From positions 558,001-622,000 of the forward strand of contig NC_020813.1 of NCBI RefSeq assembly GCF_000348725.1: a stretch of 64,000 nt of DNA. Reading direction: 5' to 3'. The position numbers were made by a program, and so were the translations under genes. Source of the stretch: Pseudobdellovibrio exovorus JSS (lineage in GTDB: Bacteria > Bdellovibrionota > Bdellovibrionia > Bdellovibrionales > Bdellovibrionaceae). The notes under the pieces are model-generated. The model searched no databases, had not been told where the DNA came from, and saw nothing but the letters and a program-made list of their open reading frames with translations. Of this stretch, positions 1-64,000 are shown piece by piece (position 1 is the stretch's first letter; each line of letters opens with the position of its first letter).

Positions 1-1
1 G

Positions 2-694
2 CTCAATCCTATTAAAGCCCCCGTACAAAGTGAAAAACCTCGTAGTGTCACTGAGGAAAAGCTGCGTGATGTTGCTAAGCTTTATGAAGGTCAATTCATC
101 CGTGAAATGATGAAGCAAATGCGCGCCACAGTTCAAGAGGGCGGACTGATCAAAAAAAATAATGCTGAAAAAATCTTTTCTGATCAGTTAGATGGTGAAT
201 ATGCCAACTCATGGGTAGAAGCCGGTGGGATTGGGATGTCGGATTTGATTTATGAACAATTGATGGAAAAATATGGAACGCGTTTAGGTTTAAGGCAGCC
301 TGTGGAAAAACCTCAGGGGCCGTTGGATTTAAACACGAAGTCGAATTATTCCGGCTTTACTGAAGTGAAGTCTTCAGAAGCGCTGGCTCCTTCGGTACAC
401 GAAGGGGGGCAGCCTGTGACTTTACAGATTCAGACGCAGTCGGAAGGACAGGCCGAATTAAAAAGTCCATGGGCCGGTGTTTTGCTAGATAAAAAGCATT
501 TAGAGATGGATCAGATCCAATACCAAATTAAACACGACAATGGGCTGGAAAGTCTCATTATGACACGCGGGACAGGGCTGGGAAATGGGCCTAAATTGTC
601 TTCTGGTGACAGAATTGAGGCTGGACAGAGGTTGGGGTGGGTCAGTGCAGCTAGCCCTTTGTTTTGGACGCTGAAACCTGATGTCTCAGAATGA
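2..694 (+). CDS. flgJ: FlgJ-type rod-binding protein with degenerate M23 tail (5' end outside window)
   Basis: The frame is open from base 2, so the N-terminus lies outside the window. The first ~95 visible residues match the flagellar rod-binding domain (KLYEGQFIREMMKQMR, then a GGIGMSDLIYEQL stretch), which in FlgJ caps the growing rod in the periplasm. The usual glucosaminidase domain of enterobacterial FlgJ is absent. Instead the C-terminal ~75 residues resemble an M23/LytM fold (SPWAGVLL, IKHDNGLESL, GDRIEAGQRLGWV). The metal-binding histidines are missing: the family's HLHFE-like end reads PLFWTLK. The domain is probably non-catalytic and might bind peptidoglycan. Genes flgM, flgN, flgK and flgL follow. 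The rod-binding part is clear; the M23 assignment is by pattern. Confidence 0.85.
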   Translation, partial: LNPIKAPVQSEKPRSVTEEKLRDVAKLYEGQFIREMMKQMRATVQEGGLIKKNNAEKIFSDQLDGEYANSWVEAGGIGMSDLIYEQLMEKYGTRLGLRQPVEKPQGPLDLNTKSNYSGFTEVKSSEALAPSVHEGGQPVTLQIQTQSEGQAELKSPWAGVLLDKKHLEMDQIQYQIKHDNGLESLIMTRGTGLGNGPKLSSGDRIEAGQRLGWVSAASPLFWTLKPDVSE

Positions 695-747
695 TTTGGT
701 ACATTCGTCCCTATATGATACACTGTAATGAGTGCTGGAGGTTGTAG

Positions 748-1095
748 ATGAAAATTACTCACAATAAGGTCGGACAAAACTTGAACTTGACGGACGCGAA
801 AGCGAACAAGACAAGTGACGCGTCTAAAACAGGTGCGGCTCAAAGTGCGCAGACCAATTCATCATCTTCAGCATCGGCGGGAGCTCAAGCTTCTAAAGTT
901 GAATTATCTCCGCGTGTACAAGATATCAAAAGAATCAAAGAACTAGCGGCGAGTGCACCTGATGTAAATGCAGAAAAAGTAGAACACTTTAAGCGTTTGA
1001 TCGCTGAAGGTAAATACAAAGTGGATGCAAAAGCAGTTGCAGATCGCATGGTCGAAGAGCACTTACGTTCTGCGGGCAGAACTGGTGACGAGTAA
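748..1095 (+). CDS. flgM: FlgM, anti-sigma-28 factor
   Basis: This 115-residue protein has the FlgM layout. The N-terminal half is disordered and Ser/Ala/Thr-rich. The C-terminal half (VELSPRVQDIKRIKELAA, then VEHFKRLIAEGKYKVDAKAVADRM) is the helical part that binds sigma-28. By family knowledge it holds FliA inactive until the hook is complete and is then exported. A GGAGG ribosome-binding site sits just before the ATG. Its target fliA lies at 47.4 kb in the same window. It stands between the rod-binding gene and the filament-junction genes flgN, flgK and flgL, as in many bacteria. Confidence 0.93.
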   Translation: MKITHNKVGQNLNLTDAKANKTSDASKTGAAQSAQTNSSSSASAGAQASKVELSPRVQDIKRIKELAASAPDVNAEKVEHFKRLIAEGKYKVDAKAVADRMVEEHLRSAGRTGDE

Positions 1096-1154
1096 TTAAT
1101 TTATTTAACTGAACCGGATAACAAACTTTATCGCTTCAGGGACGAGGGCGAAAG

Positions 1155-1661
1155 ATGAGACAACAATCATACGAAAAATTAGTTGGAAATCTTGAGGATA
1201 TTACAAAACAATATCGTCTGTTGTTGGAATGTGTTCGCAAAGAAAAAGAATATCTTATCCAAACTAATATTGAAAAATTAAACGAAGTGAATGTTCAGAA
1301 AGAGCAGCTGTTAGGTCACACTCGTAGTTTAGACACATTACGTGTTACCTATGCGTCGGACTTAGCTCAACACTTGGGAATGAATACAAACGAGCCTCGT
1401 CTTTTAGAGCTAGCTCAACAAATGGGTGGAGCCGAAGGTGATCGTCTACGCAGTATCCATTCTGCTTTAGAGTTATTAACTAAACGTCTTATTGAATTTA
1501 ATCGTGAAAATGCAACGTATGCCGAATCTGCTTTGAAAACTGTGAACTCGGCAATGGACAACATCAAAGACTCAGTAACGGGTCAAAAAACTTACCAGAA
1601 AAAAGGAACGTATCGTCAAGGTAACGATAGTGCAGGACATTTCGTAAGCAAGGAAGCTTAA
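1155..1661 (+). CDS. flgN: FlgN-like export chaperone for FlgK/FlgL
   Basis: The 168-residue protein is mostly helical and charged. Its N-terminal segment (YEKLVGNLEDITKQYRLLL, then a long Lys/Glu helix) is typical of FlgN, the cytoplasmic chaperone that keeps the hook-filament junction proteins FlgK and FlgL export-competent. FlgN sequences diverge strongly, so the assignment rests on length, helical character and its place directly between flgM and flgK. A GAGGG-like ribosome-binding site lies ~10 bases upstream of the ATG. The C-terminus is polar and probably flexible. Confidence 0.82.
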   Translation: MRQQSYEKLVGNLEDITKQYRLLLECVRKEKEYLIQTNIEKLNEVNVQKEQLLGHTRSLDTLRVTYASDLAQHLGMNTNEPRLLELAQQMGGAEGDRLRSIHSALELLTKRLIEFNRENATYAESALKTVNSAMDNIKDSVTGQKTYQKKGTYRQGNDSAGHFVSKEA

Positions 1662-1680
1662 CGAATTAGGAAAGGCAAGG

Positions 1681-3096
1681 ATGGCCAAAATACACGGATT
1701 GTTAGATGTTGGACGTCGCGGGATGGCCGTCAGCCAAGCCGCATTGAATACGACGTCACATAACATCGCTAACAAATCGACAGAAGGATACTCTCGTCAG
1801 CGTGTAGAAACGCAGACGTCTCCTGCCGTGGATGCTGGTAATCAGCGTATTGGTACTGGTGCAAGTCTTAAATCAATTAACAGAACAAATAATCCTTGGT
1901 TAGAAAAACAGTTAGAGCGTGAAGGCTCTAACTTGGCTTTTTTAGAAGGCCGTTCGGGTGCTTTGAACAGATTAGAATCAGCATTTAATGAACAGACAGT
2001 TAAAGGTCTGAGCGGTTCTATGTCGGATTTCTTCAATAGCTTCCGTGAATTAGCAAACAATCCAGAAAGTTTAACTGCTAGAACTGTTGTTCGTGATAAA
2101 GCGGCAGCGTTGGTTCAGACATTTCAGGATGTAGATCGTCAAATCGAAAGTGTTAACAGTGAATTGAATAACACAATCGAAACAGGTATTAACGAAGTTA
2201 ATACGTATAGTAAAGAAATCGCGAAGTTGAATGAAAAAATCCAATCGATTGAGGTTGCTGGAAACTCAGCTAATGACGAGCGTGATCGCCGTGATCTTTT
2301 GGTAAAAAAACTTTCTGAAAAATTAGATATTAGCTACGCCGAAGATACAAAGTCAGGAATGATCAATATCACTTCTGGTAAAACAGGTATCCTTGTGGCG
2401 GGAACTTCAAGTGCCTCTTTAAAGGTGGGTAAAGATGCTGCGGGACAAATCGCGGTTCTTTATCCGATGAGTGAAAAAGGCACGCAAGTGAACATCACCG
2501 AGCAGTTCAAGCGTGGTTCGATGGGCGGAGCCTTAGAGTTACGCGATGGATCTGTTTCGGAAATTCGCGCTCAATTAGCTGACTTGGCTTACAACTTAGC
2601 AGCTGAAGTCAATGAGGCTCACTCTGAAGGTTACGATCGCTACAGTCAAAAAGGGATGCAATTCTTCTCGTTACCACAGGATGGAAGCTTTGATTTAAGC
2701 AGTCTTCGAGTGAACGAACAAATTTCAAATGATGTGGGTCGTATTGCGGCTGGGGCAAAACCAAATGCTCCTGGTGATAACACCACTGCGAATGTGATTC
2801 ATTCTTTGCAGTTCAAGCATGTGATGGGTGCAGACAGAACATTTACCTTTGATAATTTCTTTAATTCTAAGGTGGGTGAAATCGGTACGATGAACCAAAC
2901 TGCGCGTGCGAACTTAGAGTCTCAAAAGAACATCCATGATCAATTGAAAAACGTACGCGAAAGTATCAGTGGTGTCAGTTTAGATGAAGAAGCTCAAAAG
3001 ATGATTGAGTTTCAAAAGTCTTATGAAGCTTCAGCGCGAGTGATTCGCATGGCTGATGAAATGTTTGAAACTGTTTTAAGCTTAAAGCGTTTATAA
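1681..3096 (+). CDS. flgK: FlgK, hook-associated protein 1
   Basis: FlgK is the first hook-filament junction protein and is exported through the flagellar secretion apparatus. The N-terminus LLDVGRRGMAVSQAALNTTS, followed by HNIANKSTEGYSRQRV, is the conserved flagellar rod/hook motif. The C-terminus (SLDEEAQKMIEFQKSYEAS, RVIRMADEMFETVL) is the conserved axial-protein coiled coil. At 471 residues it is close to the shorter members of the family. The start 17 bases after flgN with AGGAAAGG upstream is convincing, and flgL follows after 16 bases. These genes probably form one transcription unit with flgM and flgN. Confidence 0.96.
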   Translation: MAKIHGLLDVGRRGMAVSQAALNTTSHNIANKSTEGYSRQRVETQTSPAVDAGNQRIGTGASLKSINRTNNPWLEKQLEREGSNLAFLEGRSGALNRLESAFNEQTVKGLSGSMSDFFNSFRELANNPESLTARTVVRDKAAALVQTFQDVDRQIESVNSELNNTIETGINEVNTYSKEIAKLNEKIQSIEVAGNSANDERDRRDLLVKKLSEKLDISYAEDTKSGMINITSGKTGILVAGTSSASLKVGKDAAGQIAVLYPMSEKGTQVNITEQFKRGSMGGALELRDGSVSEIRAQLADLAYNLAAEVNEAHSEGYDRYSQKGMQFFSLPQDGSFDLSSLRVNEQISNDVGRIAAGAKPNAPGDNTTANVIHSLQFKHVMGADRTFTFDNFFNSKVGEIGTMNQTARANLESQKNIHDQLKNVRESISGVSLDEEAQKMIEFQKSYEASARVIRMADEMFETVLSLKRL

Positions 3097-3112
3097 GGTT
3101 GGGTTATAGAAG

Positions 3113-4174
3113 ATGCGCGTAACAGATAAGATGATGCAAGGACAAGCCTTAAAGAGTATTCAGAAGAATCGTTCTGAATTGGCTCAATTGCAAAATCAAG
3201 CTGCTACAGGAAAAAAACTGACCACTCCATCTGATGACCCAGTTGGAGCTACCAAGGTATTGACCAATCGTACTGAGTTAAAAAATCAAGAACAGTTCGA
3301 AAAAAATATATTTCAAGCTAAGAACTTCTTAGATGTGACCGAATCTACATTAGCGCAATTAGGTGAAGCCATTGTGCGAACTAAAGAACTGGCTTTACAG
3401 GCGGCCAGTGACACTATTGGTGAGTCACAGCGTACGATGATCGGTTCTGAAGTTGAGCAGATCTATAATTCTATTCTAGAAATGTCGAATCGTCGTGTTG
3501 GCGAACGCTACTTGTTTGGTGGCTATAGAACGCAAGAAACTCCTTTTGATCGCCAAGGTGACTATCGTGGTGATGACGGGGAAATGCGTGTGCAGACACA
3601 AAAGGGAATCTTTGTTGCGATGAACATGACAGGTGATCGTGTTTTCATGGGCAAAGGGATTGGCCGTAGCGAGTATCAGCGTCAACCAGAAGACGTTCCT
3701 CAAAATACGCAGGAGCTTCAGCAATTTAAACTTTCTGAAATTGATCGTGAATACCATAATCAGCTTAAGCCAGAAGATGCAGCAGCATTGCGTAGCCCAG
3801 CGTCTGTAGGGCAAGAGCAAGTAGCGAATAATGAAGAAGGCGTTAACGTTTTCAGATTGGTTAAAGGCTTAGATGTAGCTTTGAAAACCAATGATAAATA
3901 CGCTATTCAAGATGCACTTGAGCCCCTTGATCAAGCTTTGAATCAAATCAATTTGATCCGCGCTGAAATCGGCGGACGTATTAATCAATTAGAGGCCACA
4001 GCCGATATTATTCACAAGTCGAATGTGGATAATAAGACTTTGACGTCTCAGGTAGAAGATGCGGATTTATTCCAGACGATGTCAGAACTATCACGTGCTG
4101 ATACAACACTGAAAAGCACGTTGGAAGTGGCGGGCCGTCTTGAAAATAAAAGCTTACTCGATTTTTTAAGATAA
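3113..4174 (+). CDS. flgL: FlgL, hook-associated protein 3
   Basis: FlgL connects FlgK to the flagellin filament. The N-terminal flagellin-like helix (MRVTDKMMQGQALKSIQKN) and the motif PSDDPVGATKVL are diagnostic. The middle contains NRRVGERYLFGGYRTQETPF, the usual GxYLFGG segment of FlgL. The C-terminus (LIRAEIGGRINQLEAT, then DADLFQTMSELSRADTTL) forms the matching flagellin-like coiled coil. The length of 353 residues is slightly above the family average. It is the last gene of the flgJ-M-N-K-L block; an acyltransferase gene follows after ~65 bases. Confidence 0.96.
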   Translation: MRVTDKMMQGQALKSIQKNRSELAQLQNQAATGKKLTTPSDDPVGATKVLTNRTELKNQEQFEKNIFQAKNFLDVTESTLAQLGEAIVRTKELALQAASDTIGESQRTMIGSEVEQIYNSILEMSNRRVGERYLFGGYRTQETPFDRQGDYRGDDGEMRVQTQKGIFVAMNMTGDRVFMGKGIGRSEYQRQPEDVPQNTQELQQFKLSEIDREYHNQLKPEDAAALRSPASVGQEQVANNEEGVNVFRLVKGLDVALKTNDKYAIQDALEPLDQALNQINLIRAEIGGRINQLEATADIIHKSNVDNKTLTSQVEDADLFQTMSELSRADTTLKSTLEVAGRLENKSLLDFLR

Positions 4175-4240
4175 GCTTTTAGCCTGAAACCTAATGTAAA
4201 AATCCAGTACAAAAAATCTAATAATTCGTTAATATGGGGC

Positions 4241-4927
4241 ATGTTCAAAGCGGCTATTATCTTTTTTCGTACGCTCTGTTATTTGCTGCGCTCATATTTT
4301 CCCAAAGCGAATATCTTAGCTCTTAAAAAAGAATGGGCAGAAGAATTGGCTCGTCGCTTTGGAATTCGTATCGAAGCCAAAGGGATGCCTCCGAGTGAGG
4401 CCCCAGTTATTATCGTCGGCAATCATATCAGTTACTTGGATATCATTATCTTGATGGCGGTACATCCACAGGTGACATTTCTAGCCAAGAAAGAAGTGGG
4501 CGAGTGGCCTATCATCGGGCCCACCGCAAGACGAGTGGATACGCTATTCGTGAATAGAACTGAAAAGAACAAAGCACAGGTTCGTCGGCAAATTGCACAG
4601 CAGCTTTTAGATAAGAAATCTCAGTTAGCAGTTTTTCCATCGGGAACGACCACTTTGCACGAAGAGCTCCCATGGAAAAAGGGAATGTTCGAGATCGCAC
4701 AAGAGTACTCTATTCCAGTGAAGGCCTTTAAAATTTCATATTCCCATCCCCGTGAATGTGCCTATATCGGCGAAGATAATATGCTAGAGCAGATGGCGCA
4801 GGTTTTTAAGGCACAGGGAAAAGTCGCTTATTTTGAGTGGTTAGATACTTTTCATATCACCTCTCCTGAGGAAGAAGCTGAGACTGTTCGCAAAGCCGTT
4901 GTGGCAGCCCTTCAGAGAGAAGCTTAA
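4241..4927 (+). CDS. 1-acylglycerol-3-phosphate acyltransferase-family protein (PlsC-like)
   Basis: This 228-residue protein has an N-terminal hydrophobic segment and the PlsC/LPLAT catalytic motif NHISYLDI, where His and Asp form the H-x4-D dyad. The family transfers an acyl chain from acyl-ACP or acyl-CoA to lysophosphatidate or another lipid in phospholipid or ornithine-lipid synthesis. The second family motif, normally FPEGTRS, reads FPSGTTT, so the usual Glu that helps bind the phosphate is replaced by Ser. The true substrate may therefore differ from lysophosphatidate. It lies alone between flgL and csrA; lipid specificity cannot be read from the sequence. Confidence 0.82.
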   Translation: MFKAAIIFFRTLCYLLRSYFPKANILALKKEWAEELARRFGIRIEAKGMPPSEAPVIIVGNHISYLDIIILMAVHPQVTFLAKKEVGEWPIIGPTARRVDTLFVNRTEKNKAQVRRQIAQQLLDKKSQLAVFPSGTTTLHEELPWKKGMFEIAQEYSIPVKAFKISYSHPRECAYIGEDNMLEQMAQVFKAQGKVAYFEWLDTFHITSPEEEAETVRKAVVAALQREA

Positions 4928-5057
4928 CTAGCCGTATTCTATTGTATTTCTGAGTATTTCTAGAAATTTAAGATGATGACAGAATTTTAAAAGAGCCGTT
5001 TTACTTTTTTCATAAAATCATCGAGCCGCCTTGACTTTCGTACCCATAAGAAATAAT

Positions 5058-5084
5058 TAAACTTTCGCAAAACACGGCCGATAA
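5058..5084 (+). promoter_or_regulatory. Sigma-28 (FliA) promoter upstream of csrA-fliW
   Basis: TAAACTTT (5058-5065), an 11-base spacer and GCCGATAA (5077-5084) match the FliA consensus TAAAGTTT-N11-GCCGATAA with one mismatch. The expected transcript start is ~25 bases before the csrA ATG. This would place csrA-fliW among the late flagellar genes, under the FlgM/FliA checkpoint. Seen directly as a motif match; activity is inferred. Confidence 0.8.
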
Positions 5085-5100
5085 GGCATTAATGCTGCTG

Positions 5101-5107
5101 ACAAGGA
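5101..5107 (+). promoter_or_regulatory. CsrA-like binding motif ACAAGGA overlapping the csrA ribosome-binding site
   Basis: The csrA leader contains ACAAGGA, which matches the core of the CsrA RNA-binding consensus and overlaps the Shine-Dalgarno AAGGAG. Binding here would repress csrA translation. The match is short and shares bases with any ordinary Shine-Dalgarno sequence, so it is only suggestive. Confidence 0.4.
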
Positions 5108-5116
5108 GATAAAGTC

Positions 5117-5347
5117 ATGCTCGTTCTTACAAGGAAGTTAGGAGAAAGCATCGCCATTGATGACCATATCAAGATTCGTGTGGTTCAAATCAAAGGTAAG
5201 CAAGTCCGTCTTGGTATCGAAGCCCCAAAAGATACTAAAATTCATAGAGAAGAAGTTTATCTAGCTATTCAGGATCAAAACCAACAGTCGGTTCAAGTCA
5301 GCTCAGATAAAGTTAAGAACATTTCTAAGCTTTTAAAGTCTGAATAG
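5117..5347 (+). CDS. csrA: CsrA, carbon storage / flagellin mRNA-binding regulator
   Basis: The 76-residue protein begins MLVLTRKLGESIAIDDHIKI and contains VRLGIEAPKDTKIHREEVY, the complete CsrA fold of five beta strands and a helix. CsrA dimers bind GGA motifs in mRNA leaders and block or stabilise them. The Arg of HREEVY needed for RNA contact is present. The C-terminal ~15 residues are a polar extension. fliW follows 124 bases downstream, the arrangement in which FliW protein sequesters CsrA. A sigma-28 promoter precedes it and AAGGAG lies at optimal distance from the ATG. Confidence 0.97.
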   Translation: MLVLTRKLGESIAIDDHIKIRVVQIKGKQVRLGIEAPKDTKIHREEVYLAIQDQNQQSVQVSSDKVKNISKLLKSE

Positions 5348-5471
5348 ACCCTATTCATAAATAATCCACAGCGTTATTTAGAAAAAAATTGATAAGGCCT
5401 CGATTTAAGTCCAGAATTTGATTAACCAGACATGGCCCATGGTGTGTCTGATTAATGAGCAGGAGGTAGAT

Positions 5472-6011
5472 GTGGTTATAAAAACAACTCGATTTGGCGA
5501 AGTGGAGCTGAATTCTGAGGACGTTTTAACCTTTAATGAAGGTCTTTTGGGCTTTCAAGATCTACGTCAATTTGTTTTGCTAGATGATCCAAATGACGAC
5601 ATCTTCGCATGGTTACAAAGCTGTGAATTGTCTTCAGTTGCATTCCCAGTTTTAGAGCCAGAAATTTTCGGTCATAAATACAACGTTAACTTCAATAGAA
5701 CAGATCTAGAATCATTAAAAATGCAGGCCAATCAAACTCCTGCGTTTCTAAACATTATTACGATTCCTGATGATCCAACTCAAATGACAGCAAATATCAA
5801 AGCTCCGATTGTTATTAACATCGAGCAAAAAATTGCACGTCAGTGTGTATTGCAAGATAACAACTTAGCAATCAAAGAGCCTATTTTTACGAAGTTACAA
5901 AGCCGTGTAGTTCAAAACCCTCAGACTCCAATCAAGAGCCAAGGGCGTCAATTTGACATGACGGTTAAACTGTCAGACTCAGGTAAAGGCCAGATTGACC
6001 AAGGCTTGTAA
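5472..6011 (+). CDS. fliW: FliW, flagellar assembly factor and CsrA antagonist
   Basis: FliW binds either flagellin or CsrA in the cytoplasm, so that released flagellin frees FliW to inhibit CsrA. The motif TTRFGEVELNSEDVLTFNEG followed by LLGFQDLRQFVLLDD is the classic FliW N-terminus. The longest frame starts at 5418, but AGGAGG at 5461-5466 followed five bases later by GTG at 5472 gives a protein beginning with the family-like VIKTTRFGEVEL, so I chose GTG. The product is then ~179 residues. Its C-terminal ~35 residues, rich in Gln, Lys and Ser, go beyond typical FliW and look flexible. Confidence 0.94.
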   Translation: MVIKTTRFGEVELNSEDVLTFNEGLLGFQDLRQFVLLDDPNDDIFAWLQSCELSSVAFPVLEPEIFGHKYNVNFNRTDLESLKMQANQTPAFLNIITIPDDPTQMTANIKAPIVINIEQKIARQCVLQDNNLAIKEPIFTKLQSRVVQNPQTPIKSQGRQFDMTVKLSDSGKGQIDQGL

Positions 6012-6029
6012 TTAGTCGATTCTGACTTG

Positions 6030-9000
6030 ATGCCGTTCAAGTCAGTCCTTTTCTCGGAAGCAAAAACACTCATCAATACAGCTAAAACTCGCGTGGTGCA
6101 GGCGGAAGATCGTCTTGCATTGAAGTCAGGTCTTAGTCCGCGCGAACAGCCGTGGGATGAGTCTCAAGTTCAGTGGACTGATAAAAAATCATTTCTTATC
6201 TCGCTTCTAAAAGTTTCTAGAAAAACTTTTTTTAAAGCCGGTGGCTTCCAGATTATAGGCAGTCTATTTTCTTTTGCGACACCGTTCTTGGTGCATGCCT
6301 TTATTTCTCGTATACAAGGTGGAAACTTACAGCAACAGGACTTGATCGAACTTTGCTTGATGGCGCTGGCTTTCGGAGTTTGTGGTGCGGGAAATGGTTT
6401 GGCCATTCAGCACTACTTCTATCAGACGTTGAATTTCAATCAGATGGCGACCAACTTGGTGAACAGAAAAATATTTTCACATTCACTACGTCTTTCAAAT
6501 CGTGCAAAGAACAAATATCAAGTGGGCGACATCGTCAACTACATGAGTTCAGATTCTGATGCGATCGCAGATGGCTGTATCACGTCAATTGATCTGAGCA
6601 ATGCGGTTGTTTTATCAATAGGATGTACGATTACACTTTTCTATTTCTTAGGTTGGTCGGCTCTGGCTGCCGTAGTGGTTCTACTGATATTAGTTCCGAT
6701 CACGCAAAGACTTTCAAAAAGCTTTATGCATCTTGAAGGTAAGATGATGGCACATCGAGATCAGCGTATGACTCTGATGACTCAATTATTGAATGCCATC
6801 CGTGTTGTAAAGTATTTCGTTTGGGAAAAAAGTGTGATGCAAGAAGTGGGTGAGGTGCGCGCGAAAGAGATCGGCACCCGCTTTAAATTGGCACAAGCTG
6901 AAATCACTTGGGGATTACTTTATACCTCGATTACTTCAATTGTATTGTTTGCAGCTTTACTGACTCACGTACTCAGAGGTCAAAAAGTTGATATGGCGTT
7001 GATTTTCACGTGTATTGCGATCTTCAGTATTATGGAAGATCAGTTTGGCGGGCTATCGCGCTTTATCGGTCGCTTTATTAATATTATCGTCAGTGCAGAG
7101 CGTATTACTCAATTTATTCAATCGGAAACTATTCCGGATACTCCAGCTTCTCAGGCAACAACCGCTAGTACAGAGGGTGTCGAGTTACAGCATGTTAGCT
7201 TTCAATACGAACAAGGCCGACCTATTTTTAAGGACCTCACGCTACATCTAAATAAAGGCCAATCGCTGGCGGTGGTTGGACCTGTGGGAAGTGGTAAAAC
7301 CACTTTGTTGCAACTGCTATTAAAAGAAGTCCTACCTGATCAGGGAAAAATCTCGATAGAAAACCAATCGGGGAATGTGGCCTATGTTCCTCAGGATGCT
7401 TACATCATTAACTCCACTTTACAGGAAAATATTATTTTCGGTAAATCGGATGTCACAGATGAAAAAGTCAGAAGAGCTTTGTATTTGTCGGCTTTAGAGT
7501 ATGACCTGATGTCATTACCTTCCGGATTACAAACAGAGATTGGTGAAAAGGGTGTGAACTTATCCGGTGGTCAAAAGCAAAGAGTGAGCTTGGCTCGCGC
7601 TGTCTTATCGGACGCCGATGTGATTCTTTTAGATGACCCTTTATCTGCGGTAGATCCTCGCACGGAAGGTTACTTATGTGATCGTCTGATCTTTGGAGAG
7701 TGGAAGAATAAAACACGCATCATGGTAACCCATCGCCTGCAGTCTATTGCTCGCTTTGATCAAATTTTATTTGTAGAAAATGGTAGACATTATTTAGGGA
7801 CATACGATGAGTTGTTGCAAACGTGTGAGCCTTTTAAAAAATTCTTAAAAACTCATGCCGAGAACCAAGAGCTAGAAAAGAAATCTGGCTTAGAGGGTTC
7901 ACATGAGCCGCAGACATCTACAGCTACGTCTGAAGGTGAAGGCCGTTTGATTCAAGACGAGGATCGTGCCGTCGGCGCTGTTGAGAAGTCTGTGTACTTT
8001 CAATATCTAAAAGCATTGGGGGGCAAGGGACCGAAGCAAAGGAAGATATTATTTCTATTGTTTGTCGGAGCTGTAGCGGTCGTGGCCACTCCACTTTTGC
8101 AAAAGTTATGGTTAGCTCAGTCAGATAAATTTGACCAATTAGCTCCATTGCAGGTCATTTTGATTTATGGTGCTTTAGGGATTCTGACAATGATCACTAC
8201 TTTTTTAAGTCAGTCCTTTTGGTCACGGCGCGGAATCGAGGCTGGAAAAAGTTATCACGATCAAATGCTACGTTCGATATTGGCGGCCCCAATACGTTTT
8301 TTTGATAGCACTCCGATTGGACGAATTCTACAGAGGTTTTCGCGTGACATGGAATCGGTGGATGTTCACTTGCAATGGAGTTTTGATAACACTATTCACT
8401 CATTCTTTCACATCATGCTGTCGTTCTTACTGATTGTGACAGTCGTCCCTTTTGTGTTGATTGCGATTCTGCCTATCTTTTTTGTGTACTACACTTTGCA
8501 GAATAGTTATCGCCGTGCCGCTCGCGAAATTAAACGCCTCGATTCGTTGGCGAGATCCCCAAGATATGCTCACTTCAAAGAAACTTTACAAGGGCTAACA
8601 GTTATTCGTGCATTCAATCAGAGTGATTGGATGATGAATCAGTTTTACGATAAATTACAGTATTCAGCCGAGATGTTTTACACACACTATATGATTAATC
8701 GTTGGTTCTCGACACGCTTACCATTGATCGGTGCTGTGATCTCGGCTTCAACAGGTTTGATGGTGGTGCTATCAAGCTATAATGGATATATCGCAGCAGG
8801 GACAGCGGGTCTTGTTACCCTGTATGCTTTGGATTTTTGGCGTCACTTGAATTGGGGGGTGCGTATATTTTCGGACCTAGAGTCACGTATGACCTCTGTT
8901 GAGCGACTTCAGTTCTATTGTGATTTGCCGGCAGAGAAAAACTACTACGAGCCACAAGTTCAGATAGAAGACTCTTGGCCTCAGACCGGAGAATTAGAGT

Positions 9001-9668
9001 TTAAAAATGTCAGTTTGAAATATGCTGAACATTTACCTTTGGTTCTAAAAAATGTCAGTTTTAAAGTTCAATCGGGTATGAGGGTTGGATTGATCGGGCG
9101 AACCGGTTCAGGAAAGTCGACTATATTCCAAAGTGTGTATCGCTTTGTAGATATAGTGGGCGGTGAAATTTTATTGGATAAAAAGTCTATTCATCATATT
9201 CCTTTAAAACGGGTTCGTAAAAGCTTGGCGGTGATTCCTCAAGATCCGGCATTATTTATGGGAAGCTTGCGCAGTAATATCGACCGCTATCGACAGGCGA
9301 CAGATGAGCAAGTGTGGAACGTTCTGCGGAAAGTTTCTTTATCCGAATTTGTATCAGCTTTACCGGGACAGTTGGATTTCCGTGTGGCTGAAAACGGAGC
9401 TAACCTATCGCAAGGACAGCGCCAGTTGATTTGTTTAGCCCGCGCCTTACTGACTCAGGTAAAAATTATTTTCTTAGACGAAGCCACAGCTAGCGTGGAT
9501 GTAGAAACAGATGCCTTGGTGCAAAAGGTGATTCGTGAATCTTTAGATGGAACGACATTGATTACGATTGCCCATCGTCTTTCAACGTTGGACGGCTATG
9601 ACATGGTGATCGAGCTTAAAAACGGCGAAGTCGTACAACAAAGACTACTAGAGCCCTTAAAGACCTAG
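6030..9668 (+). CDS. Single-chain ABC exporter, ABCC/MRP-like (TMD-NBD-TMD-NBD)
   Basis: One ~1212-residue chain contains two membrane domains and two ATPase domains. NBD1 has Walker A GPVGSGKTT (about residues 417-425), signature LSGGQKQR and Walker B VILLDDPLSAVD. NBD2 has GRTGSGKST (about 1023-1031), LSQGQRQL and IIFLDEATASVD. In NBD1 the catalytic Glu after Walker B is Asp (LLDDP), the usual asymmetry of ABCC proteins, while NBD2 keeps Glu. Such full-length exporters are common in eukaryotes and less so in bacteria, where half-size homodimers dominate. Substrate is unknown. ATG at 6030 is preferred to the adjacent TTG at 6027. The 3' end overlaps the convergent next gene by 12 bases. Confidence 0.9.
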   Translation: MPFKSVLFSEAKTLINTAKTRVVQAEDRLALKSGLSPREQPWDESQVQWTDKKSFLISLLKVSRKTFFKAGGFQIIGSLFSFATPFLVHAFISRIQGGNLQQQDLIELCLMALAFGVCGAGNGLAIQHYFYQTLNFNQMATNLVNRKIFSHSLRLSNRAKNKYQVGDIVNYMSSDSDAIADGCITSIDLSNAVVLSIGCTITLFYFLGWSALAAVVVLLILVPITQRLSKSFMHLEGKMMAHRDQRMTLMTQLLNAIRVVKYFVWEKSVMQEVGEVRAKEIGTRFKLAQAEITWGLLYTSITSIVLFAALLTHVLRGQKVDMALIFTCIAIFSIMEDQFGGLSRFIGRFINIIVSAERITQFIQSETIPDTPASQATTASTEGVELQHVSFQYEQGRPIFKDLTLHLNKGQSLAVVGPVGSGKTTLLQLLLKEVLPDQGKISIENQSGNVAYVPQDAYIINSTLQENIIFGKSDVTDEKVRRALYLSALEYDLMSLPSGLQTEIGEKGVNLSGGQKQRVSLARAVLSDADVILLDDPLSAVDPRTEGYLCDRLIFGEWKNKTRIMVTHRLQSIARFDQILFVENGRHYLGTYDELLQTCEPFKKFLKTHAENQELEKKSGLEGSHEPQTSTATSEGEGRLIQDEDRAVGAVEKSVYFQYLKALGGKGPKQRKILFLLFVGAVAVVATPLLQKLWLAQSDKFDQLAPLQVILIYGALGILTMITTFLSQSFWSRRGIEAGKSYHDQMLRSILAAPIRFFDSTPIGRILQRFSRDMESVDVHLQWSFDNTIHSFFHIMLSFLLIVTVVPFVLIAILPIFFVYYTLQNSYRRAAREIKRLDSLARSPRYAHFKETLQGLTVIRAFNQSDWMMNQFYDKLQYSAEMFYTHYMINRWFSTRLPLIGAVISASTGLMVVLSSYNGYIAAGTAGLVTLYALDFWRHLNWGVRIFSDLESRMTSVERLQFYCDLPAEKNYYEPQVQIEDSWPQTGELEFKNVSLKYAEHLPLVLKNVSFKVQSGMRVGLIGRTGSGKSTIFQSVYRFVDIVGGEILLDKKSIHHIPLKRVRKSLAVIPQDPALFMGSLRSNIDRYRQATDEQVWNVLRKVSLSEFVSALPGQLDFRVAENGANLSQGQRQLICLARALLTQVKIIFLDEATASVDVETDALVQKVIRESLDGTTLITIAHRLSTLDGYDMVIELKNGEVVQQRLLEPLKT

Positions 9669-10061
9669 GGCTTTATTGAGCTTTGCATTTCGATTATGTT
9701 CTTTGCCTGACAATAAGGTTGCTAGATCAATCACAGAGCCATCGCTGTAAAGACAAACATCCACACGCCCTAAATCACCTAGTTGCAGAGTTTGCATATT
9801 GGCTGCTGTGCAGGTGCGAACTCCTCGACGGTAGTGGTGTAGTGAAAGAGGAATTTCAATACGGGCATTCTTATTTAAAAGGTCACGTGAGCCTACAAGA
9901 GATTCACCCACGAGGCATAAGCCAATTTCATCAAAATCAAATTCTATCTCGAAATATTGGCCGCCAGCGATGCGGCAGGCACGTGTTTGACCAGTAGTTG
10001 TAGCACCGACTTCAAGTACAAATAAAAGAAGAGCAGCTGATAACAAAAATAACTTCTTCAT
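9657..10061 (-). CDS. Small secreted Cys-containing protein, possibly DUF333-like
   Basis: The 134-residue product has a clear Sec signal peptide (MKKLFLLSAALLLFVLEVGA). The mature part contains CRIAGGQYF...GLCLVG and later VDVCLYSDGSVIDLATLL. These resemble the short C-x-GG...C-x-x-x-G pattern of DUF333 proteins, though the match is loose. The four cysteines suggest disulfides in the periplasm. It converges on the ABC exporter with a 12-base overlap. A hairpin in its leader covers the ribosome-binding site. Function unknown. Confidence 0.6.
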   Translation of the reverse strand: MKKLFLLSAALLLFVLEVGATTTGQTRACRIAGGQYFEIEFDFDEIGLCLVGESLVGSRDLLNKNARIEIPLSLHHYRRGVRTCTAANMQTLQLGDLGRVDVCLYSDGSVIDLATLLSGKEHNRNAKLNKALGL

Positions 10062-10065
10062 TGGT

Positions 10066-10082
10066 CCCCCTGACCACAGGGG
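10066..10082 (-). promoter_or_regulatory. Hairpin sequestering the ribosome-binding site of the 9657-10061 gene
   Basis: On the minus strand CCCCTG, loop TGGT, CAGGGG forms a perfect 6-bp GC-rich stem directly followed by GGACCA and the ATG. The Shine-Dalgarno AGGGGG is in the 3' arm, so the folded leader would hide it. It could be a translational switch; this is read from complementarity only. Confidence 0.55.
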
Positions 10083-10176
10083 CTATATATTACAGATAGG
10101 CTTTAAACACTAGCCTATATTTTAAGCAGATGGCTTCTGAGGCCTTTGGGCGTGGATTTAGTATAAAAACTTCACT

Positions 10177-11403
10177 TTATTCTATAGAAGGAGGCAGGCT
10201 TTTTTCGGCTTTAGCTCCTAGCTCTTTTAGCTTTTCAACCTGCGAGATCAAATTTCCGCGTCCACTGGAAAGCTTCGACATCACATCGCCATGAACCTTT
10301 TGAACGGATAAAAGGCGTTCCCCAAGGGTATCGAGGTCTTTTACGACACCGACAAACTTATCATAAAGATCGCCACCGCGTTTTGCGATATCAAGGGCAT
10401 TGCGCTGCTGGCGTTCTTGTTTCCATAAAGAGGCCACAGTTCGTAAGCTTGTCAGTAGTGTCGTGGGGCTGACGATGGCGATATTTTTATCCCATGCTTG
10501 TTCGAATAAGTCGGGCTTCAGTTTAAAGGCCATAGCGAAAGCGGGCTCGAGCGGCATAAAGAGCATGACGAAGTCAGGTGAAATAATTTGATCGGCCAAA
10601 TGATACTTTTTGTCCGACAGTTCACTGATATGACGTTTAAGTGAATCCACATGAGCGGCAGCGAACTTTTCTTTTTCGGCTTCTGTATCTGCAGAGGCCG
10701 CCGCTTCATAAGCTGTCAGCGTCATCTTAGAGTCGACAATCAGATGTTTTCCATCAGGAAGTTTCACAATGACATCGGGTCTGAGGATTTCTCCTTCTGT
10801 GCCACGTAAAGTTTCTTGTGTGATGTACTCCTCACCTTTGCGAAGTCCAGAACGTTCAAGGATGTTTTCTAAAATCAATTCGCCCCAGTTCCCTTGTGTT
10901 TTGTTTTCACCTTTAAGGGCCAGAGTTAAGTTCTGCGCCTCTTTCGACATGGTTTGATTCAGCTCTATAAGTTTAGTGATTTCACCTTTTAAGAAGCTGC
11001 GGTCGGCTCTTTCAGAAGAATAAGTGTCTTCTACTTTTTTCTCGAAGTCTTTGATGCGATCTTTAAGAGGATTTAAAAGAGCGCTGAGTTGTTGGAAGTT
11101 TTGATCTGTCATCTTAGACGATTTTTCATCGAAGATCTTTTGCGCCAGATTTTCAAATTGTAATGTCAGTGTCTGTTGTAATTGTGAAGCTTCGGCACGA
11201 GACTGTTCTACTGTGTTCTGTGTCAGCTCAAACTTTGTCTTCCATGTTTGCAGATCAATTTTAAGTTGTTGAGCTTCTGTCAAAAGCTGTGTGGATTCTG
11301 ATTGCAGGCGCTCTTTTTCTGCTTTTGATTTGGTATATAAAATAAAGCCAATGATGACTCCGCCTAAAATAAACCCAACTAATCCCGCTGTTACTAGTTC
11401 CAT
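10177..11403 (-). CDS. rmuC: RmuC-family DNA recombination protein
   Basis: The 408-residue protein has an N-terminal membrane helix (LVGFILGGVIIGFILYTK) and a long coiled coil (~residues 25-150). The RmuC nuclease-like core follows: GNWGELILENILERSGL, then DGKHLIVDSKMTLTAYE and a C-terminal VSPTTLLTSLRTVASLW. RmuC limits inversions at short inverted repeats in E. coli and its core belongs to the PD-(D/E)xK-like fold, consistent with the VDSK motif. The length fits the family. It is a single gene, divergent from menA with ~107 bases between the starts. Confidence 0.93.
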   Translation of the reverse strand: MELVTAGLVGFILGGVIIGFILYTKSKAEKERLQSESTQLLTEAQQLKIDLQTWKTKFELTQNTVEQSRAEASQLQQTLTLQFENLAQKIFDEKSSKMTDQNFQQLSALLNPLKDRIKDFEKKVEDTYSSERADRSFLKGEITKLIELNQTMSKEAQNLTLALKGENKTQGNWGELILENILERSGLRKGEEYITQETLRGTEGEILRPDVIVKLPDGKHLIVDSKMTLTAYEAAASADTEAEKEKFAAAHVDSLKRHISELSDKKYHLADQIISPDFVMLFMPLEPAFAMAFKLKPDLFEQAWDKNIAIVSPTTLLTSLRTVASLWKQERQQRNALDIAKRGGDLYDKFVGVVKDLDTLGERLLSVQKVHGDVMSKLSSGRGNLISQVEKLKELGAKAEKSLPPSIE

Positions 11404-11510
11404 ACCATCACCTCGAACTCTGAAAGACTAAAAGAAAGCACAATAAATCGTGGGCAGAAGCCCCATAAAAATCGTTTCTCAGCCTAACAAAAGTTTGCTA
11501 GTTTGTCCTG

Positions 11511-12407
11511 ATGACAAAAGCAAAAGCGTGGATTTTAGCGGCGCGTCCTAAGACTCTTTCCGCTTCATTGGTACCTATTATAGCAACCGTTGGCCTTGTA
11601 CGTGGCTTTGGCTACGAAATTCAGTGGTGGATCGTTGTTTTGGCCCTATTTTCAAGCTTCTTCATCCAAATCGGAACTAATTTGGTGAACGATGCGATGG
11701 ACTTTAAAAAGGGCGCGGATACCGAAAAACGCTTAGGGCCAGTGCGCGTAACACAGCAGGGGATATTTACTTTTAATCAGGTGATGTTGGGTGCGGGGAT
11801 TTGTTTTGCATTGTCTGCGGCCTGTGGGATTCCTTTAGTTATTCATGGTGGATGGCCGATTTTAGCAGTGGGAATATTTTCTATCTTGATGGGCTACGCT
11901 TATACTTCGGGACCACTACCATTAGCCTATTATGGTTTAGGGGATTTATTCGTCATTTTATTTTTTGGTTTAGTGGCTGTCGGTGGTCTTTTCTATTTGT
12001 TAACAGGCACTTATGGTATGCCGGCATTCATTGTTGGTCTGCAGATCGGTTTTTTAAGTACTGTTTTAATTGCGATCAATAACTTAAGAGACATCCACAC
12101 AGATGTGTTAGTGAATAAAAAAACTATGGCGGTCCGCTTAGGCTTAACTGGCAGTCGTTTTTGGGTGGGCTTTTTAGTTTTTGCTCCGTTCTTCGGGGGG
12201 TATTACTGGCTCTCTTTAGAAAGATGGTGGGTTTATATTATTCCATTGGTGTCATTCCCCATTGGATTATTCATCGTGAAGCGCATCTTTAGAACAGAGC
12301 CTGGTATTGAATACAATCGCTACCTAGCATTGTCTTCTTTGTACAGTTTGATCTTTAGTGTATTGCTCGCTGTTGGCTTTCAAATTCCTGTTGGGTTTCG
12401 CTTGTAA
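11511..12407 (+). CDS. menA: MenA, 1,4-dihydroxy-2-naphthoate prenyltransferase
   Basis: MenA attaches the polyprenyl tail to dihydroxynaphthoate in the inner membrane to make demethylmenaquinone. The start [18 protein letters not shown] is the family N-terminus. The first Asp-rich motif [14 protein letters not shown] binds the Mg-diphosphate of the prenyl donor. The second is [20 protein letters not shown]. The rest is hydrophobic with ~8-9 membrane segments, and 298 residues is normal. The stop overlaps the ATG of menC (TAATG). With menC and menE it forms a menaquinone operon; menF, menD, menH and menB are not in the window. Confidence 0.95.
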
Positions 12408-13321
12408 TGAAACTCAGTTGTTCTTCGTATAGATTAAAAAAAAGAACAGCACTGAATGCACTGACGCAAGAAAGTTATCAAGACGGCTATCAAGAAGGGG
12501 CCTTACTTCGCTTTGTCGATGGCGATGATTGGGGCGTAGCGGATCTTTGCCCTAAACCAGAGTTTGGGGATAGCGATTGGCAGACAGAAATTAAACAGCG
12601 CGGGTTATTATTTCTACGTGCGACAGAGCTAGCGATCGAAGATTTGCTGGCTAGAAAAAATAAAAAATCTCTTATTTCAGATAAAAAAATTCCCAGTAAT
12701 TATTTAATAACCGATGTGTTTTCTACTGACTTAAATCAGCCTCAATTTGTAGGAAAATCTGTAAAGATTAAATGCGGCTCTCAAGTTTCGGAGTTACTGG
12801 CTCGGTTGAATGCGGTATCTTTAGATGTTCGCTTGCGGTTGGATTTTAATAATACCTTGAACGCTCAGCAGTTCGAGATGTTTCTAAAAGGTCTTAGCTC
12901 AGCAGCTAAAAATCGTATTGAGTACATTGAAGACCCCGTTGCGATAAGCGAGGCGTGGAAAGACTGGAATCAAGCTGTTCCTCTGGCTTATGATTTTCAA
13001 TCGTTACCCTATCGTGAAGATTGGGCGACGTTCTTAATTATAAAACCAAGTCGTCAAAGTGTACCTTTATCCAAAGCAGGTACTGTGATCTTAACTTCGG
13101 CCATGGAGCACCCAGTAGGATTTGCTCATGCCTTACGAACAGCGCAGTCATTAGCTCAACGGGACTCTGGATTTTTAACATTAGATCTTTATGAAGATAT
13201 TGGTTTTGGACGTTACTTTGTCCATGATGAAAATCTTGTGGGGTTTTCATCTGAGGCTCTTTCTGATTATGGCATAGGGATGAGTCAGCAGTTGAATCAG
13301 TTAACGTGGGTTGATGTATGA
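12407..13321 (+). CDS. menC: MenC-like o-succinylbenzoate synthase (enolase superfamily)
   Basis: The protein dehydrates SHCHC to o-succinylbenzoate in menaquinone synthesis. It is divergent, but enolase-superfamily landmarks are visible in order. VRLRLDFNNTL carries the first metal-binding Asp and RIEYIEDPV the Glu. LAYDFQSL may carry the third acidic ligand, and FLIIKPSR holds a catalytic Lys. The length is 304 residues. It is wedged between menA and menE, overlapping the first by one base and the second by four (ATGA), so the assignment is supported by context as much as by motifs. Confidence 0.85.
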   Translation: MKLSCSSYRLKKRTALNALTQESYQDGYQEGALLRFVDGDDWGVADLCPKPEFGDSDWQTEIKQRGLLFLRATELAIEDLLARKNKKSLISDKKIPSNYLITDVFSTDLNQPQFVGKSVKIKCGSQVSELLARLNAVSLDVRLRLDFNNTLNAQQFEMFLKGLSSAAKNRIEYIEDPVAISEAWKDWNQAVPLAYDFQSLPYREDWATFLIIKPSRQSVPLSKAGTVILTSAMEHPVGFAHALRTAQSLAQRDSGFLTLDLYEDIGFGRYFVHDENLVGFSSEALSDYGIGMSQQLNQLTWVDV

Positions 13322-14481
13322 TTCAATTTCAAACGGAAGTCAGCAATCAGCTTTTGATAAACCCACGCCTAACAGAGGAAGAAAAAAAAATACTGTTGCA
13401 GTTGCAAAACGAATTCGAGCAGCAATATGGCTCCAAAGGATTTTTTCTGGTTCCTAGTTCGGGTTCTTCACAGAAAAAAAATGAAAGTGTTAAATTAATA
13501 GCTCTTTCGCGGCAGAGCATTGTGAACTCAGCTATGCGATTTAATCAGTATTTCCAAACAAAAAGCGATGAAAGCTGGGGACTTGTTCTGCCTGAATTTC
13601 ACGTGGCAGGGCTGGGTGTCTATGCTCGTGCTTCACTAGTAGGTGCTTCTGTCTTTGTATCTGAATGGAATGTGCAGACCTTAAAGACATGGGTGAATGA
13701 AAAAAAAATCAGTTACATGTCTATGGTCCCAACACAAGTGTATGACATTGTGAAATTAAATTTACAGTGTATGGCTTCTATTAAAAAAGTATTTGTAGGT
13801 GCAGGGGCCTTAAGTAAAGAACTCAAACAGCAGGCCCGCGCTTTAGAATGGCCCATCGTTGAAACCTATGGGATGACCGAAACGTCATCTATGATTGCGG
13901 TACGTGAGCAAACAGAGTCGTTTGCCGTTTTGCCTCAGGTGGAAGTGCGAGTAGAAGAGACACTACAAATTCGTTGTAATTCACTGCTGACAGCCAGTAT
14001 TCAAAAAATCGATCAAGAGATCGTGGTGCGCTCGTATAAAGCTGATGATTGGCTGGTGACAGAAGATCTTGTCACGCTGACTGTGGACGCTTCATCTGGT
14101 CCAATGCATTTGAACCTTTTGGGCCGCCGCGGTGATTATGTGAAAATTTTAGGTGAGGGTGTTTCTTTACCTGAGCTGCGTGAACGTCTAGAACATTTAA
14201 CCCAACAGTTAGGATATGCAGTCAGTTCTGCCGCACTGTTGGCTGTGGAAGATAAGCGGCGTGGGCATGAGCTGGTCTTAGTTGTGGATAAAAGCTTGCA
14301 GACACAGATGGGGCAGTTAAAAGCGTTATATAATGATTCGGGACGTCCCTATGAAAAGATAGAGCGCGTCTATTGCTTAGATCAATTACCACGCACTGAC
14401 CTTGGTAAGTTGAAAGTAGAAGAAGTGAAGAGTATAATCATATCGAAAGCTAACGAAGGTGATTATGGCAAACATCAATAA
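13318..14481 (+). CDS. menE: MenE-like o-succinylbenzoate-CoA ligase
   Basis: This AMP-forming ligase-family protein activates o-succinylbenzoate with ATP and CoA. The phosphate-binding loop is atypical, reading LVPSSGSSQKKNE instead of the usual T/S-SGTTGxPK. The later motif VETYGMTETSSMIAV is clear. The hinge and C-terminal lid are seen in LNLLGRRGDYVKILGEGVSL and in LPRTDLGKLKVEEV, where the Lys near the end is the catalytic lid lysine. At 387 residues it is shorter than typical MenE (~450), lacking part of the N-terminal domain. ATGA overlap with menC indicates translational coupling. Confidence 0.88.
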   Translation: MIQFQTEVSNQLLINPRLTEEEKKILLQLQNEFEQQYGSKGFFLVPSSGSSQKKNESVKLIALSRQSIVNSAMRFNQYFQTKSDESWGLVLPEFHVAGLGVYARASLVGASVFVSEWNVQTLKTWVNEKKISYMSMVPTQVYDIVKLNLQCMASIKKVFVGAGALSKELKQQARALEWPIVETYGMTETSSMIAVREQTESFAVLPQVEVRVEETLQIRCNSLLTASIQKIDQEIVVRSYKADDWLVTEDLVTLTVDASSGPMHLNLLGRRGDYVKILGEGVSLPELRERLEHLTQQLGYAVSSAALLAVEDKRRGHELVLVVDKSLQTQMGQLKALYNDSGRPYEKIERVYCLDQLPRTDLGKLKVEEVKSIIISKANEGDYGKHQ

Positions 14482-14776
14482 AACTCCATGGGCAGTAGCC
14501 TCTGTTTTTATTTGCACTAAGTGTGGTGCTAAATACAATCAGCCCAATCTTGCAGAAGATGTTAAAACTGCCGTTAGAAAAAAGCAGCGGGCCGAAGAAA
14601 CGAATGGCAAGATTCGTGTGATAACTTCTGCATGTCTGGGTGTTTGTTATCCTGAAAAACAAACTTATGCGGTTATACCAGTCGAGGGAAAGACGGAAGT
14701 CTATACAACAGAGCTAAATCAAGAAGTCTTACATCAAGAAATCGTGGATTTAATAGAGCAGAAACTCAAGGGTTAA
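14465..14776 (+). CDS. Thioredoxin-fold (2Fe-2S) ferredoxin-like protein
   Basis: The ~103-residue product has two cysteine pairs, FICTKCGAKY near the N-terminus and SACLGVCYPEKQTYAVIP in the middle. This resembles thioredoxin-like [2Fe-2S] ferredoxins, whose four cysteines hold the cluster, though the first pair is CxxC rather than the longer spacing of classic members. A GTG at 14459 is possible, but GAAGG lies five bases before ATG at 14465, so I start there. It overlaps the end of menE by 17 bases and is probably co-transcribed. A redox role beside quinone synthesis is plausible but unproven. Confidence 0.7.
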   Translation: MANINKTPWAVASVFICTKCGAKYNQPNLAEDVKTAVRKKQRAEETNGKIRVITSACLGVCYPEKQTYAVIPVEGKTEVYTTELNQEVLHQEIVDLIEQKLKG

Positions 14777-14866
14777 CTTTGCTTTCGTCCAGTCGAATGT
14801 ACTAAACAGAGATAGCATTTGAAACAGACATGACATCATACTGAGCTTGCCGCATTATAAATAAAT

Positions 14867-15808
14867 ATGCAGGTAAAGTTTTGGGGCGTCAGAGGCTCAA
14901 TACCACATTCATTAGATACGCTGGGATGGTTCACGCACATCGAAAGGTTGATGTCTGAATTTTTCACTGCGGGTAACACTAAGCCTGATCAAGTCAAAAA
15001 ATTTTTAAATACTAAAGGTATTACGGCCGTCGCGGGATTTGGTACAGCCACAACCTGTGTTGAGGTGATGGATGGGGACAAGTCTTTATTGATCGATGGT
15101 GGCAGTGGGCTAAAAGCCAAAAGTGATCAATGTAATCTTTCTGTAAATAAAGAGTTTCACATTCTGATTACGCATTTCCACTTTGATCATATTTTAGGAT
15201 TGCCGTTCTTTATTCCTCACTTTGTTAAAGGCTGTACGATTAATTATTATTCTGTACATAAAGAAACTGAAGAAATCATTCGAGGCTTATTTCAAAAGCC
15301 TACATTTCCTGTTCCTTTTGAAAGTCTAAGTGCCGAAGTCAAATTTCACCACTTAAATGCTTACGAGCAAAACGAAGTAAATGGATTTCTAGTAACGCCT
15401 TATATGACAGACCATCCGGATACCTGTTACGGGTTTCGTATAGAGAAAAATAATAAGGTGTATGCTCATGCGGTTGATAACGAAGCGATTCGAATTACAG
15501 CTGCAGATTTGGGGCAAGACGCAGGCTTATATCGTAATGCGGATCTTGTGTATTTCGATGCTCAGTACGATGAAGAGGATATGGCTTCAAAGAAGGGCTG
15601 GGGACACGGAACGAGCATGCGTGGATTTGAGCTGTGTGAAAATTTTGGTTTGAAGAATATTCTTTTTGCCCACCACGACCCTGCATTTTCTATAGAAGAC
15701 TCTTTAGCTCAGAAAAAACGGGCAGCCAAGATTTACGAAGAAAAATATGCACATCTAAAGCTTCAGTGGGATTTTGCCTATGAAGGTCAAGTCGTAGAAA
15801 TAAAATAA
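14867..15808 (+). CDS. MBL-fold metallohydrolase (COG1235-like)
   Basis: The 313-residue protein opens with MQVKFWGVRGSIPHS, typical of the metallo-beta-lactamase-fold group that includes cyclic-phosphodiesterase-like and PhnP-like enzymes. The zinc motif HFHFDH (in ILITHFHFDHILGLPFF) gives the H-x-H-x-D-H ligands. Further ligands are likely in MTDHPDTCYGF, DLVYFDAQYDEED and ILFAHHDPAF. It is cytoplasmic, with no signal peptide. An insertion of ~45 residues after the first strand (ERLMSEFFTAG onward) is characteristic of a bacterial subgroup. The substrate cannot be told from sequence. Confidence 0.85.
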   Translation: MQVKFWGVRGSIPHSLDTLGWFTHIERLMSEFFTAGNTKPDQVKKFLNTKGITAVAGFGTATTCVEVMDGDKSLLIDGGSGLKAKSDQCNLSVNKEFHILITHFHFDHILGLPFFIPHFVKGCTINYYSVHKETEEIIRGLFQKPTFPVPFESLSAEVKFHHLNAYEQNEVNGFLVTPYMTDHPDTCYGFRIEKNNKVYAHAVDNEAIRITAADLGQDAGLYRNADLVYFDAQYDEEDMASKKGWGHGTSMRGFELCENFGLKNILFAHHDPAFSIEDSLAQKKRAAKIYEEKYAHLKLQWDFAYEGQVVEIK

Positions 15809-15881
15809 TCGCACCTTTATCGAGTGTCTAAACACCTTGAAAAGATCCGATTATTTTAATCCAAGATATTCGGGATTTAAA

Positions 15882-16103
15882 TTAGTCGTGTCGTACAGGG
15901 ATCGCACTGCGATGTTGGATTCTTAATCCAGCCACAATGACACTGCATACAGCTAAAACAACACCAGACACTAATAGAGTTTGATTTTCATGGTGAGCTA
16001 AGGCGTAGGTCGCAATCAGCGCATACAAAAAGGGTTTCGACTCGTAGAACATCTTTTCTAAAATAGAAAGTTTTTTGGACATCGAGCTGATAATAGAATC
16101 CAT
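15882..16103 (-). CDS. Small two-helix membrane protein
   Basis: A 73-residue protein with two likely membrane helices (PFLYALIATYALAHH and LLVSGVVLAVCSVIVAGLRI) and a basic tail. AGGGGG at good spacing supports ATG at 16103 rather than the ATG six bases further out, which would be too close to it. No family recognised. It stands alone between the MBL hydrolase (convergent) and the PBP gene. Confidence 0.55.
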   Translation of the reverse strand: MDSIISSMSKKLSILEKMFYESKPFLYALIATYALAHHENQTLLVSGVVLAVCSVIVAGLRIQHRSAIPVRHD

Positions 16104-16232
16104 ATACATTCCCCCTGTCTTTACAGAATAACAAATAAAAATAGGGGGAAGAAGTTAGAGGAAGTAGATTCTCAAAATAGTATGCAAACAAAACCTAATA
16201 GTTTGCAGTTTCCCAGTCTTATTGGGCAATGA

Positions 16233-18467
16233 TTATTGGACGAAGATGAGTTGAGTCGGAGCCCCTTTCGGAAATAAGGGTACTTCGCGATATTCAACAC
16301 CTTCTGGCCACTTAAAATCCACGTCTGGCCAGCGAGAGCGGGCTTTTTGCATTGTCTCAATCCAGATCGGTACAGCAGCTCCGCCACCGGTCAGGTTACT
16401 TGAAATGCCTTGATCATAACCGAGCCAAACCACTTCTGTTTGATAGGGCGTGAATGCTGTGAACCACGCATCTTTATTATCCGAAGTTGTTCCCGTTTTG
16501 CCGGCAGAAGGAAATGTCCAACCCAGTTTCACACTGGATTCGGCCGTACCCGAGCGCATGGTTTCTTTCATCATTCCTACCAGTACGGCGACGGCTTTCG
16601 CATCAAGCAAGGATTCAAATTTTGGAGTGTATTCATAAAGTGAGTTGCCTTCGTAGTCTGTCACTTTTTCAAGATAGCTCGATTTGCTGACTTGTCCCAT
16701 ATTCGCCAGTGAGCGATAGGCATTTAAAACTTCGATAGGGTAGTGCGTGCTGGCTCCGAGGCTAGTGGCTGGTGTTGCCTCCATCGGAGACGTAAATCCG
16801 CTGTCGCGAGCTAGGGAGATAAGTTTCTGAACACCATACTCTTGCGCTGTTTTTGCCGCAGGTATATTTAGACTCTCTTTCAGAGCATGATACATCGGGA
16901 CTGTGCCGTGAAATTTTCGGTCATAGTTTTGCGGGGACCAATTTTTTTTATCATAGGTCCATGTGAACTTTTCATCCACAATTTCTGTCAATGGGTTTGC
17001 ACCATTATTTAATGCTAAAAGATAGACGAAAGGTTTTATCAAAGATCCTATCTGACGTTTCCCATTTAACGCGCGATTAAACTGTGTCTGTCTGTAGTTT
17101 TGCCCACCCACTAACACAGTGACTAGCCCTGTTTGGTTTTCGGCTGAGACCACAAGGCCTTCTAGCTTTAAGCCTTTTTCTTTGTTCTTAATCAGTTGGG
17201 CGCGACTTTTTTCAAGGCGCTCAATGTTGCGCTGTAAAGATGTCTGGGCCACTTGTTGCGCCTCTAAATCTAGGCTGGTGTAAACATTGTAAGGAGCGAC
17301 ATTTTCACCCAGTTCTTTTAATTGCTGACGGGCAGCTTCTAAAAAGTAAGGTGCAGTTTCCGAGGCCACAGGTGGAACTCGTTTAGGTAATGCCGCTTGT
17401 TTGGATTCATTTTTTTCTTGCTCCGATATCAAATTGAGCTCGGACATTTTATCTAAAACTAAACTGCGTCGGCCTGTTGCGCGTTCATCTTTTCGCCAAG
17501 GGTTGTACACTCCGGGATTGTTAACGATGGCGGCCATCAACGCACATTCTGAAAGGTTGAGCTGCTGAACTGGTTTATTGAAGTAGTACTGGGAAGCGGC
17601 GCCAAAACCCAAGACTTGAAAAGCTCCGGATTGTCCCATGTAGATGATATTAAGATAGGTTTCTAAAATTTGATCCTTAGTCCATTCTGACTCAAGCTTG
17701 ACGGCTAAATAGAGTTCCTTCAGTTTTCGGCTCATGGTTTTTTCTGGAGTCAGGAAATAATTTTTAACAAGCTGTTGGGTAATCGTACTGCCACCCTGTG
17801 CATATCTCATCTTCGAGATATTTTTAATTAAAGATCGTGTGAGGCCCATATAACTAACACCGGAGTGTTGTAGAAACTCACTATCTTCAATAGCCATCAC
17901 CGCATTGAGGCAGTTGACGGGAATATCAGATATCTTGAGGTCAATTTGCATGATGGGCTGTGCCCCTTTGTACTGTGCAATTAAAACCGGATCTAAAGAG
18001 GCTTTCCAGTGCTGCGAAGCCTTATCACCAGCGAATAGCCATGTGGAATGAATAATTTGGGAATCAGTAATGACAACAAGATATGTTTCTTTGGTGTGCG
18101 TTTGCCATGCCCAACAGGTAAAACCCGCATTCAGATCGGAAATTTGGGTAACATACTTACAGTGCGGAAGCTGCACTTTTTGAGCATCCCCAGCCATGAG
18201 CACCTGATCAGGCTCACGAATGCGGTATCTTTGGGATTTTAACTGCTCGTTAAACTGCGTTTCATCCCATTTTTGCCCAGATAAAAAGCTTGGCCCTCTT
18301 GCGAAGTAGCGGGTAGAGGGGGCTAAATCCTTAGCAGAGAGCCTTTTCTGGAATTCATCGGTATTAAACGGCCAACTGAAGGCTAAGCTCTGTGAAGATA
18401 AAAGTAATAATACAGCGCTCAAAAAGATTGATTTAACAGAGTGTCTACAGGTAAGAAATCTTGTCAT
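16233..18467 (-). CDS. mrcB: Class A penicillin-binding protein (PBP1B-like)
   Basis: This bifunctional peptidoglycan synthase acts at the inner membrane. After an N-terminal signal/anchor helix (IFLSAVLLLLSSQSLAFSW) comes a UB2H-like segment with RYFARGPSFLSG, as in PBP1B. The glycosyltransferase domain has MAIEDSEFLQHSGVSYMG (catalytic Glu) and AQGGSTITQQLVKNYFL. The transpeptidase has the active Ser in GSLIKPFVYLLAL, SLNIPAAKTA and the KTGTTSDNKDAW motif. The frame opens at 18539, but that start would run into the divergent DUF507 gene. The ATG at 18467 gives a normal anchor and ~744 residues. Gene name by similarity to PBP1B only. Confidence 0.9.
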   Translation of the reverse strand: MTRFLTCRHSVKSIFLSAVLLLLSSQSLAFSWPFNTDEFQKRLSAKDLAPSTRYFARGPSFLSGQKWDETQFNEQLKSQRYRIREPDQVLMAGDAQKVQLPHCKYVTQISDLNAGFTCWAWQTHTKETYLVVITDSQIIHSTWLFAGDKASQHWKASLDPVLIAQYKGAQPIMQIDLKISDIPVNCLNAVMAIEDSEFLQHSGVSYMGLTRSLIKNISKMRYAQGGSTITQQLVKNYFLTPEKTMSRKLKELYLAVKLESEWTKDQILETYLNIIYMGQSGAFQVLGFGAASQYYFNKPVQQLNLSECALMAAIVNNPGVYNPWRKDERATGRRSLVLDKMSELNLISEQEKNESKQAALPKRVPPVASETAPYFLEAARQQLKELGENVAPYNVYTSLDLEAQQVAQTSLQRNIERLEKSRAQLIKNKEKGLKLEGLVVSAENQTGLVTVLVGGQNYRQTQFNRALNGKRQIGSLIKPFVYLLALNNGANPLTEIVDEKFTWTYDKKNWSPQNYDRKFHGTVPMYHALKESLNIPAAKTAQEYGVQKLISLARDSGFTSPMEATPATSLGASTHYPIEVLNAYRSLANMGQVSKSSYLEKVTDYEGNSLYEYTPKFESLLDAKAVAVLVGMMKETMRSGTAESSVKLGWTFPSAGKTGTTSDNKDAWFTAFTPYQTEVVWLGYDQGISSNLTGGGAAVPIWIETMQKARSRWPDVDFKWPEGVEYREVPLFPKGAPTQLIFVQ

Positions 18468-18520
18468 AGAGTTATAAATGGTCTTTAATTGAAGCAAAAA
18501 TAGAGGCATGTAAACATAAA

Positions 18521-18802
18521 ATGATGAAGCTAAGCACAAGTCAAATACAAAGACTGTCTGAAAAAATCTTGAAACAGTGGAAGTCTCAGCAGCTCATTAC
18601 CTTTAAAGTCGACGAAAAAGTAGTTCTACAAACAATCATCGATACGATCACAAATGATTTCAAACGCGAAGAACAATTAGAACAAGATGTTCATGCGTTA
18701 ATGGATCAAATGGAGCGTGAGCATGAAGGACAATTTCAACGTCATAAGATGTTTCCGATGTTGAAACAGAAATTAGCTAAAGAAAGAAAAATAATTTTAT
18801 GA
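18521..18802 (+). CDS. DUF507-family protein, first of a tandem pair
   Basis: A 93-residue charged, helical protein. The start LSTSQIQRLSEKILKQW and the pattern of Ile/Leu in the helices match DUF507 proteins, which are small cytoplasmic proteins of unknown function found mainly in deltaproteobacteria-like and Aquificae lineages. It shares the overall plan of the next gene but is more diverged. It overlaps that gene by four bases (ATGA), so the two are translationally coupled. Two ATGs are adjacent; either may be used. Confidence 0.72.
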   Translation: MMKLSTSQIQRLSEKILKQWKSQQLITFKVDEKVVLQTIIDTITNDFKREEQLEQDVHALMDQMEREHEGQFQRHKMFPMLKQKLAKERKIIL

Positions 18803-19071
18803 TTTTGTCAGAAGACAGACAGTATCACTTAGCTCATATAGTTACAGATAAAGTTTGGGGTGACGACATCGTGGATTTTTCTGACGATGATTTGGCACTT
18901 AAAGCTGCGAAGATAGCTATCATTGCATTCGTGAAAGAAGACATGGAAATTGATAAGAAAGCTCGTGAAAAAGTAGCTTCTTTGAAACGCAATGTTGTAG
19001 AAGGCACACGCGAGTGGGAAATTCTTTATAAAAAATACTACGAAGAGGAAAGAAATCGCTATGGCGTCTAA
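18799..19071 (+). CDS. DUF507-family protein, second of a tandem pair
   Basis: The 90-residue protein is a clear DUF507 member: LSEDRQYHLAHIVTDKVW, then DFSDDDLALKAAKIAIIAF, IDKKAREKVASLKRNVVEG and a C-terminal EWEILYKKYYEEERNRYG. It is cytoplasmic and of unknown function. Coupled to its paralogue upstream and overlapping the GroES-fusion gene downstream by 11 bases, it belongs to one operon with them. Confidence 0.85.
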   Translation: MILSEDRQYHLAHIVTDKVWGDDIVDFSDDDLALKAAKIAIIAFVKEDMEIDKKAREKVASLKRNVVEGTREWEILYKKYYEEERNRYGV

Positions 19072-19690
19072 GAAGAAAAAAAAGACAGTTGTTAAAAAAA
19101 CTCCAGCGAAAAAGGCTCCGGCTAAAAAAGCCTCTAACAAAAAAGTCGTAAAGAAAAAAACGATTAAAGCGAAGCCAGCAAAAGCTAAAACTCAAAAAGT
19201 AAAAGCAAAAGCTAAGCCCACAAAGGCTAAATCAGTAAAGACTAAAACTGTAAAATCGAAGGCTGTGAAAACGGTATCGAAAAAAGCTCCTGTTAAAAAA
19301 GCAGTTAAAGCTCCGGCTGTGAAAGCAGTAGTTAAGAAGTCAGTGGCGGTGGCTCCAACTGTTAAAAAAGCTAGTGTGACTGTGGATTACAGCAAAGCGA
19401 TCACTCCATTGGGGGATCGTCTAGTGGTGCGTGTTCAAGGAAGTGAACGTGTTACGGCAGGTGGAATTATTATTCCAGATTCGGCATCAACAGCGACTGG
19501 CTATTTGAAAGCAGAAGTTTTAGCCGCAGGAACTGGTTCGAAAAATAAGAAAGGTCTTTTGAAGCCATTGGATGTAAAAGTGGGTGACCTTGTTCTTTTC
19601 AATTCGTATGCGGGGACGAAAGTCACTTTCAATTCAGAAGAATTACAGATCATTCACGAATCAGACGTTATGGGCGTCGTTCAAGATTAA
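19061..19690 (+). CDS. GroES (Cpn10) domain fused to a lysine/alanine-rich histone-H1-like tail
   Basis: Residues 1 to ~105 are almost only Lys, Ala, Val, Pro and Thr (MASKKKKKTVVKKTPAKKAP and many AKK repeats), like bacterial H1-type tails that bind DNA or RNA. Residues ~108-209 form a full Cpn10 domain: AITPLGDRLVVRV, VTAGGIIIPDSAS (the mobile loop, with the hydrophobic tripeptide that contacts GroEL), KVGDLVLFNSYAGTKV and LQIIHESDVMGVV. Ordinary GroES is ~95 residues, so this is double length. No groEL lies nearby. The ATG has AGAGGA upstream and overlaps the DUF507 gene. A co-chaperonin tethered to nucleic acid is an inference. Confidence 0.88.
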   Translation: MASKKKKKTVVKKTPAKKAPAKKASNKKVVKKKTIKAKPAKAKTQKVKAKAKPTKAKSVKTKTVKSKAVKTVSKKAPVKKAVKAPAVKAVVKKSVAVAPTVKKASVTVDYSKAITPLGDRLVVRVQGSERVTAGGIIIPDSASTATGYLKAEVLAAGTGSKNKKGLLKPLDVKVGDLVLFNSYAGTKVTFNSEELQIIHESDVMGVVQD

Positions 19691-19720
19691 TTTTAGAAAA
19701 TATAAACAAGGGAAATAGTT

Positions 19721-21127
19721 ATGATGCGATCAATACTAGTGGCTTTTTTAATGTTGGGTGGAAGTGTAGCATCGGCGATCTCGATCGACTGGTCTGGTGG
19801 ATATCGTATTGAGTTCTTTGATATCGATAATCCAACGTTGGACAGAGACAACAAACAACCTAAAACCTACGGACTTCAATATCTTTATTTAAATCCGAAA
19901 ATTGTAGCTTCTGATGGAATCAATATCATCAGTCGTTTTGATATCTTAGGGAATACACAAACAGGTTATAGAAACTCTCAGATGGGATCGTTCATTGGCG
20001 GTGGATTTGGTTCAGATTCACGTGTGAATTCGCAAAATCAAGATTCAGCAGGCACAGGAATTACTGTGAGCCAGTTGTACTTGAATGTGAATCACGAATA
20101 CGGATCATTGATTGCGGGTCGCGCCCCTTTTGAGTTTGGTATGGGGATGACTCACAACGCGGGTTTAAAACCTTTTGATCACTGGTATGACACTCGGGAC
20201 TCAGTGGCTTATAAATTTGTTATTGATAACGTGTCGATCATGCCAATGCTTTCGCGTGTAGCTCAGAAGGATTTTGGCCGTGGGGTTACGATTTCAGATG
20301 AGACCATCGTTTTTGAATACGATAACAAAGACAACGGAGCTAAAGCCGGCGTTGTACAACAAATCCGTAAAAGCAGTTTAGAGTCAAATGATGCAACAAC
20401 AGCTATACAGCCATTGCCGAACTTTGCAGGGGCTACTTTGAATGGTGCATGGTCAAGTAAAACTGTGAATTTGTATTTGGGTCGTAAATGGACTTCTTTC
20501 GAATTTCAAATCGAAGCGAGTTTCTTAACTGGTGAAACAGGTCTCGTGGTAGCAGGTGAATCGGTTAAGTTTAATTCTTACGCTGTTGCCGCTGAGTTAT
20601 TATTCCCTAAAGCTGAAGGTGGAAAATGGGAATTTGGTACCAAGTTAGGTATTGCGAGCGGGGATAATCCAAATACAACTGGAGTTTATGAAGGTTATCA
20701 AATGGATCGTAACTATGATGTGGCGATGTTGATGTTCAATCATAGAATGGGCCAACGTGATTTTTTAACAACTTCAATTCTTCACACTGATCCTGCATTA
20801 AATGTGGGTAACTCTGCTGATGATGAAGCTATTGGTAATGCGATGTATGTTGCTCCATCAGTTCAATACTCATGGAATGACAAAGTTGATGTGAAAACGA
20901 CATTGATCTACGGACAATTAGTAACAAAACCAACTTTAGCACTAGACAGCAGTAAAGATTTAGGTACAGAATTAGATATCGAGTTGATTTATAAACCACG
21001 TGAACGAATCATTTGGTCGAATCAAGTCGGTGTTTTGTTTCCAGGAGCGGCGTGGAAAGATGGAGCGTCGGATCTACGGAATCAAGTCAACTATGGATTT
21101 GCAACTAAAGCCGCCATCACCTTTTGA
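19721..21127 (+). CDS. Putative outer-membrane beta-barrel protein
   Basis: The 468-residue protein has a signal peptide (MMRSILVAFLMLGGSVASA) and then alternating aromatic and polar beta strands such as IDWSGGYRIEFFDI, YGLQYLYLNPKIV and ALNVGNSADDEA. It ends ...NYGFATKAAITF with a terminal Phe, the usual signal for outer-membrane insertion. No conserved family was recognised. Length and strand count would fit a 14-18 strand porin-like barrel. It follows the GroES-fusion gene after 30 bases with AAGGGA upstream, and a strong terminator closes the unit 70 bases after the stop. Confidence 0.7.
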   Translation: MMRSILVAFLMLGGSVASAISIDWSGGYRIEFFDIDNPTLDRDNKQPKTYGLQYLYLNPKIVASDGINIISRFDILGNTQTGYRNSQMGSFIGGGFGSDSRVNSQNQDSAGTGITVSQLYLNVNHEYGSLIAGRAPFEFGMGMTHNAGLKPFDHWYDTRDSVAYKFVIDNVSIMPMLSRVAQKDFGRGVTISDETIVFEYDNKDNGAKAGVVQQIRKSSLESNDATTAIQPLPNFAGATLNGAWSSKTVNLYLGRKWTSFEFQIEASFLTGETGLVVAGESVKFNSYAVAAELLFPKAEGGKWEFGTKLGIASGDNPNTTGVYEGYQMDRNYDVAMLMFNHRMGQRDFLTTSILHTDPALNVGNSADDEAIGNAMYVAPSVQYSWNDKVDVKTTLIYGQLVTKPTLALDSSKDLGTELDIELIYKPRERIIWSNQVGVLFPGAAWKDGASDLRNQVNYGFATKAAITF

Positions 21128-21198
21128 TTACAACGTGATTGCAGCATGTACGACAGCATAGATTCATCGAGATCGCAACAGTGCGGTGGTGAGCAGGG

Positions 21199-21229
21199 CC
21201 GGAGGGGGTAACCCCTCCGGATTTTTTTT
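21199..21229 (+). terminator. Rho-independent terminator after the outer-membrane protein gene
   Basis: CCGGAGGGG (21199-21207), loop GTAA, CCCCTCCGG (21212-21220) and ATTTTTTTT form a textbook intrinsic terminator. It ends the DUF507-GroES-barrel unit and separates it from the convergent rlpA-like gene. Confidence 0.95.
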
Positions 21230-21245
21230 ATCAAGGTATTAAGTC

Positions 21246-21869
21246 TTAGATTTCGCTATTTCTAGCTAAGCGATCATTCGAGTGCGGACAAACTTCTACA
21301 TTTACGTTGGTATGTCCTCTGCTAACAAATCCTAATTGAGTTGCAGCACCATGGGATACGTCGATAATGCGTCCTAAGCGTCCGAAAGAACCTGTATCCG
21401 TTAAACGAACCCATACAGCACGTCCATTTGATTGATTCGTTACGCGTGCCCAGCTACCGCAGCGAACAGAGTTACCACTACCACTTTGAGTTAACATTCT
21501 TTGCGGAAGAGCCGCTGTCAGTTCAACTGAGCGGAATACATTTCCACACGCCGTTCTTCTGCCTTCAAACATTCTATTTGTAGGTCCACCATAAAAAGAA
21601 GCCTCACCACGCATAGTGCGAGAGAAATTATTATTTGGGCAGCGGTGGCCGGAACCACTCACGAAGAAAGTTTCATCTGAGTTATTGTCTTGTACATAAA
21701 GAGCCGGAGACAACATGTTGTCGTCTTCATCTTCACCGCTATCAAAACTAACGCCGTATTCAACAGCGTTATCATCAGAGTAGTCATATGAATCATCAAC
21801 TTCGTATGCAAATGAAGAGATGGTGATCAATGATAAAAGAAGAGTAAGTCCTAATTGTTGTTTGTTCAT
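21246..21869 (-). CDS. RlpA-like double-psi beta-barrel secreted protein
   Basis: A signal peptide (LGLTLLLSLITISSFAYE) is followed by an acidic, low-complexity segment and, from about residue 85, an RlpA-type domain: GEASFYGGPTNRMFEGRRTA, LTAALPQRML, WARVTNQSNGRAVWVRLTD and GRIIDVSHGAATQLGF. RlpA enzymes cleave naked glycan strands; the key Asp of the NDRGP motif is kept (LTDTGSF), though the surrounding residues differ. There is no lipobox, so the product is periplasmic rather than a lipoprotein, and it has no SPOR domain. A role in cell-wall remodelling is likely. A GGAGG precedes the ATG. Confidence 0.85.
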   Translation of the reverse strand: MNKQQLGLTLLLSLITISSFAYEVDDSYDYSDDNAVEYGVSFDSGEDEDDNMLSPALYVQDNNSDETFFVSGSGHRCPNNNFSRTMRGEASFYGGPTNRMFEGRRTACGNVFRSVELTAALPQRMLTQSGSGNSVRCGSWARVTNQSNGRAVWVRLTDTGSFGRLGRIIDVSHGAATQLGFVSRGHTNVNVEVCPHSNDRLARNSEI

Positions 21870-22039
21870 ATATCCTCCTGCTTTATACAGGCTATAGGAT
21901 GCGAATTAGAGGCCAATATTTGCGAACGGGCTGGCTAGAATTGTTAAATTATATCAATAAGTTATAAGGCTGTTTCAGTATGATTCTGTCGATGTTTTAG
22001 AAGGGTGTTAAGTAACTGTTAAACACAGTTTCAACATAA

Positions 22040-22071
22040 AACAAAATACCAGCTCATATCCATGAGCTGGT
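22040..22071 (-). terminator. Terminator after the 22103-23449 gene
   Basis: On the minus strand ACCAGCTCAT, loop GGAT, ATGAGCTGGT is a perfect 10-bp stem followed by ATTTTGTTTT. It lies ~30 bases after the stop codon of the secreted coiled-coil gene. Confidence 0.88.
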
Positions 22072-22102
22072 TGGAGTTCGATTTTGATACGGAAATTCGA
22101 TC

Positions 22103-23449
22103 TTAGATACCGCGACCGCCGCGTGTACCTGTAGGAGTTGTCGTTGGTGCTCCGAAAATCGCATTGTTCAAGTTATTTGATGAATCGATTGTTGGGGTAC
22201 CAATAGATTGGCCGATGTTACCTGGTGAGGCCAATGTACTTGCTGGCTGTTCACCACCGCGGCCCATACCATTACGAGATGTAGCACTTGGATCAGCAGT
22301 AGTTGAACCTGCTGTTGTTGTGCCGATACCGCTTAAAAGAGCTTGGATCTCTGGCATGAATGTACGTTGTACATAAGCTTGGAAGGCTGAATCACCATTG
22401 TTGTAAGCAGCAGTCGTGTACACACGTAATGTCTCAGATAGACGGCTTTGGCTTTCAAAAGCTCTTTGTCTAACTTCTAAAGACTCTTGCAATTTATTTT
22501 GACGAGCCAATTGATCTGCTAATTGAAACTGAGTATTAATTGTTTGAACTTCAGTTGTTGCAAACTGTTTTGCAATGTCTGTTGTCATTCTATTGTACTG
22601 TGATGGAACACCAGACAATAATCTTTGAATTGAATTTGCATCAGCTCCATTAGCTAAGCTTTCTGTTAAACCAGTTTGGATATTGTTGCGGTAAGATTCT
22701 TGGATCAAGTTATTCATAGAGGTCTTAACTTGGCTGAATTCAGAAGGAACACGGCCAGCTAGGCGCTCAAGATCACGAAGAGCACTTGTGTCGCCAGAGT
22801 TGTCGCGCATGCGGCTTTCAACATGGATACGATAAGCCTCATTTGCTACCGCAGGGCTGATACCTTTGTAGCGGCTTAATAAACTAACGAAGCGTGATAA
22901 AAGTGTGCTGTTGCTACGGCTTTCAGCTAAGCGTTCAACTTCTTCAATAAAGCGATCTTCTTTTTCTTCACGTAAAGCATCTGCGGCTTCTTCGCGAGCG
23001 ATGCGTGCTTCTTCTTCTGCTTCACGACGAGCTTCGCGAGCTGCGCGGCGTTCAGAAGTTTCTCTTCTGATTCTTTCAGCTTCTGTTTCTGCACGAATAG
23101 CATCAGCATCACGCTGAGCCACTTCAGTATCTTGAGTACGCGTACATGTATAGCCGGCAGGACAAACAACTACAGAGGCTTCTGTAGAATCGCTAGCTGG
23201 TGGTGGTGCTTGCTCGCCTGAGACTTCAGGAGCGGCAGCAGCCGGAGGAGGAGTCGTTGCACTTGGTGCATCTGCAGATGGTGAGCTTTCATCAGCTGGT
23301 GTGCGAGACGACATCTCGAAAACACCCGATGTGATTGAGCTGGATGCGGGTTTAACATTTACAGATGAAGTCGATAGATAGTGCTGACTTCCCAGTGCGG
23401 CGATTAAAAGTGTCGATAAGATCCACTTTTGTGTATTTAGTTGTTTCAT
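22103..23449 (-). CDS. Secreted protein with Pro/Ala linker and charged coiled coil
   Basis: The 448-residue product starts with a signal peptide (WILSTLLIAALGSQHYL). Next are a Ser/Pro/Ala-rich linker, a short segment with two cysteines (VVCPAGYTCTRTQD), and a long Glu/Arg coiled coil (~residues 115-175; EERRAAREARREAEEEA-type heptads). A helical region and a Gly/Thr-rich tail with GRGGEQP and TGTRGGRGI follow. No known domain was recognised. The plan suggests a periplasmic or cell-envelope structural protein. An AGGAC ribosome-binding site precedes the ATG, and a terminator lies downstream. Confidence 0.7.
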   Translation of the reverse strand: MKQLNTQKWILSTLLIAALGSQHYLSTSSVNVKPASSSITSGVFEMSSRTPADESSPSADAPSATTPPPAAAAPEVSGEQAPPPASDSTEASVVVCPAGYTCTRTQDTEVAQRDADAIRAETEAERIRRETSERRAAREARREAEEEARIAREEAADALREEKEDRFIEEVERLAESRSNSTLLSRFVSLLSRYKGISPAVANEAYRIHVESRMRDNSGDTSALRDLERLAGRVPSEFSQVKTSMNNLIQESYRNNIQTGLTESLANGADANSIQRLLSGVPSQYNRMTTDIAKQFATTEVQTINTQFQLADQLARQNKLQESLEVRQRAFESQSRLSETLRVYTTAAYNNGDSAFQAYVQRTFMPEIQALLSGIGTTTAGSTTADPSATSRNGMGRGGEQPASTLASPGNIGQSIGTPTIDSSNNLNNAIFGAPTTTPTGTRGGRGI

Positions 23450-23634
23450 AAGTCCTCCATTTATTCAGACCATCCAGGTCCTATTTTTATGTTCAACCAT
23501 GCTTAAAGCGAACCTTGGACCAAACAGGCTTTTTGGAGCTTTAGAGTAAGCTATTGAAATTACTAGAATTTTTTACGATCTTAGGGATGTCTTAGAATGA
23601 GATACTGTCGAACTTTTGATGAATCATAGTGAGA

Positions 23635-23677
23635 AAATAAAAAAAAGCCCGTTAAATCAAGTATTTAAACGGGCTTT
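23635..23677 (-). terminator. Terminator downstream of rpsD and its small partner gene
   Basis: Read on the minus strand, AAAGCCCGTTTAAA, a short loop and ATTTAACGGGCTTT are followed by a T-run (23636-23643). It lies ~55 bases after the stop of the small gene at 23731. Confidence 0.9.
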
Positions 23678-23730
23678 GTATTTCTGTAGAATGCAATTTT
23701 TGTAAGTCGATACAAGAAGTCTAAAAGGGC

Positions 23731-23925
23731 TTAGTTCGCGTAGCTTCCAGCTGGAACGTCAGGAGCTTCATCCATTTTAGACGTTACCATGGCAAAACGC
23801 ATCGCTAGGTCCACCGCTGCATCATAAGTTAAGGTGTAGACTTGATTTTTAATCTGCACCTGAACCCAGTGAGAATCGATATCTTGAATTTTCACTTCTT
23901 CGGTATCATCAATGAAGTGAGACAT
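23731..23925 (-). CDS. Small conserved-looking acidic protein downstream of rpsD
   Basis: The 64-residue product runs from MSHFIDDTEEVKIQDID through VQVQIKNQVYTLTYDAAVDL to PDVPAGSYAN. The frame is open further upstream, but AGGAG sits eight bases before ATG at 23925, and that start avoids overlap with rpsD. No family recognised. It is probably co-transcribed with rpsD and is followed by a terminator. Confidence 0.65.
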   Translation of the reverse strand: MSHFIDDTEEVKIQDIDSHWVQVQIKNQVYTLTYDAAVDLAMRFAMVTSKMDEAPDVPAGSYAN

Positions 23926-23941
23926 ACTAGCGCTCCTCTTA

Positions 23942-24574
23942 TTACTTTTTGATATTTGAGTAATATTCAACGAACAAGCTTGAATCAAACGGGAATGGAA
24001 TTGTCGTCAATTCAGGAGTGTCGTTAATTTTAATAGTTTCAACAGCTCCAGCTTCAGATTTACTTAACCAGTCAGCTAATTGTAAGCGAGGATTTTGTTT
24101 CGCTTCTAAGTACGCTTGGTTTGTGTAAACTTTGTCTTTAAGACGAACTTCATCTTTAGGTTTCAAAGTTGCTGAGCGGATTGTAACGATTTTGCCATTA
24201 ACCATAACTTTGCGGTGAGAAATCAACTGCGAAGCCGCTTTAATTGATGGAGCAAAACCAGCACGGAATAAAACGTTGTCTAAGCGTAGTTCTAAAAGCT
24301 CAGTCAATTTATTAATCCAAGGGCCTTTAGCAGATTTTTTCGCTAAGATAACAAGGCGTTTTAATTGGCTTTCGCTAACACCATAGTGAAAACGAATTTT
24401 TTGTTTTTCTTCTAGACGTAATCCAAAGTCAGAGTATTTTTTTCTTCTTTGACCATGTTGCCCTGGTGGGTAAGGACGTCTTTCCAAAGCTCCTGCTTTT
24501 CCTAAGCCTGGTAGTTCAACCATTAGGCGTCTTTGGACTTTAAATCTTGGCGTTTTTCCTGTTTTTCTTTTCAT
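23942..24574 (-). CDS. rpsD: RpsD, 30S ribosomal protein S4
   Basis: The 210-residue protein has the S4 signature: RRLMVELPGLGKAGALERRP, PPGQHGQRRKKYSDFGLRLE and an S4 RNA-binding domain (LELRLDNVLFRAGFAPSIKA, ASQLISHRKVMVNGKIV). S4 is a primary 16S rRNA-binding protein of the small subunit. The N-terminal Cys4 zinc site of some S4 proteins is absent, so this is the zinc-free type. Here it stands outside the usual alpha-operon (no rpsM, rpsK or rpoA beside it). Confidence 0.96.
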   Translation of the reverse strand: MKRKTGKTPRFKVQRRLMVELPGLGKAGALERRPYPPGQHGQRRKKYSDFGLRLEEKQKIRFHYGVSESQLKRLVILAKKSAKGPWINKLTELLELRLDNVLFRAGFAPSIKAASQLISHRKVMVNGKIVTIRSATLKPKDEVRLKDKVYTNQAYLEAKQNPRLQLADWLSKSEAGAVETIKINDTPELTTIPFPFDSSLFVEYYSNIKK

Positions 24575-24678
24575 ACTGCACTTTCCTTATTGTGATCACC
24601 GGACAGGTGTCAAATCCCTTCAGAAAACAACTTAATCCTAAATTGCTATTTACTTTTTTCATACAGCAATCCTTTGCT

Positions 24679-24697
24679 TCTGAAGCGAAACTTCAGA
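24679..24697. promoter_or_regulatory. Perfect 7-bp hairpin, 5-base loop
   Basis: TCTGAAG (24679-24685), loop CGAAA, CTTCAGA (24691-24697). No T-run follows on either strand, so it is not an obvious terminator. It may be part of a structured RNA or an operator. Confidence 0.5.
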
Positions 24698-24769
24698 GTA
24701 GATATTCAAATTGTGCCTGAAGTTCAAAACTTATGTAGGTCTAAAATACAAATGAAACAGAAGCGAAAA

Positions 24770-24814
24770 CCAAATGAAAACTCAATGAGAATAGATCAAT
24801 TGATTTTCATTTGG
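24770..24814. repeat. Long inverted repeat upstream of the iron-type binding protein
   Basis: CCAAATGAAAA (24770-24780) pairs perfectly with TTTTCATTTGG (24804-24814). After one unpaired C, TCAAT (24782-24786) pairs with ATTGA (24799-24803), leaving a 12-base loop. The 16-bp stem ends 112 bases before the ATG. AT-rich arms with TGAAAA/TTTTCA recall operators of metal regulators, but it does not match a standard Fur box. Confidence 0.7.
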
Positions 24815-24926
24815 CTTGCAGTTTGTTATCGCCATAGGTCGGGTTCAAGAAAACGATTCTCTTTCTTGCGGACTTCAATTAATTAATCTGGCGCCTATTA
24901 AATAAAAACTTAAACAGGAGATTGTA

Positions 24927-25937
24927 ATGAAAAAAATGATGATGGCTTTCGTGCTAAGTCAGTTTGTGGCAACGGCAGTTATGGCACAGACAACAGTGAT
25001 TAAATGGGTAGGACAGTTACCAATAGAACAGTTGGGACCTGTCGTCGAGAAATTTAACACTCAATATAGTGAAGCTTATGGTTTTAAAGTTGAGTACAAA
25101 TACGATGACAAAGTTATCGCTGAATACCTAACTGGCAACACTGCTGCTGGTTACGATTTAGTACATATGAAAGATGGCGACATGCTGAACACTGTCGCTT
25201 TAAAAGGTGCGACAACGCCACTGGATTTAAACACAGCTAAAAGCTGGCCAGTACAACTCAAAGACGCGCAAAACCGCTGGGTGGCTTTCTTGAAACGTAC
25301 TCGTATCATTTATTATGATTCAACACGCGTTAAGCCTGAAGAAGTAGCTACGTATGAGTCTTTGGGTGATGCTAAATTCAAAGACCAACTTTGCTTAAGA
25401 CAGAAGAAAGCACAATACACTATAGGTTTACACTCATTCTTCTTGGGAGTTTGGGGAGAACAGAAAACAGCACAAGTTCTTAAAGAATGGGCTGTTAATA
25501 GTGAAAATATCCCTTTGATTGAAAAGGACTTAGATGGTGTTATCGCGGCTATCGAAGCTGGTACATGCGCTGTTGGTGTTGCGAATACATATTACTACAC
25601 ACGTCATTTAGCAGCTAAACCAAACTCTATTGTTAAACCTGTAGTTCCTAACGCAAATGGCGTTGGAGCTCACGTCAATGTAGATGGGGTAGCTTTGGTG
25701 GGAACATCTGCGCACAAAGCGGAAGTAAATACATTTGTAAGTTGGTTGTTAACAGAAGAAGCTCAATTGTTACTAAGCGATATTACGGGAAAGCATCCTG
25801 CTAACCCAGAAGTACGTTCGGCTAAATTGGATGCTATCTTTGGCCAGTTCTTTGATAACAATACATTTGATTTAAATAACATTACTGATTTAAAAGTAAG
25901 AGCTCTTGAAATTGCGACAGAGCAAGGTTTGAAATAA
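24927..25937 (+). CDS. Fe(3+)-type ABC substrate-binding protein (FbpA/FutA-like)
   Basis: The 336-residue protein has a signal peptide (MAFVLSQFVATAVMAQ) and the fold pattern of iron-binding periplasmic proteins: RTRIIYYDSTRVKPEEVATY, an IEAGTCAVGVANTYYYTRHL segment and HVNVDGVALVG. The Tyr run in NTYYYTRHL is where FbpA and FutA proteins place iron-ligand tyrosines. Two cysteines may form a disulfide. No permease or ATPase is adjacent, so transport partners are elsewhere or it works with the genes downstream. The PepSY gene starts two bases after its stop. AGGAG precedes the ATG. Confidence 0.85.
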   Translation: MKKMMMAFVLSQFVATAVMAQTTVIKWVGQLPIEQLGPVVEKFNTQYSEAYGFKVEYKYDDKVIAEYLTGNTAAGYDLVHMKDGDMLNTVALKGATTPLDLNTAKSWPVQLKDAQNRWVAFLKRTRIIYYDSTRVKPEEVATYESLGDAKFKDQLCLRQKKAQYTIGLHSFFLGVWGEQKTAQVLKEWAVNSENIPLIEKDLDGVIAAIEAGTCAVGVANTYYYTRHLAAKPNSIVKPVVPNANGVGAHVNVDGVALVGTSAHKAEVNTFVSWLLTEEAQLLLSDITGKHPANPEVRSAKLDAIFGQFFDNNTFDLNNITDLKVRALEIATEQGLK

Positions 25938-25939
25938 GT

Positions 25940-26437
25940 ATGAATCGATTTTTTCGGAAATGGCATCGCTGGATCTCGATAGTGATTGCTATCCCGTTTA
26001 CAGTGACTTTAATTACTGGGCTTGTAATGGCGACCCGAGGTTTTAATACTTGGGTTCAGCCGGATTATCCTAAGTTTAAAGCCGAGTTAAAACTTAACTT
26101 TGATGACATTCTGAAAATCGCACAAGAAGTTCCCGAAGCTAAAATTCAAAGTTGGAAGGACGTTTCGCAAATAGATGTGCGTCCGGCCAATGCCAATATC
26201 AGAGTTCGTTCTAAACATGATATGTGGGAAGTGCAGATCAACGGAGAAACGGGTGAAATCACCAGTTCGGCACCACGCCGTCAATCGTTTTTAGTTTCTT
26301 TACATGAGGGGACCTATTTTGGTCCTTTCGTGCGTTACGGTATATTTTTCCCAAGTTCCTTGGGTGTTCTTTTTTTAATGATTTCTGGTATCTACCTGAT
26401 TTTCAAACACTATAAGACAAAACTGTCGAAGAGATAA
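25940..26437 (+). CDS. PepSY-associated membrane protein
   Basis: The 165-residue protein has an N-terminal helix with KWHRWISIVIAIPFTVTLIT and a C-terminal helix after LHEGTYFGPFVRYG (SLGVLFLMISGIYLIF). The periplasmic part contains VQINGETGEITSSAPRR. This two-helix plan with paired His matches PepSY_TM proteins, many of which are induced by iron starvation or reduce ferric siderophores (PiuB-, FoxB- and FpvG-type). It is coupled to the upstream binding-protein gene by a two-base gap and to the ligase downstream by one base. A role in iron handling is therefore likely but inferred. Confidence 0.8.
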   Translation: MNRFFRKWHRWISIVIAIPFTVTLITGLVMATRGFNTWVQPDYPKFKAELKLNFDDILKIAQEVPEAKIQSWKDVSQIDVRPANANIRVRSKHDMWEVQINGETGEITSSAPRRQSFLVSLHEGTYFGPFVRYGIFFPSSLGVLFLMISGIYLIFKHYKTKLSKR

Positions 26438-26438
26438 T

Positions 26439-27545
26439 ATGCTATCTTCAATCGCCTCAGAAAAAAAACAAAGTCTTTCAAAGCAATTCCGCTTTGGAAT
26501 TGAAACTGAATATCTATTAGTCTCGCTGCCAGATTATAAGCCGCTATGGCATAAGGACTTATCTTTCTCGCAATTAAATGACATTTTTGAATCTATTTCT
26601 TTAGAAGATGTTCCCAGCTGTGTTGGATTAGAACTCGAGCCTCCGCAAACAAAGCTCATGCCATTTGTTGTGGAAGGTTACCATTTACCGGATATGGATT
26701 TTCAAGCGAAAGAGATTTTGCCCAAAGGTGTAGAAATTCGCACGCCTGTCTGTGACAGTATTGAACATGCTTTGAAAACTCATAAGATTCTATTTCACCG
26801 ATTAAAAGATGCTTTGAACAGCAGGCAGTTACAACTGGTGTGCTTATCCCATCATCCGTTAGAGTCTAAATTCAGTGGTCCACAAAACAAAAGACGTCAT
26901 GATTACTGGCAGTGGTCTATGGAAGTGATGACGACTTACGGACCTGATATCAATGTTGGTATTCCTCAAGAAATTGTCGATCAAATCAACATGGACGATT
27001 TTAATGCTAAAATAAATTATTATAGCCCTGCTTTGTCGGCACTTTCGGTGGCTTCGCCTTTCTGTGAAGGCCAAGCATGGCAATACGCACAAGGGAAATA
27101 CGGTAAAAGCTTCCGTATGCATAAGCGAAGCTATATTGCTCCTCCGATAGAGATTCATTTAGACGAAAATAATCGTTTTGAGTTTAAAGTATTTGATATG
27201 CCGACTTCGTTGGTCGAATTAGATGCGCAGATACTGTGTTTTCTTATTCTTTTATTAAATGAAAATTTAACGGGAAGATCGACTCATCAAACTCGGATTT
27301 ATGAATTAGGTCAGGTGGCTCAAAAAGGATTACAAGCAGAAGGTATTAGTGAAAAGCTAACTGAGTTTTTTGCCAATGCTGAATCTTTATTGACGTCTTG
27401 GGGCTTTGCTGCGGATTCTTTAAAGGTGCTTAAGCAGCGCCATGAAGCAGGAGTGACTCCTGCTGATGAGATGCTGAAGTTATACCATCAGAATGTATCC
27501 CTTACTGATATTTTAAAAACTCGAAGTCAGTTTGTATTTGAATGA
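26439..27545 (+). CDS. GCS2-family carboxylate-amine ligase (glutamate-cysteine ligase-like)
   Basis: The 368-residue protein contains FRFGIETEYLLVSLPDY near the N-terminus, the E-x-E motif with which GCS2 ligases bind the nucleotide metals. Later come VGLELEPPQTKLMPF and LPKGVEIRTPVCDS (acidic metal ligands) and NRFEFKVFDMPTSLVELDA. Family members join a carboxylate, often glutamate, to an amine with ATP. The substrate is unknown. Its position, one base after the PepSY gene and overlapping the Mur-type ligase by four bases, implies the two ligases act in one pathway. Confidence 0.8.
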   Translation: MLSSIASEKKQSLSKQFRFGIETEYLLVSLPDYKPLWHKDLSFSQLNDIFESISLEDVPSCVGLELEPPQTKLMPFVVEGYHLPDMDFQAKEILPKGVEIRTPVCDSIEHALKTHKILFHRLKDALNSRQLQLVCLSHHPLESKFSGPQNKRRHDYWQWSMEVMTTYGPDINVGIPQEIVDQINMDDFNAKINYYSPALSALSVASPFCEGQAWQYAQGKYGKSFRMHKRSYIAPPIEIHLDENNRFEFKVFDMPTSLVELDAQILCFLILLLNENLTGRSTHQTRIYELGQVAQKGLQAEGISEKLTEFFANAESLLTSWGFAADSLKVLKQRHEAGVTPADEMLKLYHQNVSLTDILKTRSQFVFE

Positions 27546-28900
27546 TTCCAACGTCTCTTGAACGCATTCAAACTGATTTTAATCTTCTGACAGAAGGGGA
27601 TTGGTTTGTTCCTGTTACTTTAAAAGGTGTAGATCAGCACTTTCTTTTGGAAAAGGCCGTCCGCAAAAATATCAGCGGATTCAGCTATGCTACAGGTTAT
27701 GAGCTGCCAGCTTCTGTTAAAGGCGTTGTTAGTAGCGAGCAAAAAGATTTACGTCAGATGCTCTTTGCATTGGCGACACGCCGTCGGCATGAGTTGGATA
27801 TTCACTCCGCTGTGATTACTGGCAGTGCGGGAAAGACAACAGTTAAAGAAATTTTGGGTCATATTCTAACTGTTTGGAATAAAGAGTCTACGCACTTTTC
27901 TGTGGCGAACCAAAATACAAAAGTGGCTTTGGCGACTCAAATATTAAGACTGCCGAAAACAGTAAAGCATGCCGTATTCGAGGTCGGAGCACGTCGTACC
28001 GATGACTTTGAAATCCCGTTGGGGTTTTTGCAGCCGACTGTTGCTGTTTTATTAAATATCGGTGCGGCCCATGTTGGGGAGTTTGGTTCCAAAGCAGCTT
28101 TGATTCAAGAGAAGTTATCCGTTCTAAAATCAGAATCGCTTAAAATCGCCGTGGTGAATGGTGATCAAGATGAAATTTTGAATGCGGCTCGTAGATCAGG
28201 TAAGTCATATAAGTCATTTGGTTATGCTGCTCACAATGATGTGCAAATTCTTACAGATACAGAATGTGATTCTATCACATTAAGAATAGCACAAAAAATC
28301 TATTCGTTTAAGCTGGCTGCGGATATGCCCAATATACAAATGAATATGGCGGCAGCTATTGCTGTAGCTTTTTACTGGGATATTCCTTTAGAAATTATTC
28401 AAGAGGGCCTGTCTAGTTTTCACGGCGTGAATCGAAGATTTGAAAAACGTCAGGGCATTATGGGGCAAGAGGTGATCGATGACGCTTTTAATGCCAGCCC
28501 CGAAAGTATGTGTCTCGGTTTAAAAAGACTATCTGAAATCCAGAACCAACGTCGAACTTTATTGATCTTAGGGTCGATGTTAGAACTGGGGGATGACGCC
28601 ATAAAAGAACATATACAAGTTGGCGAATTCATTGCCTCTATTTTTTCAGATGAAATACGTCATCATAGAATCAATCTACTTTTAATTGGTGAAGAGGCGA
28701 AAGCAATAGCGTCCTCTTCCGTAGAACTGGCTCAGAAATGCCATTGGCTGCCTCATGTGGATGAGGCTTTGGCGTATGTACAGTCCCATCAAGATCAGTA
28801 CGAACTGATTTATTTGAAGGCGTCTAAGTCGATCAATTTAATAAAATTATTAGATATACTCGTGGCTGACTCATCAGACAAATTGTCGAGTGTAAGATAA
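27542..28900 (+). CDS. MurF-like Mur-family ligase
   Basis: The 452-residue protein has the Mur ligase P-loop VITGSAGKTTVKEILGHIL, then SVANQNTKVALATQIL, VFEVGARRTDDF, LLNIGAAHVGEFGS (central-domain metal sites) and GVNRRFEKRQGIMGQEVID with DDAFNASPESM, the MurF C-terminal signature. MurF adds D-Ala-D-Ala to UDP-MurNAc-tripeptide. This copy sits outside any division/cell-wall cluster, lacks the normal MurF N-terminal UDP-binding part in recognisable form, and is coupled by ATGA overlap to a GCS2 ligase. It may be a repurposed peptide ligase, not the housekeeping enzyme. Confidence 0.82.
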   Translation: MIPTSLERIQTDFNLLTEGDWFVPVTLKGVDQHFLLEKAVRKNISGFSYATGYELPASVKGVVSSEQKDLRQMLFALATRRRHELDIHSAVITGSAGKTTVKEILGHILTVWNKESTHFSVANQNTKVALATQILRLPKTVKHAVFEVGARRTDDFEIPLGFLQPTVAVLLNIGAAHVGEFGSKAALIQEKLSVLKSESLKIAVVNGDQDEILNAARRSGKSYKSFGYAAHNDVQILTDTECDSITLRIAQKIYSFKLAADMPNIQMNMAAAIAVAFYWDIPLEIIQEGLSSFHGVNRRFEKRQGIMGQEVIDDAFNASPESMCLGLKRLSEIQNQRRTLLILGSMLELGDDAIKEHIQVGEFIASIFSDEIRHHRINLLLIGEEAKAIASSSVELAQKCHWLPHVDEALAYVQSHQDQYELIYLKASKSINLIKLLDILVADSSDKLSSVR

Positions 28901-28923
28901 ATAGATCTGCTGTTTAAAAACAC

Positions 28924-29726
28924 TCATTTAGTTTTAATCCACTCTTTTGTCGTGCGCTTTTCTTGTAAGTCCCCATCACGGAACAGAGCCAAAGTGCCGG
29001 GTTGTAGCGTTTCCCAAGCTTCATTGTCTGTAAGGGGGATCGTGGCAATTACGGCCACTTTGTCATTTGCTGTTGTGACATCCTTGAAGTCCACGGTCAA
29101 GTCTTGGTCTTTTAGGCGTGCCTGCGTGAACGGAGCTTTGCGAACAATGTAGCTGAGCTTTGTAGAGCAGTGACAGATCAGAAAATTTCCATTTGAAAAA
29201 AGAAAATTGACCTCACCTTGAGACGCCAACTCCAAGGCGAGTGAATGGATGTAATCAAACAAAGAGTTTTCATCGGGATAGGACGAGCCGAATCTCTTGC
29301 GAAGACTTTGCATAATCCAGCAAAAGATTCTTTCACTATCGGTATTTCCTACTGGAATAAAAGAGCCATCGAATTCAGGTTGGAAATTTTCTAGATTTCC
29401 ATTGTGAGCAAAAACCCAATAGTGCCCCCACATTTCACGTTGGAAAGGATGCGTGTTTTCCAAAGACACCACGCCTTGGGTGGCTTTACGGATATGGGCA
29501 ATCACATTTTGCGATTTAATGGGATAGCTTTTTACAAACTCCGCGATGGCAGATGTGGCCGAAGGCTGTGGGTCTAAAAACTGACGAACTCCTTTATTTT
29601 CGAAGAATGCGATACCCCAGCCATCAGAGTGGACGTCGGTTTTAAACCGCCACGGGACTGAAAGCCTGTAAAAGAAAAACAGATATCCGTAGGGGTGTTA
29701 CAGTTCATTCCTAGAAGTTGACACAT
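28924..29726 (-). CDS. Class II glutamine amidotransferase (YafJ-like), interrupted by a -1 frameshift
   Basis: Two frames together encode one protein. ATG at 29726 begins [19 protein letters not shown], with Cys2 in the position of the N-terminal nucleophile, and continues to GFQSRGGLK. From there the -1 frame continues [52 protein letters not shown] and [15 protein letters not shown], all classic for this family of Ntn-type amidotransferases. The first frame stops ~22 codons after the junction. The junction is T TTA AAA, so this may be programmed frameshifting, a mutation or a sequencing error. The second frame alone lacks the nucleophile. It converges on the Mur-ligase gene. Confidence 0.85.
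29640..29646 (-). other. Slippery heptamer T TTA AAA at the frame junction of the amidotransferase gene
   Basis: On the minus strand the upstream frame reads GGT TTA AAA CCG. The heptamer T TTA AAA has the X XXY YYZ form for -1 slippage, after which ACC GAC GTC continues the conserved protein. No clear Shine-Dalgarno-like stimulator upstream or strong stem-loop just downstream was found. Confidence 0.6.
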
Positions 29727-29792
29727 AAAAATACCCATTTCGGATTAATAAAGAAGTATTTTTTCATACTCTTCTAGTATATAAAATCAGCT

Positions 29793-31004
29793 ATGAAGTT
29801 GGAATTTCAAAGTGCCCCTAGACCCGCAGATTTAGACCTGTCTCAGTGGATGGACTGGACATGGCAATTGAGAGCTTCGTTAAAAACGAAAGCTGATTTT
29901 GCGTCTTACTTTGAGCTATCTTCAGAAGAAACTCACGCTTTTGAAAAAGGGAGCGAGATTTTCAACGTCCGCGCCACGCCTTATTATGCTTCGTTGGCAT
30001 CTCAAAAGGCGGCTCAAGATCCCATTCGCCGTATATTAATGCCACACGAAAAAGAGTTGTTTGATCCGAGTCAGTCTCAGTTGGATCCATTAGGTGAACG
30101 TAAGGCCAGCAATCATCCGACGTCTCGAATTGTACATCGCTATTCGGATCGGGTTCTTTTTTTGATAACGGATATCTGCAGTGTGTATTGCCGTTATTGC
30201 ACACGCAAACATTTTACTGGAAGTGATCAGGCCTTTGTTAAAAAGAATGAATACGAAGATGCCTTAGCTTATATAAAAAAAACAACAGGAATACGAGAAG
30301 TCATTCTTTCTGGCGGAGACCCTTTAACTGTTTCTGACGGACAGTTAGAACGGGTATTACACGATCTGCGATCCATTGATCATGTTGAAATTATTCGTAT
30401 TGGAAGTCGCATGCCAGTGGTGGCTCCGATGCGAATGACAGATGATCTGGTTCGTATTATTAAAAAACATAAACCAGTATTTTTGATGACACATTTCAAC
30501 CATCCGCGCGAACTGACACAGGAAGCGGTAGAGGCTCTTGACCGCGTTGTGGATAATGGCATTCCGGTCATGAATCAGATGGTATTATTGAATGGGGTCA
30601 ATAACCATGCGGCCATCGTACAAGCCCTTTCTCGTCGATTATTGTTCTTGCGGGTTAAACCTTACTATATGTTTCAATGTGACCCTTCGATTGGAACGGA
30701 TTACTTGCGCACTACGATTGAAGACTCGTTAGAAATCCAAAAAGAACTGTGGGGACATCTTTCTGGATTGGCGATGCCGAACCTTTCTGTGGATATTCCT
30801 AATGGTGGTGGTAAGGTCTACTATTCTCCACAATTTGAGACAGAGGTCAGTGCACAAGGACGTAAATTCACAGGATGGGATGGCGTGCAGGCGGAATATA
30901 TTAATCCCGATCCGACCAGTATTATCAAACCGCTAGATTACGAATTGTATTTAGACGAGTGGAATCATTTGCGAGCTTCAAAAAATCAATTAAATCGTGA
31001 GTAG
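29793..31004 (+). CDS. kamA: KamA-family lysine 2,3-aminomutase (radical SAM)
   Basis: The 403-residue protein contains CSVYCRYCTRKH (Cys129, Cys133, Cys136), the CxxxCxxC cluster of radical-SAM enzymes. REVILSGGDPLTVSD and the PLP-lysine motif VDIPNGGGKVYY follow, typical of lysine 2,3-aminomutases, which convert L-lysine to beta-lysine. It is longer than EpmB (~340), so it is closer to catabolic or antibiotic-type KamA. No epmA or efp is beside it, so a tRNA/EF-P role is not shown. It is divergent from the amidotransferase with 66 bases between the starts. Confidence 0.92.
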   Translation: MKLEFQSAPRPADLDLSQWMDWTWQLRASLKTKADFASYFELSSEETHAFEKGSEIFNVRATPYYASLASQKAAQDPIRRILMPHEKELFDPSQSQLDPLGERKASNHPTSRIVHRYSDRVLFLITDICSVYCRYCTRKHFTGSDQAFVKKNEYEDALAYIKKTTGIREVILSGGDPLTVSDGQLERVLHDLRSIDHVEIIRIGSRMPVVAPMRMTDDLVRIIKKHKPVFLMTHFNHPRELTQEAVEALDRVVDNGIPVMNQMVLLNGVNNHAAIVQALSRRLLFLRVKPYYMFQCDPSIGTDYLRTTIEDSLEIQKELWGHLSGLAMPNLSVDIPNGGGKVYYSPQFETEVSAQGRKFTGWDGVQAEYINPDPTSIIKPLDYELYLDEWNHLRASKNQLNRE

Positions 31005-31014
31005 ATATTAAGAT

Positions 31015-31920
31015 TTATTTCAAAGCATTTAAAACCAGAGCCAATAAAACCAGAATAGCTCCCACCAGTTGCAATCCACTCAGTTGTTCATTTAATAGCA
31101 AGGCGGCTGCTACAGCGGCAACAACCGGCTCAATCATGGCAATAATAGAGGCTTTAGAACTCGAAAGCTTTTGGATGCCTGTTAGGAAAAGAGCCAAGGG
31201 TGCAATTGTTGAAATTAAAGCGATCCCCGAAATAATAAGGAACTGTTCTGCAGTAAAAGTAGAGATTTTACCAAAGTCAGGTCGATGAAAAATACAAAGA
31301 GCAATGGTCGCAAAGACGATCACGTAAAAGCTCGAGGTAATGGGCGAGATCTCTTTTTGGTAGCGTCCGCTGACCAGCACGTAAACCGCGTAAGACAGGG
31401 CCGCAGCTAATGCAAACATAACGGCGATCGCCGAGTTTATGATTAAAGGGCCCCATAACAATATGCCTAAGCCCACACAGGCAATCGACAGACTGATCCA
31501 TTGCCGTATGCTGAGCCGCTCTTTAAAGATAAAGTGGGCTCCTAGGTTAACGAGCACGGGAAAAGTAAAAAGTAATAAGGCGGCTAAGGGAACCGAGATA
31601 CCCTCGATGGCTTTAAAGTAGAACGTCGAAAAAACAGCGTAGCCTAAAATACCAAGCCCCGCGCAAACAAAGAATTGATTTTTACTGATCCGCAGAAGCT
31701 GTGGTTTAAAAAGCAATAGACCAATCCCCATAAGGAGCGAAGCTAAAATAAAGCGGAAACTTAAAAGTTCTCCTACGCTCAGCCCACTTTGGAAGGCTAA
31801 GCGGCCAAAGATACCAAGAAAGCCAAATCCCGCGCCGGCTAATAAAACGCATATAAAACCCAATAGCTGCTGGCGCGCTACTAAGTTGGTAGGGGGTGAT
31901 GGTGACAAATCTAAGCTCAT
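31015..31920 (-). CDS. EamA/DMT-family transporter
   Basis: The 301-residue protein has ten predicted membrane helices in two similar halves, each beginning with an EamA-type segment (LLGFICVLLAGAGFGFLGIF; NSAIAVMFALAAALSYAVYV). The end is GLQLVGAILVLLALVLNALK. The family exports amino acids, metabolites or drugs across the inner membrane. No substrate can be assigned. It converges on kamA (10-base gap), which is no evidence of shared function. Confidence 0.85.
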   Translation of the reverse strand: MSLDLSPSPPTNLVARQQLLGFICVLLAGAGFGFLGIFGRLAFQSGLSVGELLSFRFILASLLMGIGLLLFKPQLLRISKNQFFVCAGLGILGYAVFSTFYFKAIEGISVPLAALLLFTFPVLVNLGAHFIFKERLSIRQWISLSIACVGLGILLWGPLIINSAIAVMFALAAALSYAVYVLVSGRYQKEISPITSSFYVIVFATIALCIFHRPDFGKISTFTAEQFLIISGIALISTIAPLALFLTGIQKLSSSKASIIAMIEPVVAAVAAALLLNEQLSGLQLVGAILVLLALVLNALK

Positions 31921-32025
31921 GTAGAGAGCTAGAATATAACTTTTTCACCTTAATGCAATCTTGACGTAAGAAATCAGAAAAACAGGTTATAAAGCTGTCA
32001 TCGAAAAACAAATAAGGAGTTCTTA

Positions 32026-32469
32026 ATGAAAGCCATAATCGTTTCTATGATCGTTCTTGCTTCCTCTGTATCTGCATTAGCTGTAGAAAATAAAGACCTA
32101 GAATGTACTTTAACTCGTTACACCACGGAAATTGATAGCCAAGGTAAAAAAGTGAACGAGCAGACAATCGGACATGTTCGTCAGCGCTTAGAATGGAGCA
32201 AGGCTACTGATATGAACACTCAAGATAGGCGTTTTGAAATTGATGGAATTGCTTTAAGTGCGAGTTTAAGTTCAGAAAAATGTTGGGATGATGATCGCTT
32301 TGTTGAATGCAATGAGCGTATGTTGTTTCTATCTATCTACAATCGCCAAACTGGTGGAATAACATCTACACATTATAACTTGAATTCAGTTCCTGCCGGC
32401 ACGCAGATGTCGATGACATATCAAAGCCCACAGGGGTATCACACGATTCTGTGCGTGCAAAAATACTAA
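32026..32469 (+). CDS. Small secreted protein of unknown function
   Basis: 147 residues with a signal peptide (IIVSMIVLASSVSALA) and four cysteines in the mature part (LECTLTRY, EKCWDDDRFVEC, TILCVQKY), likely forming two disulfides. The mature portion looks beta-rich. No family recognised. AAGGAG lies at good spacing from the ATG. A perfect stem-loop follows the stop. Confidence 0.6.
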   Translation: MKAIIVSMIVLASSVSALAVENKDLECTLTRYTTEIDSQGKKVNEQTIGHVRQRLEWSKATDMNTQDRRFEIDGIALSASLSSEKCWDDDRFVECNERMLFLSIYNRQTGGITSTHYNLNSVPAGTQMSMTYQSPQGYHTILCVQKY

Positions 32470-32481
32470 AGCTAAATAGCC

Positions 32482-32505
32482 CGAGAAAGTGATTACACTT
32501 TCTCG
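32482..32505. other. Perfect 10-bp stem-loop at a convergent gene junction
   Basis: CGAGAAAGTG (32482-32491), loop ATTA, CACTTTCTCG (32496-32505). It contains the stop codon of the helicase gene in its loop. No T-run follows on either strand, so it may be a rho-assisted end or an mRNA 3'-stabilising hairpin. Confidence 0.6.
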
Positions 32506-34760
32506 AGGCGCGCGTATTTCGCTACGAATTTTTTGATTGTGTTATCTTGGAATAGAACACTGATTTTCAATGTATCCCCAGAGCCTTCTGTCGAAAAAAT
32601 TTTCCCCACACCAAATGTAGGATGACGCACACGTTGGTCCTTCGTGTAACCACTGCTTTTCGGCACATAGTTATCTGATTGTGAGAAATCATCATCATAG
32701 CTTGTTTGTGCATATTCATCGTAGCCTGAACGAGAGGAAGAACCACTGCCATAGCGCGAAGAATTCTGTGCGGCAAAACGAGATGGCGATGAAGCAAATG
32801 TGGCTGATGAAAACTGTGTGAACTCCTTTGGAATTTCTTTTAGGAATCGGGACGGCGGATTCATCTGTTCTTGTCCCCAAACTCGTCTGATTTTTGTGTG
32901 AGTCATCCACAGTTTGTTGCGGGCACGGGTCATCCCTACATAGGCAAGACGGCGCTCTTCTTCTAGATCATCCGCTGACTCTTCGTTGCCGCGGAAAGCG
33001 GGGAATAGGTTTTCTTCGCAGCCCACGATGAAAACGAATGGGTACTCCAAACCTTTTGAAATATGCAGGGTCATCATGGTGATGGCATTAACTGTACCAT
33101 CCACTTGATCTTGATCCGAAGCTAAAGTGAGCTCTTCCAAGTAGTTGGACAAAGAGGCTTCTTCGCCGCGTTCTTGCTCGAATTGTGCGATGGCATTATC
33201 TAGTTCTTCTAAGTTGGCAATACGAGCTTCCGCTTCCGGAGTGTCTTCTTTTTTTAAAGAGATCACATATTCTGTCTTTTCTAAAACGATGGCATAGAAT
33301 TCAGATAGTTTAAAAGAACTCTGCTGAGCCGTAAGATCATCAATCAAATCAATAAAGCGTCGCAGTTTGGACGTAGTTCCAGCATTGAAGCTGCGATCTA
33401 AAATGGCTTGATGAATCGTGCTGTATAAAGACTGTCTTGATTCATTGGCTTTTTGTTCGAGGTGTTCAACAGTTGTTTTTCCAATGCCACGCGCAGGAAC
33501 ATTGATGATGCGCTTAAGGGCCATATCATCTTGTAGATTTTGCGACAGGCGTAAGTAAGAAAGAAGATCTTTGATCTCGGCACGTTCATAGAAGCGAATG
33601 CCGCCGATCAAGCGATAAGGTAAAGCCAAAGTTCTAAGCTGTTCTTCCAGCACACGTGACTGAGCATTTGTGCGATAGAAAATAGCGTAGTCGTTCAGAT
33701 TATTTTCACCAGATGACATTAAGCTTTGAATAGTTTTAGCCACAAAACGAGCTTCGTCGTATTCGTTACGCTCTTCACGTATTTGAATCAGATCACCTTC
33801 AGCATTGTTCGTGAATAATGTCTTTTCCTTACGTTGAGAGTTGTTAGAAATCAACTTGGTTGCGGCGTTGACGATGTTTGCAGAAGAGCGATAGTTTTCT
33901 TCTAACTTAACAACAACGGCCTCAGGAAAGTCCTTTTCAAAATCCAAGATGTTCGAAATATCAGCTCCGCGCCATGAGTAAATAGATTGATCTTCGTCGC
34001 CGACCACGCACAAGTTGCGATGGCTTTTCGCCAGCATCTGCACCAAAAGGTACTGGATGTGATTTGTATCTTGATACTCATCCACCATAATGTAGCGAAA
34101 TTTGTTTTGGTAAAACTCGAGTATAGAGGGATACATTCGGAAGAGTTCATAAGTCTTTAACAATAAGTCATCGAAGTCTAAAGCATTGGCGCGTTTCATC
34201 TCTTCTTCATAGCGAGTGAAAACATCTAAAGACTTAGGGTCCATTTTTGTTAAGGGTGATCCTGCACGAAGTGCATCTGGAGTTAATCCTAGCATTTTCG
34301 CATTACTAATACGTGATTGAAGATTTTTTGGAGGGAACATTTTGTCGTTGATGTTCAACGCTGTCATAACTCGTTTAATTAACGCGAGCTGATCACCAGA
34401 GTCATAGATGGTAAAAGGTTTTTTATAGTCCAATAGATCTATGTGCTGACGTAGAAGGCGCACACAAAATGAGTGGAATGTATTTACCCAAAGTTCACGC
34501 GTCACAGGTACAGAAAGGTCCGCCAAAATTTTGAAAATTCGATGTTCCATTTCTTTTGCGGCTTTATTCGTGAAAGTCACACATAAAATTTCATCTGTAG
34601 AGGCCATCCCTTGTGCGATAAGGTTCGCCATACGATGAGTTAACACACGCGTTTTTCCAGAGCCTGCGCCAGCTAAAATAAGCAATGGACCATTCAGGGT
34701 TTCGACGGCACGTTTTTGTTCTGGGTTTAAAAGATGGGTCAGGCTATTCGATGAACTCAT
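32493..34760 (-). CDS. pcrA: UvrD/PcrA-type ATP-dependent DNA helicase
   Basis: This superfamily 1A 3'-5' helicase acts in repair and replication-fork processing. The 755-residue chain has Walker A LILAGAGSGKTRVLTHRM, Walker B VDEYQDTN, VVGDEDQSIYSWRGADISN, NYRSSANIVNAATKLI and the late motif MTMMTLHISKGLEYPFVFI, then RRLAYVGMTRARNKLW. The C-terminus (DQRVRHPTFGVGKIFSTE... KKFVAKYARLEKV) is a PcrA-type Tudor-like domain, preceded by a Ser/Gly/Tyr-rich linker. The Tudor-like end favours the PcrA/UvrD branch over Rep. Confidence 0.94.
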   Translation of the reverse strand: MSSSNSLTHLLNPEQKRAVETLNGPLLILAGAGSGKTRVLTHRMANLIAQGMASTDEILCVTFTNKAAKEMEHRIFKILADLSVPVTRELWVNTFHSFCVRLLRQHIDLLDYKKPFTIYDSGDQLALIKRVMTALNINDKMFPPKNLQSRISNAKMLGLTPDALRAGSPLTKMDPKSLDVFTRYEEEMKRANALDFDDLLLKTYELFRMYPSILEFYQNKFRYIMVDEYQDTNHIQYLLVQMLAKSHRNLCVVGDEDQSIYSWRGADISNILDFEKDFPEAVVVKLEENYRSSANIVNAATKLISNNSQRKEKTLFTNNAEGDLIQIREERNEYDEARFVAKTIQSLMSSGENNLNDYAIFYRTNAQSRVLEEQLRTLALPYRLIGGIRFYERAEIKDLLSYLRLSQNLQDDMALKRIINVPARGIGKTTVEHLEQKANESRQSLYSTIHQAILDRSFNAGTTSKLRRFIDLIDDLTAQQSSFKLSEFYAIVLEKTEYVISLKKEDTPEAEARIANLEELDNAIAQFEQERGEEASLSNYLEELTLASDQDQVDGTVNAITMMTLHISKGLEYPFVFIVGCEENLFPAFRGNEESADDLEEERRLAYVGMTRARNKLWMTHTKIRRVWGQEQMNPPSRFLKEIPKEFTQFSSATFASSPSRFAAQNSSRYGSGSSSRSGYDEYAQTSYDDDFSQSDNYVPKSSGYTKDQRVRHPTFGVGKIFSTEGSGDTLKISVLFQDNTIKKFVAKYARLEKV

Positions 34761-34814
34761 GGCCTAACTAAATACCTACAAATGATGATATTTTCGAGAT
34801 AATTGGGACTTGAC

Positions 34815-34838
34815 GCTGGTCGACGAAATGCGACCAGC
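34815..34838 (-). other. Stem-loop between the SPOR gene and the helicase gene
   Basis: GCTGGTCG and CGACCAGC form an 8-bp GC-rich stem with an 8-base loop, and flanking TTGAC/GTCAA can extend it. It lies ~10 bases after the stop of the SPOR gene. No T-run follows, so it is a weak terminator at best. Confidence 0.5.
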
Positions 34839-34848
34839 AAGGAGTCAA

Positions 34849-35673
34849 TTACTGAGCGGAAACGCGTTGGACAATCGCTGAACCCAATTTAGTTTTAGAG
34901 AGGAATTCAGTTTTATAATCTTGAGCTTCTTTGATAGTGCCGAATAAACCGACACTTACGCGATACCATGTTTTGCCATTCACATTGGCTGGAACATAGG
35001 ACGTTTTGTAGCCTTGGCGTTGTAAAGTTTGAGTCATATCGGCAGCTTCAGCTTCAGTTGGATAAGCGCCAACTTGCACTGTGAACATCGGTGAAGCCTC
35101 TTTAGCCGCAGGTTTTGCCGCTATCTTTTGAGGATTTACACTGGCAGGAACACGGTCTTCAGCTCTAGGAGCTGAGGTAACGGGTGCACTTGTGCCCACA
35201 CTCGGAGCTTTTGCAACAGGCTTTGTCGCCTCTACATTCATCACCGGCACTTCCGCATTTTTTACAAGCGGAGCTGTGTTTTTCAGAGTGCCCACGATTT
35301 TTTCATCTTTAACGTTAGCCACAGCAACACTTTCGCCGTCTTCTGTATCTAAAGATGTACCTTCGTCATCAGCGGCAAACTCTTCTGCAAGTTTGGCTAC
35401 TTCAAGATCCGTTAATGCCGCAGGCTTGTGGCCCGCTAAAGAATCGGCATCTGGGAAAGTGACACCTTCATGGCCTGTCATCGCCTCAGGCATTGTTTCA
35501 CCTGCTGTACGCGTGTGGGCTACGGCTGTAGCTTCCGCTTTTGGTTCTAATAATGACAGCTTGTGTTGGTTATCCGAATATTTCTTACCAACGTATGTCC
35601 CGATAGAAAATGAAAGCAGGGATACGAAAAACACAAGTGCCAGCTTAATCATGCTATCTGTTCTTTGACTCAT
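34849..35673 (-). CDS. SPOR-domain membrane protein
   Basis: The 274-residue protein has one N-terminal membrane helix (LALVFFVSLLSFSIGTYVG), an Ala/Pro/Glu-rich periplasmic linker of ~165 residues and a C-terminal SPOR domain (FTVQVGAYPTEAEAADMTQT, then RVSVGLFGTIKEAQDYK). SPOR domains bind denuded glycan at septa. It probably localises to division sites, as FtsN and DedD do; the FtsN essential peptide was not seen. It is upstream of pcrA on the same strand. Confidence 0.85.
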   Translation of the reverse strand: MSQRTDSMIKLALVFFVSLLSFSIGTYVGKKYSDNQHKLSLLEPKAEATAVAHTRTAGETMPEAMTGHEGVTFPDADSLAGHKPAALTDLEVAKLAEEFAADDEGTSLDTEDGESVAVANVKDEKIVGTLKNTAPLVKNAEVPVMNVEATKPVAKAPSVGTSAPVTSAPRAEDRVPASVNPQKIAAKPAAKEASPMFTVQVGAYPTEAEAADMTQTLQRQGYKTSYVPANVNGKTWYRVSVGLFGTIKEAQDYKTEFLSKTKLGSAIVQRVSAQ

Positions 35674-35792
35674 CTAGACCTCACCAGAATTCGACTGTAG
35701 ACTTAAGCCTGTAAGGGCTCAAGATATAAACTTACGTGGTTCTTACAGTGTAACCTATAGACAAAAAAATGGTCAATTCGGGGTAAAAAAAT

Positions 35793-36593
35793 ATGAAAAA
35801 GTCTAGGTATGAAGCAGCTATAGAGGCCGTAAAGCTCGGACGAGCCTGTTTATTGGGATATTTTGGTAAAATTCACAATATTGAGTCCAAAGACAAGCTG
35901 GGCCTCGTCAGCGAAGCGGACCGCGAGTCCGAGCGCATTATCCAGCACTACCTGCAACAGCACTGTCCCGATGTGGACTTCTTGGGTGAAGAAACCACAT
36001 TCGCTGAAAACCTTCACCTGAGCCGTCAGCAGAAAGGGGCTCGCTGGATTTTAGATCCACTGGATGGCACCACAAACTACATCCATCAATTTCCAATTTT
36101 CTGTATCTCGTTGGCGCTAGAGGTGGACGGATTGATTGAACTGGGGATTGTGGATGTTCCGATGCTGGATCAAACCTTTGTGGCCGAGAGGGGAAAAGGC
36201 ACATTCTGCAATGGAAAAAGAGTGTCTGTTTCCAAAACCGAAAAATTTTCTGAGGCCCTGTTAGCCACAGGTTTTTCCACTGAAATTCCCGAACTGATCG
36301 CCGATCAGATTCAGATTTTTTCCAGCATGGTGAAAGAGACGCGCGGAATCCGTCGTGCGGGTGCTGCGGCTTATGATATCGCGCTGGTTTCATCGGGAGT
36401 TTTTGATTTATTCTGGGAACGAAATTTAAAACCATGGGATACAGCGGCCGGACAGCTCTTAGTTGAAGAGGCGGGCGGCATTGTCAGAACGTTTACCGGA
36501 CAGCCTTTTCATCCGTTTGAAAGCACAGTGGTGGCTGGTAACGCGTCCTTGGTCGAGCAGTTCCTAGAGAAAATTCAGAATTTGAAAATTTGA
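35793..36593 (+). CDS. suhB: Inositol-monophosphatase-family phosphatase (SuhB-like)
   Basis: The 266-residue protein has the metal-binding GEE motif (E66, E67), the family signature DPLDGTTNYIHQFPIF (D88 onward) and the second signature WERNLKPWDTAAGQLLVEEA. These coordinate Mg for hydrolysis of inositol-1-phosphate or related sugar phosphates; bacterial SuhB also contacts the rRNA antitermination complex. Sequence alone does not separate IMPase from fructose-bisphosphatase-like or PAP-phosphatase-like roles. It is divergent from the SPOR gene with ~120 bases between. Confidence 0.9.
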   Translation: MKKSRYEAAIEAVKLGRACLLGYFGKIHNIESKDKLGLVSEADRESERIIQHYLQQHCPDVDFLGEETTFAENLHLSRQQKGARWILDPLDGTTNYIHQFPIFCISLALEVDGLIELGIVDVPMLDQTFVAERGKGTFCNGKRVSVSKTEKFSEALLATGFSTEIPELIADQIQIFSSMVKETRGIRRAGAAAYDIALVSSGVFDLFWERNLKPWDTAAGQLLVEEAGGIVRTFTGQPFHPFESTVVAGNASLVEQFLEKIQNLKI

Positions 36594-36693
36594 CAGCGAC
36601 TTAAGTCCTGTGTTGCGCTTTCTTCATCGCGCATTCGTCTTGCTGCAAAGGCAAGAAGGTAACGTCAATTCTAATACGAATAGTTCACTCCGC

Positions 36694-36732
36694 ACAAGGA
36701 AGTGGGGTGTTATAACTGTCTCAGGACAAGGA
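36694..36732 (+). promoter_or_regulatory. Two CsrA-like ACAAGGA motifs in the leader of the CBS gene
   Basis: ACAAGGA occurs at 36694-36700 and 36726-36732; the second is the ribosome-binding site region. GGA to GGA is 32 bases. AAGGCAA (36648-36654) can also pair with TTGCCTT (36734-36740), next to the ATG. This resembles a two-site CsrA leader, by pattern only. Confidence 0.4.
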
Positions 36733-36740
36733 GTTGCCTT

Positions 36741-37214
36741 ATGACGTTTTTAACGAGCGCTATTATGTCTTCGAATCTGATTTCTATCTCTGAAGAAAAA
36801 AGTATTGCTGAAGCGGCATCGCTGATGAAAACTCACGACATTCGCCATTTGCCAGTGGTGGATTCTTACAATGAACTTTCAGGAATTATCTCGGTAACTG
36901 ACATCGCCAAAGCGCGTGATACAGCAGAGTCGATCAAAGAGATTATGACTCCGCGAGTACGTGTCGTGAAGAAAAGTGCCAACATCAAAACGATCATTGA
37001 TCAGATGTTGAAATTTAAAATTTCCTCTATGTTGGTGGCGCAAAATGAAGATGTCGTGGGGATTGTGACGACAGATGATTTGCTACAGTTGTTATTCGAA
37101 TTGTTAGATGAAGAAGATGATTTAAAAAAATTAGAAACCGAAGGCTTTTTAGACGAGGGTTGGGACGATGATCCTAGCTACAATTATCCCTTAAGACCCG
37201 GTCATATAAACTAA
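36741..37214 (+). CDS. Tandem CBS-domain protein
   Basis: The ~157-residue protein contains two CBS domains: ISISEEKSIAEAASLMKTHD with IRHLPVVDSYNELSGIISVT, and VRVVKKSANIKTIIDQMLKF with VVGIVTTDDLLQLL. CBS pairs bind adenine nucleotides and regulate partner proteins or membrane channels. The frame is open from 36702, but AAGGAG followed seven bases later by ATG at 36741 gives MTFLTSAIMSSNLISISEEK, a normal start. The Asp/Glu-rich C-terminus is polar. It is a free-standing regulator. A terminator follows. Confidence 0.85.
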   Translation: MTFLTSAIMSSNLISISEEKSIAEAASLMKTHDIRHLPVVDSYNELSGIISVTDIAKARDTAESIKEIMTPRVRVVKKSANIKTIIDQMLKFKISSMLVAQNEDVVGIVTTDDLLQLLFELLDEEDDLKKLETEGFLDEGWDDDPSYNYPLRPGHIN

Positions 37215-37227
37215 TTTTAACCGCAAA

Positions 37228-37255
37228 AAAGGCTCAGTCCGCAGGCTGGGCCTTT
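37228..37255 (+). terminator. Terminator after the CBS gene
   Basis: AAAGGCTCAGTC, loop CGCA, GGCTGGGCCTTT: a 12-bp stem with two G-T pairs, ending in TTT. The run of six A before it makes it usable on the minus strand also. Confidence 0.75.
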
Positions 37256-37419
37256 GTCGTATCTACGCCTAGACTGCGATCTTCGTCGAGTCCTGACGCC
37301 GACAAAAAATTAACAGGACTAGTCAACTTTACTGTCTGTTTTTTCCTAGACCATTCTGCCAGACCTCATTTTTTTGACATAGGACGCCCAAAAGTGGCTC
37401 CTCTAGACCTAAGTTTATA

Positions 37420-37435
37420 TGGCACTACTGTTGCT
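37420..37435 (+). promoter_or_regulatory. Sigma-54 (-24/-12) promoter of the fliL flagellar operon
   Basis: TGGCAC (37420-37425), a five-base spacer and TTGCT (37431-37435) match the RpoN consensus TGGCAC-N5-TTGC exactly at the invariant GG and GC. The transcript would start ~12 bases past the GC, about 45 bases before the fliL TTG. No enhancer-binding site was identified. Confidence 0.85.
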
Positions 37436-37491
37436 GATATTGAAGAAGACGGAAGTGTCATTTTTAAAAGGTCGTTATCAAGGAGGATAAT

Positions 37492-38022
37492 TTGGCTGAA
37501 GAAAAAGCAGCATCGACAGAATCAGCAGCCACAGAATCCGGCAATTCGTCGGGGTCGAAACCTTATCTACTTATTGGTCTAGTTGTCGTCAACATGTTGG
37601 TGGTGGTGCTCGTTGGTTTTATGGTTTGGAAAGGCCGTCAAATCGAAGAGGATAAAAGACCTATTATCATTGATCCCACTGATATCAATAAACCTGAAGA
37701 ACAAGTGAAGCCGGATGACATCGGTAAAGTGATTCCGTTGGAAACTTTCATTGTTAATTTAGCCGGAACTAAAGGCCGCCGTGTTTTAAAAGTGAATATG
37801 GAGCTAGAGGTAAGAGGCCAAGAAGTTATCCAAGAGATCGATAATCGCAAAGCGCAAATCCGCGATTTTATTATTATTATTCTTTCTAGCAAAAGTTACG
37901 AAGAAGTTTCATCTGCAGAAGGCAAAGACGCTTTAAGAAGTGAAATTAAAGACAATATCAATTCCTTTTTAAGTAAAGGAAAAATCGTAAACGTTTACTT
38001 CACAGAGTTGCTTTATAACTAG
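37492..38022 (+). CDS. fliL: FliL, flagellar basal-body-associated protein
   Basis: FliL is a single-pass inner-membrane protein around the stators. After a Ser/Ala-rich cytoplasmic start comes the helix YLLIGLVVVNMLVVVLVGFM, then a periplasmic domain with VIPLETFIVNLAGTKGRRVL and LKVNMELEVRG. The C-terminal VNVYFTELLYN is the family ending. It starts at TTG with AGGAGG five bases upstream. It opens the fliL-to-fliA operon behind the sigma-54 promoter. Confidence 0.92.
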   Translation: MAEEKAASTESAATESGNSSGSKPYLLIGLVVVNMLVVVLVGFMVWKGRQIEEDKRPIIIDPTDINKPEEQVKPDDIGKVIPLETFIVNLAGTKGRRVLKVNMELEVRGQEVIQEIDNRKAQIRDFIIIILSSKSYEEVSSAEGKDALRSEIKDNINSFLSKGKIVNVYFTELLYN

Positions 38023-38034
38023 TAGGAGGCTCGC

Positions 38035-39048
38035 TTGAATCAGATTTTATCACAAAGCGAAGTTGATGCTCTTTTGGCTGCGGTCACTGATGGTGATGTT
38101 CCGGCGGCGGGCTCAGGTGATGGCGGTGGCGGTGGCGGCATTAAAGGTGTTGCGGGCATCCAAGATAAAAATGTAGTTTCTTACGATTTAACCAGTCAGG
38201 ACCGTATTATCCGCGGTCGTTTGCCTCAATTAGAAGTTATCTACGAAAAATTCATGCGTTCTTTCCGCGTGTCTTTATCTGCCTCTTTAAGAAAAATCGC
38301 GTCTATCACATTAACGTCTACTGAGTTTTTAAAATTCGGTGAGTTTATCAATACGTTACCGATCCCAACTTGTATGAGCGTTTTGCGTTTCAACAACTTA
38401 CGTGGTTCGGCATTGTTCGTGATTGAAGCTAAATTAGCGTACGCTTTGGTGGATTCTTTCTTTGGTGGAGCTGATCGTCCCTACGCTAAATTGGACGGTA
38501 AAGAGTTCACTCCAATTGAACTTCAAATCGTTAAAAAAGTAGTGGAATTAGCTATTAATGACCTTGAGCAATCATGGTCGACGATTGAAAAAATCGACTG
38601 TTCTTTCCAAAGAACCGAAATCAATCCTCAGTTCGTTGGTATCGTGCCTCCGACGGATGTGGTGATTGCCTCTACATTTGATGTTGAGTTAGAGCAGGCC
38701 TCTGGAACAATTTCTATTGTGATTCCTTACTCTACTATCGAGCCGATCAAGCAAAAGCTTTCTACTGGTTTCCAAGTTGAGTCAGATCAAACAGATAAGA
38801 AACTATGGACATCTATTATTAAAGAGCAGTTATTGGAAACAGATGTCGATATTAAAGTGAATTTGGGCGAAACCGAGATCAAATTAAAAGATCTTATGGG
38901 TTTAAAAGTGGGAGACATCATTCCACTGACTCAGGATTCTTCGGGTGAACTAGATATCCAAGTTGAAAATGTTAAAAAATTTAAAGGTTACTACGGTGTT
39001 CACCATGGCACTGTGGCAATGCAGATTACAAAGCAAATCGAGAAATAA
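38035..39048 (+). CDS. fliM: FliM, flagellar motor switch protein
   Basis: FliM of the C-ring receives CheY-P. The N-terminal peptide LSQSEVDALLAAV is the CheY-binding motif. The middle has LTSQDRIIRGRLPQLEVIYE, and the C-terminal SPOA domain includes VKVNLGETEIKLKDLMGLKV-type sequence. A Gly-rich linker (DGGGGGGIKG-like) follows the CheY peptide. The start is TTG with AGGAGG at 38024-38029. Length 337 is normal. fliN follows after 9 bases. Confidence 0.95.
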   Translation: MNQILSQSEVDALLAAVTDGDVPAAGSGDGGGGGGIKGVAGIQDKNVVSYDLTSQDRIIRGRLPQLEVIYEKFMRSFRVSLSASLRKIASITLTSTEFLKFGEFINTLPIPTCMSVLRFNNLRGSALFVIEAKLAYALVDSFFGGADRPYAKLDGKEFTPIELQIVKKVVELAINDLEQSWSTIEKIDCSFQRTEINPQFVGIVPPTDVVIASTFDVELEQASGTISIVIPYSTIEPIKQKLSTGFQVESDQTDKKLWTSIIKEQLLETDVDIKVNLGETEIKLKDLMGLKVGDIIPLTQDSSGELDIQVENVKKFKGYYGVHHGTVAMQITKQIEK

Positions 39049-39057
39049 GAGGAAAAT

Positions 39058-39408
39058 ATGTCAAACGATCCAATGGATAAAATGGCGGAACAGTCAGGCA
39101 GCATGCAAGAAGAAGCAAGTCGTAATGCCACTTCATCTTCAATGAAAGACAGAAATTTAAATCTAATTCTGGATATTCCTTTGAAGGTCACAGTTGAACT
39201 TGGTCGCACAAAGATGCCAGTAAGCGAATTACTGAACTTAACTCAGGGATCAGTTATCGAGTTGGCGAAATTAGCCGGTGAACCGATGGAGGTTCTAGTT
39301 AATGACAAACTTATCGCTCGCGGTGAGGCGGTTGTTGTTAATGAAAAATTCGGTGTGCGTCTGACAGATATTATCTCTCCATCAGAAAGAATCGAGCAGT
39401 TAAAATGA
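39058..39408 (+). CDS. fliN: FliN, flagellar motor switch protein
   Basis: The 116-residue SPOA-domain protein has [40 protein letters not shown] and [20 protein letters not shown], the canonical FliN core that forms the bottom of the C-ring with FliM. The first ~35 residues are polar and flexible. The stop overlaps fliO by four bases (ATGA). Confidence 0.96.
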
Positions 39409-40088
39409 TGAAAAAGTTTTTGGTTTTCAGTTTGATTTGCGCATTTTTGACTCCGGCGTTGGCTGAGGATGTGGCGGCAGTCGCTGCTGCTCCAGCAGCG
39501 GTTGTTGAATCTGCAGCAGCGCCAAAGGTTAACACGGAAAGTACGGCAAAATTATCTGAGGATCAGATTCCGTTAAATATCGCTGATGGAAAAAAAGCAG
39601 CAGAGTCTGGATCAGCGACCTCTAAAGCGCTAGCTTCAGGTGTGATTATCGCTGTTTTATTAGCAGTGACGTATTACTATGTTCGTCGTTACAAATTTTC
39701 GAACACAGTTCATCAGTCGAACATGCAAATTAAAGTATTAACACAGCACTATTTGGGACCGAAAAAAAGCCTAGCTATCGTGCGTGTTGCTGGTGAATCT
39801 ATTTTGATTGGTGTGACGGATACGAATATTTCAATGTTAAAGTCATTGTCTTTATTAGATGATGAAATCCCAGCAGAAGTTCCAGAAAGCTTTCAAGCTT
39901 CATTGACTCAAACAGGTGGAATGGAAGCGGCGGCTGAAGGAAAAAGAGCCAACGTTTCTAGAGCAGCAGCCCCAGAGGCGAATCGTGCGCCAGCGGACAT
40001 GATGGACGAGTTAGACGAAGAATTTTCGTTTGCTGGAGTTACCGATACAGTTAGCAAAAAAATTAAATCAATGCGGAGATTTTCGTGA
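39405..40088 (+). CDS. fliO: FliO, flagellar export apparatus protein
   Basis: The 227-residue protein has a signal-like N-terminus ([17 protein letters not shown]), an Ala-rich periplasmic stretch, a membrane helix ([19 protein letters not shown]) and a cytoplasmic domain with [20 protein letters not shown]. FliO stabilises assembly of the FliP ring. Sequence identity in FliO is always low; position between fliN and fliP and the [10 protein letters not shown] motif make it secure. It ends in a four-base overlap with fliP (GTGA). Confidence 0.92.
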
Positions 40089-40828
40089 GATTGGCTAAAC
40101 TTCTATTGCCGGTTGCAATTTTATTGATGGGGTCATGGGCTTTTGCTCAAGTGACTTTACCGACTTTAAATATGGGCTTCCAGACAACTAAAAATCCAAC
40201 TGAGGTGGTTAACGCCATCAAGATGGTAATGGTTCTAACAGTTCTGACTTTAGCGCCGGCGATTATGATCATGATGACGGGTTTTACTCGTATCTTGATC
40301 GTTTTGTCTTTCTTAAGACAAGCAATGGGTGTGCAACAGTTGCCACCTAATCAACTCTTAGTTGGTTTATCTTTGTTCTTAACTTTCTTTGTAATGGCTC
40401 CTGCATTTAATGAAATTAACCAAAAAGCGGTGCAGCCGTATCTAACTAATTCGATTTCGCAAGATCAGGCGATGGAAAACGCTTTGGTACCATTGCGCCG
40501 ATTTATGTTTTCTCAGACACGTGACCAAGACTTGGCACTTTTCGTAAAATTAGGACAAATTGAACAGCCTAAAACTCGCGCAGATGTGCCAACAGTGGTT
40601 TTGGTTCCTGCTTTTATCGTATCTGAGCTCAAAACAGCATTTATGATAGGTTTTATTATTTTTCTTCCATTTTTAATAATCGATATCCTCGCGGCCAGTG
40701 TCTTAATGGCCATGGGGATGATGATGGTTCCTCCGATTGTCATTTCTTTGCCGTTTAAAATTATGCTTTTTGTTCTAGTTGATGGCTGGACGCTATTAAT
40801 TGGTTCCATGATGAAGAGCTTCGGCTGA
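40085..40828 (+). CDS. fliP: FliP, flagellar export gate protein
   Basis: FliP is the main component of the FliP5Q4R1 export gate. A cleavable signal (LLPVAILLMGSWAFAQ) is followed by TLAPAIMIMMTGFTRILIVL and LRQAMGVQQLPPNQLLVGLS, strongly conserved. The C-terminal half contains VPAFIVSELKTAFMIGFIIF and ILAASVLMAMGMMMVPPIVI. It uses a GTG start inside the fliO stop. Length 247 is typical. Confidence 0.97.
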   Translation: MRLAKLLLPVAILLMGSWAFAQVTLPTLNMGFQTTKNPTEVVNAIKMVMVLTVLTLAPAIMIMMTGFTRILIVLSFLRQAMGVQQLPPNQLLVGLSLFLTFFVMAPAFNEINQKAVQPYLTNSISQDQAMENALVPLRRFMFSQTRDQDLALFVKLGQIEQPKTRADVPTVVLVPAFIVSELKTAFMIGFIIFLPFLIIDILAASVLMAMGMMMVPPIVISLPFKIMLFVLVDGWTLLIGSMMKSFG

Positions 40829-40844
40829 GGTAAAGGAATAAGAT

Positions 40845-41117
40845 ATGAGTGAAGATATTGTCATCACTTTAGGACAAGATGCGCTGAGAACATTAGCTTT
40901 GTTATCAGCGCCTTTGCTGTTGAGCACACTGATCATCGGTTTGATCATCAGTATTTTTCAAGCGTTGACTCAGATCAACGAAAACACATTAACTTTCGTG
41001 CCAAAAATGATTGTGGTGGCGATTGTTTTGATTTTAGTAGGACCGTGGATGCTACAAACGATGAGTTCGTATACGACGAATCTTTTCGAAAGCATTGCAA
41101 CGATAGTAAGAGGGTAA
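40845..41117 (+). CDS. fliQ: FliQ, flagellar export gate protein
   Basis: The 90-residue two-helix protein with ALRTLALLSAPLLLSTLIIG, ISIFQALTQINENTLTFVPK and VGPWMLQTM is a standard FliQ, part of the export gate. GGAATAAG lies before the ATG. Six bases separate it from fliR. Confidence 0.96.
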   Translation: MSEDIVITLGQDALRTLALLSAPLLLSTLIIGLIISIFQALTQINENTLTFVPKMIVVAIVLILVGPWMLQTMSSYTTNLFESIATIVRG

Positions 41118-41123
41118 TAGGAC

Positions 41124-41909
41124 GTGTTTAATATCTCTCAACTGAATGAAGTTCAGGTTTTGATGTTTGCGTTGATTCTTTTAAGAATGTCAGCCTTCGT
41201 CGTATCTGCTGCTATCTTCAGTTCGCAGTCTATAGCGGCGCCAGTGAAGATTTTGTTTTCACTGGTTTTTGCTGTGGTTGTGTTTCCTCCGGTGGCGACG
41301 AATGAAGCACTGGTGCGCTTACATGGACTGCAAGACCAATTGATCCTATTAGCTGCACGTGAAGTGGCGATTGGTTTGATTCTAGGGTTTGTAACAAGAC
41401 TTTTCTTCTTTGCCATTTCAATGGCGGGTGAAATGGTTTCGATTTCAATGGGTTTAGGACAGGCACAAATCTTCAATCCGATGATGGGTTCCATGGGAAA
41501 TGCGATGGAGCAATTCTATACAGTGATTGCAACATTAGTATTCTTAGCTTTGAACGGACATCATTTGATGATTCAAGGTCTAGTGGAAAGCTTTAACACA
41601 TCGCCAGTGGCGCAAATGACTTTTCAAGTGGGAGCGTTTGCCGAGGTGGTGATGAGAGTTCAAAACTTCTTTATTATTGGCATTAAAATAGCAGCACCAT
41701 TGATGATTTCCATGATGGTAGTCCAGTTCGGTGTGGCGCTATTAAGCCGTGTGGTGCCACAGATCAATGTGATTATGACATTGGCGCCAGTGACGGCAAT
41801 GATGGGGTTCATTATTCTGTTCATCAGCTTACCATTACTGGTTATGCAGATGTCGGGATTGATGGATTTTTCGATGAGTGAGTTTTTTAAGTTTTTGAAA
41901 ACGATTTAA
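41124..41909 (+). CDS. fliR: FliR, flagellar export gate protein
   Basis: The 261-residue, six-helix protein caps the gate. FALILLRMSAFVVSAAIF, VAIGLILGFVTRLFFFAISM and the GQAQIFNPMMGSMGNAMEQF segment identify FliR. The start is GTG (GTGTTTAAT). flhB follows after 38 bases, as in the usual fliPQR-flhB order. Confidence 0.95.
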   Translation: MFNISQLNEVQVLMFALILLRMSAFVVSAAIFSSQSIAAPVKILFSLVFAVVVFPPVATNEALVRLHGLQDQLILLAAREVAIGLILGFVTRLFFFAISMAGEMVSISMGLGQAQIFNPMMGSMGNAMEQFYTVIATLVFLALNGHHLMIQGLVESFNTSPVAQMTFQVGAFAEVVMRVQNFFIIGIKIAAPLMISMMVVQFGVALLSRVVPQINVIMTLAPVTAMMGFIILFISLPLLVMQMSGLMDFSMSEFFKFLKTI

Positions 41910-41947
41910 ACGGATTTAAACGAAAGTTTTGAAAGGACTCGGCTAGG

Positions 41948-43045
41948 ATGGCTGACGATCAAGGCGAAAAGACAGAACAGGCGACGGACGCGAAGCGGGA
42001 AGAATTCCGTAAACGTGGCCAAGTAGCTATGACCCGTGAGCTCAGCACGGCGTTGTTCTTTTTAGTATCTGCAGGTGTTTTATACGCCTCGTCTCGCTTT
42101 GTTATGCAAAACATCGTGGAAATTTTTAATCGCACCATGGGCGCTGAATTGGTCTACATGGTTCGTGAAGGTCGTTTTATCGAAATGTTAGTTTTCGCTG
42201 GCTATAAATTAGGTTTATTAATTACGCCACTGATGCTAGCCGCTTTAGTCATTGGTGTTTTATCGCAAGTTTTACAAACAGGTCTTTTACAAAATGAAGA
42301 GGCTCTACAACCCAACTTAAATAAACTAAATCCATTAAGTGGTTTAAAACGTATTTTCTCGGTACGCGGTTTAGGTGAGTTGTTAAAATCTATTATGAAA
42401 ATGGTAGCGATCTGTTTGATCGTCTACAAAATTTTAAAATCTGAGATCAACTTAATCCCTTATTTATCTGGTTACGATGTGCAACAGATCATGGGGTACT
42501 TAGGTGTTATCGTTTTCAAACTATTCTTAACTGCGGGTATTTTCATGTTGGTTCTTGCTGCTGCTGATTACTTTTTTCAGCGCTGGAGACTTGAAAAAGA
42601 AATGATGATGACCAAGCAAGAAGTTAAAGAAGAACATAAATCTCGCGAGGGTGATCCGATCATCAAAGCTCGTATTCGTAAAGTGCAACGTGAGATGGCC
42701 AGCCGTAAGATGATGGCTGATGTGCCAAAAGGTGATGTTGTGGTTACAAATCCAACTCACATTGCAGTCGTTTTAAAATACTCAGATAACTTGCCAGCTC
42801 CACAATTGATTGCAAAAGGTGGAGACCATGTTGCTGAAAAAATCAAACAAATCGCACGTGATAATAACATTCCAATTATCGAGAATAAGCCATTGGCACG
42901 TACGATTTTTAAAACAATGAAAATTGGGCAAGTGATTCCGCGTGAGCTGTTTGTAGCCGTAGCGGAAGTGTTGTCTTATGTATACAGATTGCGTCGTAAG
43001 AAAAGAAATGCAGGGTCTCGGGTTCAACCTGAGCAAGGAATTTAG
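41948..43045 (+). CDS. flhB: FlhB, export substrate-specificity switch
   Basis: FlhB has four N-terminal membrane helices (start DDQGEKTEQATDAKREEFRK with GQVAMTRELSTA) and a cytoplasmic domain that cleaves itself at NPTH. The motif is present as VVTNPTHIAVVLKY, with N268/P269 as the cleavage pair. The C-terminus (RKKRNAGSRVQPEQGI) is short. The flhA GTG follows after 13 bases. Confidence 0.96.
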   Translation: MADDQGEKTEQATDAKREEFRKRGQVAMTRELSTALFFLVSAGVLYASSRFVMQNIVEIFNRTMGAELVYMVREGRFIEMLVFAGYKLGLLITPLMLAALVIGVLSQVLQTGLLQNEEALQPNLNKLNPLSGLKRIFSVRGLGELLKSIMKMVAICLIVYKILKSEINLIPYLSGYDVQQIMGYLGVIVFKLFLTAGIFMLVLAAADYFFQRWRLEKEMMMTKQEVKEEHKSREGDPIIKARIRKVQREMASRKMMADVPKGDVVVTNPTHIAVVLKYSDNLPAPQLIAKGGDHVAEKIKQIARDNNIPIIENKPLARTIFKTMKIGQVIPRELFVAVAEVLSYVYRLRRKKRNAGSRVQPEQGI

Positions 43046-43058
43046 GCGGGGATAAAGC

Positions 43059-45146
43059 GTGCAGCAACTATTTTTATTTGCAAAACGATTTGAAAAGTAC
43101 ACGAAGAATACAGATCTCTTCATTGCGATTGGTGTTTTAGTCATCATTGCGGTGATGATCATTCCATTGCCAGCGTTGGTGATTGACGTCGCTTTAACTT
43201 TTTCATTGGCGATCAGCTTATTGATTCTTTTAACTTCGATTTACGTCACTCGTACTTTAGATTTCACGTCATTCCCATCACTGTTGTTGATGACGACATT
43301 ATTCCGTTTGGCCTTGAACGTATCGACAACGCGTTTGATCTTATCACACGGACATGAAGGCCCTGCAGCAGCAGGGGGAGTGATCCAAGCGTTTGCCAAT
43401 GTAATCGTTGGTAATAACTATGTTATCGGTTTTATTATCTTCGCCATTTTAGTTGTGATTAACTTCATCGTTATCACCAAAGGTTCTGGCCGCGTGGCGG
43501 AAGTTGCAGCTCGTTTCACATTAGATGCAATGCCAGGGAAGCAAATGTCGATTGATGCCGAGCTAAATGCCGGTGCTATCAATGAAACAGAGGCACGTAA
43601 ACGCCGTCGTGAAGTTGAGCAAGAAGCTGACTTCTACGGGGCTATGGATGGTGCTAGTAAATTCGTACGAGGTGATGCGATTGCCGGCATCTTGATCCTT
43701 GTGATCAATATCGTGGGTGGTCTTTTAATTGGTGTTATGCAAAAAGGCCTCGATGTGGCAACGGCTGCTAAGTACTATAGTATGTTGACCATCGGTGATG
43801 GTTTGATGGGGCAGATTCCAGCTCTTATCATTTCAACAGCAGCCGGTATTATCGTGACTCGTAGTAGCAGTGGCGAAAATATGGGGGCAGAGGTAACAGG
43901 ACAACTTTTTGTAAATCCTCGTGCGATTTATATCACGGGTGGTGTTTTAGCTGTTCTAGCAATCATACCAGGTTTACCAACATTACCATTCTTGATTATG
44001 GGTGCAGGTTTAGTTTCTTTTGGATGGATTGTGGCTCAATACAAAGTTGAAGCTATTCAAAACGAAAAGAAAAAAGCAGAAGAGCAATTGACCGCACCGA
44101 AAAAAGAAAGTGTCGAAAGCATGTTGCCACTGGATATGGTGGAGCTGGAAGTTGGTTATGGTCTTATCAATGTTGTGGATTCAAGTAAATCCGGTGACCT
44201 TTTAGAGCGTATCTCTTCTGTGCGTAAACAGTTTGCTTTAGATTTAGGGATTGTGGTTCCAAGTGTACACATTCGCGATAACTTACAGTTAGCTCCAGGC
44301 GAATATCGTTTTTTAATTAAAGGCAATAAAATCGGCGGCGGTGTTTTAAGACCGGATGCTCTGTTAGCGATGGACCCAGGACAAGTGACAGAGCAAGTGG
44401 ATGGTATTCCAACAAAAGAGCCGGCATTTGGTTTGGATGCGATGTGGATTTCAGCTATTAATCGTGAAAAAGCCGAGTTAGCTGGTTATACAGTGGTCGA
44501 CTTACCAACAGTGATGGCGACTCATATTACCGAGATGATTCGTACCCATGCTCACGAATTGTTGGGCCGTCAAGAAGCGTCTCAGTTAATTGAGAACTTC
44601 AAGAAAACTCACCCTAAAGTGGTCGATGAATTGATCCCAGATCAATTGTCATTGGGTGGTGTGGTTAAAGTCATGCAGAACTTATTAAAAGAACAAGTGT
44701 CTATCCGTAACTTGTTGACGATTTTTGAAACATTAGCAGATGAAGCGGGAAGAACTAAAGACTTAGATTTATTAACAGAAGCTGTTCGTAAACAGTTATC
44801 GCGTTCGATTACATCTAAATACACATCTGAAGATGGTTCAGTAACAGTTATGACTTTAGATGCAAGATTAGAAGAGTTAGTAGCGAATGCTCTATTACAA
44901 ACAGAACAAGGCGTTCAGTTGGTGATGGACCCGCAGTCGGCATCACGTATGATTTCGAACATTGCTCAGCAAATCGAAAATCATCCCGAAATCGCATCGC
45001 AGCCGATTCTATTAACAAGTCCGACGGTAAGACGTCACATCTTTAAATTAGTATCACGCTTTATTCCGCAATTGATTGTGCTGTCTCATAATGAAGTCAC
45101 AGCCGATGTAAAAGTACAGTCAGTGGCGAGCGTTGGTTTAAATTAG
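43059..45146 (+). CDS. flhA: FlhA, flagellar export gate protein
   Basis: The 695-residue protein has seven to eight N-terminal membrane helices (IAIGVLVIIAVMIIPLPALV, then TRTLDFTSFPSLLLMTTLFR). The FHIPEP-type segment includes FTLDAMPGKQMSIDAELNAG, followed by a large cytoplasmic domain that docks chaperone-substrate complexes (KEPAFGLDAMWIS, DLPTVMATHITEMIRTHAHE). The GTG start gives QQLFLFAKRFEKYTKN, a typical cytoplasmic lead. Confidence 0.97.
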   Translation: MQQLFLFAKRFEKYTKNTDLFIAIGVLVIIAVMIIPLPALVIDVALTFSLAISLLILLTSIYVTRTLDFTSFPSLLLMTTLFRLALNVSTTRLILSHGHEGPAAAGGVIQAFANVIVGNNYVIGFIIFAILVVINFIVITKGSGRVAEVAARFTLDAMPGKQMSIDAELNAGAINETEARKRRREVEQEADFYGAMDGASKFVRGDAIAGILILVINIVGGLLIGVMQKGLDVATAAKYYSMLTIGDGLMGQIPALIISTAAGIIVTRSSSGENMGAEVTGQLFVNPRAIYITGGVLAVLAIIPGLPTLPFLIMGAGLVSFGWIVAQYKVEAIQNEKKKAEEQLTAPKKESVESMLPLDMVELEVGYGLINVVDSSKSGDLLERISSVRKQFALDLGIVVPSVHIRDNLQLAPGEYRFLIKGNKIGGGVLRPDALLAMDPGQVTEQVDGIPTKEPAFGLDAMWISAINREKAELAGYTVVDLPTVMATHITEMIRTHAHELLGRQEASQLIENFKKTHPKVVDELIPDQLSLGGVVKVMQNLLKEQVSIRNLLTIFETLADEAGRTKDLDLLTEAVRKQLSRSITSKYTSEDGSVTVMTLDARLEELVANALLQTEQGVQLVMDPQSASRMISNIAQQIENHPEIASQPILLTSPTVRRHIFKLVSRFIPQLIVLSHNEVTADVKVQSVASVGLN

Positions 45147-45168
45147 GTTTTAGGTAACGAGGTTGAGT

Positions 45169-46533
45169 ATGCAAGTTAAGAAATTTGAAGCTAGATCGAT
45201 GAAAGAAGCTCTTGAGATGATCAAGACCCAATTAGGGCCTGATGCGATTATCTTATCGGCCAAAGAGATCACAAAAGGTTTCGGCTTGGGCGGAGAAAAA
45301 AGTATCGAGGTAACAGCCGCATACTCAGAGACTATTCTGCGTAAAAAACAATTTGTTGAATCAAAAATGCCAGATATGCATAAAGAGAAATTTCAGCGTA
45401 TTCCGGCAAAAGATCAAAAAGAAGTGATGCGCAAGATGATTGAAAGTCAGCTGGCAAAAATGCCAGCGGCGACGCCAGCTACGCCTCCACCTAAATTGAC
45501 TTCTAAGACGACACCATATCGCTTAACAGAAAAGCGTTACATCGAGATCGACGATGACCATATTGGCGGACAAGAAAAGACAGCCGTGACTCAGGTGGCG
45601 AAGAAAGCATGGAATGACATGGAAGTGACATCTTTAAAGCAAGAGATCGAAACTTTAAAGCAAGTGATGTCACAATTTAAAACTATGCCTCAAAGCTTCG
45701 TGCAAGCTCATCCTGGTGCCGACTATGGCGTGCACTATCAAATGAGTGCGCATTACCAGAAGTTGACGTCTTGCGGATTATTACCAGAAGTGGCTGGTAA
45801 TGTGGTATCGCAATGTCAAAAACAACTTTCAGCACAACAGCAAGGCAACAAAGCCACTGTAGAAAGCTGGATGGCTAAATATATTTTAGATACGACTCCG
45901 GTAACTTCAGGCCAAGGTGAACAGTTCCATTTATTCATGGGACCATCAGGTTCTGGTAAGACGAGTGCATTGATTAAATTAGCCAGCGACATGATCTTGA
46001 ACCAAAAGAAACGCGTGGCGATTATTTCTACGGATAGCACGAAAGTAGGCGCAGCTGAGCAGATGAAAATTTTCGCTCAGATTTTAAATGTTCCATTCTT
46101 ATCGGTGCGTTCACAGCAGGATTGGTCACATGTGATTCCTCACTTAGAACAATTAGATCATGTGTTAGTGGATTTCTCTGGCTTGAACATGAGAAATCAA
46201 GAAGAAGTGAACTACGTTAAACGTATTGGGCCTCCGGTATTTCATTCTTTAAGAACACATCTTGTGTTGTCGGCTACCGCAAAAGACGCTGACTTACTAG
46301 AGTGCGCTAAACGCTACGAAGCGGTTGGCTTTGATGATGTGATCTTCAATGATTTAGACGAAGCTGCACAGCACGGAAATATTTATAACTTTATTCGCAA
46401 AGTGAACACGGAGCTATTTGCTTTTGGTATTGGCCCGAAAGTTCCGGAAGATTTCGAGTATGCAACTCCAGAGCGCGTTGTCGATCTATTGTTGAAAATC
46501 ACTCAAAATCGCAAGCAGGAAGTCAGCTTATGA
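45169..46533 (+). CDS. flhF: FlhF, SRP-type GTPase for flagellar placement
   Basis: FlhF sets the polar site and number of flagella. The N-terminus MQVKKFEARSMKEALEMIKT and the G1 motif GPSGSGKTSALIKLA (residue ~258) with TDSTKVGAAEQMKIFAQIL are diagnostic. The later G motifs are unusual: the DTAG position reads DFSG (~335) and the TKLD position NDLD (~394). A TTG at 45163 is possible, but GAGG favours the ATG at 45169. It overlaps flhG by four bases. Confidence 0.93.
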   Translation: MQVKKFEARSMKEALEMIKTQLGPDAIILSAKEITKGFGLGGEKSIEVTAAYSETILRKKQFVESKMPDMHKEKFQRIPAKDQKEVMRKMIESQLAKMPAATPATPPPKLTSKTTPYRLTEKRYIEIDDDHIGGQEKTAVTQVAKKAWNDMEVTSLKQEIETLKQVMSQFKTMPQSFVQAHPGADYGVHYQMSAHYQKLTSCGLLPEVAGNVVSQCQKQLSAQQQGNKATVESWMAKYILDTTPVTSGQGEQFHLFMGPSGSGKTSALIKLASDMILNQKKRVAIISTDSTKVGAAEQMKIFAQILNVPFLSVRSQQDWSHVIPHLEQLDHVLVDFSGLNMRNQEEVNYVKRIGPPVFHSLRTHLVLSATAKDADLLECAKRYEAVGFDDVIFNDLDEAAQHGNIYNFIRKVNTELFAFGIGPKVPEDFEYATPERVVDLLLKITQNRKQEVSL

Positions 46534-47336
46534 AAATTATCAGTATAACATCTGGAAAAGGTGGAGTGGGAAAGACCTCAGTTGCATGTAATATGGCTGT
46601 GGGCCTTTCAAAAATGGGAAAAAAGGTATTGATTCTAGATGGCGATTTAGGAATGGCCAACGTGGACATTTTCTTTGGTATTCATCCGAAGAAAACTGTA
46701 CATGATCTGCTCAATGGAGTTCCTTTAAAAGACTGTCTAACAGCAGCCGCTCCGAACATTGATATGTTAGCAGGTGGCAGTGGATTGTATGAAGTCAGTC
46801 AAATGAATGCATTTCAACGTCGTGAGGTACTAGCTCATATTTCAGAGGTGAGCTTTATCTATGACTATTTGCTGATTGATACATCTCCAGGTCTGCATGA
46901 TCATGTCTTGCATTTAAACTCAGTTGCAGATGAGTGTATGGTGCTCTTAACGGCAGATCCTTCGAGTTTTACAGATTCATACGCTTTGATTAAAGTATTA
47001 CATCAGAAATATCGCGTTCAAAAGTTTTCGATTATCTGTAACCAAGTACAGGATGAAAAAGCGGGTGAGCAGCTATTCGTAAAATTTGCAGACGTAGTTC
47101 AGCAGTTCTTACCAGTGAGATTAAACTATAAGAAGACAATTCCGTTTGATTCTCAGCTGAAATTATCGAATCAATTGCAGCGATTAATCATTCGTCAGGA
47201 CGCGAAAGCAGTGTCAGCACAGGCTTTGAGTTCGCTGTGCCGAGATGTAGTGTCTCAAAACAATACAGCTGCCTCAGTAGCGGGCACAGCTCAGGGTTTT
47301 GAGTCATTATTTAGACCAGCCTCAGGTCATGCTTAG
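46530..47336 (+). CDS. flhG: FlhG/FleN, MinD-like ATPase controlling flagellar number
   Basis: The 268-residue protein begins IISITSGKGGVGKTSVACNM, the deviant Walker A of ParA/MinD, and has LILDGDLGMANVDIFFGIHP and YLLIDTSPGLHDHVLHL. FlhG/FleN works with FlhF to restrict polar flagellum number, in some bacteria by repressing the sigma-54 activator. The C-terminal extension (TAASVAGTAQGFESL...) lacks an obvious MinD-type membrane helix. It is coupled to flhF and 60 bases before fliA. Confidence 0.95.
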   Translation: MKIISITSGKGGVGKTSVACNMAVGLSKMGKKVLILDGDLGMANVDIFFGIHPKKTVHDLLNGVPLKDCLTAAAPNIDMLAGGSGLYEVSQMNAFQRREVLAHISEVSFIYDYLLIDTSPGLHDHVLHLNSVADECMVLLTADPSSFTDSYALIKVLHQKYRVQKFSIICNQVQDEKAGEQLFVKFADVVQQFLPVRLNYKKTIPFDSQLKLSNQLQRLIIRQDAKAVSAQALSSLCRDVVSQNNTAASVAGTAQGFESLFRPASGHA

Positions 47337-47396
47337 GCTGTTTGGACTTTGTGAGATTTAACTTATCGGATAATATAGTTTGTAGAGGGGTCAGTA

Positions 47397-48182
47397 ATGT
47401 CAAAAGCGAATCTTCTGAAGAAATATAAAGAAGAACCCAGAAAAAACTTAAAGCGTGATCAAAAAGAAGATCTTATTCGCGAGTATGCTCCGCTAATTAA
47501 GTTTGTGGCGCAAAAGATCGCTGTGCGTTTACCTCCGAATATCGAGTTAGATGATTTAATCTCTGCTGGTTCTATTGGTTTAATGGATGCTATTGATAAG
47601 TGGGATCCAACTCGTGATAATAAATTCAAGACTTACGCCGAGTTCCGTATTCGTGGTGCGATTCTAGATGAGTTGCGCTCTCAGGACTGGGTGCCTAGAT
47701 CGGTGCGTGACAAGTCTAAAGCCTTGGATCGTACAATTGCTGCATTAGAAAATGAAATCGGACGTGCTCCAACAGAAGAAGAAATTTCGGCTCGTTTGAA
47801 CATGCCAATTGAAGAGTTCCATGAACTGGTGAATCAGGTTCGTCCGGTAAGCTTACTTTCCATTGACGATCAGCCTACGTTCAGCGATTCAGATAAAAAA
47901 TCGATTGCTAATCTATTAGAAGGTGCGAAGTCAGGTAATCCATTCAACCAACTTAATTTAAAAGTGGTTAAGGATGTGGTGGCGAAAGCCATTGAAGAAT
48001 TACCAGAAAGACAACGTCTTGTCCTTTCCTTGTATTACTTTGAAGATCTTAACTTAAAAGAGATTGGGCAAGTTCTACAAGTGACAGAGTCACGTGTATC
48101 TCAATTACATGCACAGGCAGTGATTCGCTTACGTGCAAAATTAACAACGACAATTGAAGCTGGCGAATTAGAAGCTATCTAA
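47397..48182 (+). CDS. fliA: FliA, sigma-28 flagellar sigma factor
   Basis: The 261-residue protein has sigma region 2 (LIREYAPLIKFVAQKIAVRL, DDLISAGSIGLMDAIDKWDP), the FliA-type segment FKTYAEFRIRGAILDELRSQ with DWVPRSVRDK, and region 4 (LPERQRLVLSLYYFEDLNLK then LQVTESRVSQLHAQAVIRL). It directs late genes such as flagellin and, here, probably csrA-fliW at 5.1 kb. FlgM at 0.75 kb is its inhibitor. It closes the operon; the rpoH-like gene converges on it. Confidence 0.97.
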   Translation: MSKANLLKKYKEEPRKNLKRDQKEDLIREYAPLIKFVAQKIAVRLPPNIELDDLISAGSIGLMDAIDKWDPTRDNKFKTYAEFRIRGAILDELRSQDWVPRSVRDKSKALDRTIAALENEIGRAPTEEEISARLNMPIEEFHELVNQVRPVSLLSIDDQPTFSDSDKKSIANLLEGAKSGNPFNQLNLKVVKDVVAKAIEELPERQRLVLSLYYFEDLNLKEIGQVLQVTESRVSQLHAQAVIRLRAKLTTTIEAGELEAI

Positions 48183-48216
48183 TAGGCTATCTAATAATCA
48201 GCTCATCAGCAGGTAT

Positions 48217-49314
48217 TTAGCGGGCCAGCATGGCCTCGCGGATCTTTTTCATAAGACGGGCTTCCGTTTGGCGTACGGCTTCGCGGGTAATGCCATACTT
48301 GTCACCGATCTCTTGTAAAGTTAGCGGATCATCACTGAGCACGCGCTCTTCCAACAGAATTCTTTCTTTCTCGGTTAAGCTGGCACGCAGCTCGTTGACG
48401 GCATTCATTAGTAAATTAAGTTGCTCATCCAGTGCCATTTGTTCATCTAAAGGCAGACTTCCATCTTCCTTTTTTAAGAGATTAGAAAGCGGAGTCGAGC
48501 TTTCATCATCATTACTTGCAGGTTTATCTAAGCTGATATCACGTGAGCTCAGGCGCTTCGCCATTTCGGTGATTTCGTCTTCAGGAATGCCCAATTTGCT
48601 AGAAAGCAAAGCGACGCTTTCAGGCGAAGACATGCTTTCCAATTCCTGTTTCTGACGTTGCAGTTGGTAGAAAAGTTTTCTTTGATTAGCCGTGGTTCCA
48701 ATGCGCACCATAGAAAACTGACGCATTAAATACTCTTGAATGTAGCCGCGAATCCACCAGACAGCGTAAGTGATCAGGCGATTTCCTTTATACGGGTTGA
48801 ACTCTTTCACCGCGTGCATCAGACCCACGTTGCCTTCTTGAATCACATCAATCAGCTTCGACGAAAATTTAGCGTATTCAGCAGCGATTTTCACCACAAA
48901 GCGCAGGTTGGATTTTACTAAGGTTTGTGCCAGTTGAGGATCTTTGGTTTCGTAATACCTTTTCGCTAAATCCTGTTCTTGTTCACGGGTCAGTACGGGA
49001 TATTTGCGGATTTCTTGTAAGTATAAAGTTAAAGGATCTTTGCTGGCGACAGCGCCTTCACGGGGAGTAATCGCTAGATCAGATGAACCTTCAGGCTCGT
49101 AGGCCTCTGTTTCGGAAGGTTCGGTGTCTATTGCATCGAGTGGTGTGTCTAGCGGTGTATCGAGCGAAGCATATGGAATAGCTTCATCATCAGCCATGAT
49201 TTCGGCCTGAACGCTACGAACCTCTGTGTTGTCTGCCTTTTTTTTAAGAGTACGTTTTGCTGTACTTTTCTTAGCGACGGACTTAGCCGGCGCTTTTTTC
49301 TTTTTAACCGCCAT
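48217..49314 (-). CDS. rpoH: RpoH-like sigma-32 factor with lysine-rich N-terminal extension
   Basis: The core (from about residue 95) is a group 3 sigma-32-like factor: DPLTLYLQEIRKYPVLTREQ, LVKSNLRFVVKIAAEYAKF, NVGLMHAVKEFNPYKGNRL and ITYAVWWIRGYIQEYLMRQF. Next comes the RpoH-box-like QRKLFYQLQRQK and region 4 with LTLQEIGDKYGITREAVRQT. RpoH usually directs heat-shock genes. The first ~30 residues are MAVKKKKAPAKSVAKKSTAK and similar, then an acidic Asp/Glu/Pro segment (TPLDTPLD repeat); normal RpoH (~285) lacks both. The extension could bind nucleic acid or be autoinhibitory. Confidence 0.92.
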   Translation of the reverse strand: MAVKKKKAPAKSVAKKSTAKRTLKKKADNTEVRSVQAEIMADDEAIPYASLDTPLDTPLDAIDTEPSETEAYEPEGSSDLAITPREGAVASKDPLTLYLQEIRKYPVLTREQEQDLAKRYYETKDPQLAQTLVKSNLRFVVKIAAEYAKFSSKLIDVIQEGNVGLMHAVKEFNPYKGNRLITYAVWWIRGYIQEYLMRQFSMVRIGTTANQRKLFYQLQRQKQELESMSSPESVALLSSKLGIPEDEITEMAKRLSSRDISLDKPASNDDESSTPLSNLLKKEDGSLPLDEQMALDEQLNLLMNAVNELRASLTEKERILLEERVLSDDPLTLQEIGDKYGITREAVRQTEARLMKKIREAMLAR

Positions 49315-49338
49315 AAAAAGAGCCTTATTCAGTAAGAA

Positions 49339-49644
49339 CTAGAGTATTCGCTTTAGATTTTTTTCGATAGCTTCTTGTATCTTGCCTTTAAACAGACTTA
49401 AAGCGAGTGGCACCTCAACCTCAATAGCGATTTTACTCGAGTTGCTATCCTGTGGTTGGATGGCTAAGTTCGCTTTGAACTGGCTACCCTGAATATTACA
49501 TTTTTTACTCGGGTCGTCGAAGTTACATGAAACTTTCGGGTCGAACTTTTTAAAGTCATTTTCGCCAGACAACAGGGTTTTGATTTTGTTGTAGGCAGTT
49601 GCTGAATCTAAAGGCGCTTGTAAATCAAATTTGAACTTTGGCAT
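49339..49644 (-). CDS. Small PHA-granule-region family protein (probable)
   Basis: The 101-residue protein is beta-rich, with FKFDLQAPLDSATAYNKIKT and a C-terminal VPLALSLFKGKIQEAIEKNL. This resembles the polyhydroxyalkanoic acid system family (PF09650), small proteins found near PHA genes and elsewhere. There is no PHA synthase nearby, so the link is weak. It follows the rpoH-like gene's start upstream on the same strand by 24 bases. Confidence 0.55.
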   Translation of the reverse strand: MPKFKFDLQAPLDSATAYNKIKTLLSGENDFKKFDPKVSCNFDDPSKKCNIQGSQFKANLAIQPQDSNSSKIAIEVEVPLALSLFKGKIQEAIEKNLKRIL

Positions 49645-49731
49645 AGAGGCTATAATAAGGGGTATGGGGCCAGCCGTCTACGAAAAGATGGCTTTTGACT
49701 GGGCTTTGCCAGTTGTGAGATTCTATTCGCT

Positions 49732-51543
49732 ATGAAATTCGTAAAAGAACTGAAAAGAACAGAGTACAGCGGAAATTTAAGAGCCCAACACGTAGGGCAA
49801 AAAGTTGTTTTGATGGGTTGGGTCAATACAAGACGCGATCACGGTAGCCTTGTGTTTATCGATTTGCGCGATCGTGAAGGCCTTGTACAAGTGGTACTTG
49901 ATCCTAATAAGTCTGATACAGCATCGGCAAAAGACTTCCGTTCTGAGTATGTTGTGGCGATTGAAGGTGTTGTTCGTGCTCGTCCAGACGGCATGAAAAA
50001 CTCTAAGCTAGCAACAGGTGAAGTTGAAGTTGAAGCGACTCGTTGTGAAATTTTAAATACAGCGGCTACGGTTCCATTTCAAATTGATGATGAAAATGTA
50101 AATGAAATGTTACGTTTGAAATATCGCTACCTTGATTTGCGTTCACCACGCCTACAGCACAATCTGATTTTGCGTCACCGCGTGGCCCGCTTGGTACGAG
50201 AGTTTCTTTCTGGTAACGGATTCCTTGAAGTGGAAACTCCGATCTTATTTAAATCAACTCCAGAAGGAGCCCGCGACTACTTGGTTCCATCACGTGTAAA
50301 TCCAGGTAACTTCTATGCGTTACCTCAGTCACCACAAATTCTAAAACAGCTTTTGATGGTGTCGGGTTATGATCGTTACTTCCAAATCGCTCGCTGTTTC
50401 CGTGATGAAGATTTGCGTGCGGATCGTCAGCCTGAGTTCTCTCAGATCGATATGGAAATGTCGTTCATTGATGTGGAAGATATTTTAGATTTGAATGAGC
50501 GCATGTTGCGCCACATTTGGAAAGAGATCAAAGGGATCGATGTTCCGAAACTGCAGCGTATGACTTATTTCGAAGCGATGAACCGCTATGGTTCTGATAA
50601 ACCAGATACACGTTTTGCTATGGAGATCGTAGATCTTTCAGAGGTAGCGCAAGGCTCTGGTTTTAAAGTCTTTGATGATGCTTTATCTCGTGGTGGTATC
50701 GTACGCGGTTTGAATATCCCTTCAGGCGGTACGTTCTCGCGTGGACAATTCGATAAGCTCACAGACCTTGCTAAGAAAAATGGAGCAAAAGGTCTTGTTT
50801 GGATGAAGCAAGATGCAGATGGCACGATCAACTCGCCAGCATCGAAGTTTGTTTCACAGGAAAAACTAAAAGCCATGTTCACTCAGTTGGGCTGTACGGC
50901 TGCCGATTGCGCCCTTGTGGTGGCAGATGATTTTGATCCTGCGTGTTCTGCTCTGTCAGCATTACGTCTACACATGGGTCGTGAGTTGAAGTTGATTGAT
51001 ACAAGCAAGTACAACTTCTTGTGGGTTGTGGACTTCCCACTACTTGAGTACTCGCCAGATGATAAGCGCTGGGTTTCAAGACATCATCCGTTCACGTCAC
51101 CAACAGACGAGTTCTTTGAGGACATGATCAATAATAACGAAAAAGCTTATCCAAAAATGTTAGCGAAAGCTTACGACTTAGTTTGCAACGGCTACGAAAT
51201 GGGTGGCGGTTCAATCAGAATTTATCGCAATGAAATTCAACAGGCGATCTTCCGTCTTTTAGGTATGAGTGAAGAAGATATCCAAGCTAAGTTTGGATTC
51301 TTTGTGGATGCATTGAAATACGGGACTCCTCCGCATGGTGGTATTGCGTGGGGTATGGATCGTCTTGTGATGTTACTAGCGCAAACAGATGCGATTCGTG
51401 AAGTGATTGCATTCCCTAAAACGGCGAAAGCTACTGATTTGATGAGTGATGCTCCAAGTCCGGTTCATCGTGATCAATTAGTTGAAGTCGGTGTACGTCT
51501 AAGTGCACAGGCTGAAAAAGCTCTCGAAGAAAATAATAAGTAA
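49732..51543 (+). CDS. aspS: AspS, aspartyl-tRNA synthetase
   Basis: The 603-residue class II synthetase has the OB-fold anticodon domain (VLMGWVNTRRDHGSLVFIDL), motif 2 (IARCFRDEDLRADRQPEFSQ followed by IDMEMSF), the bacterial GAD insertion (~residues 285-410) and motif 3 (GGIAWGMDRLVMLLAQTDAI). It charges tRNA-Asp and, if non-discriminating, tRNA-Asn; the sequence alone does not decide. It is a single gene, divergent from the small gene upstream. Confidence 0.97.
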   Translation: MKFVKELKRTEYSGNLRAQHVGQKVVLMGWVNTRRDHGSLVFIDLRDREGLVQVVLDPNKSDTASAKDFRSEYVVAIEGVVRARPDGMKNSKLATGEVEVEATRCEILNTAATVPFQIDDENVNEMLRLKYRYLDLRSPRLQHNLILRHRVARLVREFLSGNGFLEVETPILFKSTPEGARDYLVPSRVNPGNFYALPQSPQILKQLLMVSGYDRYFQIARCFRDEDLRADRQPEFSQIDMEMSFIDVEDILDLNERMLRHIWKEIKGIDVPKLQRMTYFEAMNRYGSDKPDTRFAMEIVDLSEVAQGSGFKVFDDALSRGGIVRGLNIPSGGTFSRGQFDKLTDLAKKNGAKGLVWMKQDADGTINSPASKFVSQEKLKAMFTQLGCTAADCALVVADDFDPACSALSALRLHMGRELKLIDTSKYNFLWVVDFPLLEYSPDDKRWVSRHHPFTSPTDEFFEDMINNNEKAYPKMLAKAYDLVCNGYEMGGGSIRIYRNEIQQAIFRLLGMSEEDIQAKFGFFVDALKYGTPPHGGIAWGMDRLVMLLAQTDAIREVIAFPKTAKATDLMSDAPSPVHRDQLVEVGVRLSAQAEKALEENNK

Positions 51544-51567
51544 GTTTAATAACAGCTGAATACTAGC

Positions 51568-52620
51568 TTATTCTAAACGGCTTAAGGTAAATCCATGCTC
51601 TTCTAAAGAGCTGATTTGATACTGACCTTCAAGCCGTCTTTTTCCATTTTGATTTTCGACAACAAATAATGAATGCACGCAGAGCTGGATCAGTCTTCGT
51701 ATAGAAGAAAGGCTCCATTGAGGGGCTCCCATTTGAATCAGCATCTCTAAGCGCAGAAGGGCTTCTGCTGCCGTTGACGCATGTAAAGAACCAAAACTAC
51801 CGGCATGTCCAGTTGCTAAAGTCATTAAAAGCGTACGGGCTTCGTCAGAACGAATTTCCCCGACCACCAGTCGATCGGCGCGTAGGCGCAAGGCTCGCTT
51901 TAGCAGATGGTCCATATTCACGTTGCTGACTAAACCGCTGGGGTCTTCACGGGTTAATAAAGAGACGCTGACGGCGTTGGGAAGATGTAATTCTTGCGTG
52001 TCTTCGATAACCACCAGTCGTTGCAAATTTGGTTTGAACTCATTCAGCAGTGCTTGCATAAAGCTGGTTTTCCCTGAGCCAGTAGGGCCAATAACTAAAA
52101 AATTATGACGATGACTGAGTGTCTGCCGAATCTGTGTTACTTGCTGCTCTGTACACCACTGGTTTTTAGCCAAAGAGGTCAAAGTCCATGGTAATGAGGG
52201 TTGTATACGCAGCGAAAGTAAATGGAAACCTCTAGAAACTTCGTTGAATACAATCGTGACACGGATATTTTTATAGTTTCCTTCAACAAAGGGTTTGTCG
52301 CGATTCAAGTATGTACCACAGCGATGTGCGAGCCGTTCTAATGCCGCATTGTAGGTTTGAACAGAAAAAAAGTGATCATCATGTTGAAAAAGCCGCGAGT
52401 TTCTTTCGTAAAAAATCTCGTGAGGTGAGTTCACCAAGATCTCGGTGATAGATCCATCTGCCAGCAGTTGATTGAGTGGTCCTAAGTCGTTGAGCTCGTT
52501 ATAAATACGTGGGAACTGCTGGGGAGCTGATTTTTTAAAGTCATCAGCCCAATCGTAGCGGAGGTCGTTTTTTTGTTTGAAAAAGATCTGTTGGATTTTG
52601 TCTTTTATCTCGGGATGCAT
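51568..52620 (-). CDS. tadA: TadA/CpaF-type secretion ATPase
   Basis: This secretion-superfamily ATPase powers Tad pilus assembly. The 350-residue protein has Walker A GPTGSGKTSFMQALL (residues 178-186), VIEDTQELHLPNAVS (Asp box), LRLRADRLVVGEIRSDEA (Walker B) and LATGHAGSFGSLHASTAAEA (His box). The N-terminal NSPHEIFYERN region is typical of CpaF. It follows the secretin by two bases. No TadB or TadC membrane partner is in this window. Confidence 0.93.
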   Translation of the reverse strand: MHPEIKDKIQQIFFKQKNDLRYDWADDFKKSAPQQFPRIYNELNDLGPLNQLLADGSITEILVNSPHEIFYERNSRLFQHDDHFFSVQTYNAALERLAHRCGTYLNRDKPFVEGNYKNIRVTIVFNEVSRGFHLLSLRIQPSLPWTLTSLAKNQWCTEQQVTQIRQTLSHRHNFLVIGPTGSGKTSFMQALLNEFKPNLQRLVVIEDTQELHLPNAVSVSLLTREDPSGLVSNVNMDHLLKRALRLRADRLVVGEIRSDEARTLLMTLATGHAGSFGSLHASTAAEALLRLEMLIQMGAPQWSLSSIRRLIQLCVHSLFVVENQNGKRRLEGQYQISSLEEHGFTLSRLE

Positions 52621-52622
52621 TC

Positions 52623-53948
52623 TTACTCCATAAGCGAGGGAGTGACAAAAATAACCAATTCCGATTGGAGATTTTGAAAGCTACGGCTAGAAAATAGACT
52701 ACCTAAAATGGGAATGTCTTTTAACCATGGCAGTCCCGCCGAGCTTTGACTGACTTCATTTTTTATCAGGCCTGATATCGCAATCGTTTTATTTTCAATC
52801 AGATCGAAAAAACTAGAAACGCGATTGCTTTGCAGGGCAGGGATGTCGTCTACTTTATTGCTATAGTCGATAGAGGAAACTTCACTTGCGATTTTAAGAC
52901 TCATTTGTCCCAGAGGATCTATTTTCGGAAAGAGCTTTAAACTGATACCATATTTTTTCCACTGAAGACTTGTATTTCTTTGAGAATTTTTATGGCTGTG
53001 AATGCGGATGGGAAATTCGCCTCCGGCGAAGAACTCTGCCAGTTCCCCGCTGCGGCTAATCAGCGTGGGCGAGGCTAACATTCGAGCTTCACCATTGCGC
53101 TGTGCTGCCAGTAAAGCCAGCTCAAACGATTTTTCTGGCTCTAGCTGTGAAAGACTTAAGACTTCTGCATGATAACTTTCTGGCCACTGCACTCCGATTC
53201 GTCGTTCGAAGTTTTTATTGATTTCCATGATTCTGACCGCAACTTTTATATTGTCGCGTATTTCCGGTGTAAGATGGTTTTGCTGAGCACGTATTCCTAA
53301 ATGGCGTAATTGTACCGCACTCGATTCTGATGCTTTCAGATTTGTCGCTGTTAGTGATGTCGACCATACAGGGTCAGAAACTGAATTAAAAATCACACGA
53401 TTCGGAGTTATTCCCCTTTGCCGCATGTAAAGTTTAAATTCCTGTTCCAGATCTGGGATAATAAAAGGGTCTACATGAAGAGCTAAAAGGACGTAGCTTT
53501 GGTGTTGCTGCATCAGAGACAACAGTCTTCGGTAATCTTCGATGCGAAAGAGCGAACCTTTAAGACAGACCTGCAGTTGACAATAATCCACAGATATCTG
53601 AACAAACTGCTGACTGATTTTTTTCCAAATCTGAAACTTTCTTTTACTTCCGAGAGGTAAAACCTTTACCATTTGCAGCCGTCCATCAAGGCGAATATAG
53701 CTTTGGCCTGTCGTGAGGGGTTTTAAAAACAAATTTCCTTTTGCTGTTAACTGAGCGATAAGAAGCTTTTTGTTTTCAATCCAAATTTTTTTAATTGATC
53801 CTTGTAGTGGCCACTCTTCCCCGATCTCGATCAGAAGGGGAGTTTCTTCTGACAACACTTGAGGTTGCATTGGGGATTGAACTGACGATGAGGCCAACAC
53901 CATTTCACCTAAAAGAAACACTAATCCAATAAATGTTGAAAGCCCCAT
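52623..53948 (-). CDS. cpaC: Secretin of the Tad pilus (CpaC/RcpA-like)
   Basis: The ~441-residue protein has a signal peptide (LSTFIGLVFLLGEMVLASSS), an N-terminal pilus-secretin domain (WPLQGSIKKIWIENKKLLIA) and a C-terminal secretin domain with ARMLASPTLISRSGELAEFF, AGGEFPIRI and LPWLKDIPILGSLFSS. It forms the outer-membrane pore. The longest frame starts at TTG 53978, but AGAGGA precedes ATG at 53948, which gives a proper signal peptide. It is coupled to tadA. Confidence 0.92.
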   Translation of the reverse strand: MGLSTFIGLVFLLGEMVLASSSVQSPMQPQVLSEETPLLIEIGEEWPLQGSIKKIWIENKKLLIAQLTAKGNLFLKPLTTGQSYIRLDGRLQMVKVLPLGSKRKFQIWKKISQQFVQISVDYCQLQVCLKGSLFRIEDYRRLLSLMQQHQSYVLLALHVDPFIIPDLEQEFKLYMRQRGITPNRVIFNSVSDPVWSTSLTATNLKASESSAVQLRHLGIRAQQNHLTPEIRDNIKVAVRIMEINKNFERRIGVQWPESYHAEVLSLSQLEPEKSFELALLAAQRNGEARMLASPTLISRSGELAEFFAGGEFPIRIHSHKNSQRNTSLQWKKYGISLKLFPKIDPLGQMSLKIASEVSSIDYSNKVDDIPALQSNRVSSFFDLIENKTIAISGLIKNEVSQSSAGLPWLKDIPILGSLFSSRSFQNLQSELVIFVTPSLME

Positions 53949-54052
53949 TGATATCCTCTGTGAAAATGACTTGTGCAAAAAGCAAGGCGTAGTCTAAGCC
54001 CTTACAAAAGGATATCGAGGAAAAATAAAAACGGCTTTGCCCGAGATTCGGA

Positions 54053-55159
54053 CTACTTAAATAAGAAGTAAGTTCTAACCCCTTTAGGTGTGTTGACCAC
54101 TTTTAAAGAAGCATTTTGGCATTTCATCAAAGTGCTACAGATGCTGAGTCCTAATCCCATGCCGACAGAGTGATTCATGATATTTTCATCAAGACGGAAA
54201 GGTTGCATGATCTTTTCGATGAGCTGAGCTGATATCTGTGGGCCTTGATTTTCCACGGCTAGAATCACGCGATAAGTTGGATCGGAATCAATAGAAACTG
54301 TGATCTGACTTTCTGCTAAGCCAAACTTCGTTGCGTTATGTAGCGCGCGTCCTAAAGCGATCAGAGTCAATTGCTGATCGACTTCGATTTGTTCTAATTC
54401 ACTGACGAGCTTAAGGGTTTGCTGTTTTGCCTGAAGCGAAGCTTTTACTTCTGTAGGTATGTTCTGTAGGAACCAGTCTGTTCTGACTAGATCCTTTTTG
54501 ACTGGGATTAAACCGATTTCACCTTTTACAATCAGCAACACGTCTTCCACAATATTTTTTAACTTTTCAGAAGACTTCATAATACGATTGATAAAAAGAG
54601 TTTGTTCCTCTGAAAGCTCAGTCTCTTTTAATAACTCACCGAAGCTCAAAATCGTTGTGAGGGGAGTCTTCAACTCATGATTGATCAAAATCATAAATTG
54701 ATTCTTTGCTTTATCGAGGTTTTGCAATTCTAAAAGAGCTTTTTGTAAGTCTTGGTTTTTTTGGATGAGCTGAGTTTTTAAAGCGTACTGTTCGTAGGCT
54801 TTGTCGACTGTATTGATTAAGTCGACGGGGTCCCATGGCTTAGTCATGTAGCGAAAAATCTGCCCCTTGTTTACAGCCTCAATGACGGACTCAATGTCGG
54901 TGTAGCCTGTCAGCAAAATACGGGATGTATGAGGATGAGACAGTATGGATTTTTCTAAAAACTCAACTCCGGTGATAACGGGCATTCGCTGGTCAGAAAT
55001 AATCACAGACACATCAAGACGGGTATCCAGAATTTCAAAGGCCTTTTGGGCCGAGGTGGCTTTCAGGACCTCATATTTTTTGCGAAACAGACGCTCAAGG
55101 GCCTCGAGGTTATCACTTTCATCGTCTATACAAAGCAGAGTGGGTTTGAGTGTCTCCAT
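54053..55159 (-). CDS. Response-regulator / histidine-kinase hybrid (REC-HisKA-HATPase)
   Basis: The receiver domain (residues 1-125) has acidic pocket DDE, phosphoacceptor D56 in VIISDQRMP, and MTKPWDPVDLI. After a coiled coil comes HisKA with H161 in ILINHELKTPLTTILSFG, then a HATPase domain (LGRALHNATKFG, GMGLGLSICSTLMKC). The receiver comes first, as in hybrid kinases that are themselves the targets of phosphotransfer. No membrane segment. It is divergent from the Gly-Met protein and next to the Tad secretin, but no DNA-binding output is present. Confidence 0.9.
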   Translation of the reverse strand: METLKPTLLCIDDESDNLEALERLFRKKYEVLKATSAQKAFEILDTRLDVSVIISDQRMPVITGVEFLEKSILSHPHTSRILLTGYTDIESVIEAVNKGQIFRYMTKPWDPVDLINTVDKAYEQYALKTQLIQKNQDLQKALLELQNLDKAKNQFMILINHELKTPLTTILSFGELLKETELSEEQTLFINRIMKSSEKLKNIVEDVLLIVKGEIGLIPVKKDLVRTDWFLQNIPTEVKASLQAKQQTLKLVSELEQIEVDQQLTLIALGRALHNATKFGLAESQITVSIDSDPTYRVILAVENQGPQISAQLIEKIMQPFRLDENIMNHSVGMGLGLSICSTLMKCQNASLKVVNTPKGVRTYFLFK

Positions 55160-55291
55160 ATGAGATTTTAATTAAGCGCAGTTTTTGTCTTTGGTCCAGA
55201 TTTATATGTCAATCCTGACCTAAGCCCATTTTTGATTTTAGATTCCGAGACACTATGTCGAAGAGTGATACGATAAGGTTTAGGAGATCCT

Positions 55292-57301
55292 ATGTTTGTT
55301 AACAATTATAGAGTCATATTGGGTGTCTTGGGGCTACTTTTTGTGTTCAGCCCGAACGTGCATGCCAATGTCAACATGTGGGGGTCGGGATATTATAGTG
55401 GACAGTGGTCATGTCCACAGGACGCACGTGTCTCTCGTTCAGCGGTCAATAGAAGTGATCGTGAGCAAGAAGAGCGCAGTGCGATTTCTAGATTGAATGC
55501 AGACTTAGAAAAACGTCAGTTGGAACTCGAGCGTGGTGAACGTAAACTTGAACTTTTACGTCGTCGTATTGATCGCTATTTTGATCCAGATGTTGTCAGT
55601 TTCTTATTAGATACTCATATCGAACGCGCCAATACATGTGATCGTTACCAAACGCATCCGACATGTACAGCATCAGCTCCGCCTCCTCCGGCTGAGGGTG
55701 GTGCGACAGATGTTCCAGCGCCGCGTGCTCCAACAAATACATGTGCAGATAAAGAAGAAGTTTACCCTGCAGCGCTTGCAACAGTTTGGAATACTCACTG
55801 TGGCGGTGATACAGCAGCAACTGCAGGTACAGTAAAAGCGAGTATCTGTAGTGATGTGAGTTTACGCCCAACAAGTGTATCGCGTAATGTGAATTCACGT
55901 GAGTGTGTCAACGCACTAGCGGAATACAGACGTGAACAAGTTAAGTTGCGTGATAATGCAGATCGTATTGATCGTATTCGTCAAGACATTGAAGATCGTG
56001 AATTTGAAATTGATTACGCTCGTGCAGAAGCTGATATTCGTCGTCGTTCAACTGAAAGTGATTGTGATGATTGCGGTAATGCTTCGCGTGGCGGTGGCGG
56101 TCCAACTCTAAAACGTGATTGGGTATCGACAATTGCTAACGTCGGTGCCGGCTTAGGTATGATGTACTTAGGTAAACGTGTTGAGCAAAACCAAACTCGT
56201 TCTAATCAAGATTTTTATGCGAATTATGGTATGCCAGCTCCTACTTCAGGAATCTCTTATGGATATCCGTTCTATCAAGCAGGGATGTCCGGTGTACTTA
56301 ATGGTTTAGTTGGCCCTGGAGCCTACGGCTGTGCTTCCACTTATGGTGGCGGTGGTTCTCCGTTCGGTGCTTCTGGTGGTTGGAGTTTAGGTGGATCCGC
56401 GAACGGCATGTTCGGTCCATTCGCTGCACAAGGCGGAGCTTTTGGTTATCCACAGTACATGTACGGCAGTCCAATGGGCGGCGGTATGTATATGCCAGGT
56501 ATGAATCCTTACGGCATGATGAGCGGTCCTTTTGGAGGAATCCAAATGGGTGGCCAATTAGGTATGGGAATTCCAGGTAATGGCATGGCCATGTGTATCA
56601 CTTATCCATGTAACGTAGGTGGCATGGGTGGAATTGGTATGGGCGGTGGCATCGGCATGGGTATGCCTCAGTACGGCTTTGGCGGTCAATTCGGAATGGG
56701 CATGGGAATGCCACAATACGGAATGGGCGGCATGGGTGGAATTGGTATGGGAATGCCAGGTATGGGCGGCTACGGTATGGGTATGCCTCAGTACGGCTTT
56801 GGCGGTCAATTCGGAATGGGCATGGGTGGAATCGGCATGGGCCTTCCAGGCATGATGGGTTCAACTGGTTTGCAAGGACAGTTAAGCGCACAATACCAAA
56901 TGCAAATGTTACAACAACAGCAACAAATGCAAATGCAGTACTATCAGCAACAACAGCAGTACTACCAAGCACAGTTGCAACAGCAAATGCAGATGCAACA
57001 ACAGGCTTATCAACGTCAGCAGCAATCTATGCAAATTCAACAGCAAATCGTTCAGTTGAATATGCAATTGCAACAACTTCAGATGCAGTCTTACTACGGT
57101 ACAGGTTACACGGGCGTGGGTGGTTTAGCTGGTGGCATTAACTTTGGTGTCGGTATTGGTACTGGAGCTCCATCAGTGATAGGAGTGCCAGGGTCTTCGA
57201 CTCTACCAGGTACAATGTATCCAGGAAATACTCTTCCGGGAACGACTTTACCGGGCACAACGCTTCCGGGAACTATTGACGGTGGCATTCGCGGTCGCTA
57301 A
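55292..57301 (+). CDS. Secreted protein with Gly-Met-rich and Gln-Met-rich low-complexity regions
   Basis: The 669-residue protein has a signal peptide (VILGVLGLLFVFSPNVHA) and a Glu/Arg coiled coil (~60-105). A Cys-containing middle and a second coiled coil (~225-260) follow, then a helix-like patch WVSTIANVGAGLGMMYLGKR. From ~315 come Gly-Met repeats (GFGGQFGMGMGMPQYG-like units) and from ~530 a Gln-Met tract (QMQMLQQQQQMQMQYYQQQQ). It ends in a LPGTT repeat tail. Such composition resembles aggregation-prone or surface adhesive domains. No family recognised. AGGAG precedes the ATG. Confidence 0.75.
   Translation: MFVNNYRVILGVLGLLFVFSPNVHANVNMWGSGYYSGQWSCPQDARVSRSAVNRSDREQEERSAISRLNADLEKRQLELERGERKLELLRRRIDRYFDPDVVSFLLDTHIERANTCDRYQTHPTCTASAPPPPAEGGATDVPAPRAPTNTCADKEEVYPAALATVWNTHCGGDTAATAGTVKASICSDVSLRPTSVSRNVNSRECVNALAEYRREQVKLRDNADRIDRIRQDIEDREFEIDYARAEADIRRRSTESDCDDCGNASRGGGGPTLKRDWVSTIANVGAGLGMMYLGKRVEQNQTRSNQDFYANYGMPAPTSGISYGYPFYQAGMSGVLNGLVGPGAYGCASTYGGGGSPFGASGGWSLGGSANGMFGPFAAQGGAFGYPQYMYGSPMGGGMYMPGMNPYGMMSGPFGGIQMGGQLGMGIPGNGMAMCITYPCNVGGMGGIGMGGGIGMGMPQYGFGGQFGMGMGMPQYGMGGMGGIGMGMPGMGGYGMGMPQYGFGGQFGMGMGGIGMGLPGMMGSTGLQGQLSAQYQMQMLQQQQQMQMQYYQQQQQYYQAQLQQQMQMQQQAYQRQQQSMQIQQQIVQLNMQLQQLQMQSYYGTGYTGVGGLAGGINFGVGIGTGAPSVIGVPGSSTLPGTMYPGNTLPGTTLPGTTLPGTIDGGIRGR
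56657..56826 (+). repeat. Direct repeat in the Gly-Met region, period 120 bases
   Basis: 50 bases at 56657-56706 recur identically at 56777-56826. The spacing equals 40 codons, so the protein frame is kept. Smaller near-copies of the GGCATGGGTGGAATTGG type also occur at ~56622 and ~56729. The identity suggests recent duplication. Confidence 0.85.
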
Positions 57302-57310
57302 AAAGTTTGA

Positions 57311-58627
57311 ATGAGTCAGATCATTCATAATTGCTACGATAGTCACACACACTTTTGGGCCACCGGACAGGTGGCCGAAGGCCTCAAGCTACAGTCTTTA
57401 AAAAACTCAAGTGACATTTCTAATTTACAGGTTTTACCACAGCATTTTCGCGCTGAATGGTTAGTAGGTTTTGGTTGGGACCAAAATCAATGGAGTAACT
57501 CTGAACTACCTGATAGGTCTCTATTAGATCGCGTCTTTCCCGATTATCCAGTTTTCTTTTCTCGCGTAGACGGGCATGCCAGTTGGCTCAATTCAAAAGC
57601 GATACAAGAGTTAACTCGTCGAGGCTACGACTTTTCTGTAGACCCTCAAGGGGGGCGGATTGTGCGCACTTCCAATTCAGAGCCTACAGGCATTCTATTT
57701 GATCAGGCCCATATCAATGCACTCTTGATGTTGCCGGATTTTTCGGAATCACAACATCGCAGTTTCTTTTTATCTTCACAGAAAATATTTAATCGTGCGG
57801 GCTTCACCCATGTGCGTGATTTATCCATGAATACTTTTTTCTGGAATATGTTGAAACAGATGGAAGACTCAAAAAGTTTAACAGTATTCATAGAGGGCTT
57901 TGTCACGATAGAGTCTGTCAACGATGTAGAAAAAGAAATTAAATGTATTCATGAAATGCGTTCGCAGGTAGCAGAGCAAATTAGAGTACAAGGTGTAAAG
58001 ATATTTATTGATGGATCATTAGGGTCTAAGACAGCAGCTCTTTCACAAAGCTATCGCGGTGAAGGGCAAAAAGGATTGCTGATTTGGACTTCTGAAAATA
58101 TTAAAGAGGTCTTACGTCAAACATGGCAGGCCGGATTACAAGTGGCGATTCACTGTATAGGTGACGAGGCTGTACACACAGCGGTTAAATCAGCTCGTGA
58201 GGTGGCGGCTGAAGGTATTTTAGGGCGATTGCATTTAGAGCATGTGCAGCTCTTACGTCAGGATACGCTTCAAATGATGAAGCCGTTACATGTCACATGT
58301 CATATGCAGCCTTGCCACTGGCTCAGTGATCACACATGGCTTAAGAAGACCTTACCTGATGAACTCCATGGAAGTTTATTTCAGTGGGAACTTCTGCGTA
58401 AAAATAAAATTCCTCTTTTTTTCGGAAGTGATTCTCCGATAGAGGACTCCTCTTTACTCAGAACGCGCCAAGCTCTGCTCGAGAGTCCGAAGTGGGGCAT
58501 TCCAGCCCTTCAGGGTGACTGGTGGACTTATCACGTTCATCCAGATCGCCATTGGGGCAATGGACAAACAGAGCTAGGTGACAATGGGATCATTCAAGTT
58601 TTCTTAAACGGTGAATCTCTTTTATAA
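57311..58627 (+). CDS. Amidohydrolase family protein (YtcJ-like)
   Basis: The 438-residue protein has the first metal motif YDSHTHFWATG (H-x-H). Further parts are VKIFIDGSLGSKTAALSQSY, WQAGLQVAIHCIGDEAVHTA, RLHLEHVQLLRQDT, and a terminal FFGSDSPIEDSSLL with the metal Asp. This is the amidohydrolase-3 layout of metal-dependent deacylases and amidases. Unlike most members it starts directly at the metal motif, lacking the N-terminal composite beta-sandwich strand. Substrate unknown. It starts 9 bases after the repeat protein; its 3' end overlaps the convergent 58590 gene by 38 bases. Confidence 0.85.
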   Translation: MSQIIHNCYDSHTHFWATGQVAEGLKLQSLKNSSDISNLQVLPQHFRAEWLVGFGWDQNQWSNSELPDRSLLDRVFPDYPVFFSRVDGHASWLNSKAIQELTRRGYDFSVDPQGGRIVRTSNSEPTGILFDQAHINALLMLPDFSESQHRSFFLSSQKIFNRAGFTHVRDLSMNTFFWNMLKQMEDSKSLTVFIEGFVTIESVNDVEKEIKCIHEMRSQVAEQIRVQGVKIFIDGSLGSKTAALSQSYRGEGQKGLLIWTSENIKEVLRQTWQAGLQVAIHCIGDEAVHTAVKSAREVAAEGILGRLHLEHVQLLRQDTLQMMKPLHVTCHMQPCHWLSDHTWLKKTLPDELHGSLFQWELLRKNKIPLFFGSDSPIEDSSLLRTRQALLESPKWGIPALQGDWWTYHVHPDRHWGNGQTELGDNGIIQVFLNGESLL

Positions 58628-59072
58628 CAGGCTCGCTTTTTCGAGGCGAACTGCTCTTTTCAAGAACAGAGGATGGCCCCCTAGATTTGTTTATTGCTAC
58701 AGATTTTATTGCGGGAAGTTGAATAGGCAACTGAATAGGAAGTTGAAGCTGTCCCAGTTTCCTTTTTAAATCCACAAAATTACTCTGAGTCATAAAAGGC
58801 TCCAGCGAGCTGAGCAAAGCCAGTGATAGGCGCACTTGCCGTGCATCCAACTTTTCCTGCAAGAGTATCACCTGTAGTCGTATCGCGGCCTGCTCACGAT
58901 ATGAGGAAGACTCCCTATCATACTCATCTATGAGTCTATCAAATAGCGGCGTCCCGCTTGCTCCTCTGTTGAGATAGTTTGGCGAGGTGGAAGTGGCCGC
59001 TGATAAATTTTTTGCTAGGCCCAGAACCAATAAAAAAGTAAGCCCATGCCGCCATTTTATTTTGATAGACAT
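58590..59072 (-). CDS. Small secreted protein of the Tad-type block
   Basis: 160 residues with a signal peptide (GLTFLLVLGLAKNLSAATS), a helical body (LIDEYDRESSSYREQAAIRL), a repeat (LPIQLPIQLP) and a basic tail. No family recognised. It begins two bases after the CpaB-like gene, on the same strand as all Tad-type genes here, so it probably belongs to that operon. Its end overlaps the amidohydrolase gene by 38 bases. Confidence 0.6.
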   Translation of the reverse strand: MSIKIKWRHGLTFLLVLGLAKNLSAATSTSPNYLNRGASGTPLFDRLIDEYDRESSSYREQAAIRLQVILLQEKLDARQVRLSLALLSSLEPFMTQSNFVDLKRKLGQLQLPIQLPIQLPAIKSVAINKSRGPSSVLEKSSSPRKSEPVIKEIHRLRKLE

Positions 59073-59074
59073 TT

Positions 59075-59698
59075 TTAGTGCGCTCTATTGGGGGAACCAC
59101 TGTGATATTCAATTTCCACAGGAGTTGACGTTAAATATTTCCGTGGTGTTGTTGAGAAACTTTTGCTTTTAACTTTCCTATTAGTTTTCTTGCTAGAGTT
59201 TTTTGGAGGAATCTCCAGATGTTCTCGTGGCGTTTCTTGGGACAGGGCTTCTGTTCCTAGGACTTTCTTCGAACTTTTCGGCCAAGATGTATTTTCGCTG
59301 CGATTTAATACGGTTCCCCAGTAAGGCCCACCATGAAGCATGATATTGCGGGATAGAGGTTGAGGGACTAAAACTGCATATTGATGGGGATTCAGTGGCG
59401 CCTGAAGAATTTTTATTCGTGAGGCTAGAAGTTCTACTTTATCTTCTTGTTGTCCATACAAATCAATTAATCCAAAGGCTCCAATCAGGGAAGCTAAGCT
59501 GTCGATATTTTCAAGCTGCAGTGGCAGTAAAGCATATCCTAAAGGAATCATTGTATCTGCCAGTAAGGGTTCTTCACTGTCTGATACTTTGTTGGAAAGG
59601 GCTGTCTTTTTTTGTAAGATAACAAATAAGATAGTCAGAATCAGCATGCCTCCCCAAAGCCATCTATTTTGAGAAGAAAAGAAGAGATCTTTTATCAT
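59075..59698 (-). CDS. cpaB: CpaB/RcpC-like Tad assembly protein (probable)
   Basis: The ~207-residue protein has an N-terminal membrane helix (WLWGGMLILTILFVILQKKT). Its domain includes PLGYALLPLQLENIDSLASL, VELLASRIKILQA and PHQYAVLVPQPL, the weak pattern of CpaB/RcpC after the SAF domain. The C-terminal half is basic and Ser-rich (NSSKKTNRKVKSKSFSTTPR). The frame opens at 59761 (TTG), but ATG 59698 gives MIKDLFFSSQNRW before the helix and is preferred. It overlaps the prepilin-like gene by 35 bases. Assignment rests on pattern and context. Confidence 0.65.
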   Translation of the reverse strand: MIKDLFFSSQNRWLWGGMLILTILFVILQKKTALSNKVSDSEEPLLADTMIPLGYALLPLQLENIDSLASLIGAFGLIDLYGQQEDKVELLASRIKILQAPLNPHQYAVLVPQPLSRNIMLHGGPYWGTVLNRSENTSWPKSSKKVLGTEALSQETPREHLEIPPKNSSKKTNRKVKSKSFSTTPRKYLTSTPVEIEYHSGSPNRAH

Positions 59699-59867
59699 TT
59701 TCTGATTCGCTCCATGTTTGGCTGAAGTGATACTTCTTACTTTGTTGGCGGTGGTGTTCAATCAATTTTGCAAATATAATTAATAATCCAGCGATAGCAA
59801 CGGATAGGAATAAAGACTCAATTAAAATCAGTCCTTTGTTGTTTTGTAGAATATTTTTATTTTCCAC
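59664..59867 (-). CDS. Small prepilin-like protein
   Basis: The 67-residue product reads NNKGLILIESLFLSVAIAGL near its N-terminus, with Gly before the hydrophobic segment and Glu at +5 (G|LILIE), as in type IV/Tad prepilins cut by prepilin peptidase. It starts at GTG with GGAGGA six bases upstream, a strong site for such a short gene. The tail is polar (SENDKRSLLFFSK). It overlaps both neighbours (the TadE-like gene by 40 bases and CpaB-like by 35). Likely a minor pilin. Confidence 0.72.
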   Translation of the reverse strand: MENKNILQNNKGLILIESLFLSVAIAGLLIIFAKLIEHHRQQSKKYHFSQTWSESENDKRSLLFFSK

Positions 59868-60304
59868 GTATTGTCCTCCAACTTAAAATAGGCTCCGCAA
59901 AGAGTTTCTGTATTCATTCTAAAGGCCAACTTCAATTGGTGCTTAAGAGGATTTAAACGTTCATATTTCGGATAGGAAATCAGCTCTGTGGATGTAGATA
60001 AACTTTGTAGCTTTATTTTTAATTGATGGCTGAGATGGCGGCTTCTTTGGTTGAATAGACGTGGATTGTCGATGTGCTTTAAAAGTCTTTTCTGAACAGA
60101 GTGACTTTCCCGCAAGCAAGTAAAACGAAGCCAAGAGGCTTTGTTAAATGTTGACGCCCAATTGAAACTGTAATGCAGAAGCAGGATAACAATCGGAAAG
60201 ATAGAAATAAAAGAAACTAGAGCAAAACCATGATCGGATTTAGATGTTTTTTTCAAAGGGCTGCTTAGATATTTTTTTAAGGAGTTCCATGTGAAGTCGT
60301 CCAT
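59828..60304 (-). CDS. TadE/TadG-like pilus protein
   Basis: The 158-residue protein has a prepilin-type segment SDHGFALVSFISIFPIVILL after a basic leader, then a periplasmic part with two cysteines (FTCLRES and ETLCGAYFKL). This matches TadE/TadF-like pseudopilins in plan. The assumed ATG start overlaps tadE by 65 bases; a TTG near 60255 would give a shorter leader and less overlap. Position between tadE and the prepilin-like gene supports the role. Confidence 0.6.
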   Translation of the reverse strand: MDDFTWNSLKKYLSSPLKKTSKSDHGFALVSFISIFPIVILLLHYSFNWASTFNKASWLRFTCLRESHSVQKRLLKHIDNPRLFNQRSRHLSHQLKIKLQSLSTSTELISYPKYERLNPLKHQLKLAFRMNTETLCGAYFKLEDNTWKIKIFYKTTKD

Positions 60305-60593
60305 GAATGTGAGATCTCATTTGTATTTGAATACTTAAGTATTCAGATGTTTCTTCAACACTGAACTGAGGACTATATAATTTGAGTGTCCGTAACCGAC
60401 CTTGAAGTTGTTGGTGGCAAGTGGAATCCTCTGCGGACAGTTGGCAGAGCAGATAGTCTTCGCTCCACTCACTGATGAGCATTTGATGTGTGAAGTAGAT
60501 CAAACCACCCAGTAACGTCGCGATACCGATGAGGCTCACAGGCAAACACAGCAAAGCTTCGATAAAAGCCTGTCCGCGTGAGCCCCAATTCAA
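60240..60593 (-). CDS. tadE: TadE-like pseudopilin
   Basis: The 117-residue protein starts MNWGSRGQAFIEALLCLPVS, with the prepilin pattern G|QAFIE and a hydrophobic stretch, as in TadE pseudopilins cleaved like Flp pilin. The rest is a short periplasmic domain with cysteines in LLCQLSAEDSTCHQQL. It starts at the end of flp with a four-base overlap. Function in Tad biogenesis is inferred from family. Confidence 0.75.
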   Translation of the reverse strand: MNWGSRGQAFIEALLCLPVSLIGIATLLGGLIYFTHQMLISEWSEDYLLCQLSAEDSTCHQQLQGRLRTLKLYSPQFSVEETSEYLSIQIQMRSHIHGRLHMELLKKISKQPFEKNI

Positions 60594-60862
60594 CGGGACC
60601 CTTTTAAAAAATCAGATAGATCTTTTTTGTTAAGATTCTTTTGATCCGCATTCAGAACTTTTATTGGGGTAGAAGACTTGGCTCCTAAGGCACGGTTGAT
60701 GTTTTCATACTGTGCGCCAATATTATAACCGACAACACGAATAATACCGATACTTCCAGCGGCAATAAGAGCGACAAGAATCATGTACTCAATCATTCCC
60801 TGACCACGACTATTTTTTAAAGAGAGCTTTTTTTGCACAGACTTTTGCATAGACGACCTCAC
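60590..60862 (-). CDS. flp: Flp-type pilin
   Basis: The 90-residue protein has a basic leader and RGQGMIEYMILVALIAAGSI, the Flp signature: cleavage after Gly, Glu at +5 and Tyr next to it. The C-terminal ~40 residues are polar (SDFLKGSR), longer than the shortest Flp pilins. ATG at 60862 or 60850 may be used; GAGG is near the second. It is the main pilin candidate of the cluster. Confidence 0.9.
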   Translation of the reverse strand: MRSSMQKSVQKKLSLKNSRGQGMIEYMILVALIAAGSIGIIRVVGYNIGAQYENINRALGAKSSTPIKVLNADQKNLNKKDLSDFLKGSR

Positions 60863-60944
60863 TCCGGCTTTTGTTTCATAATCGAAACCAAGCTAGAAAT
60901 TAAGTGAAGTGCCATTTGGGAAGGATAAAGTTCAGAAAGCGGAA

Positions 60945-61367
60945 CTATTTTTTCTTAGCGGATTTTTTTACAGCTTTTTTGTCAGCAGGAGCAGCCTTTT
61001 TTGCTGGAGCCGCTTTTTTCGCTACAGCAACAACTGCTTTTTTAGCAGGGGCTGCTGGAGCTGCCTTTTTGCTTTCGTCTGCTTTTTTTACCGGAGCTTG
61101 TTTTTTTAAAGTAGGAGCTTTTCCTGAAACGGCAGCGGCCGCTGCTGCGGCTTCTTGTTTTTCAGTTTTGCGCTTAGCTTTGCGTTCGTTCACGATGCGC
61201 TCAAGAATTTCGTAAGCTTCTTTTTGTAGATCATTTTCGTAGATAAAACGATAAAAGCCTTCAATTTCAGGGCTTTGGCGGAACTTTTTGACTGATGTCG
61301 GGATGCTTTCAGATTGAACAAAATCAATTGAATTACCATCTTTAGAAAGTTTAACTTTATCTGCCAT
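60945..61367 (-). CDS. Protein with a globular N-terminus and a lysine/alanine-rich histone-like tail
   Basis: Residues 1-65 form a charged domain (VKLSKDGNSIDFVQSESIPT, then SPEIEGFYRFIYENDLQKEA) of unknown family. From ~80 the protein is nearly all Ala and Lys (AAPAKKAAPADKKAVKKSAK), like an H1 tail. A run of eight Ala precedes it. The tail could bind DNA or RNA. A GGAGGC ribosome-binding site precedes the ATG. It is not part of the Tad operon by function. Two other proteins in this window carry similar tails. Confidence 0.75.
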   Translation of the reverse strand: MADKVKLSKDGNSIDFVQSESIPTSVKKFRQSPEIEGFYRFIYENDLQKEAYEILERIVNERKAKRKTEKQEAAAAAAAVSGKAPTLKKQAPVKKADESKKAAPAAPAKKAVVAVAKKAAPAKKAAPADKKAVKKSAKKK

Positions 61368-61489
61368 AAGGCCTCCTAAAATAGCTACTGAGACTCCGTA
61401 ATGATATAATCCAGCTCTAGACGGGGGTCAAGGTGGAAACCTATCTTTAAGTCGTTGATTTTCTTTAAGTTTCAGACCATTTTAGGGGG

Positions 61490-62326
61490 ATGCTTCTATT
61501 AAAGGGTAAACCGGTTGCGGAACAAATCTATCACGATATCCGCCAAAGATCGCAAGCTTTGGTGAAAGCGCCACATTTGGCGGTCATCTTGGTTGGAAAT
61601 GACCCTGCAAGCGAAGTGTATGTTGGTATCAAGGAAAAAACTTGTATCGATATAGGGTTTAAGTCGTCGCTATATAAATTGGCTGCAAATATTACAGAAC
61701 ATGAACTTGCAAAAAAAATTCATGAACTCAATACCGATACTGCGGTAGATGCGATACTTTTACAGTTACCATTACCTGCCCATTTGAACGCTAGAAAGCT
61801 GACGAATTTAATTGCGGTTCAAAAGGATGCGGATGGCCTGACAGCGCAGTCGTTGGGGTTATTAGTTTCAGCGCAAGCACAAGTGGCATCATGCACTCCA
61901 TCGGGCATTATGGCGATGTTACGTTACTATCAACTATCCGTTGCGGGTAAAAAAGTTTTAGTTATTGGGCGCAGTTTAATTGTAGGAATGCCGTTATTTC
62001 ATCTTTTGAATCAATCCAATGCCACGGTGACTTTGGCTCATTCAAAAACGACAGGCTTAAAAGATCTTGTTAAAGATTTCGACTTTGTATTTGTGGCCGC
62101 TGGTCAGCCTCACTTTCTAAAGGCCACTGATTTTAAAAAGAACGCTGTGGTGATTGACGTGGGAATGCATCGCAAAACTGAAGGATTGATCGGAGACGTA
62201 GATCCTGATGGCGCTGAAGGGCACTTGTCCGCTATGACACCTGTACCGGGCGGAGTCGGACCTATGACGATTGTAATGTTGATGTATAATACTTTGATTT
62301 TGTCAGAAAAGAATCGAGCGAAATGA
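61490..62326 (+). CDS. folD: FolD, methylene-THF dehydrogenase/cyclohydrolase
   Basis: The 278-residue bifunctional enzyme interconverts 5,10-methylene-, methenyl- and 10-formyl-tetrahydrofolate with NADP. YVGIKEKTCIDIGF carries the catalytic Lys, AILLQLPLPAHL and KDADGLTAQSLGLL are family motifs, and VIGRSLIVGMPLFHLL is the dinucleotide site (usually GRSxxVGxP). The C-terminal TPVPGGVGPMTIVMLMYNT is diagnostic. It overlaps the Rieske gene by four bases. Confidence 0.97.
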   Translation: MLLLKGKPVAEQIYHDIRQRSQALVKAPHLAVILVGNDPASEVYVGIKEKTCIDIGFKSSLYKLAANITEHELAKKIHELNTDTAVDAILLQLPLPAHLNARKLTNLIAVQKDADGLTAQSLGLLVSAQAQVASCTPSGIMAMLRYYQLSVAGKKVLVIGRSLIVGMPLFHLLNQSNATVTLAHSKTTGLKDLVKDFDFVFVAAGQPHFLKATDFKKNAVVIDVGMHRKTEGLIGDVDPDGAEGHLSAMTPVPGGVGPMTIVMLMYNTLILSEKNRAK

Positions 62327-63360
62327 CTGAGTTACTAAAGAATCATTGGTACATGGCTTTACCTTCAAAGGATTTGAAAAAATCTCAGATGAAGCCGTTG
62401 GAAATCATGGGCGAACCTATCTTGTTTATCAGAACTTCAAGCGGTGAAGTTCAAGCCATTCGCGATATTTGCCCTCATCGTGGTATTCCCTTTCGTCACG
62501 GCCGTATGGTCGGCGATTTGGTTGAGTGCCCTTACCATGGTTGGAAGTTTGATGGTGGTGGTGTCTGCCGTGAGATTCCGTCTTTGACCTCAACACAGAA
62601 ATTAGATTGCACAAAAATCAAAGTGAAATCTTATAAAATTCAAGAGCGCTATAATGCCATCTGGATTTTTATCGGAGACCAACAGTTTGATCAACAGCAC
62701 TGCCCACAGCCTCCTGTTTTTGAAGGATTCCCTTTAGATGTAAAGCCTAACTTAATTGATATTGTCGAATTCCCTTGTCATATCGATCATGCCGTTATCG
62801 GCTTAATGGACCCTGCACATGGTCCTTATGTACATAAAAGCTGGTTCTGGAGAAGTTCAAAATCCAGTTATGAAAAACACAAAAACTTCGGGCCGGTTGA
62901 GTATGGCTTTCGCATGAAACGTCACGAGCCATCTAAAAACTCTAAAGCCTATAAAATATTAGGTGGCGAGCCTACAACGGAAATTACGTTTCGCTTGCCA
63001 GGCACTCGTGTAGAGCATGTTCAAGTTGGCGACAAAAGCTTCATCGCTGTCACAGCGTTGATGCCACTTAGCGAATCGCGCACGCAGGTCATCCAGATGG
63101 CTTACTGGAATATCCCATGGCTATCACTGGCGAAACCATTTATCTGGAGATTCTCGAAAGTTTTCTTGGGACAGGATTTGGATGCGGTGACCAAACAGCA
63201 AGAGGGTTTAAAGTACGATCCAAGTTTGATGCTAATTAACGATGCGGATACGCAAGCGAAGTGGTATTACTCTTTAAAAAAAGAGTGGGCTGACTCTGCA
63301 AATGAATCGCGTGATTTTAAAAATCCGGTGAAGGATGTCACGCTTTCTTGGCGCAGCTAA
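62323..63360 (+). CDS. Rieske non-heme iron oxygenase, alpha-subunit type
   Basis: The 345-residue protein has a Rieske [2Fe-2S] motif, C50-PH52 (ICPHRGIPFRHGR) and C69-PYH72 (ECPYHGWKFDGG). After it comes the mononuclear iron motif DHAVIGLMDPAHGPYVH (Asp and two His). Such enzymes hydroxylate or demethylate aromatic or lipid-like substrates and need an external reductase, not seen here. The substrate is unknown. It is translationally coupled to folD (ATGA). Confidence 0.9.
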   Translation: MTELLKNHWYMALPSKDLKKSQMKPLEIMGEPILFIRTSSGEVQAIRDICPHRGIPFRHGRMVGDLVECPYHGWKFDGGGVCREIPSLTSTQKLDCTKIKVKSYKIQERYNAIWIFIGDQQFDQQHCPQPPVFEGFPLDVKPNLIDIVEFPCHIDHAVIGLMDPAHGPYVHKSWFWRSSKSSYEKHKNFGPVEYGFRMKRHEPSKNSKAYKILGGEPTTEITFRLPGTRVEHVQVGDKSFIAVTALMPLSESRTQVIQMAYWNIPWLSLAKPFIWRFSKVFLGQDLDAVTKQQEGLKYDPSLMLINDADTQAKWYYSLKKEWADSANESRDFKNPVKDVTLSWRS

Positions 63361-63402
63361 ATGAGCATCTGTATTTACAGTCACTACTAGTAATGAGTTT
63401 AT

Positions 63403-64000
63403 ATGAAAAATTGGAAAATTAAAAAAGGGCACGACTTTCGTATTCGCAATCGTCATCCATGGGTCTTTTCGAATGAACTCTTGGACAGCCCTAAAGGAAT
63501 TTTACCCGGTGAACCTATCGAGTTAACCGATATGCAAGGTCACTTCTTAGCGCGAGGTTATGGTAATCCTCATTCGTTGATTTCGTTTCGTGCGATGAGC
63601 TTTTCAACAAAAGAAAATTTTGACATGACGGCTGAGTTCTTAACAGAGCGTCTTTTGCAGGCGTGGCGATTTCGCCATCGCTCGGGATTTAGAAAAAGTT
63701 TCCGACTTTGCTACTCAGAAGCGGATCAGATGGCAGGCCTTATTATGGACCGCTATGTTTTTTCTAAAGAAGGTCAAGCTTATCAGGTGTTTTCATTCCA
63801 GCTTCTGACTTCAGGGATGGATCGCGCTTTTAAAAAAGACGATACATGGCAGATCATTGTGCAGTCCTTAGTGCAAAGAGCACAAGAAGAAGGCCTCAGT
63901 TCGATGGATTGGGAGCATACACTAATCCTACAGAAAAATGACGTCAGCATTCGTAAGTTAGAAGGTTTAGAGGTTGAAGAGCCGCAGATATTACGTGCGG
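63403..64000 (+). CDS. RlmI-like 23S rRNA cytosine methyltransferase (3' end outside window)
   Basis: The frame is open to the window edge (199 codons). NRHPWVFSNELLDSPKGILP is the PUA-domain start of the RlmI/RlmK-type family. GHFLARGYGNPHSLISFRAM and YSEADQMAGLIMDRYVF match the conserved middle. The SAM-binding domain lies beyond the window. Family members methylate C1962 of 23S rRNA; the exact target is inferred. Confidence 0.88.
   Translation, partial: MKNWKIKKGHDFRIRNRHPWVFSNELLDSPKGILPGEPIELTDMQGHFLARGYGNPHSLISFRAMSFSTKENFDMTAEFLTERLLQAWRFRHRSGFRKSFRLCYSEADQMAGLIMDRYVFSKEGQAYQVFSFQLLTSGMDRAFKKDDTWQIIVQSLVQRAQEEGLSSMDWEHTLILQKNDVSIRKLEGLEVEEPQILRA

Follow-up and report, generated by a model that had tools for sequence, protein, structure and literature searches.

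A second GroES lineage of the Bdellovibrionales with a long, apparently translated histone H1-like tail: a candidate alternative lid for GroEL

What might a GroES-type co-chaperonin do with a histone H1-like tail, and is such a tail part of the protein at all? The question is raised by a gene of Pseudobdellovibrio exovorus JSS, here termed groES2, which lies in the window analysed in this work (a stretch of 64,000 nucleotides of contig NC_020813.1, positions 558,001 to 622,000) and whose features, in window coordinates, are as follows.

19061-19690, + strand: groES2 open reading frame, ATG start, 209 residues
19061-19399, + strand: GroES2 N-terminal Lys/Ala/Pro/Val-rich tail, 113 residues, charge +41, apparently translated (open frame and like composition in 70/70 relatives, dN << dS, Shine-Dalgarno match at the full-length start)
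19400-19690, + strand: GroES2 Cpn10 domain, residues 114-209, with the stop codon (Pfam PF00166, E 7e-25; PDB GroES chains by sequence and fold)
19457-19477, + strand: GroES2 mobile loop with the predicted GroEL-docking motif, about A133-D140, GGIII at 134-138 (alignment with E. coli GroES and 71 groES2)
19547-19552, + strand: GroES2 basic roof pair K163-K164, equivalent to E50-N51 of E. coli GroES (both basic in 61/71 groES2)

The Cpn10 domain is intact, as the original prediction had claimed, and includes the GGIII mobile loop (TAGGIIIPD). The Pfam profile matches residues 114-207 over profile positions 2-93 of 93 and scores 87.3 bits against a curated cut-off of 21.1, which places the protein in the family. 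Co-chaperonins account for all the solved structures matched by sequence, and the domain, modelled as a monomer with AlphaFold (mean pLDDT 76), resembles GroES chains. Against the NCBIfam GroES subfamily and equivalog models, GroES2 falls under every curated cut-off (the best score being 89.8 against 120 bits), as is expected of a divergent paralogue. The tail, foreseen at about 105 residues, comprises 113 residues ahead of the first domain residue, with a mass of 11.9 kDa and a net charge of +41, and is rich in Lys, Ala, Val, Thr and Pro. In a quick tree of 96 columns, the Cpn10 phylogeny that had been proposed as a check, groES2 forms a clade apart from groES1 and from outside GroES proteins with 99% SH-aLRT, the finer branches being without resolution; the row L043, labelled groES1 in this tree, is a groES2 at a contig end. 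By locus and clade, the reading frame is assigned to GroES2, a GroES lineage of its own in the order Bdellovibrionales.

The genome of P. exovorus (2.66 Mb) contains one further Cpn10 gene, groES1, which encodes a tail-less protein of 100 residues and adjoins the sole groEL, about 1.85 Mb from groES2. The tail-less groES which was to be sought therefore exists, and groES2 is indeed remote from groEL, as had been noted. The presence of groES1 led to rejection of GroES2 as the lone GroES of the genome. A dedicated second groEL was likewise rejected: the genome has one groEL, and GroEL is single-copy in the relatives, setting aside fragmented assemblies and two genomes in which none was matched, such that GroES2 would have no private partner. 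Canonical GroES (that of E. coli and the groES1 product of P. exovorus) shares the Cpn10 fold and mobile loop with GroES2, yet it is tail-less, has an acidic roof, is encoded next to groEL and belongs to a separate clade.

Two Cpn10 genes occur, by hand count, in 12/12 other members of the genus sampled, 43/46 of the rest of the family, 32/56 of the rest of the order and 0/3 of the rest of the class; the count covers gene number, and tails were inspected in 70 of the second copies. In the rest of the phylum there are eight genomes with two Cpn10 genes, and the inspectable copies have frames of 97-132 residues and hence no long tail. A long-tailed groES2 was thus not found outside the order among the sampled members of the class and phylum. 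A scan with the single protein gave one close named relative, Bdellovibrio bacteriovorus strain kdesi (91%); this strain (L135) is the basis on which one genus is termed here B. bacteriovorus-like. A phage origin of groES2 finds no support, since the matches in phage and viral contigs are partial or are ordinary GroES, and none reaches 80% query coverage.

On comparative evidence, the tail is apparently translated. The sample consists of 70 groES2 genes uncut by contig ends, from the P. exovorus JSS genome and its relatives, collected with an open-reading-frame filter of 165 residues; the filter conceals no tail-less groES2, since the sole second copy below this length in the order among those listed, L043, is cut by a contig end. 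The fusion, whose occurrence in related predators had been posed as a question, is found in all 70, with tails of 48-193 residues (median 104), although start codons were picked by rule and for a small number of genomes (e.g., L040 and L074) the length may be out by some residues. Median composition is 34% Lys, 21% Ala and 1.3% Asp plus Glu, with a median charge of +35. There is no in-frame stop in the 7,338 tail codons, whereas the two remaining forward frames have 378 and 569 stops and nucleotide shuffles predict about 410; the open frame is thus not a product of chance. Substitutions between close pairs fall mainly in third positions (dN 0.020 and dS 0.264 for L089-L094; 0.026 and 0.302 for L089-L035), and the tail evolves faster than the Cpn10 domain, yet under clear purifying selection. 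A Shine-Dalgarno match of at least 4 bases precedes the full-length start in 65/70 genes. An internal ATG within 30 codons of the Cpn10 domain is present in 18/70 genomes, and 3 of the 24 such ATGs have a Shine-Dalgarno match, a rate comparable to that of random tail codons (14%). Recent tandem DNA repeats were rejected as the origin of the tail, the arrays in this region being weak and short.

A second GroES in this group is already known. The groES2 product of B. bacteriovorus, Bd3349, belongs to the same family by sequence and locus and, as here, is a second groES apart from groEL; its locus, in the B. bacteriovorus-like genus, lacks the DUF507 halves described below. Its old annotation was a reading frame of 224 residues, which matches the relatives L035 and L089. 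Lambert et al. (2012, PMC3464611) re-annotated it from 224 to 117 residues, dropping the first part as repetitive and without homology, and the tail was left out of consideration. That translation of GroES2 starts inside the frame, which would leave the repeat as non-coding sequence ahead of the gene, as this re-annotation and the internal start codons of some genomes would have it, is highly improbable and was rejected, given a stop-free frame, the prevalence of third-position changes and the scarcity of internal ATGs with a Shine-Dalgarno match relative to the full-length start. For the same reasons the 117-residue gene model is very probably incorrect, and a true start after the tail, the counter-case named in the original prediction, is contradicted by the comparative data on substitution pattern, start site and conservation. 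The same study is the sole experimental paper found on groES2; having used the truncated gene model, its discussion of a "different lid" omitted half the protein. According to this paper, groES2 transcripts are seen only at 2-4 h of predation, and the GroEL-contact residues of Bd3349 are mostly conserved (PMC3464611). The main text of a 2025 proteome paper names GroES1 and does not name Bd3349. No description of a long, order-wide translated tail or of the charge-reversed roof was found in the open-access literature.

Does such a protein still engage GroEL? In the alignment with E. coli GroES, the hydrophobic triplet of the docking loop is present in 71/71 groES2 and Gly-Gly in 64/71, the exact GG being absent in seven; the interaction with GroEL is thus probably under selection. 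Because the triplet is retained throughout, the suggestion that the tail blocks GroEL docking is the less likely reading. The dome roof has changed in another manner: at the pair equivalent to E. coli positions 50-51, 61/71 groES2 have basic residues and none has acidic ones, whereas in groES1 the pair is acidic (or Asn) in 35/35 and basic in 0/35.

The reading preferred here, with a probability of about 0.45, is that GroES2 serves as an alternative lid for GroEL, with seven cationic tails by which the chaperonin would be anchored to rRNA, mRNA, DNA or other polyanions. As its kept docking loop and the lack of any other GroEL suggest, GroES2 probably caps the one housekeeping GroEL in place of GroES1. 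A heptamer would then bear seven tails with about +290 charge altogether. The usual GroEL chamber holds a client of roughly 60 kDa, and seven tails would have a mass of 38-151 kDa among the groES2 homologues (median 77), which is too large for the chamber and points to tails that lie outside it. Tail length has a fourfold range, which is likewise easier to reconcile with external, multivalent tethers than with a chamber lining. On the outside the tails would most likely bind polyanions (ribosomal RNA, mRNA or DNA), and the GroES2-capped chaperonin may be held near translation or the nucleoid during heavy protein synthesis. This proposal is supported by the presence of the tail in all 70 genes, by its composition (Lys about 34%, Asp plus Glu about 1%), by purifying selection and by the basic roof; the late transcription and the largely conserved GroEL contacts of the B. 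bacteriovorus gene are also counted in its favour. Against it stand the nature of the constant neighbour of groES2, an outer-membrane protein rather than a nucleic-acid gene, the complete genomes of the order that lack groES2, and the seven genes without the exact loop GG. The further proposal of a co-chaperonin doubling as a nucleic-acid tether, where a basic dome together with the seven H1-like tails would let GroES2 lids bring the common GroEL to the nucleoid or to ribosomes, is offered tentatively; we know of no other chaperonin localized by a nucleic-acid-tethering lid. The observation behind the original prediction is therefore confirmed and its interpretation partly supported: nucleic-acid binding by the tail is putative, while GroEL capping and, on the mass argument, an outward direction of the tails are predicted. 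Full-length GroES2, which an order of predatory bacteria retains, is a simple and testable example of a chaperonin cofactor possibly targeted by charge.

Known systems share parts of this arrangement. Bacterial H1-like proteins and tails, such as chlamydial Hc1 and Hc2, AlgP, Bordetella BpH1 and the mycobacterial HU tail, are polycationic and of low complexity, rich in Lys, Ala and Pro; the likeness to the GroES2 tail is one of composition only, and such tails sit on DNA-binding proteins, whereas that of GroES2 sits on a co-chaperonin. The Pfam HC2 profile (PF07382) has no match in the P. exovorus genome at E <= 1, in a search that discounts biased composition. Mycobacterial GroEL1 is a chaperonin paralogue for which association with the nucleoid has been discussed. 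A nucleic-acid role is thus proposed for both proteins, yet GroEL1 is a GroEL-type subunit, not a lid, and has no H1-like tail. Atypical chaperonins have been reviewed (PMC5904260).

The tails may instead lie inside the chamber, as a lining or a filling, or the chamber charge may be altered by the basic roof, with GroES2 serving special clients late in predation in a changed cage. T4 Gp31 and chloroplast Cpn20 are likewise alternative co-chaperonins for a GroEL-type chamber, the former with special clients, and to our knowledge neither has a polycationic tail. The charge reversal of the roof pair agrees with such a role, as do the late expression and the alternative-lid idea of Lambert et al. 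(PMC3464611). Seven tails of the mass given above would, however, displace the client, their length varies fourfold, and Gp31 is only a weak fold match to the GroES2 domain (E 5e-3); a specialized chamber is thus considered unlikely in comparison with outward tethers.

The genes which flank groES2 raise a further possibility, namely that GroES2 is a dedicated helper of the neighbouring barrel protein. These neighbours are:

18521-18802, + strand: DUF507 N-terminal half, separate open reading frame (PF04368 profile 1-93)
18799-19071, + strand: DUF507 C-terminal half, separate open reading frame (PF04368 profile 93-181)
19721-21127, + strand: outer-membrane barrel-like protein, 468 residues (Pfam/NCBIfam: distant relative of TIGR04551/Alginate_exp, under the TIGR04551 cut-off)

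Two DUF507 genes had been predicted beside groES2; two reading frames are indeed there, but they are the halves of one family of 182 positions. They overlap each other by 4 bp, the C-terminal half runs 11 bases into groES2, and the barrel gene begins 30 bases past the groES2 end. The order PBP, DUF507 halves (where present), groES2, barrel gene is nearly invariant: among 70 groES2 loci the barrel gene is directly downstream in 70, the PBP gene is found in 68 and the DUF507 halves in 40, the latter being missing throughout the B. bacteriovorus-like genus and in a few others. GroES2 might, for example, hold the barrel protein before export, with acidic lipids or the barrel precursor as the ligand of its tail, and the position directly upstream of the barrel gene in all 70 loci across the order speaks for such a partnership. 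Yet in some complete genomes without groES2 the barrel gene adjoins the DUF507 halves in the same place, and barrel precursors are not usual GroEL clients, which makes a dedicated helper rather improbable. An obligate pairing of groES2 with the barrel gene or with DUF507 was rejected, since groES2 is absent between the two in some genomes; that with DUF507 fails also on the loci from which DUF507 is missing.

The groES2-less complete genomes, with the DUF507 halves and barrel gene retained at the same place, fit a single early origin of groES2 followed by losses, repeated gain being also possible, and their existence implies that its function is dispensable. Both DUF507 halves also occur in most of the groES2-less loci examined, and the split into overlapping N- and C-terminal frames (18521-19071) is kept across the order, groES2-less genomes included. 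The Aquifex protein, in which the two halves are joined, shows a pseudo-twofold internal repeat (PMC10439177). The barrel gene was found in 51/51 good-quality relatives, even those without groES2. One 99%-complete genome of the order (G039, locus L133) keeps the DUF507-barrel locus and has neither a Cpn10 nor a GroEL match, and is apparently a bacterium without type I chaperonin.

Finally, the tail may be a generic lysine-rich appendage, due to solubility or lysine-repeat drift, with no specific job. Its wide variation in length and sequence would be consistent with this, as would the similar tails on other proteins of the genome, yet an appendage found on 70/70 groES2 and on no groES1, under purifying selection in close pairs and with acidic residues almost nowhere, is doubtful as a product of drift, and more so than a barrel helper. 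The H1-like tail is not unique to GroES2 in the P. exovorus genome. Ribosomal protein bL21 (L149; C1:2567692-2567721, minus strand) ends in an H1-like Lys/Ala tail of roughly 45 residues, and a protein of 199 residues (L141; C1:1960376-1960528), with no Pfam match, is H1-like in its first half and strongly acidic in its second; tail-borne charge is thus a recurring device in this genome. bL21 binds rRNA, and its tail is counted in favour of a polyanion-binding tail on GroES2. In addition, a protein of 140 residues in the window (L140; 60951-60980, minus strand), also with no Pfam match, bears a Lys/Ala-rich C-terminal tail, and a tiny lysine-rich reading frame of about 31 residues (L144; C1:2540103-2540168) consists of nearly all Lys, Ala, Thr and Val.
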